The notes beneath the pieces are model-generated. The model ran no database searches and was not told the origin of the DNA. It was given only the letters and a program-made list of their open reading frames with translations. Shown one piece after another: positions 1-34,224 of a stretch of 34,224 bases of DNA. Within the stretch, counting starts at the first letter, position 1, and each line of letters starts with the position of its first letter. This stretch comes from Campylobacteraceae bacterium (GTDB lineage: Bacteria > Campylobacterota > Campylobacteria > Campylobacterales > Campylobacteraceae), in contig JAISXY010000066.1 of the NCBI GenBank assembly GCA_031270285.1, positions 1 through 34,224 on the forward strand. Direction: 5' to 3'. Position numbers and translations under genes: made by a program.

Positions 1-1145
1 GCGGCTAAAACCAAAGCCGAACTCGCTCTCAAATCCGTTGCCATGACATCGGCTCCTGTTAGTTTTGTAGGACCGTAAACTGTAGCCGTGTGGCTTGATA
101 ATTTTATATCGGCGCCCATTCGTAAAAGTTCGCTTACATGCATGAAGCGATTTTCAAACAGTCTTTCGTCAATAACGCTTGCGCCGTTCGCTTGAGTACA
201 AAGCGCCATGAATTGCGCCTGCATATCGGTCGGAAATCCGGGATATTCTACGGTTTGAATATCAACAGGCAAAATATCATCGGAGGGTTTTATATTGATA
301 GAATTTTCACTTTTTTCTATACGGTAACCCATGCAAGTAAGTTTTGCAATCAAAGCTTTCAAGTGTTCGCTTATGACATTTTTTAGCGTTATGTCGGAAT
401 TTGTAATAGCGCCCGCACAAAGATAAGTTCCCGCTTCAATTCTATCGGGTATGACCGTGATATCGTCAAGTTCAAGCAGTTTTCCGCCGCTTCCTTCTAT
501 CAGCAGTTCATCCGTGCCTGTGCCTTTTATCGTTACGCCGCCTCTGCTCAAAACTTCGCAAAGCTGCACAACTTCCGGTTCTTTAGCCACATTGCTCAAA
601 ATCGTCGTACCGTCTGCAAGCGCGGCTGCCATGATGATATTTTCACTGCCCGTTACGGTAATCTTATCAAAAATAATATTAGCGCCTTTGAGAGCTTTTT
701 TTGTTTTTGCTATAACATATCCTTGTTTTATCTCTATAAAAGCTCCCATCTGTTCCAGCGCTTTTAAATGCAAATCAATCGGCCGCTGACCTATAGCGCA
801 GCCTCCCGGCAGTGAAATTTCACAATGTCCGAAACGCGCAAGCAAAGGTCCTAAAGTCAATATGGAAGCCCTCATTTTTCGCACGATATCATAATTTGCA
901 CATGTAGAATTTACTCCGCTTGTATCTATCGTAACCTGATTATTTTCAAATTTTTGTTTTGCTCCCAGATTTTCAAGCAGTTGAAGAAGCGTTTTGACAT
1001 CTGCCACATTTGGAACATTGCCGATATTAACGGGTGTTTTACTTAAAAGCGTACATGCAAGCAAGGGCAGGGCGGCATTTTTTGCTCCCGAAATCGTTAC
1101 GCTGCCTTTTAACTTTTTATCGCCTTCTATCTCTAAATAATCCAT
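1..1145 (-). CDS. murA: UDP-N-acetylglucosamine 1-carboxyvinyltransferase (MurA), 3' end outside the window
   Basis: Reverse-strand translation from ATG at 1145: [50 protein letters not shown]..., a typical MurA N-terminus. Open to the window edge, so absent from the ORF track. Confidence 0.93.
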
Positions 1146-1230
1146 AAAATCAATCCTTGTTTTTGGTTTATCATTGTAGTAAAAGTTTGTTTTATGTATC
1201 ATTATAGTCAAAATAAAAAAAGGTAATTAA

Positions 1231-1773
1231 GTGAATTTTCTTAAAAACGGTAAATTATACGGCGGCGTAACGATTTTTACTATCTGTTTTACCATAATCA
1301 TATTCCTGCTCCAAATGCTCTACAGCGACTTATCTGTCATTTTGGGACTTAACGTGCTTTTTTTAGAAGGATTTCTCTGGCAGCCTTTGAGTACGATGTT
1401 TGTACATGGCGGATTAGCGCATCTCGCTATGAATATGGCGGTTTTGTTTCAATTCGGCACATTAATAGAACAAGCAAGAGGAAAGAAGTTTTTTGTACTT
1501 TTGTATTATGCGGGCGGCATTGTAACTTCGCTGCTGACACTGGCGTATATCTATTTTTTTACGGATCATCAAATGAATGTTGTCGGTGCATCAGGCGCTA
1601 TATGTGTACTTATCGGCTGGATAGCGCAAAAAGACTCATTCAACAGACAAGGACTCATCATCGCCATACTGCTTATCTCTTTTTTACCTCTGCTTATCGG
1701 CATGAACATCGCATGGTACGCTCATCTGATAGGTTTTGGAGTAGGGTGGCTGATAGGAAAATTTTTTAGATAA
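1231..1773 (+). CDS. Rhomboid family intramembrane serine protease
   Basis: Multi-TM protein with HGGLAHLAMNM and the GASGAI active-site motif. GTG start preceded by a GG-containing SD. Confidence 0.9.
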   Translation: MNFLKNGKLYGGVTIFTICFTIIIFLLQMLYSDLSVILGLNVLFLEGFLWQPLSTMFVHGGLAHLAMNMAVLFQFGTLIEQARGKKFFVLLYYAGGIVTSLLTLAYIYFFTDHQMNVVGASGAICVLIGWIAQKDSFNRQGLIIAILLISFLPLLIGMNIAWYAHLIGFGVGWLIGKFFR

Positions 1774-1810
1774 AGCTGTAAAAATAGGGCGCTTTAAAAA
1801 GGAGAAATAG

Positions 1811-2305
1811 GTGAAAACTATCTATTTTTTAAGACATGCCAAGTCAGACTGGAGTGTTGAATGCGACGATTTTGATAGAAAATTAAACAAAAGAGGCGAA
1901 AATAACGCACTGTTCATGGCTGAAAGATTGGCAAAATACAAAGTAAAACCCGACATCATCATCTCATCGCCCGCAAAAAGAGCATTAAGCACTGTAAAAA
2001 TCATCGCCGACAGATTAAAACTGCCGAAAAAAGCAGTTGTAACCGATATAAATTTATATCTGACTCCGCCAAAAACTTATCTTGAAGTTATCCGTCAAAT
2101 TGACAACAGCCACAAAATAGTTTTCATGACAGGACACAATCCGACGATTACCGAAATTTGCGAAAGTTTAAGCGGTACGCATATCGGCAATATCCCCACA
2201 TGCGGGATTTTTTGTATGGAGTTTGATACGGAAACTTTCGGCACAATATCAGCAAATGAGGGCAAAAAGATATTTTTTGACTTTCCGAAAAAACATAATT
2301 ATTAA
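1811..2305 (+). CDS. SixA-like histidine phosphatase family protein
   Basis: N-terminal LRHAKSDW (RHG motif) and a later TGHNPTI motif. GTG start. Confidence 0.88.
   Translation: MKTIYFLRHAKSDWSVECDDFDRKLNKRGENNALFMAERLAKYKVKPDIIISSPAKRALSTVKIIADRLKLPKKAVVTDINLYLTPPKTYLEVIRQIDNSHKIVFMTGHNPTITEICESLSGTHIGNIPTCGIFCMEFDTETFGTISANEGKKIFFDFPKKHNY
2247..2300 (+). repeat. Direct repeat copy 1 (3' end of the sixA-like CDS)
   Basis: tatcagcaaatgagggcaaaaagatattttttgactttccgaaaaaacataatt. Matches 2868-2921 with 2 mismatches. Confidence 0.95.
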
Positions 2306-2373
2306 TTTAAAAATAAAGATAAAAATATATAATTTACCAAACAAAACAAGTAAATTCAAAAGAGGTAGTATTT

Positions 2374-2802
2374 ATGTCTAAAAACATTATTTTATCGGTT
2401 ATTTGCGGCAGTCTTATTTTAAGCGGATGCACTTTGTATGTTCCGCCTAAAACCACTCAGCGTGTAACTCCTGTTGAGCCGCTGGGCAGCAAGGAAATTT
2501 GTATCGTTGAAAACCCGAAAGTAAGACCACATTTTTTAGAAGTTTATCAACAGGTGATGGAAAGGAAAGGTTATACGATTACGATTTTAGAGCCGAATGA
2601 GACTGTTGTCTCTTGTCCGATAACTTCAACATATGTTGCCAACTGGGGCTTTAATGGGTTTGCAGCTTTTTTAAGACATGTAACAATAAATATTTTCAAA
2701 GATGGTTATTTAAAGGGTGAAGTGTATTATGAAAATCAGGGAAATTTTGTTAATGGCGAAGAGAAATTAACAGAACTTCTTAACCAATTGTTCCCCTTTT
2801 AA
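2374..2802 (+). CDS. Small lipoprotein, resembles Sbal_3080-type lipoproteins
   Basis: Lipobox LILSGC after a signal peptide (MSKNIILSVICGSLILSGC), 142 aa. SD AGAGG upstream. Confidence 0.75.
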   Translation: MSKNIILSVICGSLILSGCTLYVPPKTTQRVTPVEPLGSKEICIVENPKVRPHFLEVYQQVMERKGYTITILEPNETVVSCPITSTYVANWGFNGFAAFLRHVTINIFKDGYLKGEVYYENQGNFVNGEEKLTELLNQLFPF

Positions 2803-2820
2803 TTCTAATTTTAAAATTCA

Positions 2821-2855
2821 AAAGAGATAGATTTTAGCAATCTGTCTCTTTTTAT
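2821..2855 (+). terminator. Rho-independent terminator after the lipoprotein gene
   Basis: aaGAGATAGATTttagcAATCTGTCTCttttt: long stem with one G-U pair, followed by a T-run. Confidence 0.8.
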
Positions 2856-2867
2856 GCAAAAATCCCT

Positions 2868-2921
2868 TATCGGCGAATGAGGGCAAAAAGATATTTTTTG
2901 ACTTTCCGAAAAAACATAATT
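2868..2921 (+). repeat. Direct repeat copy 2 (orphan sixA 3'-end fragment)
   Basis: tatcggcgaatgagggcaaaaagatattttttgactttccgaaaaaacataatt. Same 54 bp as 2247-2300 with 2 differences, followed by an in-frame TGA. Confidence 0.95.
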
Positions 2922-2989
2922 GAAAAAGTAAAAAACTACGGAAGAGAGTAAAACTTTACCAAAAGCACTCCTTGTCAAGTTTAAATAAA

Positions 2990-3019
2990 TTAGTTTGAAA
3001 ATTGCAGTTCGCAAACTAA
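2990..3019. other. dif-like palindrome 1 (candidate XerH recombination site)
   Basis: TTAGTTTGaaaattgcagttcgCAAACTAA: perfect 8-bp outer arms, TTGAAAA/CTGCA-type core, about 330 bp upstream of xerH. Confidence 0.75.
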
Positions 3020-3025
3020 AAAAAG

Positions 3026-3050
3026 GTTTGAAAACTGCAATTTTCAATAC
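3026..3050. other. dif-like palindrome 2 (candidate XerH recombination site)
   Basis: GTTTGAAAACTGCAATTTTCAATAC with TTGAAAA...TTTTCAA arms. Same motif as palindrome 1, centres about 33 bp apart. Confidence 0.75.
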
Positions 3051-3168
3051 AAAAATAGAGTCAAAATTCCAAAAGCGTTCATTTGATACCTCTTCATGAA
3101 GCATTTTTTGCTTCTAAATACAATCGCTGCTTAAAGGTACTTACAGCTATATTTTACATATTTTATAT

Positions 3169-3216
3169 TTTGTAAAAAACGGCAAATTGCTCAAAAAATG
3201 CACACCGTTTTACAAA
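3169..3216. repeat. Inverted repeat / large hairpin between the dif-like sites and xerH
   Basis: TTTGTAAAAAACGG (3169-3182) pairs with CCGTTTTACAAA (3205-3216), with a 2-nt bulge. Confidence 0.6.
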
Positions 3217-3349
3217 TAATATTTTTAGTCAAAAAAGATACATAAAAATTTACATATTTATTTTTTATCTCTCTTTTTGAATTCAAAACAGAAAAATATG
3301 GTAAAATTTTTTTCAAAAGTTTTCAAAATAAAAACAAAAAAGGAAAAAT

Positions 3350-4429
3350 ATGAAATTTCCGATAGACTGCGAGGATGATTTTAACTCCACCCTGCTCTTT
3401 TGGGTATGCCGTTTTGTACGCGCAAAACTAAATTCGCTCTCAAATAAAGAGCTTAGAGACCCAAAAATCCTTCAAAATGTGATCATGGAGCTGACTAAAA
3501 CCACAAAGAGCATAAATGAGCTTGACGAACTTGTCAAAAGTGCCAGAAATGCGGGCTTAACAGGCATAAATACATATTTTACTCCACTCAAAAAACTGTA
3601 CGATATGCTCATTTTTCAAAAGCTTTACTCCATGAAACAGATAGACGAAGAGCTTTTAAGCGACTTTTTGGCAAGCAGCACAGGTGGACTTAGCGATGCC
3701 AGCAAGAAAAATCACAGAATGGCTGTTTTGTCCTTTTTCTCGTATCTTGATAAGCAAAACGAAGAAGAAGGTAAATCGCATGTATATAATATAGAATTGA
3801 AAAATTGGGGCGGAATTGTCGGCAAAAAAGGCGAAAAATTGCCCGAATTTATGAATGAAAACGAATTGAAGCGTTTTTTGGAAGCTATAGACAACTGCCC
3901 TTTTAAAAGCGTTGCTTTGAGGAACAGATTGATAGTAAAATTTATCGTATATACAGGCATTCGCGTTTCAGAGGCTTTGGGGCTTAAAATACGCGATATC
4001 AGCGAAGAAAAGGATTGTTTTGTTTTAAGAATCAGAGGCAAAGGCAATAAATACAGAGTTGTCATGCTAAAGCGGATGTTGGTAGAAAACGAGTTAAAAG
4101 AGCATATCAAAGCGTCTTTGCCAAATAAAGACGGGCTGCTTTTTTGCAACAAAAACGGCGTCAGACTAACGCAAGCTTATGTGAGCCGCATAGTAGAGCA
4201 GATGCTGACGATAGCCGGCATAAGAAAAGAGAAAAACGGCGCTCACATGTTAAGACATACATTTGCCACCCTGCTCTATCACAGAAGAAAAGATATAGTC
4301 CTTGTACAGGAAGCTTTGGGGCACGCAAGCCTCAATACTTCGCGTATTTATACCCATTTTGACAGCAATAAACTCAAAGAAGCAGCCAATGTAACCGAAG
4401 AGTTTATAAAAGATAAAATCAAAAAATAA
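3350..4429 (+). CDS. xerH: Tyrosine recombinase XerH
   Basis: Phage-integrase catalytic motifs (YTGIRVSEALGL, HMLRHTFATLL, LGHASLNTSRIYTH). N-terminus MKFPIDCEDDFNSTLLFWVCRFVRAKLNSLSNKEL resembles Campylobacter XerH. Confidence 0.92.
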   Translation: MKFPIDCEDDFNSTLLFWVCRFVRAKLNSLSNKELRDPKILQNVIMELTKTTKSINELDELVKSARNAGLTGINTYFTPLKKLYDMLIFQKLYSMKQIDEELLSDFLASSTGGLSDASKKNHRMAVLSFFSYLDKQNEEEGKSHVYNIELKNWGGIVGKKGEKLPEFMNENELKRFLEAIDNCPFKSVALRNRLIVKFIVYTGIRVSEALGLKIRDISEEKDCFVLRIRGKGNKYRVVMLKRMLVENELKEHIKASLPNKDGLLFCNKNGVRLTQAYVSRIVEQMLTIAGIRKEKNGAHMLRHTFATLLYHRRKDIVLVQEALGHASLNTSRIYTHFDSNKLKEAANVTEEFIKDKIKK

Positions 4430-4440
4430 AGCGGATAAAT

Positions 4441-5076
4441 TTGGAATTTCACATATGGCTTACGATGCTTATAGCATCTTTCATTATCAGTATCTCTCCT
4501 GGCGCGGGCGCTATAACGACCGTAAACAGCGCTTTAAATTATGGTTTTAAGCGTTCATTCGCCGCCATAATCGGTCTGCAAACAGGATATTTGATACAAA
4601 TAATTATAGTTTGTATCGGACTTGGCGGTATTATAGCCGCATCCGCACTGCTTTATAATATCGTCAAATGGTTTGGCGTTTTATATCTTATATATCTTGG
4701 CTTCATGCAGTTTCGCGCTTCTTCTGCTCATTTTAAGCGCGAAAAAACAGGTACGGAAAAAATATTTAAATTCTCATCTTTATTTAGTAAAGCCTGCCTT
4801 ATAAATCTTACCAATCCAAAAGCTACTATTTTTCTTTTAGCTTTTATACCGCAGTTTTTATCTTCCGACAAACCCCAGTTTATACAGCTTGCAGTCATCT
4901 GCACTACTTTGATTTGCGTTGATTTTATGGTGATGAGTGGCTATGGCGCACTTGGTCAGGCTATCAAAAAACGCATGAATAACAGTAAATTTATGCGTAT
5001 TCAAAATAAAATAACCGGCGCAGCTCTTATCGCCGCCGCACTGTTTTTGGCGCAAAGTAGTATTTCACAGGGTTGA
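4441..5076 (+). CDS. LysE/RhtB family amino-acid exporter
   Basis: ISPGAGAITTVNSALNYGFKRSFAAIIGLQTGYL and ACLINLTNPKATIFLLAFIPQF are LysE-type signatures. TTG start. Confidence 0.9.
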   Translation: MEFHIWLTMLIASFIISISPGAGAITTVNSALNYGFKRSFAAIIGLQTGYLIQIIIVCIGLGGIIAASALLYNIVKWFGVLYLIYLGFMQFRASSAHFKREKTGTEKIFKFSSLFSKACLINLTNPKATIFLLAFIPQFLSSDKPQFIQLAVICTTLICVDFMVMSGYGALGQAIKKRMNNSKFMRIQNKITGAALIAAALFLAQSSISQG

Positions 5077-5103
5077 TTTACATAATTTTACCTCTATATT
5101 TGA

Positions 5104-5109
5104 TATAAT
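5104..5109 (+). promoter_or_regulatory. Sigma70-like -10 element
   Basis: tttgaTATAATtc upstream of the small ORF at 5140. Confidence 0.55.
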
Positions 5110-5139
5110 TCAGATACTTTAATGTATAAAAGGAAAAAA

Positions 5140-5316
5140 ATGAATGATATGTTTGATGACTTAAAAGAGTTAAAGCAAAAATTAAAGCTGCAAAATGGCT
5201 TCCAGCAGGAAAATATAAAAAAGGGTCAAAAAGATAAAGCGGTTTCAAATGCAAGCGATAAAGAGAGCAGGCTTAAGGCAGAATTTAAAGAGTTCATGAA
5301 AGAGGCGGATATTTAA
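5140..5316 (+). CDS. Small conserved-type hypothetical protein (58 aa)
   Basis: ORF track starts at 5122, but the ATG at 5140 has the better SD (aaaAGGAaaaaaATG). Coding-like, followed closely by bpt. Confidence 0.6.
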   Translation: MNDMFDDLKELKQKLKLQNGFQQENIKKGQKDKAVSNASDKESRLKAEFKEFMKEADI

Positions 5317-5324
5317 ATAAAGCC

Positions 5325-6047
5325 ATGAAAGAGCAGCAAATAGTAGAATTTTCAACGCTTCCGTATGAATGTTCCTATCTAAAAAGCAAAACTTGTACTA
5401 TGCACTACAAGCATATTTTAAATTGTTCGTTTTCATTAAACAGCGCATTGGTTGAACGCGGCTGGCGGAGATTTGGTCTTTATTTTTCAAGACCAAACTG
5501 CAAAGAGTGCAAAGAGTGTGTAAATTTACGCATAAATGTAAAAAAATTTGAATTTTCCCGTTCGGCAAAACGTGTTTTGAAAAAAAATCATAATACCAAA
5601 ATGATTATATGTGAGCCTTCTTTGACACACATGCATTTGAAGCTTTATATGAAATATCACCAATACATGAGTGTTAAAAAGGGCTGGAAATACTACGAAT
5701 TGACTCCCAAAAACTATTTTGAGCTGCATGTGGCAGGATCTGATAAGTTCGGTAAAGAGATTTTATACTTTCATGAAGGCAAAATGATAGCCGTTGATTT
5801 GATAGATTTTACACACAACGGCATATCGTCCATATACTTTTTTTACGACCCCGACTACTCCAAACTTTCGCTTGGCAAATACTCTATTTATCAGCAGATT
5901 TTACTGGCGCAAAGAGAAGAGCTTGAGTGGATATATCTGGGTTATTTTGTAAAAGAGTGCCCGAGTTTGACGTATAAGGCAACATACAAACCGCACCAGT
6001 TATTGCAAGGCAGTCCCGAGATGGACGAGACGCCTTTGTGGCTGTAA
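5325..6047 (+). CDS. bpt: Aspartate/glutamate leucyl- (arginyl-) tRNA-protein transferase
   Basis: LPYECSYL, RFGLYFSRPNCKECKECVNLRI, SIYFFYDPDYSKLSLGKYSIYQQI motifs of the ATE/Bpt family. Confidence 0.92.
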   Translation: MKEQQIVEFSTLPYECSYLKSKTCTMHYKHILNCSFSLNSALVERGWRRFGLYFSRPNCKECKECVNLRINVKKFEFSRSAKRVLKKNHNTKMIICEPSLTHMHLKLYMKYHQYMSVKKGWKYYELTPKNYFELHVAGSDKFGKEILYFHEGKMIAVDLIDFTHNGISSIYFFYDPDYSKLSLGKYSIYQQILLAQREELEWIYLGYFVKECPSLTYKATYKPHQLLQGSPEMDETPLWL

Positions 6048-6077
6048 AACCGCCCTACTCTTTTTGGGTAAAATACT

Positions 6078-8015
6078 CTATTCTCTTGCCAATGCGTCTA
6101 TCGGATTTAAGTTTGATGCGTTGCGCGCCGGCATGTATCCAAATACAATACCTATCGCCATTGAAAAAAACAGAGCTATCAAAACGGCATTCAAAGACAA
6201 AATCATATTAAAATCATCAACAAGATTGTTGAATGCAAAGCTAAATAGTCCCGCCAATAAAACCCCCACAGCTCCGCCTATCAAGCACAATAAAACGGCT
6301 TCGGTTAAAAACTGTTCAAGTATATTTTTGCGTTTAGCCCCGATAGCCATTCTGATGCCTATCTCTTTGGTTCTCTCAGTTACGGATACGAGCATGATAT
6401 TCATAACTCCTATACCGCCTACCACAAGTGCGATAACGGCTATGGAAGAGACTAAAAGCGTCATAGTATTGGTTACGTCTTCAACTATTTTTCGTACGCT
6501 GTCGCTGTTTATGGTAAAAAAATCCTTCTTTCCATGAAGAGCGCTCAAAACTTTTACCAGATTGTCTTCAGCCAGATGTGAGTTTATATCGTCTGAAATC
6601 TTTACCGTTATACCCGCTATCTCTTGATTTCCGACTATCTTATACATAGCCGTAGTGTATGGGGTGTATATGTTTAGATTCATATTGACAGGTCCGAACT
6701 CGTCCTCTTTTGCCATAACTCCTATGATTCTCAAAGGCTGTCTATTGAATATGATAATCTCTCCAAGCGCATCGCGAGTGCCAAAAATCTCTTTTTGCGT
6801 ATTTTGGTCTATGATCGCTACCGCCGCCGCACTTTTGACTTCCGAAGCGTTAAATCTCCTGCCGCTTTGCAGCTTTTTATTGTTTACCTCAAGAAATTCC
6901 GCGCTCACGCCGCTTAAAGAAGAGAGCAGCGACAGATTTTTATAGACTATCAAGCCTTGCGCAGCTATATTTGGACTGACGCTGTCAACATAGCTAAGTT
7001 TTGAAAGAACCTCCGTGTCGCTTATCTTCAATGTTTTTATCTTATTTGCCTCTTTATCGCCAAATCCGCCGCCGGGCAGTATTATGATCGTATTTGAACC
7101 TATGGAGTTTAGACTTGACATAATTTTCTCCTGTGAACCGTTGCCGAGCGCAACAATAGAAGCTACGGAGGCTATGCCTATTATGATTCCAAGCGTTGTC
7201 AGTAAAGACCTCATTTTGTGCGTTTTAACAGCTTTAAGCGACATTTTAAAACTCTCATAAAACTGATACCTCATGTAACTAAATCTGCTTTTTTTCTTTA
7301 TCGTTTCCGTATTTTGCGTCTTATATGCAGCGCCGCTTTTTGTCGTATCGGATATGATCTCTCCGTCTTTTATCTCAATGATTCTGTTTGCGTACGAAGC
7401 GATATTTTGGTCATGAGTTACCAAAATGATAGTATGACCCTTTTTGTGTAAATCTTTAATGATATCCATGACAACTTCGCCGCTTTTACTGTCAAGCGCA
7501 CCTGTGGGTTCATCGGCAAGTATGATTTCGCCGCCGTTTATGAGCGCGCGGGCGATGCTTACTCTTTGCTGCTGACCTCCGGACAGTTCGTTCGGTCTGT
7601 TTTCAGCCCTGTTTTCAAGTCCGAAATCATATAAAAGCTTTCTCGCTTTTTCCACTCTTGTTTTGTTTTCTAAGCCGTAATATACGCAAGGCAGAGCGAT
7701 ATTTTCAAGTGCGCTTAAACTCGTTAAAAGGTTATATCTTTGAAATATAAAACCAAATGTTTTACATCTAAGTTCAGCATGAGCGTCTTTGTCCATGTCG
7801 GCAACTTCAACGCCGTTTATCCTATATGAGCCTGACGATGGGGAATCCAAACAGCCAAAAATATTCATAAGCGTTGATTTGCCCGAACCAGACTGCCCCA
7901 TAACAGCGATAAAATCGCCCTTATCTATAGACAGGCTTATATTTTTGAGCGCATATAATTTATCGCCTCCAAGACTAAAATATTTGCTTACATTTTTCAT
8001 CTCTATTATTTTCAT
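6078..8015 (-). CDS. macB: MacB-type ABC transporter, fused ATPase and permease
   Basis: GQSGSGKSTLMN Walker A, LSGGQQQRVSIARAL, ILADEPTGALD. C-terminal MacB permease (MLVSVTERTKEIGIRMAIGAKR). Confidence 0.95.
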   Translation of the reverse strand: MKIIEMKNVSKYFSLGGDKLYALKNISLSIDKGDFIAVMGQSGSGKSTLMNIFGCLDSPSSGSYRINGVEVADMDKDAHAELRCKTFGFIFQRYNLLTSLSALENIALPCVYYGLENKTRVEKARKLLYDFGLENRAENRPNELSGGQQQRVSIARALINGGEIILADEPTGALDSKSGEVVMDIIKDLHKKGHTIILVTHDQNIASYANRIIEIKDGEIISDTTKSGAAYKTQNTETIKKKSRFSYMRYQFYESFKMSLKAVKTHKMRSLLTTLGIIIGIASVASIVALGNGSQEKIMSSLNSIGSNTIIILPGGGFGDKEANKIKTLKISDTEVLSKLSYVDSVSPNIAAQGLIVYKNLSLLSSLSGVSAEFLEVNNKKLQSGRRFNASEVKSAAAVAIIDQNTQKEIFGTRDALGEIIIFNRQPLRIIGVMAKEDEFGPVNMNLNIYTPYTTAMYKIVGNQEIAGITVKISDDINSHLAEDNLVKVLSALHGKKDFFTINSDSVRKIVEDVTNTMTLLVSSIAVIALVVGGIGVMNIMLVSVTERTKEIGIRMAIGAKRKNILEQFLTEAVLLCLIGGAVGVLLAGLFSFAFNNLVDDFNMILSLNAVLIALFFSMAIGIVFGYMPARNASNLNPIDALARE

Positions 8016-8023
8016 ATTTTACC

Positions 8024-9196
8024 TTATAAGTCAAAGCCTTCCGGTATTTCGCTCTCTTTAGCTTCAATCTCTTTTGCCGACATTTGCGTTACTACGACCT
8101 CTTCGCCCTCTTTAAGTCCGCTTTTTACCTCTATCGTCAAATAATCCGACAATCCCGTGGTTATCTCCTTTACATGTACCTTTTTATCTGCAATGGTTCT
8201 GACATATTTGCGCCCGTTTTGTTCATAAACGGCAGTTACGGGTATGACCAAAATATTATCAAGAGTCTCTATCTCTATAGCGTTTTGGGTCGTCATGCCT
8301 ATGCGAAGTTTTCCCTCGTCGTTTGCTATTTCAGCCCTCCCGTAATAATATACGGCTTGATTTGGCTCTGTAACGCCGTTATATTTATCGTTGGTAAGCG
8401 TAGTCAGCGCAGGGTCTATGGACTTGATAGACGTTTCGTAAACAGTATCGTCCGAAAGTATGGAAAATTTCACTTTTTGTCCGGATTTTACCTTCAAAAT
8501 ATCTCCCTCGGATACCTCTATAAGTATCTCAACCATACTCAAATCCGCAATCTGTGCGATAGTCGGGGTATTCATCATGGCATTTACAGTTTGTCCGACT
8601 TTCACAGGCAAAGATACGACGGTTCCATCAAGCGGAGAAGTTATAACCGTGTAAGCCAGATTTTTATCGGCAGTTTCAAAAGCGATTTGGGTCTGTTTTA
8701 TCAATGAAGCCATTTCAACTACTCTGGTTTTGGCCGCTTCATACTCATTTTCAATATTTTCAAACTCTTGCTTTGAGACGGCATCATCATGAAGCAGTAT
8801 TTGCGCCCTTTCGTACTTGGATACCGCTGTTTTCAGGGCTATTTGCGAAGATTTCAGTTGAGCTTTGTAGGTATCCAGCTTAGCCGCCGTTGTATTAAGC
8901 TCGTTTCTTTGCGAAGTAGAGTCTATCATAGCTATCAAATCGCCTTTTTTGACCTTGTCTCCTATCTTCACATGTATTGTTTCTATCTGACCGGACGCCT
9001 GTGCGCCGACATTTACCAGCTTTATAGCACCCACTTCGCCTATGGCATTTACGCTTTTGCTTATGCTGCCGATTTTAACTTTTTCAGTTATGTAGCTCAC
9101 ATTTTCACTGTTTTTGAAAAACCAAAAACAGACTAAAGCTGCAAGCAGCACAACTAATAGTATGATTGTTATTTTTTTATATTTTTTTATACTCAT
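8024..9196 (-). CDS. macA: MacA-type periplasmic adaptor (membrane fusion) protein
   Basis: Single N-terminal TM, GAQASGQIETIHVKIGDKVKKGDLIAMIDS lipoyl-like domain. Directly upstream of macB. Confidence 0.92.
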   Translation of the reverse strand: MSIKKYKKITIILLVVLLAALVCFWFFKNSENVSYITEKVKIGSISKSVNAIGEVGAIKLVNVGAQASGQIETIHVKIGDKVKKGDLIAMIDSTSQRNELNTTAAKLDTYKAQLKSSQIALKTAVSKYERAQILLHDDAVSKQEFENIENEYEAAKTRVVEMASLIKQTQIAFETADKNLAYTVITSPLDGTVVSLPVKVGQTVNAMMNTPTIAQIADLSMVEILIEVSEGDILKVKSGQKVKFSILSDDTVYETSIKSIDPALTTLTNDKYNGVTEPNQAVYYYGRAEIANDEGKLRIGMTTQNAIEIETLDNILVIPVTAVYEQNGRKYVRTIADKKVHVKEITTGLSDYLTIEVKSGLKEGEEVVVTQMSAKEIEAKESEIPEGFDL

Positions 9197-9205
9197 TGCC
9201 GCTTC

Positions 9206-9655
9206 TTATAGACATTTTTTCAAAATTTCATTTATAACGCCGAAAGAGTCGGCTATCTTTTCCAACTCATTGTCGTCTAACGGTTTAAATATCTTCAGCA
9301 TAGCTTCTCTAATCTGTTCCATTATCTGGGCGGCGGTTGCTTTTCCCTCATCGCTCAAAGAGTAATATGTATTTCTCCTGTCGTTTTTGTCTATCTCTCT
9401 TATTATAAGAGCGTTTTTATCCAGCGTGTTAAACATAACGCACAGCGAAGAGGTTGACATTTTTGTCTGATCGGCTATATCTTTCAGTCTGTTTTTTCCA
9501 TTTTTGTCCAGCCACAATATAGCCATCATTTGATGAGGAGAGTATTTTTTATAACACTCAAGAGTCAATTTTCCTGCGAGTTTATGCATAATGTTGTGTG
9601 TTTTTTCAAACGCTTCCACGACTTTTGTTCTATCCATGTTTTCTCCTCCGTCCAA
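9206..9655 (-). CDS. MarR family transcriptional regulator
   Basis: wHTH: LKDIADQTKMSTSSLCVMFNTLDKNALIIREIDKNDRRNTYYSLSDEGKA. Confidence 0.9.
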   Translation of the reverse strand: MDGGENMDRTKVVEAFEKTHNIMHKLAGKLTLECYKKYSPHQMMAILWLDKNGKNRLKDIADQTKMSTSSLCVMFNTLDKNALIIREIDKNDRRNTYYSLSDEGKATAAQIMEQIREAMLKIFKPLDDNELEKIADSFGVINEILKKCL

Positions 9656-9828
9656 TTATTTTGATTTAAAATAATTTTTTAGAAAAACATTTTAGTATAA
9701 AAATGATTAAAATGCAAGAGTTAATTTACATGAAAAACAAAATCTTTTATATAGTTTTATCTTTGAGCGTTTGTTGCGCCTGTCGCTGCATGAGAGGATC
9801 TGTTTGAGCTATTTTTGGTATAAAAAAG

Positions 9829-10554
9829 CTAAAAAAACTTAAATCCTTCACCAAGATAGTATGTTCTTACCGCCCTATTTCGCGCTACTTCGTCGCTTGT
9901 TCCGCTGGCGAGCAAAGAGCCGTCTTTTATCACATAAGCCCTGTCGCAAATAGCCAGAGTTTCGCGCACATTGTGGTCTGTGATAAGAACGCCTATATTT
10001 AATTTCGTCAAATCTTTCACTATATTTTGTATGTCGTTTACAGCTATCGGATCAACGCCTGCAAAAGGTTCGTCAAGGAGCAGAAATTTGGGCATTATGG
10101 CAAGCGAGCGGGCTATTTCGCATCGTCTGCGTTCTCCGCCGCTTAAACTCACGCCCTTTCTTTGGCGTATCGGCTGGATATTTAAAAGATCCAAAAGCTC
10201 TTCAACTCTGTTTTCCTGCTCTTCTTTGCTTTTGCATGCTATCTCGGCTGCCAATCCTAGATTTTCTTCTACGCTCAAATCTTTAAAAATGCTTGATTCT
10301 TGCGGCAGATAGCCGATGCCAAGCTTCGCTCTTTCATGAAGCGGCTTTTTTGATGTTTGTATATCGTCAAGATATATATCGCCTTTTGTGGGCGAGATAA
10401 GCCCGCAAATCATATAAAAAGTCGTGGTCTTCCCTGCCCCGTTAGGCCCTAAAAGTCCAACGATTTCGCCGCTTTTTATCTCAAGCGATATGTCATGTAT
10501 GATTTGCGTTTTTTTGATGGTTTTGGCTAATTTTTCTACGGATAATTTATGCAT
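9829..10554 (-). CDS. lptB: LPS export ABC transporter ATP-binding protein
   Basis: GPNGAGKTTTFYMICGLI, LSGGERRRCEIARSL, LLLDEPFAGVDPIAV, LITDHNVRETL. Confidence 0.95.
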   Translation of the reverse strand: MHKLSVEKLAKTIKKTQIIHDISLEIKSGEIVGLLGPNGAGKTTTFYMICGLISPTKGDIYLDDIQTSKKPLHERAKLGIGYLPQESSIFKDLSVEENLGLAAEIACKSKEEQENRVEELLDLLNIQPIRQRKGVSLSGGERRRCEIARSLAIMPKFLLLDEPFAGVDPIAVNDIQNIVKDLTKLNIGVLITDHNVRETLAICDRAYVIKDGSLLASGTSDEVARNRAVRTYYLGEGFKFF

Positions 10555-10966
10555 TATAGACCTTATATACTCTTTTATTTGGCGCAGACGATACTATCTC
10601 AACGACAATGTACGACAATGCGTATCTTTTCAGTATCGCCTCAAGTTCTTCATCTCCCCACTCCACAAAGTGGTATCCCTCTTGCTGTAAATTTTCAAAA
10701 AGTCCGTTTTCCAAAAGAGAACGGCTTCCTTTTTGATAAATATCATAATGAAAAAAATTTGACCCATATGCGTTCATGACCGAAAATGTCGGACTTGAAA
10801 CACTATTTTTTTTTATCCCGCAAAGAGCGGCTATATGTTTTACAAGCGTTGTTTTGCCTGATGCCAAATCGCCTTTTAGTAAAACTATCCCGCCGTTTGG
10901 CAAAAGCTTCATGATGGCGCTTGCTGCCGTGTCTATCCGGCTTTTTTTTAACTCAAACTCTATCAT
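10547..10966 (-). CDS. tsaE: tRNA t6A37 biosynthesis ATPase TsaE
   Basis: LLKGDLASGKTTLVKHIA, SPTFSVMNAY, FHYDIYQ, FVEWGD. Confidence 0.92.
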   Translation of the reverse strand: MIEFELKKSRIDTAASAIMKLLPNGGIVLLKGDLASGKTTLVKHIAALCGIKKNSVSSPTFSVMNAYGSNFFHYDIYQKGSRSLLENGLFENLQQEGYHFVEWGDEELEAILKRYALSYIVVEIVSSAPNKRVYKVYNA

Positions 10967-11016
10967 TAAACCCGCAATTTTATCATAATTTTCATATATA
11001 ATTTTCCTGAAAAACG

Positions 11017-12003
11017 CTAAAACATTTGTGAAAATTTGATAATCTCATCAAGTTTTTCTTTGGCTTTACCGCTTTCTATAGCCATTTTTGCCATTTCAAG
11101 CCCCTCTTGCACGTCTCTTGCCTTATCATCCAAAAGAAGCGTAAAAGCGGTATTTATAAGTATTATGTCTCTTTTGGCGCCCTTTTCTTTGTTTGTCAGC
11201 GTATCAAACGCTGTTTTGGCATTTTGCACGGCATCTCCGCCGATTACTTCCTGTTTGTCTGAAATTTTTATGCCGTACTGCTGCGGGTCTATCTCAAACT
11301 CCGTTACTTTATCATCTTTCAGCATAGCCGCTTTTGTAACGGCGCTCACGCTTATCTCGTCCATTCCGTCATTTGAACTTACAACAAGAGCCGAAATGGT
11401 ATTTAACAGCTTCAGCGCATTTGCTATTTTGATGTTAAAGGCGGGGTTTAAAACGCCTATCAACCCTTTTTTTGCGCCCGCAGGATTGCACAAAGGTCCT
11501 ATGATGTTAAAGATAGTCGGATGCGGGATACTTCTTCTGACAGGCATGATATACGACATGGCAGGATGGTGATTTATCGCAAACATAAATGTAAAATTTG
11601 TCTCTTCAAGCATTTTGATCTGACCTTCTTTCGGAAGGCTTAAGTTTATCCCTATGGCTTCCAGCATATCCGCACTTCCCGATCTGCTTGTTATCGCCCT
11701 ATTTCCATGTTTGGCGACATAACAGCCAAGCGAAGCCAAAATGATAGCGGAGGTACTGGATATATTTATGCTTCTGCTTTTATCTCCGCCTGTGCCTACG
11801 ATGTCTATTATCTTGCCTTGAAGCTCAAAAGGAACCGAAAGTCTTATAGAGTGGCTCCTCATGACCGTAGCTGCCGCTGCAATCTCTTCTTCATTTTCTC
11901 CGTTTTCATAAAGTGTCGTCAAAAGAGACCTTGCCTCCCACTCGCTAAGTTCATTTTGGAAGAGTGCGGCAAACGCTTTTTTGGCTTCTAAAAAATTCAT
12001 CAT
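11017..12003 (-). CDS. trpD: Anthranilate phosphoribosyltransferase
   Basis: DIVGTGGDKSRSINISSTSAIILASLG, KHGNRAITSRSGSADMLEA, GPLCNPA. Confidence 0.95.
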   Translation of the reverse strand: MMNFLEAKKAFAALFQNELSEWEARSLLTTLYENGENEEEIAAAATVMRSHSIRLSVPFELQGKIIDIVGTGGDKSRSINISSTSAIILASLGCYVAKHGNRAITSRSGSADMLEAIGINLSLPKEGQIKMLEETNFTFMFAINHHPAMSYIMPVRRSIPHPTIFNIIGPLCNPAGAKKGLIGVLNPAFNIKIANALKLLNTISALVVSSNDGMDEISVSAVTKAAMLKDDKVTEFEIDPQQYGIKISDKQEVIGGDAVQNAKTAFDTLTNKEKGAKRDIILINTAFTLLLDDKARDVQEGLEMAKMAIESGKAKEKLDEIIKFSQMF

Positions 12004-12245
12004 AATTCCTTTACATACTCATTTTGCGCTGTTTTTGAGATAGTTTTGGTGTCAGGTATCCGTAAAACCTCGTATTTTACGCTTTTTTGCAAATAGGCGA
12101 TTGTTATGATATCTCCCGTTTGCACATTTTTTGAGGGCTTCGCCGTTTTGCCGTTGATACTCACAACGCCGTTTTTACACATGTCTTCAGCAACCGCACG
12201 GCGTTTAGTGATATTGACACAATTTAAATACTTATCTATTCTCAT
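12000..12245 (-). CDS. S4-domain RNA-binding protein
   Basis: MRIDKYLNCVNITKRRAVAEDMCKNGVVSINGKTAKPSKNVQTGDII. Confidence 0.88.
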   Translation of the reverse strand: MRIDKYLNCVNITKRRAVAEDMCKNGVVSINGKTAKPSKNVQTGDIITIAYLQKSVKYEVLRIPDTKTISKTAQNEYVKEL

Positions 12246-12358
12246 AGTGAAATTGTAATAAAAAATGTTTAAAATAGGCTGTTTTTAATGCAGCTTTTTA
12301 ATTTTTGAATTGGATAATTTTAGCTATTATTCTATAAAAATTTTAATTAGGAGTGAAT

Positions 12359-12772
12359 ATGTCTTTTTGTCCGATTGGCGCAAATGCAAACAGCGCACAT
12401 GTGGGAAAATTGATTTTAAGGCTTTTGGTGGGTGGACTTATGTTTTTTCACGGCATCAATAAAATAGTACATGGAGTAACCTTTATAAAAGGACTTTTGG
12501 CAACCTCTATCTTTCCCGAATTCTTCGCTTACGGCGTATATGTGGGCGAGATTTTAGCGCCGATACTGCTTATAATAGGCTTCAAAACAAGGCTTGCCGC
12601 ATTAGTGCTTGCGATAAATATGCTGTTTGTTATATTTTTAACGCATACTTCGGATATATTTTCATTAACGGCTCACGGCGGACTTGTGCTGGAGAGCGTT
12701 TATTTTTATCTGTTTGCTTCTGCGGCCATTTTCTTTTTAGGCGGCGGCAAATATTCAATAGATAAAAACTAA
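12359..12772 (+). CDS. DoxX family membrane protein
   Basis: LILRLLVGGLMFFHGINKI, multi-TM. ATG at 12359 preferred over the track's GTG at 12353 because AGGAG lies 5 nt upstream. Confidence 0.85.
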   Translation: MSFCPIGANANSAHVGKLILRLLVGGLMFFHGINKIVHGVTFIKGLLATSIFPEFFAYGVYVGEILAPILLIIGFKTRLAALVLAINMLFVIFLTHTSDIFSLTAHGGLVLESVYFYLFASAAIFFLGGGKYSIDKN

Positions 12773-12790
12773 AAATTTAAGGAGAGCGAT

Positions 12791-13171
12791 TTGCAAATAA
12801 GAATATATTATGAAGATACGGATGCGGGCGGAGTGGTATATCATACAAATTATATCAAATACTGCGAACGCGCAAGAAGCCAAATGTTTTATGACGACGG
12901 CAAAAAACTTGGTGAAAACAATTGCCATTTTGTCGTCAAAAAAATAGAAGCGGAATATTTTAAGCCTGCGCTTTTGGGAGATTTGATAGAGGTTAAAACT
13001 GAAGTTTTGGAGTTAAAGGGGGCTAGCGTAAATGTTTTGCACACGATATACAGAGGCGAGGAAAAGCTGTTTTGCGCAAAAATATTGATAGTGTTTGTCA
13101 GTAACTTTAAGCCTGTAAAATTAACGGAAGAGATGAGGGAATTTTTTAATAAGTACTTTAGTGCATTTTAA
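12791..13171 (+). CDS. ybgC: YbgC/FadM-type acyl-CoA thioesterase
   Basis: RIYYEDTDAGGVVYHTNYIKYCERARSQMF hot-dog fold motif. TTG start with AGGAG upstream. Confidence 0.92.
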   Translation: MQIRIYYEDTDAGGVVYHTNYIKYCERARSQMFYDDGKKLGENNCHFVVKKIEAEYFKPALLGDLIEVKTEVLELKGASVNVLHTIYRGEEKLFCAKILIVFVSNFKPVKLTEEMREFFNKYFSAF

Positions 13172-13188
13172 AACCTTATTTCCGCGTC

Positions 13189-13380
13189 CATTATGTTATA
13201 CCCGCACCCATTATGTCATACCCGCGTAGGCGGGTATCCATCCCTTTCTTCGTCATATCCATGCCCCCCCCTCCATCATACCTGTCCCTTTTGTCATACC
13301 CATGTCCCCCTCTGTCATACCCGCGACCGAACGACAAGCTTACGAAGTAAGCGCATATCGTGAGGGGTGGCGGGTATCCA
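13189..13380. repeat. Array of half-palindrome units (GTCATACCC...) plus one complete and one loop-expanded palindrome
   Basis: cattatgttatacccgcacc / cattatgtcatacccgcgta 20-bp tandem at 13189-13228. Complete gtcatacccgcgtaggcgggtatcca at 13215-13240. Left-arm units at 13252, 13275, 13293, 13314. Confidence 0.85.
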
Positions 13381-13449
13381 AAAATAATAAAACAAATGAA
13401 AAAATGAAAAATAAGTTATTTTTATGGTTGTAAATAAAAGAAATAAAGA

Positions 13450-13476
13450 TGGATTCCCGCCTACGCGGGAATGACA
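13450..13476. repeat. Palindromic repeat tggattcccgcctacgcgggaatgaca
   Basis: Same family as 13215 and 13509, A-T variant in the stem. Confidence 0.9.
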
Positions 13477-13508
13477 TAAAAAGAACACGGGAAGGACACT
13501 CTCTCTAC

Positions 13509-13534
13509 GTCATACCCGCGGAGGCGGGTATCCA
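13509..13534. repeat. Palindromic repeat gtcatacccgcggaggcgggtatcca
   Basis: Same family. Confidence 0.9.
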
Positions 13535-13567
13535 AAAAGAAACAACACAAATGTTTTTACGTAAAAA

Positions 13568-13636
13568 TGGATTTTTGATAAACAGTCGTCATGAGAAGAT
13601 GGATTCCCACGCCGATTTCATCGTCTCGCAATGACA
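13568..13636. repeat. Composite repeat: ttttgataaacagtcgtcatgagaag module plus a degenerate palindrome
   Basis: Inverted match to 26221-26270 (ggaatccatcttctcatgactactatttatcaaaaa). Right end tctcgcaatgacag. Confidence 0.8.
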
Positions 13637-13720
13637 GAGGGAGAAATGGAAAGACATAAGATGACATGGGAATGACGGAAGAAAGAGCGGGGAACAACAA
13701 AGAATAGCAGATTTGCGCTA

Positions 13721-14686
13721 TTAAGAGTGTCCCTGCTCTTTTTTGAAAAAAGATGAAATTTTTGCCTGCATTTTCAACCACTCTTTGTGAAGCATGATAG
13801 GAAAACCGCTGTATGTTTTGCCGCCTTCAAGAGATTTGCTGACTCCTCCGCGCGCCGCGATAACCGCAAAATTCCCTATCTTCAAATGTCCTGCCGTTGC
13901 GCTTTGTCCGCCCATGACAACATTTCTGCCAAGTACGGAAGAGCCCGCAAGACCTGTCTGTGAAACGATGATGCAGTGTTCGCCAAGTTCGCAATTGTGT
14001 CCTATTTGGACGAGATTGTCTATCTTTGTCCCCTTTTTTATCAGTGTGGAACCAAAAACCGCTCTATCTATCGTGGTGCATGCGCCTATCTCCACATCAT
14101 CTTCCAAAATCACATTTCCAAGATGATAAATCTTCACATGCGCACCCTCTTTTGTATGCGCATAACCAAAACCGTCGCTGCCTATAACACAGTTTGACAG
14201 CAGATGACATCTTTTGCCTATAATAGAGTTATTGTAAATGACAGCGTTAGGGTGGATTGTCGTACCCTCTTCTATCGTAACATTTTCGCCGACATAAGCT
14301 CCCGCCATAACAGTAACGCCCGCTTTTATGACCGTACCGTTTGCGATATGGGCATTTGGCATGACAATGGCGCTCGGGTCAATCTGCGGCGGCTTTTGCA
14401 CCGAGCCTACAATATCATGAGCGAACAGTTTGGTCAAAAACGCCATATCCAAATGCGGATTTTGACTTATGATGACAGAACAGCCTTTTGGAAGAAATGA
14501 ACGGTGTTTTTCCAAAACTATGGCAGCGCCCGCTTTTGTACATTTAAGAGTATCCAAAAATTTTTCGTTTTCAAGATAAACTATATGTTCGTCCGAAGCG
14601 TTTTGTATCGCTTGAAGCCCGCTTATTTCCCTATCTTCTCCTTCATAACTCCATGAGAGTTTAGCGCAAATATGAGAGAGTTTCAT
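13721..14686 (-). CDS. lpxD: UDP-3-O-(3-hydroxyacyl)glucosamine N-acyltransferase
   Basis: Left-handed beta-helix hexapeptides, GSDGFGYAHTKEGAHVKIYHLGNVILEDDVEIGACTTIDRA. Confidence 0.95.
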   Translation of the reverse strand: MKLSHICAKLSWSYEGEDREISGLQAIQNASDEHIVYLENEKFLDTLKCTKAGAAIVLEKHRSFLPKGCSVIISQNPHLDMAFLTKLFAHDIVGSVQKPPQIDPSAIVMPNAHIANGTVIKAGVTVMAGAYVGENVTIEEGTTIHPNAVIYNNSIIGKRCHLLSNCVIGSDGFGYAHTKEGAHVKIYHLGNVILEDDVEIGACTTIDRAVFGSTLIKKGTKIDNLVQIGHNCELGEHCIIVSQTGLAGSSVLGRNVVMGGQSATAGHLKIGNFAVIAARGGVSKSLEGGKTYSGFPIMLHKEWLKMQAKISSFFKKEQGHS

Positions 14687-15156
14687 TGCACATCCATAGC
14701 AACAGAACCGCCGCGTACTATATCGGTCGGGTTGTATTTTTTGACAGCTTTTAAAAAGCCCGCAACTCTTGTAGTATCATCGGCTACCATAACGACTATA
14801 TAATCTTCGCCGCTGTTTGTTATCGTGCCGTTATAGGCTTTCAGCATCGCATCAAGTCCGTCAAATCTCTCGCTCAAGGGGATTTTGACAAGCGCCATCT
14901 CTTTTTCTATAAATTCGCCTGATTCTATAACTTTGTAAGTCGGTATCAGTTTATGGAGCTGTTTTACTATCTGTTCCAATACTTTGGCGCTTCCGAAAGT
15001 TACTATCGTGAAACGGGATAGATTTGTATTTGGAATCGGCGCTACGGTAAGCGAGTCTATATTGTAGCCGCGCCCCGCAAAAAGCCCAGAAATGCGCGAC
15101 AAAACACCATGTTCATTTAAAACTATAACAGAAATTACGCGTCTTATCTCTTCCAT
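14683..15156 (-). CDS. ilvH: Acetolactate synthase small subunit
   Basis: RRVISVIVLNEHGVLSRISGLFAGRGYNIDSLTVAP ACT domain. Confidence 0.95.
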   Translation of the reverse strand: MEEIRRVISVIVLNEHGVLSRISGLFAGRGYNIDSLTVAPIPNTNLSRFTIVTFGSAKVLEQIVKQLHKLIPTYKVIESGEFIEKEMALVKIPLSERFDGLDAMLKAYNGTITNSGEDYIVVMVADDTTRVAGFLKAVKKYNPTDIVRGGSVAMDVQ

Positions 15157-15159
15157 GTA

Positions 15160-16851
15160 TCAATCCTTATACTCTAACATCATATTATAAAGCGAACCGC
15201 CCGCAGGAACCATAGGTAAAACATTCTCAAGTCTATCTACCTGAACATCTATTATGGTGATTTTATTGCTCTTAAGCGCACTTTCAAGAGCTTTTACAAA
15301 CTCGTCTTTTGTTTTAACGCTAAAGCCCGTACCGCCGAAACTTTCAGCCAATTTTACAAAATCCGGCTGTGCCTCAAGGTCTGTAGATGAGTATCGTTTG
15401 CCGTAAAAAAATGTCTGCCACTGGCGAACCATTCCTAAAAATCTATTATTTAAAATAATATTTATAACGGGAATGTTTGACACAACAGCTGTCATTAACT
15501 CTTGGATATTCATCAGTATTCCGCCGTCTCCTACGAAGTTTATAGAGATTTTATCGGGGAATGCTTTTTTGACGCCCATAGCTGCGGGCAAACCAAATCC
15601 CATCGTGCCAAGTCCGCCGCTTGTTACTAACTGGCGCGCTCTTACAAACGGATAAAATTGAGCCGTCCACATTTGATGCTGTCCGACATCAGTGGTGATA
15701 ATAGCCTTGTCTCCAAGGGTTTTGCCTACATACTCTATAATCCATTGCGGTTTTAAAATTTTATCCGAATCTTCATATTTTAACGGATGAATGTCTGCAT
15801 ATTTTTGCAAAAGTTCGCGCCACTCCTGATATTTTTTGGCATCAATCTTATCTTTTGCTATATCTATCATAGCTTCAGTTACATTGCCGACATCGCCTAC
15901 TATAGGGAAATCTATATCAACAAGCTTGCCTATGGAGCTTGGGTCTATATCTACATGTATAACTTTGGCGTGTTTTGCAAATTCGCTAAGCTTTCCCGTA
16001 ACTCTATCGTCAAATCTCGTACCCAAAGCTATTATCAGATCAGCTTCGCTCATCGCCATATTTGCAGCATAAGTCCCATGCATACCGACCATTCCAAGAA
16101 GCAGCGAGTCTTTATGCGTCAAAACGCCTCTTGCCATGAGAGTCTCCACACAGGGAATTTGTGTCAATTTTGCAAATTTTCGCACCGTATCCGAAGCGTT
16201 TGAGCTTACTACTCCTCCGCCAAGATATAAAATCGGACGATTTGCGGCCGATATGGCGTCAACAGCTTTTTTTATCTGACGGGAATTTCCTTTGTATGTC
16301 GGTTTGTATGTCTGCATGGTAATCTCATTCGGATATACAAACTTCCCAACGCTTGCCGTTACATCTTTTGGCACATCTATATGAACCGGACCAGGTCTTC
16401 CCGTATTTGCTATATAAAAAGCCTCTTTAAGTATGCGGGGCAGCTCCTCTATGTTTTTTACAAGATAGTTATGTTTGACACATGGACGAGAAATACCCAC
16501 AGCATCTATCTCTTGAAAAGCGTCCGTACCTATCATGCTGATAGCTACCTGTGCGCTTATCAAAACCAAAGGAGTCGAATCCATATAAGCCGTTGCAAGT
16601 CCTGTTACGGCATTTGTAAATCCCGGACCGCTTGTAACAAGCGCAACTCCCGTTTTTCCCGAAGCTCTTGCATATCCATCTGCCGCATGAACGGCTGCTT
16701 GCTCATGTCTTGTCAGTATGTGCTCGAAATATTTTTGTTTGTAAATTTCATCATAAACATTGAGCATTGCACCACCCGGGTAGCCGAAAACAACTTCAAC
16801 ACCCTCTTTGTGCAGCGCCTCAATAATCATTTGTGAACCGTTTATCTCCAT
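15160..16851 (-). CDS. ilvB: Acetolactate synthase large subunit
   Basis: FGYPGGAMLNVYDE, ILTRHEQAAVHAADGYARASGKTGV, TPP-binding GDGGILMNIQEL...NN. Confidence 0.96.
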   Translation of the reverse strand: MEINGSQMIIEALHKEGVEVVFGYPGGAMLNVYDEIYKQKYFEHILTRHEQAAVHAADGYARASGKTGVALVTSGPGFTNAVTGLATAYMDSTPLVLISAQVAISMIGTDAFQEIDAVGISRPCVKHNYLVKNIEELPRILKEAFYIANTGRPGPVHIDVPKDVTASVGKFVYPNEITMQTYKPTYKGNSRQIKKAVDAISAANRPILYLGGGVVSSNASDTVRKFAKLTQIPCVETLMARGVLTHKDSLLLGMVGMHGTYAANMAMSEADLIIALGTRFDDRVTGKLSEFAKHAKVIHVDIDPSSIGKLVDIDFPIVGDVGNVTEAMIDIAKDKIDAKKYQEWRELLQKYADIHPLKYEDSDKILKPQWIIEYVGKTLGDKAIITTDVGQHQMWTAQFYPFVRARQLVTSGGLGTMGFGLPAAMGVKKAFPDKISINFVGDGGILMNIQELMTAVVSNIPVINIILNNRFLGMVRQWQTFFYGKRYSSTDLEAQPDFVKLAESFGGTGFSVKTKDEFVKALESALKSNKITIIDVQVDRLENVLPMVPAGGSLYNMMLEYKD

Positions 16852-17043
16852 AATATCTCCTGATAAAGCGTGTAAAGTTGAAGATTATAACCAAAAAAGA
16901 CTAAACATTGTATATAGTTCTGTTTTAACATGTTTTTTTATCATGTATTGTTTCTTTTTGAAATGAAAAAATATCTCTTACATAAATTTTGTAAAAAAAT
17001 GTTATCCGTCAAGAGTTTACGCAAGTTTATAATATTATTTTGA

Positions 17044-17049
17044 TATAAT
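17044..17049 (+). promoter_or_regulatory. Sigma70-like -10 element upstream of pdxJ
   Basis: ttttgaTATAATtg, 33 nt upstream of the pdxJ ATG. Confidence 0.55.
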
Positions 17050-17081
17050 TGAATCTCAATTTATTCGGCAAGGTAAAATAA

Positions 17082-17870
17082 ATGCTGCTCGGAGTCAATA
17101 TAGACCATATAGCTTACTTAAGAGAAGCCAGACGCACAAACGATCCAAATCCCCTTGATGCTCTTGCGATTTTAAAAAAATGCGCAGTTGATCAGATAAC
17201 TGTCCATCTGCGCGAAGACAGGCGGCATATCCATGACGAAGATTTGTCCCAGATAATAAAAAACGCTTATATACCCGTAAATTTGGAGTGCTCTTTAAGC
17301 GATGAGATAATAAATACAGCCCTAAAAGCAAAACCGACGCGCGTTACCATAGTGCCCGAAAAACGCGAAGAGGTTACTACTGAGGGCGGACTTGATATAA
17401 AAAAACAGTTTGACAAATTAAAACTTGCATGCGGAAGATTTAAAGAAGAAGGGATAGACATTTCGCTTTTTATAGATCCTGATTTGGAATCGGTAAATTT
17501 GTCAAATGATTTGGGCGTTAAATGGATAGAACTTCATACGGGAAAATATGCAAATATCTACGCCATGCTCTATACAAATCTACGTCATACGCACAACTCT
17601 ATCAAAGAACTTGAGTTAAGTTCCGAAAGACTGCATGTACTGTTAGAAAAATCCATAAAAGAGGTTATCAATGCTGCGGTTGAGGCAGATAAGCTTGGGC
17701 TTTTAGTTGCCGCCGGTCATGGACTAAATTATTATAATGTTAAAAATATAGCGGAGATAAAAGAGATAAAAGAGTTAAATATCGGTCAAAGCATTATCGC
17801 AAGAAGTATTTTTTGGGGACTTGAAGAGGCGATTATAAAAATGCAAGAACAGTTGAAAGCATTTAAATGA
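17082..17870 (+). CDS. pdxJ: Pyridoxine 5'-phosphate synthase
   Basis: LLGVNIDHIAYLREAR, DQITVHLREDRRHI, ELHTGKYA. Confidence 0.96.
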   Translation: MLLGVNIDHIAYLREARRTNDPNPLDALAILKKCAVDQITVHLREDRRHIHDEDLSQIIKNAYIPVNLECSLSDEIINTALKAKPTRVTIVPEKREEVTTEGGLDIKKQFDKLKLACGRFKEEGIDISLFIDPDLESVNLSNDLGVKWIELHTGKYANIYAMLYTNLRHTHNSIKELELSSERLHVLLEKSIKEVINAAVEADKLGLLVAAGHGLNYYNVKNIAEIKEIKELNIGQSIIARSIFWGLEEAIIKMQEQLKAFK

Positions 17871-18805
17871 AAAAGATAGCGGTAAGCATAGGCGATTTAA
17901 ACGGCATAGGTCTTGAGATAGCTTTAAGAGCTCATGAAGAGATAAAAGCCATATGCGATCCTATGTATTGCATCAATGAAACTATGCTGCAATGGGGCGC
18001 TGCTCTTTTGGGGATTAGTGTGCCGATGGATTTTAATACGGTTGAATGTGCGGAAGAGTTTTTTGAAATAGCGCCGGGCGTTGTCAGCGAAAAAGCAGGC
18101 AAAGCTTCGTTTGATTCGTTTGTAACGGCAGTCGCTCTTACAAAATCAAATAACGCAGACGCTATAGTTACGCTTCCGATAAATAAAGAGGCTTGGAGTA
18201 GAGCCGATATAATCTACAAAGGACACACGGACGCACTTGAGGACATGAGCGGCGAGGAAGCTGTCATGATGCTTGGATGCGATAAACTTTTTACGATACT
18301 TTTTACTCATCATATACCGCTTAAAGAGGTAAGCGAGCATATAAAAAGCAAAGCTTTGGCAAGATTTCTCATAAAAACTTACGACTCTCTCATGGTAAAA
18401 AATATCGGTGTTTTGGGGTTAAATCCTCATGCAGGGGATGGCGGAGTATTGGGAGATGAAGAGATAAAGATAGCAAAAGCTATAGATAGAGCCAATGAAG
18501 AATTGGATAAAAATATATTTTTCGGTCCTCTTGTGCCTGACAGCGCTTTTACACCAAAAAGCCTTGAAAGATGCAGCCATTTTGTCTGCATGTATCACGA
18601 TCAAGGTCTGATACCGCTAAAGGCTTTGTATTTTGAAGAGAGTATAAATGTAACTTTAGGACTTCCGCTAATCCGCACTTCTGTTGATCACGGAACAGCT
18701 TTTGATATAGCGTATAAAAATAAAAACCCATCGCTAAAAAGCTACATTAATGCTGTAAAAGAGGCGGTAAAACTAATAGAAGAAGCCCCCGTATTAGACT
18801 TTTAA
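17867..18805 (+). CDS. pdxA: 4-hydroxythreonine-4-phosphate dehydrogenase
   Basis: IGDLNGIGLEIAL, GHTDAL, LNPHAGDGGVLGDEE, YHDQGLIPLKAL. 4-bp overlap with pdxJ. Confidence 0.95.
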   Translation: MKKIAVSIGDLNGIGLEIALRAHEEIKAICDPMYCINETMLQWGAALLGISVPMDFNTVECAEEFFEIAPGVVSEKAGKASFDSFVTAVALTKSNNADAIVTLPINKEAWSRADIIYKGHTDALEDMSGEEAVMMLGCDKLFTILFTHHIPLKEVSEHIKSKALARFLIKTYDSLMVKNIGVLGLNPHAGDGGVLGDEEIKIAKAIDRANEELDKNIFFGPLVPDSAFTPKSLERCSHFVCMYHDQGLIPLKALYFEESINVTLGLPLIRTSVDHGTAFDIAYKNKNPSLKSYINAVKEAVKLIEEAPVLDF

Positions 18806-18823
18806 CTCGTAAATTCGGACAAA

Positions 18824-19708
18824 TTAAGTCTCTATATGCGTAATAACATAAGTTCCTTCGCCGTATTTTGCTTTTAGCGTCTCTTCCACTTCAGTTGCTA
18901 CATCATGAGCTTTTTCCACGCTCATATCCTTTGGAAAACGCAGGTGTATCTCTATGGCGATATTGTTGCCGATTTTGCGCGTTTTTAAAGCATGCGGGTC
19001 GCTGAAACCGCGCACAGAGCCGATAACAGCCATTATCTCATTTTGCATTTTTGGCGGAAGCGATTTTTCCAATAACTCGTCAACGGAAGATTTGATAAAC
19101 TTAAGAGCGATTATAATGATAAACAAGCTCACCGCTATAGCCATTGCAGGATCCAATACACGCCATTTTTCGCCTAAAAAGATAGCTCCGCCAATACCTG
19201 CAGCGGCAGCCACAGAAGAGAACGCATCTGTTCTATGATGCCATGCATTTGCCATAACTGCGGCGCTTTTTACCATTTTGCCTTTCATGTATGTCCACCA
19301 ATAAAGCGCCTCTTTTGAAGCTATGGAGATAAGCGCAACCCAAAAGGCTATCATTTTCGGTTCATGTAAAGCGTTGCCGTTAAAATATGCAGCTACTAAT
19401 TTTGCGCCGTCATAAAATATAGCCAGTCCAACAGCCAAAAGTATAAATCCGACTATAGAAGTTGCCAGCGTTTCAAATTTGCCATGTCCGTATGCATGGT
19501 CGCAGTCGCTTGGACGAGATGAAAGTTTTACAAATATAAGCACAATAAAATCCGTAAATAAATCGGATAATGAGTGCATGGCATCCGCCACCATAGCATG
19601 GGAATTACCCGCAAATCCGGCTATAAGTTTTAGCGCAACCAAAAAAATATTGATTACTGAGCCTGTGAGAGTTATTATATATATCTGTTTTTCGCGTTCT
19701 TGTATCAA
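18824..19708 (-). CDS. Cation diffusion facilitator family transporter
   Basis: SHAMVADAMHSLSDLFTDF, DHAYGHGKFETLA, NAWHHRTDAFSS. Confidence 0.94.
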   Translation of the reverse strand: MIQEREKQIYIITLTGSVINIFLVALKLIAGFAGNSHAMVADAMHSLSDLFTDFIVLIFVKLSSRPSDCDHAYGHGKFETLATSIVGFILLAVGLAIFYDGAKLVAAYFNGNALHEPKMIAFWVALISIASKEALYWWTYMKGKMVKSAAVMANAWHHRTDAFSSVAAAAGIGGAIFLGEKWRVLDPAMAIAVSLFIIIIALKFIKSSVDELLEKSLPPKMQNEIMAVIGSVRGFSDPHALKTRKIGNNIAIEIHLRFPKDMSVEKAHDVATEVEETLKAKYGEGTYVITHIET

Positions 19709-19710
19709 AT

Positions 19711-20496
19711 TCAGACTTCTTTGAACTTTTGTAATGCCTGTGTAATGTTATCTTGGCGCATAAAATATTCGCCTATTAAAAATGCGTCTATACCAATCTT
19801 TGAGAGGTTTTTTATCGTCTCTTTATTGTCCAGTCCGCTCTCGGCAACTATAATTTTCCCTTTCGGGATAAGCGGCAAAAGTCTTTCGCTCAAACTCATA
19901 TCCATCTCAAAAGTTTCCAAATTTCTATGATTTATGCCTATAATGTTACTTCCTGCGCTTATTGCTTTCAAAAGATCCGCTTTGTCATGTATCTCCACTA
20001 AAGCTTCCATTCCAAGTTTTTGAGCAAAAGATAACAGCAATGAAAGCTCTTTTTTGTTCAAAATTTTTGCTATCAAAAGAATAAAATCCGCTCCGTACAT
20101 GTATGCTTCCAATATCTGATACTCATCAATTATAAAATCTTTTCTTAAAAGCGGTGTCGGAACATAGCGGCGGATTTGAGCCAGATACTCCAAATCTCCT
20201 TTAAAAAAATGCGGCTCCGTTAAGACGGAAATCGCATCCGCTCCTCCATTTTGATACTCCTGCGCTATAAATATCGGGTCAAAATCTTCCCTTATAACTC
20301 CCTTGCTTGGACTTGCTTTTTTGACTTCGGCGATAATGCGGTATGGATTATCTTTTGTACTGCGAAGATAAGGCTTTATGTCGCGCGGGGTAAAACTGTT
20401 ATAAGAGAGGCTTCTGCCAAGCCATTCAACAGGAAAATCACTTTTACGCTTTTTTAGATCTTCTTTTGTTTTTTTGACTATATCGTCCAGTATCAT
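19711..20496 (-). CDS. trpC: Indole-3-glycerol phosphate synthase
   Basis: [41 protein letters not shown]. Confidence 0.95.
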
Positions 20497-21758
20497 TTTG
20501 TTTCCATGTTTTTTATTTTACATGCTTTTATCGCATCAAAATGTTCTATCACCTCTTTATCGTTCAATTTTTCAAGGACTTTTTCTATGATACTCTGCGC
20601 TTCTTGGCATCTGTTTTGTTTGTAAAACCCCCATGCAAGCGAATCTTGATAATACGGAGAGTCAGGTTCTAATTTGAGCGCCTGCTCTACTAAAGTTATC
20701 CCTTTGGGAATATTTATATCATGATTTATCAAAAGATAACCATAATAATTCAGGTATAAAGCATCGCTCTCTTCCGTAACGGATCGTTCAAATTTTGCAG
20801 ATACAGACTCCAGCACATCAGTTTTATTTTCTGCATTTTCATATTCGTATATTGCTATTTTAGCGATATATTCGTCATTATTACTCTCTTGGTAAAGTTT
20901 GTCGGCTAAATTTATAGCTTTATCGTATTGCTTGTTAAAAAAGTACATCTCAAGTAAAATATCCGGATTTGAACCGCTTTTTTCTAAAAATTCTATTGCT
21001 TCAGACTGCTTATTTTGAAACATCAATATCTCAAAAATCTTCTGCGCTTCTATTTCGCCCTTAAAAGCTGTGTAAAGTTTTTTATATACATTTAAAACCC
21101 CGTCCGTATTTTTTTGCTTACCATAAATATCTATCAGTTTGTAACATAAAAATCTTGTACAGCCGTTTAATCTTACATAAGTTTCAAGCTGGGCTATTGC
21201 GCTATTAACTTGATTGAGTTTGATATACAAATCCGCTATCTGAATTAATGTCTGTTCGTTTGGGGCAAGGTTATATACGCTTTCAAAATATTTTAAGGCC
21301 ATATCGTATTGCTGTTGATAAATATATATAGAACCTATAAGTTGTATATTTTGTGCGGTTTTTTCGCGCTTAACCAACTCTTCAGCCTGCGCAAGCGCCA
21401 AAGTCGTATTGCCGTTATGTATGAGCAGTATTATATAAAAACGCTCGTAATCGCTGTCTTCATGATAATTTTCAAGCCCTTTTTTTATTAGAATTTCACT
21501 CTCATTCCAATTATCGGCAGATAAAAACAGTTGTACGGATTTTTTCAGATATATCTTATCGCCCGTTTTTTCATAAAGTTCTTTATAGAGCGCTGCCGAT
21601 GCATTATTGTCGTTTCTGCTTTGCGCATCTAACGCCATCAATATCAGCAAATCTTCTCCTCCGTCAAATTTCTCTTTGACACTGCCGTTTATCTCGTCTG
21701 CAAAAGCGCCTTTACATAGAATAAACAATAAAATTATAGCGGTAATATACCTATACAT
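20493..21758 (-). CDS. TPR-repeat exported protein
   Basis: Signal peptide [20 protein letters not shown], multiple TPR-like repeats. Confidence 0.8.
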
Positions 21759-22105
21759 TCGTCCTCCAGCTCTTTTTGATTATAATTTTCCCAAAAAGGA
21801 AAACTTTTACACTGCAAAGGTCTTACTTCGTACGCTTTGCAGCCATTGGTATTTGCGTCAAACAGTATGCATGCAAATCCATTTTCAAAAGGTATCTCTT
21901 TGAGAGTATAGCGAAATTTAATCTTTAATAGATATTGTAGTATAAATTCCTCCTCTTTTACCTGTAAAAATGATGCGATAGCTGCGATTTCCTCTTTTTT
22001 TACCCAAATATATCCGCTTTTACCCGTACAGCATCTGCCTTTACAAGCAGAACAGGCATCCGCATCAAAAGCGTAAGGAAAGCCTTCATGTTTGATTATT
22101 CGCAG
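21734..22105 (-). CDS. YkgJ-family zinc/iron-chelating cysteine-cluster protein, apparent CTG start
   Basis: Manual translation from CTG (22105-22103): (M)[127 protein letters not shown] 6 nt upstream. Absent from the ORF track. Confidence 0.85.
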   Translation of the reverse strand: MRIIKHEGFPYAFDADACSACKGRCCTGKSGYIWVKKEEIAAIASFLQVKEEEFILQYLLKIKFRYTLKEIPFENGFACILFDANTNGCKAYEVRPLQCKSFPFWENYNQKELEDECIGILPL

Positions 22106-22788
22106 TTTATACTCCTACTGTCAGCCATCGTGAAAATCTCTTTTGTCTTTTTTGAATAATTATCCGCATCAAAAACAAAAAAAGGCGAATGGATTTTAGC
22201 GTATGACTTTGAATCTTTTTTTACATGTACAAGTATCAGTGAGGCATCTTTATCTTTTTTCGGATAGACAAAACGGATATTGCAGACTTTAAGTTTTGCA
22301 TGTTCACAGGCGGCAAAAATATTTTCTATCTGTTTTGCATCGTAGCAAAAGATAAAAGAACCTTTGAATTTTAAGTTTTTTGTTGCGGCAAGCAAGAGAG
22401 ATGTCAGCGGCAAAGAATCGGCATAACGGCTGATAGATACTCTTTTGTCTTCGCTTTTTTTGGTAAATTCATGATAAAAAGGCGGATTTGATACGATAAA
22501 ATCAAATTTTTTATCAAACTTATATTCGGTAAAATCGCCCAAAATAACCTCTGCGTTCAAGCCATTGGCATGTTTGTTTTTATCTGCCAAAAATATATGT
22601 TCTTCCTGAATATCTATAAGAGTTAAATCTACGGAAGGGAAATCGCGTTTTAACAGCAATCCCAAAATACCGCATCCGCATCCAACATCAAGCAGATCTC
22701 CTTTTGGTTTGAAATCTCTCGCAAAATCATACAAAAACATTACGTCGCTTGTATATCTGTAGCCTTTTTCATATTGATAAAAATTCAT
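22096..22788 (-). CDS. tRNA1(Val) (adenine(37)-N6)-methyltransferase-like SAM methyltransferase
   Basis: LLDVGCGCGILGLLLKRDFP, DFIVSNPPFYH (NPPF motif). Confidence 0.87.
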   Translation of the reverse strand: MNFYQYEKGYRYTSDVMFLYDFARDFKPKGDLLDVGCGCGILGLLLKRDFPSVDLTLIDIQEEHIFLADKNKHANGLNAEVILGDFTEYKFDKKFDFIVSNPPFYHEFTKKSEDKRVSISRYADSLPLTSLLLAATKNLKFKGSFIFCYDAKQIENIFAACEHAKLKVCNIRFVYPKKDKDASLILVHVKKDSKSYAKIHSPFFVFDADNYSKKTKEIFTMADSRSINCE

Positions 22789-22915
22789 GTGAAAAACCTT
22801 TATTGAAGCGGCATAATACCATTTTTTTGTTTAGCGGCATATTACAAACAGCCCTAATTGCCCTCTTTTATGCTTATTGTACGGCAAAGTTAGTTGCTTT
22901 AAAGAAAGAGTTTGA

Positions 22916-22921
22916 TATACT
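22916..22921 (+). promoter_or_regulatory. Sigma70-like -10 element upstream of aspS
   Basis: gtttgaTATACTatt, 33 nt upstream of the aspS TTG. Confidence 0.45.
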
Positions 22922-22954
22922 ATTCATTTTTTAAAATCTGATAGGAATTTTACT

Positions 22955-24721
22955 TTGAGAAGTCATTATTGTACACATTTAAATGAAAACGATATAGGCA
23001 AAGTTGTTACGCTTTGCGGCTGGGCAAACAGCTACAGAGACCACGGCGGCGTCATTTTTATAGATTTACGCGACAACACGGGACTTATACAGCTTGTCTG
23101 CGATCCAAAAGACAGTATTGAAGCTCACAAAACAGCCTCGCATGTAAGAGACGAATATGTTCTTAAGGCTGCAGGCAGAGTGAGAAGCAGAGGCGAAGGA
23201 CTTATAAATCCCAAACTTAAAACGGGAACCATTGAAGTGGTAGTGGATACTCTTATCGTGGAAAATGCCAGCGAGCCGCTTCCATTTGTTATAGCAGATC
23301 CTAATGTCGGCGAAGAGGTACGGTTAAAATATAGATTTTTAGATCTTAGAAATCAAAAATCATATGAAATTTTTAAGTTAAGAAGTAAAGCCGCTATTGC
23401 AGCCAGAAATGTACTTGATAAGATGGGATTTTTAGAAGTTGAAACACCTGCGCTCACAAAAGCTACGCCGGAAGGCGCAAGAGATTATCTTGTCCCAAGC
23501 CGCGTTCATAACGGGCAATTTTATGCGCTTCCTCAGTCTCCTCAACTGTTCAAACAATTACTGATGTGTTCGGGCTTTGATAAATATTTTCAGATAGCTA
23601 AATGTTTTAGAGATGAAGATTTGAGAGCGGACAGACAGCCTGAATTTACGCAGATAGATATAGAGATGAGCTTTTGCGAGCAAGAAGAGATATTAAATAC
23701 CACGGAAGAGCTTTTAAAGGCGGTATTTGCGGTATGTGGCAGAGAGATAAAAACGCCGTTTCCAAGACTGGATTTTAAATATGTCATGGAGACTTACGGT
23801 TCCGATAAGCCTGATTTGAGATATAAACTGCCTATGGTTGAAGTTGCGGATCTGTTTTCGGACTCTTCAAATGAGATTTTCAGCTCCATAGCAAAAGAAC
23901 CTAAAAAAAATCGCATAAAAGCTTTGAGAGTACCGAAAGGTGATATATTTTTCTCAAGAAAACATCTCAAAGAGTTGGAAGAGTTTGTAACAAAATTCGG
24001 CGCAAAAGGACTTGGATATTTTCAACTTAAAGAAGACGGATTAAAAGGTCCGCTTTTAAAATTTATGAGTGAAAAGTCAATCCATGAGCTTATCAAAAGA
24101 ACAAATTTAGAGATTGACGATATAGTCTTTTTTGGCGCCGGAAAAAAAAAGACCGTACTTGATTACATGGGGCGGCTTAGAATTGAGATAGCGGATAGAA
24201 TGGCTCTTGCAGATCCTGATGAACTTAACTTTTTATGGGTTCTTAATTTTGAAATGTTTGAAGTTGAAGATGGTAAAATCAAAGCTATGCATCACCCGTT
24301 TACAATGCCGCACAATATAGACGCCGCAGAAATTGAAGATATAACTTCCATAGCTCATGATGTTGTGTTAAACGGCGTGGAGCTTGGCGGCGGAAGTATC
24401 AGAATACATAAAAAAGAGATACAGGAGAAAGTATTTAAACTGCTTGGCATCTCAAAAGAGGAGGCTGAAGATAAATTTTCATTTTTATTGGATGCTTTAA
24501 AATTTGGCGCACCCCCTCATGGAGGTATTGCAATAGGTTTTGACAGACTTATCATGCTGCTTACTAAAAGCGATAGTATCAGAGATGTTATAGCATTTCC
24601 AAAGACACAGCGCGCTCAATGTCCTCTAACACAGGCTCCAAGCATTGTATCGTTTGAACAGCTTCGTGAACTTGGGATAAAGATAAAAGAGAAAAACGCA
24701 AAATCTAACAAAGGAATATGA
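22955..24721 (+). CDS. aspS: Aspartyl-tRNA synthetase
   Basis: [67 protein letters not shown] start with AGGA upstream. Confidence 0.96.
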
Positions 24722-24722
24722 T

Positions 24723-25295
24723 ATGAAAAAACTTTTTTTAATTATAGGCGCTCCGGGAAGCGGTAAAACTACAGATGCGAGTATCATCGCAAAAAACAAC
24801 AGTGATAAAATAGTTCACTTCTCTACGGGGGATCTGTTGCGTGCAGAAGTAGAAAATAAGAGCGAACTTGGAAAAACTATAGACAGTTACATTTCTCAAG
24901 GCAGTTTAGTACCGCTTGATATAGTTGTCAATACTATCATTGCCGCCATTAAAAACAGTTCTAAAGATATTGTTTTGCTTGACGGCTATCCGCGCTCGGT
25001 AGAGCAGATGAAAAAACTTGATGAGTTTTTGCAGAGTGAAAAAACGATACAGCTTATAAGCGTTATAGAAGTTACGGTCAGCGAACAAACCGCTAAAGAC
25101 AGGGTGCTTGGACGCGCGCGTGGAGCCGACGATAATGAAAAAGTTTTTAACAACCGCATGAGCGTTTATACAGAGCCGCTTGGAGCAATACAGAGTTTTT
25201 ACACTACAAAAAGAGCATTGCAAAAAATTAACGGCGAAAGAGATATAGAAAGTATCGTAAAAGATATGGAAAATTTTATAAAAACAAGAATTTAA
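24723..25295 (+). CDS. adk: Adenylate kinase
   Basis: [41 protein letters not shown]. Confidence 0.95.
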
Positions 25296-25305
25296 GGAGA
25301 CAAAA

Positions 25306-25827
25306 ATGAATTTAAGTAAAATCCCTGCAGGACAAAACCCTGATAAAGTTAACGCTCTTATAGAGATACCTTACGGTTCGCATATAAAATACGAATTGGA
25401 TAAGGAGAGCGGAGCCGTATTTGTTGATAGAGTTCTATATTCGTCGGTATTTTATCCTGCAAATTACGGCTTTGTGCCACAAACGCTGGCAAATGACGGC
25501 GATCCTGTAGATATTTTGGTTGTCAATACCGATCCTTTGCAGGCAGGTTCTGTTATACCATGCAAGCTTATAGGCGTTTTGCTGATGGAAGATGAGAGCG
25601 GCATAGATGAAAAATTATTGGCTGTTCCAACTGCAAAAATAGATCCGGATTATGAAAATATCACAAGTTACGAGGATTTGCCGAAAGCCGTTTTAAATCG
25701 TATTAAAAACTTCTTTGAAACATATAAAATGTTAGAACCAAATAAATGGGTGAAACTAAAAGGTTTTGCAAGCAAAGAAGAAGCGGCAAAACTCCTTGAC
25801 GCGGCTATCAAAAACTATAAGGGTTAA
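25306..25827 (+). CDS. ppa: Inorganic pyrophosphatase
   Basis: LIEIPYGSHIKYELDKESGAVFVDRVL, YPANYGFVPQT, DGDPVDILV. Confidence 0.96.
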   Translation: MNLSKIPAGQNPDKVNALIEIPYGSHIKYELDKESGAVFVDRVLYSSVFYPANYGFVPQTLANDGDPVDILVVNTDPLQAGSVIPCKLIGVLLMEDESGIDEKLLAVPTAKIDPDYENITSYEDLPKAVLNRIKNFFETYKMLEPNKWVKLKGFASKEEAAKLLDAAIKNYKG

Positions 25828-26212
25828 AATTATTAAGCTTGGGACTGCGATAAGTTTATCTATCGGCTTTGCAGGACTGATTTTATGTGGCAATAGATTA
25901 AATTTTGACGTGGAAGCCTCCCCTGCCCGTCTATAAAACACAGTATGATATAGTCTGTCACTGGAAGCCGTATCATTCGGCAAGTTATGATTTTTATTAT
26001 TGCGTCCCCATTTTCGCCGTTCTTGTACCGCAAGTTTCTGTAAAACGCATATATAAGAGAAAGCGCCATTTGTAAGCTTTTTGTTTTGTCTTGCTTTGCA
26101 ATAAAACTAAATAACCATACTTGTGAGAAAAAATGGAAATCTCCCCTTCTGCCATTCTTTTGCCCTCTTTTGTCATTCCTTGCTTCCATTATGTCCTTCT
26201 CGTGTTCTTTTT

Positions 26213-26238
26213 GTCATTCCCATGAAAACGGGAATCCA
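26213..26238. repeat. Palindromic repeat gtcattcccatgaaaacgggaatcca
   Basis: Same family as the 13.2-13.6 kb repeats. Confidence 0.85.
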
Positions 26239-26303
26239 TCTTCTCATGACTACTATTTATCAAAAATATTTTTCTATGAGAATATTTTTTTCTATGTTTT
26301 TTT

Positions 26304-26330
26304 TGGATACCCGCCTCCGCGGGTATGACA
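26304..26330. repeat. Palindromic repeat tggatacccgcctccgcgggtatgaca
   Basis: Same family. Confidence 0.9.
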
Positions 26331-26340
26331 AAGGGTGTAT

Positions 26341-26366
26341 GTCATTCCCGTGCAAACGGGAATCCA
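26341..26366. repeat. Palindromic repeat gtcattcccgtgcaaacgggaatcca
   Basis: Same family, 10 bp from the previous copy and in opposite orientation. Confidence 0.9.
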
Positions 26367-26494
26367 AAACAAGCGAAGCGCTTTCGGTCTGCCGAAATGT
26401 TTCCTTGAAAGCGCATTTTAACAACATTGCAATATTCAAAGTAAGATAAAACGCATAAAACTAAAAAACCTTTCATTACTTTGCATGTTCTTTT

Positions 26495-26521
26495 TGGATA
26501 CCCGCCTGCGCGGGTATGACA
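26495..26521. repeat. Palindromic repeat tggatacccgcctgcgcgggtatgaca
   Basis: Same family. Confidence 0.9.
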
Positions 26522-26542
26522 AAAGGGGCCGAAGGTTGGGGG

Positions 26543-26569
26543 TGGACTCCTGTCTTCACGAGAATGACG
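26543..26569. repeat. Degenerate copy tggactcctgtcttcacgagaatgacg
   Basis: Retains the tgga...gaatgac ends but the stem has decayed. Confidence 0.6.
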
Positions 26570-26604
26570 GAAAAAAAGAGACTTTGGAATGAGAGAATAG
26601 TATT

Positions 26605-26648
26605 GATTGCTTTATCCTGCTTCGTAAGCTCGCCCTCTCGCAATGATG
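26605..26648. repeat. Second repeat family: GATTGCTTt...CTTCG...CTCGCAATGATG
   Basis: Reverse complement CATCATTGCGAGaggg...CTTACGAAGcaggataAAGCAATC has the layout of the widespread CATTGCGAG...AAGCAATC proteobacterial repeat. Confidence 0.65.
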
Positions 26649-26740
26649 AAAATAAAATATGTATCTGACAAAAGTTTCCACCTTTTTGTTGGCTTCCGCC
26701 GTCTCCGCCGATAAAAATGAAATATATATCTGACAGAAAG
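26649..26740 (+). repeat. Pair of degenerate direct repeats aaaatRaaatatRtatctgacaRaaag
   Basis: 26649-26674 and 26714-26740. Confidence 0.75.
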
Positions 26741-26903
26741 TATTGCTCAATAATCCATAAACTAATCGCATGAGATGTTAGACAAGATTCCCAAGAATGG
26801 GTGAAATACCTATTTGAGACAGAAAGGAATATATGTTTTGACTTACATGTTTAAAGGTTTGGATTGTAGTTATGCGAAGCAACTTAATATAAAATAATAA
26901 ATT

Positions 26904-28481
26904 TTACTCATTCTTTGCAAAATAAGATATTATCCCGTCCGCAACTCCTTTTGCCAATGCCTGCTGAAATTTTTTATCAAACATTCTCTCTCTATCCGTT
27001 TTATCGGTGATATAGCCGACTTCTAAAAGGATTGAAGGCATTTGCGCGCCTGTAAGAACCCAAAAAGGCGCCTCTCTTACGCCGCCGTCAATGACATTTT
27101 TATACTCTTTTCTAACAGAGCTTAAGATATATTGTTGAACATCAAGCGCTAATTTATGCGAAGCAATAATTTTTTCACGGTTTAAAAAATTTAAAAATGT
27201 CTGTTTGGAGTAAAAATTCATCTCTTCAACATCTGATTGATTTTCCAATTCGGCCGCATTTTTTGAACGCTGCGAATCCGAAGGAGAGAGAAAAAAGGTC
27301 TCTATGCCATGCCATTTGGTATCGCCGTTTTTAGCGGATTTCGGCGCTGCGTTTGCATGAATAGAGATAAATATATCGGCATTTTTATCATTAGCTATTT
27401 TAGTTCTTTGCTGCAGTTTTAAAAACTTATCGCTCTGCCTTGTATAGATAACGGTGTGCCCTTTTTTTTCAAGTTCTCCGCCCAAAGCTAAAGCTATCTG
27501 CAAAACGGCATTTTTTTCCAAATAGCTGCCGTAAATCGCTCCGCTGTCCTTGCCGCCATGTCCTGCGTCTATAACGATTCTCTTTTTTCTGAACACAGTC
27601 GTATTTGCGGTAACAATTGCAGCGCTTTTATTATCTTTAATGGCGGCTTCATGATTAAACTCTTTGGCAGTCAATATAAGCCTACCGTCAATAATCTTTT
27701 GAGTAATATTTATCTCTTTTTGACTCTCAAAAACTACTCTTGTCGTAGTTTGATTGAATTGGGAAAATCTCACATCTTTTAATTTTGTTTTTATGCGGCT
27801 TGTAATATTACCCCTCACCGCACTGATGTCATAGACATATTTTATCGTATTGTCTGTTTTCAGCGTAAAAGTTTTTATCTCTTCTTCATCCAAATTTCTA
27901 TCAAAGAAAAATGTGATATTTTCGCCGTTCTGTTTTATATCGGATAATTTTGCTAAATCTGTATCGGATTTTTTTTTGGCTTTTTCTCCCGCATATGTGG
28001 TTGTCGGTATGCTTTGCCATGTAGGAGTGATCTGCGAAAGATTGGCTTCGTTTAGCGCATTTTCGCTCTGTTCTACTTTTATGGTGCTTGCGGCGAATAT
28101 GACGGTTTCGCCGTTTTGATGCTCCCCTTTTATAACATCTTTTTCTATTTTTACATTTGCATGATTTTGTGCATTATTTGTATCAGGCAATTTAGGATTC
28201 AGTTTAACAAGCGTATTTAACTCTTTTTCATATATTTCGCTGTCATAATCCAACTCTTTAGAAGCTTGAATAATCCGTATTAGAGCTTCGTATTTGAGCG
28301 TATCATTGCCGCTCATGATAGCATTTATGTACAAATGCTGCATACTGCTGTAAGCTCTATCTTTCTCTATCGCGTTGTATTGTGAAAAGTTTTTATCAAA
28401 AGTATCAAGTTCAAGCCCATAATCAAGCGCAAAAAGAAAACTAAAAGCTGACAGGAGCGTTATAAATATAAGCTTTTTGAT
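26904..28481 (-). CDS. N-acetylmuramoyl-L-alanine amidase (Amidase_3), exported, apparent ATC start
   Basis: IVIDAGHGGKDSGAIYGSYLEK, SIHANAAPKS, LLEVGYITD. Reading frame extends upstream of the track's ATG (28343) into a signal peptide IKKLIFITLLSAFSFLFA, beginning at ATC 28481 with GGAG 7 nt upstream. Confidence 0.88.
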   Translation of the reverse strand: MKKLIFITLLSAFSFLFALDYGLELDTFDKNFSQYNAIEKDRAYSSMQHLYINAIMSGNDTLKYEALIRIIQASKELDYDSEIYEKELNTLVKLNPKLPDTNNAQNHANVKIEKDVIKGEHQNGETVIFAASTIKVEQSENALNEANLSQITPTWQSIPTTTYAGEKAKKKSDTDLAKLSDIKQNGENITFFFDRNLDEEEIKTFTLKTDNTIKYVYDISAVRGNITSRIKTKLKDVRFSQFNQTTTRVVFESQKEINITQKIIDGRLILTAKEFNHEAAIKDNKSAAIVTANTTVFRKKRIVIDAGHGGKDSGAIYGSYLEKNAVLQIALALGGELEKKGHTVIYTRQSDKFLKLQQRTKIANDKNADIFISIHANAAPKSAKNGDTKWHGIETFFLSPSDSQRSKNAAELENQSDVEEMNFYSKQTFLNFLNREKIIASHKLALDVQQYILSSVRKEYKNVIDGGVREAPFWVLTGAQMPSILLEVGYITDKTDRERMFDKKFQQALAKGVADGIISYFAKNE

Positions 28482-28483
28482 AG

Positions 28484-29572
28484 TTACTCTCCATTTATAA
28501 GTTTATTCATTAACTCTTTAACGCTTATGATCTCTTTTAATTTATATCCGTTTGCACCCGTAAAAAATAGTCCGCTCTCCTCTTTACCCGCCCATGCATC
28601 TCCAAGACGGTCAGCTATACAGTATCCAACCTCTTTTGCCTCTTTGCCTCTTTGACATGGAGTTACGCAATTGCTGATACATTTTATAGCCGGACCTTCT
28701 CTTTTGTCCACAAGGTTTATAAGATTGGTTCTTACGCCTCTTGCCGGATATCCTACGGGTGATTTTAAAAGTTGTATATCTTCTTTTTTGGCGCGAATAA
28801 TCACCTGTTTAAAAATTTCGTCAGCGTCGCATTCATGAGTGCCGATGAAGCGCGTTCCCATCTGTACGCCGTCAGCGCCTAAAGAGATCGCTTTTTCTAT
28901 ATCATTTTTATCCCAAATACCGCCAGCTGCGATGAGCGGAAAATCGCCCCACTCTTTTATCTCATCTTTCACGGGTTTGATTAAGTTTTCAAGTTGATAC
29001 TCTTCCATAGCACACTGTTCGTATGTAAAACCTTGATGTCCACCGCTCAAAGGTCCTTCCAGCACAACGGCATCGGGTACGCGGTTATATCGCTGTGTCC
29101 ATCGTTTACAGATAATCTTTAACGCTTTTGCGGACGAAACTATCGGCACAAGCGATATATGCGGAAAATTTTTTGTAAGTTCGGGTAAGTTTGTAGGCAG
29201 ACCGGCTCCTGAAATAATAATATCTATACCGCTTTTACAAGCGTCTGCCACCACTCTGCCGTAGTCATTGATAGCGCACATTATATTTACGCCCAGAGGC
29301 TTTTGTCCGCATATTTTACGTGCGTTTTTAACTATCTCTTTTAATGCTTCAAATGAGTATGTATTGTAAGTATCGTATGGACGGGAGTTGATGACTTTCG
29401 CCGCAAAACGCATGTCTTGATAATATCCCGTTCCTATCGCGCTTATGACGCCAAGTCCGCCTTCAAGACTTACCGTGCCTGCAAGTTTATCCCAGCTAAC
29501 GCCGATACCCATACCGCCCTGCACTATCGGGAATTTTATCGTATATTGTCCTATTTTCAATGAATTCATCAT
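28484..29572 (-). CDS. Nitronate monooxygenase (2-nitropropane dioxygenase family)
   Basis: FPIVQGGMGIGVSWDKLAGTVSLEGGLGVIS, LIAAGGIWDKNDIEKAISLGADGVQMGTRFIGTHE. Confidence 0.93.
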   Translation of the reverse strand: MMNSLKIGQYTIKFPIVQGGMGIGVSWDKLAGTVSLEGGLGVISAIGTGYYQDMRFAAKVINSRPYDTYNTYSFEALKEIVKNARKICGQKPLGVNIMCAINDYGRVVADACKSGIDIIISGAGLPTNLPELTKNFPHISLVPIVSSAKALKIICKRWTQRYNRVPDAVVLEGPLSGGHQGFTYEQCAMEEYQLENLIKPVKDEIKEWGDFPLIAAGGIWDKNDIEKAISLGADGVQMGTRFIGTHECDADEIFKQVIIRAKKEDIQLLKSPVGYPARGVRTNLINLVDKREGPAIKCISNCVTPCQRGKEAKEVGYCIADRLGDAWAGKEESGLFFTGANGYKLKEIISVKELMNKLINGE

Positions 29573-30777
29573 GTTACCTTTAACCTTGCAAATTTGCGTT
29601 TGCCTACTTGGAGTATATACTCGCCGCTTGCAAGCTGCAGTTGATCACCATTTATTTTACCTTGATTTAGCTTCGCAGCGCCTGATAATATATCTCGTCT
29701 GGCTTGCGAAGTAGATGGGGAGAGTTTGCAATCCACAAGAGCTTTTGCTATCCAAACAGGAGCATTTAAACAAAACTCTTCCATGTCGCTTGGTAAATCA
29801 TTTTGTTTATGGATTTTATCAAACTCCTCTTTTGCCGCATTTGCTGCATTTTGCGAATGAAAACGCGCCGTTATCTCAATGCCAAGCTCCTCTTTTACGG
29901 ATTTCGGATGAAGTGAGCTGTTTTTTACACCCTCTTTTAAAGCATCTATTTCGCTTATACTTTTAGAGCTTAAAAGTTCATAGTATTTCCACATAAGTTC
30001 ATCGCTGATGCTAAGTATTTTGGCAAACATTGAGTTTGGCTCATCTGTTACGCCGATGTAATTTCCGAGCGATTTACTCATTTTATTTACGCCGTCCAAT
30101 CCTTCCAGCAACGGTGTCATGATAACTGCCTGTTCTTTGCCGATATTGTAAGTTCGCTGCAATTGGCGTCCCATGAGAAGATTAAACTTTTGGTCTGTCC
30201 CGCCCATCTCTATATCGCATTTCAAGGCAACGCTGTCATAGCCTTGCAACAGCGGATATAAAAATTCGCTGATTGATATGGGCGTTTGGGAACGATAGCG
30301 CTTTTCAAAATCCTCTCTTTCAAGCATTCTTGCCACGCTGAAAGTTGTTGTAAGCTCAACCAATCCCGCCGTTCCAAGCTCGTTTAGCCATTTGGAGTTA
30401 AATACTATTTGTGTTTTTGCCTTATCCAATACTTTATAGACTTGCTCTTCATAAGTTTTGGCATTTTTTAAAACGCTGTTTTTATCAAGTTTTTTTCTTG
30501 TTTCATTTTTGCCCGTCGGGTCGCCTATCTGCGCCGTAAAATCGCCTATCAAAAACTGCACTATTGCACCGTAACGCTGTAGTTGCGCCATCTTTTGCAA
30601 AAGAACAACATGTCCTAAATGCAAATCCGGAGCAGTAGGGTCAAATCCGGCTTTTACATAAAAATTTTCGCCTTTTTCAAAGAATGCTGTAACTAACGCT
30701 TCTATCCTCTCGTAGTCTATTATCTCGAAGCATCCGCGCTTTATCTCTTCCAGCGCTTTTTTTATATTTTCTTTCAT
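29569..30777 (-). CDS. tyrS: Tyrosyl-tRNA synthetase
   Basis: KAGFDPTAPDLHLGHVV (HIGH), LIGDFTAQIGDPTGKN, MGGTDQKFNLLMGR, KMSKS. Confidence 0.96.
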   Translation of the reverse strand: MKENIKKALEEIKRGCFEIIDYERIEALVTAFFEKGENFYVKAGFDPTAPDLHLGHVVLLQKMAQLQRYGAIVQFLIGDFTAQIGDPTGKNETRKKLDKNSVLKNAKTYEEQVYKVLDKAKTQIVFNSKWLNELGTAGLVELTTTFSVARMLEREDFEKRYRSQTPISISEFLYPLLQGYDSVALKCDIEMGGTDQKFNLLMGRQLQRTYNIGKEQAVIMTPLLEGLDGVNKMSKSLGNYIGVTDEPNSMFAKILSISDELMWKYYELLSSKSISEIDALKEGVKNSSLHPKSVKEELGIEITARFHSQNAANAAKEEFDKIHKQNDLPSDMEEFCLNAPVWIAKALVDCKLSPSTSQARRDILSGAAKLNQGKINGDQLQLASGEYILQVGKRKFARLKVT

Positions 30778-30785
30778 TTCCGCCC

Positions 30786-32981
30786 TTATCTCGTTTTATA
30801 CGCATCGTTTAAAGATACAAAATCCAACAGTTTGTACCGTTCTTTAATATTATCTCTTACCTGTTCGGGTCTGATATTTTCAGGAAGTTCTATGACCATT
30901 TTAAAATACTCTACTGCGCCATCTTCGGCTTTGTTTAATTCTATCGTCTGCAAATTTACCTGCATTTTCACCAGAAATGCCAGAAAAGCCGCCAAAGAAC
31001 CGCGTTTATTTTCAATGCTCACAAGCATTTTATACTGTCCGGGCGCATCTCTTGTCCATTTGACAAATATCATAGGCTCTTTTGCTTCTATCAATTTTGC
31101 GGCGCGTTCGCACATTTTATGGTGAACTATCACATCAGCTTTTTTCACAAATCCTATAACATCGTCGCCTCTCTTGGGATGGCAGCAGTAATCAAAAGTA
31201 ACAGAATTTACATTTTGATTTGAGTAAACGACTATATTTTCAAATTTCTGTTTTTTTACCTGATATTTATTGCGGTTCAAAAACGGCAAAATCACTTTTT
31301 CGCCTATCGGATATTTTTTTAAAGCATTTACAACATCTTGCAGATAAACCGAATCCGTTGCGGCTTTGTCTATTTTTTTATCAAGTCTCTCTTTTTTGAG
31401 CCATGTCAAAAGCCTGCTCTCTTTTGTATTGAAAATCCCGAGCAGTATATCTATCGCCACACGATAATTTATATCTCTCACTTTTTGTCTGCATGCCTGC
31501 ATGATGGCCGTTCTTGCCTTGCCTGTTTTTACGCTATTTACCCAACTGCATCTATATATGGGCTCTTCGCTTGTTATTATGCGTACTATATCGCCGTTTT
31601 TAAGCTCTGTTAAAAGCGGCGCTTTTTGTCGGTTTACATAAGCCTCTTTGGCATGAGAGCCTATCTCGGTATGTATCTCATATGCAAAATCCAATACCGT
31701 AGCGCCTCGTGAAAGCGTAAAAATATCGCCTTTCGGAGAAAAAACGGCAATATCTTCACTGTAAAGATAATTGTCTTTTGCAAATTCGTAAAATTCAGCG
31801 GCATTATCGCTCTCATCTTCTTTATTTTTTATCTCATTGAGCCAGTCAAGTTTTGGATTGATGCCGCCTGAGTATTTATATTTCCAGTGAGCCGCAACGC
31901 CAAATTCTGCTACATTGTGCATATCTAAAGTGCGGATTTGCGCCTCAATAATTGATTTATCGTCAAATATTGTTGTATGAATCGTCTGATAACCGTTGTC
32001 TTTCGGTATCGCAATGTAATCTTTGAAACGCGAAATGATGGGATTGAAATATTGGTGTAAAAGTCCCAAAGCCTTATAGCAGTCAAGCGTCTCTTTTGTG
32101 ATAATCCTGATCGCCAAGAGGTCTAAAACCTCCTCAATGCTAATGCCTTTGCGCTGCATTTTGACATATATGGAGTAGTGGTGTTTAATCCTCTTCTCCA
32201 ACTCATAATCATTATCGCTAAAACCGTTTTGCTGCAAAAGTGTATTTATCTTGTCCAAAAATAGATTTAATCTTAATTGAAACTGCTGTTTATGTTCAGT
32301 CAAATACTCGTCTATCTTTTTATATTCTTCGGGCATGATATAGTAAAAGCTGTAATCTTCAAGATAGTTTTTTATAGATGAGATTCCCAATCTATGTGCT
32401 ATTGGTGCGTAAACTACAAGTGTCTCTTCAGCGATTCTTTTTTGCTTGTTGGGAGGAAGAGCGCTTAAAGTTATCATATTGTGAAGTCTGTCGCAAAGTT
32501 TGATAACCAAAACTCTCACATCGCTTATGGAGGCTACAAGCATTTTGCGAAAATTCATAGCCGAACTCATAAGTTTTTCACCTGAGCTTGACGGAGCTAA
32601 TTTATCTTCTCTTATTGTCATGATTTTAGTCAATCCATCTACAAGATTGGCTGCGTCAGAGCCGAATAACTCCTCTATCTTTTTCGTAGTATAAGGCGTA
32701 TCTTCAACCACATCATGCAATAAAGCCGTAATAATCATAGTCTCATCGCCGCCGTATCTTGCTACTATGGCAGATACCAAAATCGGATGCATCACATACG
32801 GTTCGCCACTTTTTCTAAACTGCCCCTCATGTTGTTTTATCGCAATCTCTATCGCTTTTAAGATATTATCCTGTCCTCCTTTAAATTCAGAGAAAAGTAT
32901 CTTTTTCGCTTCATCTATACTATTGCAAGCGCCGATTTTTTTCAACAGATCTTCAAGACTGTCTAATATATTATCGCCCAT
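30786..32981 (-). CDS. spoT: Bifunctional (p)ppGpp synthetase/hydrolase (Rel/SpoT)
   Basis: HD domain (ALLHDVVEDT), synthetase (GYQTIHTTIF), TGS (DFAYEIHTEIGSHAKEAYVN), C-terminal ACT. Confidence 0.95.
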   Translation of the reverse strand: MGDNILDSLEDLLKKIGACNSIDEAKKILFSEFKGGQDNILKAIEIAIKQHEGQFRKSGEPYVMHPILVSAIVARYGGDETMIITALLHDVVEDTPYTTKKIEELFGSDAANLVDGLTKIMTIREDKLAPSSSGEKLMSSAMNFRKMLVASISDVRVLVIKLCDRLHNMITLSALPPNKQKRIAEETLVVYAPIAHRLGISSIKNYLEDYSFYYIMPEEYKKIDEYLTEHKQQFQLRLNLFLDKINTLLQQNGFSDNDYELEKRIKHHYSIYVKMQRKGISIEEVLDLLAIRIITKETLDCYKALGLLHQYFNPIISRFKDYIAIPKDNGYQTIHTTIFDDKSIIEAQIRTLDMHNVAEFGVAAHWKYKYSGGINPKLDWLNEIKNKEDESDNAAEFYEFAKDNYLYSEDIAVFSPKGDIFTLSRGATVLDFAYEIHTEIGSHAKEAYVNRQKAPLLTELKNGDIVRIITSEEPIYRCSWVNSVKTGKARTAIMQACRQKVRDINYRVAIDILLGIFNTKESRLLTWLKKERLDKKIDKAATDSVYLQDVVNALKKYPIGEKVILPFLNRNKYQVKKQKFENIVVYSNQNVNSVTFDYCCHPKRGDDVIGFVKKADVIVHHKMCERAAKLIEAKEPMIFVKWTRDAPGQYKMLVSIENKRGSLAAFLAFLVKMQVNLQTIELNKAEDGAVEYFKMVIELPENIRPEQVRDNIKERYKLLDFVSLNDAYKTR

Positions 32982-32985
32982 TTTA

Positions 32986-33201
32986 TTATGAAATTTTTTC
33001 CTCTATATTGTCAAGCAATATTTTACCTTCAGCTATTTCCAATAAAGCTATATCAACATATTTTAAGCCCTGTATATTTTCTACAAGCGGTTTTGCGCCG
33101 AGTGATAACTGTTCTGATCTTTTTGAGACAAGTATGGACAGTTTATATCTATCATCGCCGGTAGCTTTTAAAGCCTTTGCTGTTATTTGTTCACTTCTCA
33201 T
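32986..33201 (-). CDS. rpoZ: RNA polymerase omega subunit
   Basis: MRSEQITAKALKATGDDRYKLSILVSKRSEQLSLGAKPLV, between pyrH and spoT. Confidence 0.9.
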   Translation of the reverse strand: MRSEQITAKALKATGDDRYKLSILVSKRSEQLSLGAKPLVENIQGLKYVDIALLEIAEGKILLDNIEEKIS

Positions 33202-33227
33202 GTTTTGTATCCTTTAAAAAATTTGAT

Positions 33228-33959
<732 letters not shown>

Positions 33960-34051
33960 TTAATTGAGACTATAAAAAACGCGATATTGTACTTAAATAG
34001 TGCTTAAAAAAAGGTGAGAGCCGTTAAAAACGCATATTCACACAGTTTTTA

Positions 34052-34224
34052 TCAATGCAAAAAATGTCTAACGCCCGTAAAATATAAAGCTATTCCATGT
34101 TCGTTAGCCGCTTTTATCACTTCATCGTCTCTTATACTGCCGCCCGGTTCTATTATCGCTTTTACGCCTGCACTTGCCGCCGCATCAATACTGTCCCTGA
34201 AGGGGAAAAACGCTTCTGAAGCAA
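34052..34224 (-). CDS. purH: C-terminus of AICAR formyltransferase/IMP cyclohydrolase (PurH), 5' end outside the window
   Basis: [56 protein letters not shown]. Confidence 0.93.

Follow-up and report, generated by a model that had tools for sequence, protein, structure and literature searches.

A duplicated sixA 3' end and an accessory lipoprotein gene beside the XerH/difH locus of a Campylobacteraceae bacterium

The sixA-xerH interval and its direct repeat

The window that we analyzed is a 34,224-nucleotide stretch of DNA from a Campylobacteraceae bacterium, whose genome (G000) is assembled into 106 contigs with a total length of 1.5 Mb. The gene order at the locus is rhomboid, sixA, lipoprotein gene, two difH-like sites, xerH and a lysE-type exporter gene, and the features described here, from the rhomboid gene through xerH, lie on the + strand. 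The upstream neighbor of sixA is a rhomboid protease gene (1231-1773; Pfam Rhomboid, 6.4e-21) with a clade-A-like sequence. The sixA-like gene itself (1811-2305) encodes a histidine phosphatase (His_Phos_1, 2.5e-13; TIGR00249 below the cut-off) and is a mosaic, as discussed below. It is followed by a lipoprotein gene (2374-2802) with the lipobox LSGC, the Sbal_3080-like product of which narrowly missed the cut-off of the NF040519 model (E 8.5e-20, 71.5 bits against a cut-off of 80). The gene for XerH, the chromosome dimer resolvase, is located at 3350-4429 (Phage_int_SAM_6, 1.1e-55; Phage_integrase, 2e-34). The dif-like sites that had been noticed near the repeat are real and lie about 300 bp before xerH: the first (GTTCGCAAACT, 2991-3017) has an altered right arm and five mismatches to the genus consensus, and the second (3024-3050) has four mismatches. 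The two form an inverted pair (2991-3050, 33 bp apart) that is predicted to fold into a hairpin of -26.1 kcal/mol (z -7.5). The other congeners each carry a single site.

The 3' end of the resident sixA (2247-2300) recurs as an orphan copy at 2868-2921, confirming the 54-bp repeat that prompted this analysis. The copies are identical at 52 of the 54 positions with a spacing of 621, and consist of an exact 46-bp part (2255-2300 and 2876-2921) preceded by 8 bp that match at 6/8. Both mismatches (2251/2872 and 2254/2875, each A/G) fall in third codon positions, giving TCA/TCG and GCA/GCG. The 46-mer is by a wide margin the longest direct repeat in the window; the longest repeats arising by chance in 30 order-2 Markov simulations of the window were 14-18 bp. 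A search of the whole G000 genome recovered the two copies only (E 1.7e-19) and no third. The lipoprotein reading frame is the only one of at least 60 aa on the + strand between the copies, and the gene has its own terminator there as originally proposed, namely a hairpin followed by a T-run at 2820-2852 (-14.6 kcal/mol, z -4.1). This hairpin is A/T-rich and was missed by a simple terminator scan.

The orphan copy does run into an in-frame TGA, but this is weak evidence because the match already takes in the T, and in AT-rich sequence the next two bases would complete a stop in about a quarter of cases by our estimate. Likewise, two transitions would both fall in third positions about one time in nine, so the synonymous nature of the differences carries little weight. 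We also considered whether the repeat could be an artefact, produced by misassembly or by the mixing of strains in a metagenome-assembled genome. The genus-mates of G000 are metagenome bins, presumably of termite-gut material judging from their sample-style names, and the junction can be checked only with reads. An artefact is nevertheless improbable: the k119 names of sister contigs suggest assembly words longer than 54 bp, by which such a repeat would be resolved, the copies differ at two bases, and their unique flanks differ on both sides.

The lipoprotein gene and XerH/difH in relatives

We compared the locus with eight congeners of G000, using one genome per species. The sixA gene is present in 9/14 genomes of the genus, G000 included. 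The lipoprotein gene directly follows sixA in G000, G007 and G008, with 80% aa identity among the orthologues, and is missing from G004, G005 and G012, each of which has an intact sixA-difH-xerH interval with one sixA tail at the locus and so provides a single-copy empty site. In G001, G009 and G011, sixA is followed by other genes. The lipoprotein gene is accessory at the sixA site, and this part of the original prediction, the variable gene, stood. Its remaining parts, that the repeats are the ends of an integrative element, that the orphan is the tail of a divergent sixA allele and that a Xer recombinase was involved, were not supported.

On the element ends, the decisive genome is G007, which carries the lipoprotein gene at the same place as G000 (80% aa, 82% nt) with a single sixA tail. 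There, the lipoprotein gene and its terminator follow sixA, and phage-like debris separates them from difH. Both the terminator of G000 and the spacer between sixA and the lipoprotein gene can be aligned with their counterparts in G007, which places the right border of the lipoprotein gene outside the repeat. The repeat is thus not the border of the insertion, or not one that persists. In G008 the contig stops inside the lipoprotein gene, so that this genome adds nothing on the point and may have a second sixA tail beyond the contig end. A search of the genus for the sixA-tail pattern returned one true tail per genome, except in G000 and G005; extra matches in G001 C47 and G012 C23 proved to be unrelated sequence.

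The lipoprotein gene seems to be a long-standing resident in its carriers. The identity between G000 and G007 is 82% for the lipoprotein gene (nt), 83% for xerH and 85% for rpoB, suggesting that the gene has behaved like its neighbors in divergence since it was gained. The sixA genes of the three carriers form a clade (80/90), from which we conclude that sixA and the lipoprotein gene are old companions. More distant relatives of the lipoprotein (37-40% aa) are encoded between infC and rpmI/rplT in G005, G012 and G010 (L124, L125 and L127), all three of which are without the sixA-side copy. We considered a mutual exclusion of the two genes, for which the numbers are too small.

The role assigned to the nearby recombinase was not borne out. 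A xerH gene is present in 10/14 genomes of the genus at no less than 83% aa identity, and wherever the two were read, difH precedes xerH by 300-800 bp, with or without the lipoprotein insert. In Campylobacter jejuni, difH is 215 bp from the recombinase gene. The locus in G000, with difH about 300 bp before xerH, is ordinary by comparison with the dimer resolution systems of Carnoy and Roten (2009), and XerH and difH are the usual chromosome-dimer resolution pair of the group. Judged by its sequence, the XerH/difH locus has no part in the sixA repeat. What sets G000 apart is the unusual inverted pair of difH-like sites. We found no difH-like sequence (at least 16/26) in the orphan copy. The insert is not bounded by difH-like sites, as an XerH/difH-dependent, IMEX-like element would be; both sites lie outside it. 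Since XerH is an ordinary difH partner and the repeat holds no difH-like site, its proximity is no evidence that it moved the lipoprotein gene.

These observations bear directly on the idea of a minimal integrative element, site-specific for the sixA 3' end, that rebuilds this end on insertion and is moved by the nearby Xer recombinase. As in known elements that target tRNA or protein genes, the 3' end of a gene is duplicated on the far side of the insert; the direct repeat spans that end and the reading frame is restored, a tyrosine recombinase is close by, the gene is missing in some relatives, and G005 has an ectopic sixA tail beside a lipoprotein remnant that ends at nearly the same base. 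Unlike those elements, however, the G000 insert has no integrase between the repeats and no excised form, and the same insertion is found in G007 without the second repeat. No other cargo between sixA tails is seen in the genus, XerH belongs to difH, and the G005 insert lies at an unrelated locus with a sixA fragment of about 280 bp. We regard such an element as very unlikely. The comparison cautions against taking every direct repeat of a gene 3' end as the sign of a mobile element.

Origin of the orphan sixA tail

The orphan copy matches the resident sixA at 52/54 positions and the best relative, G007, at 46/54, with all eight relatives at 46/54 or less. The TCG/GCG pair, which had been taken to mark a divergent allele, occurs in the sixA of none of the eight, with TCG alone found in several; at the second mismatch codon, G007 has GCA, as in the resident sixA. 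At the species level, the sequence of the second copy was absent from the sixA of every sister, an outcome that the original prediction had itself named as refuting it. The sequence comparison establishes that the orphan copy derives from the sixA of the G000 lineage itself. The lipoprotein gene differs between G000 and G007 at 18% of bases, and the repeat has accumulated no differences in 46 bp; the duplication is therefore much younger than the arrival of the lipoprotein gene. At the species level, this establishes their order, gene gain and then copy.

We consider it likely, though well short of certain, that an older gain of the lipoprotein gene beside sixA was followed by a later, lineage-specific illegitimate copying of 46-54 bp of the sixA tail, an event that resembles insertion with long target duplication or homology-facilitated illegitimate recombination. 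First, an ancestor of the carriers would have gained, between sixA and difH/xerH, a small lipoprotein gene that came with a promoter region and a terminator of its own. Later, in the G000 lineage only, a stretch of about 46-54 bp from the end of sixA would have been copied to a position just past the lipoprotein terminator. We infer that the copying was illegitimate, either through template switching in repair or through a homology-facilitated illegitimate crossover with closely related DNA. Both mismatches lie within the outer 8 bp of the repeat, and this clustering fits a junction in short imperfect homology. Homology would have been available in sixA, and the motif TATC.GC. at the left edge is a possible short homology. 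Against this reading, the 69 bp that separate the orphan copy from difH have no match in any relative; comparison with phage remnants and with the sequence downstream of sixA in lipoprotein-less relatives gave nothing beyond the level of shuffles. In G008 C10, a weak match to the orphan (p 0.003, 20 tests) proved to be an A/T-rich alignment of 25 bases and was discarded. The orphan copy has neither a start codon nor a recombinase site and is probably inert. The locus would represent a small, well-dated example of short ectopic copies arising beside accessory genes.

Another finding also counts against a copying accident. An independent ectopic tail occurs on G005 C29 (L121:3696-3950), where an indel-decayed stretch of about 280 bp from the 3' half of the resident sixA lies between dfx and udg, the flanking genes for desulfoferrodoxin and a uracil-DNA-glycosylase-like protein; in most other members of the genus, the dfx-udg gap is a short intergenic stretch. 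The fragment is joined to the main part of a lipoprotein gene without a signal peptide, the product of which shares 29% aa identity with the lipoproteins encoded after sixA in G001. The right edges of the G000 and G005 copies are at most 1 nt apart in sixA coordinates, a coincidence that chance explains poorly; both copies adjoin unrelated small lipoprotein genes and start shortly after a terminator. The rarity of ectopic sixA tails speaks for the copying scenario: apart from G000, G005 is the one credible case in the 135 genomes of the family that have sixA. In G104, a fragment of the C-terminal part of sixA was considered as a third case and rejected, since it lies at the edge of a contig and was not copied from the sixA of G104. 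In principle, the sixA 3' end could serve preferentially as donor or crossover site when small lipoprotein genes move in this genus, an enzyme-less and undescribed route of mobility, but we give this only a slim chance. With only two cases, we claim no mechanism.

The main rival to the copying of the lineage's own sixA tail is a strain-level insertion with long target duplication, in which incoming DNA was anchored by homology in sixA and its other end was joined illegitimately inside the sixA tail of the recipient, so that the old tail stayed behind as the orphan. Lipoprotein-less loci occur in the genus, and such an event would yield the observed arrangement directly, with both differences synonymous and an in-frame stop at the end of the orphan. 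In the rpoB tree, G000 branches close to the base of the clade holding G007/G008 and G001/G005, and the rhomboid tree groups it with G011/G004/G012 at 100/99, in conflict with that position. Across 1231-1773 and 1811-2305 the phylogenetic conflict is strong, the rhomboid gene going with G011/G004/G012 and sixA with G007/G008. Within sixA, the sequence of G000 is G007-like in its 5' and 3' parts and G012-like in the middle (permutation test, p < 0.0005 against G012; not significant against G004 or G011). The mosaic and the tree conflict indicate that lineages have exchanged DNA at this locus, making a homology-facilitated event plausible, and for this reason we retained the insertion as the main rival.

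Precedents for such an insertion are the long target duplication of Helicobacter pylori and homology-facilitated illegitimate recombination in competent bacteria. Nobusato et al. (2000) are reported to have described the insertion of restriction-modification genes with long target duplication in H. pylori, a member of the same bacterial class. The likeness lies in a small unit of genes with host sequence of some tens of bases directly repeated on either side, and an insert with a long flanking host repeat is what G000 has (54 bp, 52 identical). In H. pylori, the empty single-copy allele is reported from another strain of the species, whereas here the gene occurs in a congener that lacks the repeat, in a comparison of one genome per species. 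Homology-facilitated illegitimate recombination is known from Acinetobacter, Streptococcus and Pseudomonas stutzeri and has been proposed for the immunity arrays of the Vibrio T6SS (PMC5361080). There, as would be the case in G000, the 5' part of the anchor gene is kept, a new gene follows it and the old 3' piece is displaced downstream; G000 differs in having no foreign effector module and in that the displaced piece is near-identical to the resident end. The insertion also requires a lipoprotein-less allele near-identical to the present sixA, and none was seen in the eight relatives. In addition, the sequence after the orphan is unlike that after sixA in lipoprotein-less relatives, and nothing in this scenario predicts that both differences should fall in the outer 8 bp. 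On balance, we judge a strain-level insertion to be unlikely, though deserving more serious consideration than the other alternatives.

Prophages at difH

The locus matters more than the repeat, as the sixA-difH interval is a turnover hotspot in the genus, where small lipoprotein genes and prophages resembling tailless phages come and go beside XerH/difH. In G001, a tailless-phage-like prophage block of about 9.2 kb (4746-14002 of L092, which is G001 C11:6000-22777, after reverse complement) lies between a half difH (TTTGAAAAGTGTAGAATGCAAAAC, at 4746) and a full difH (TTTGAAAAGTGTAGTTTTCAATAC, at 13977). The block encodes a replication initiator (phrog_678, 2.9e-24), a packaging-type ATPase (phrog_2666, 5.9e-23), a lysozyme-like protein and a 319-aa capsid candidate with a weak likeness to P2 of PM2 (Pfam P2_C 1.2e-4, below the cut-off; phrog_28223, 4.5e-13). 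The capsid candidate had no match among 50,697 phage records or solved structures. No integrase was recognized among the open reading frames of the block, and it was probably integrated by the host XerH.

Phage genes or relics also adjoin difH in G008 (C10:1-3841, L093), G011 (C80:3874-4603, L094), G013 (C55, L095) and G005 (C27, L035). A possible phage-like frame in G007 (C55:4160-4670, L031) was recognized by eye only and had no tblastn match. From its position beside these genes, difH looks like an integration hotspot in the genus. Vibrio is known to carry tailless prophages at dif; our literature search found no published report of tailless prophages at difH. In G005 C27, the orientation of difH relative to xerH is opposite to that in all other congeners. 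The altered right arm of the left difH-like site in G000 resembles the phage-side half site of G001.
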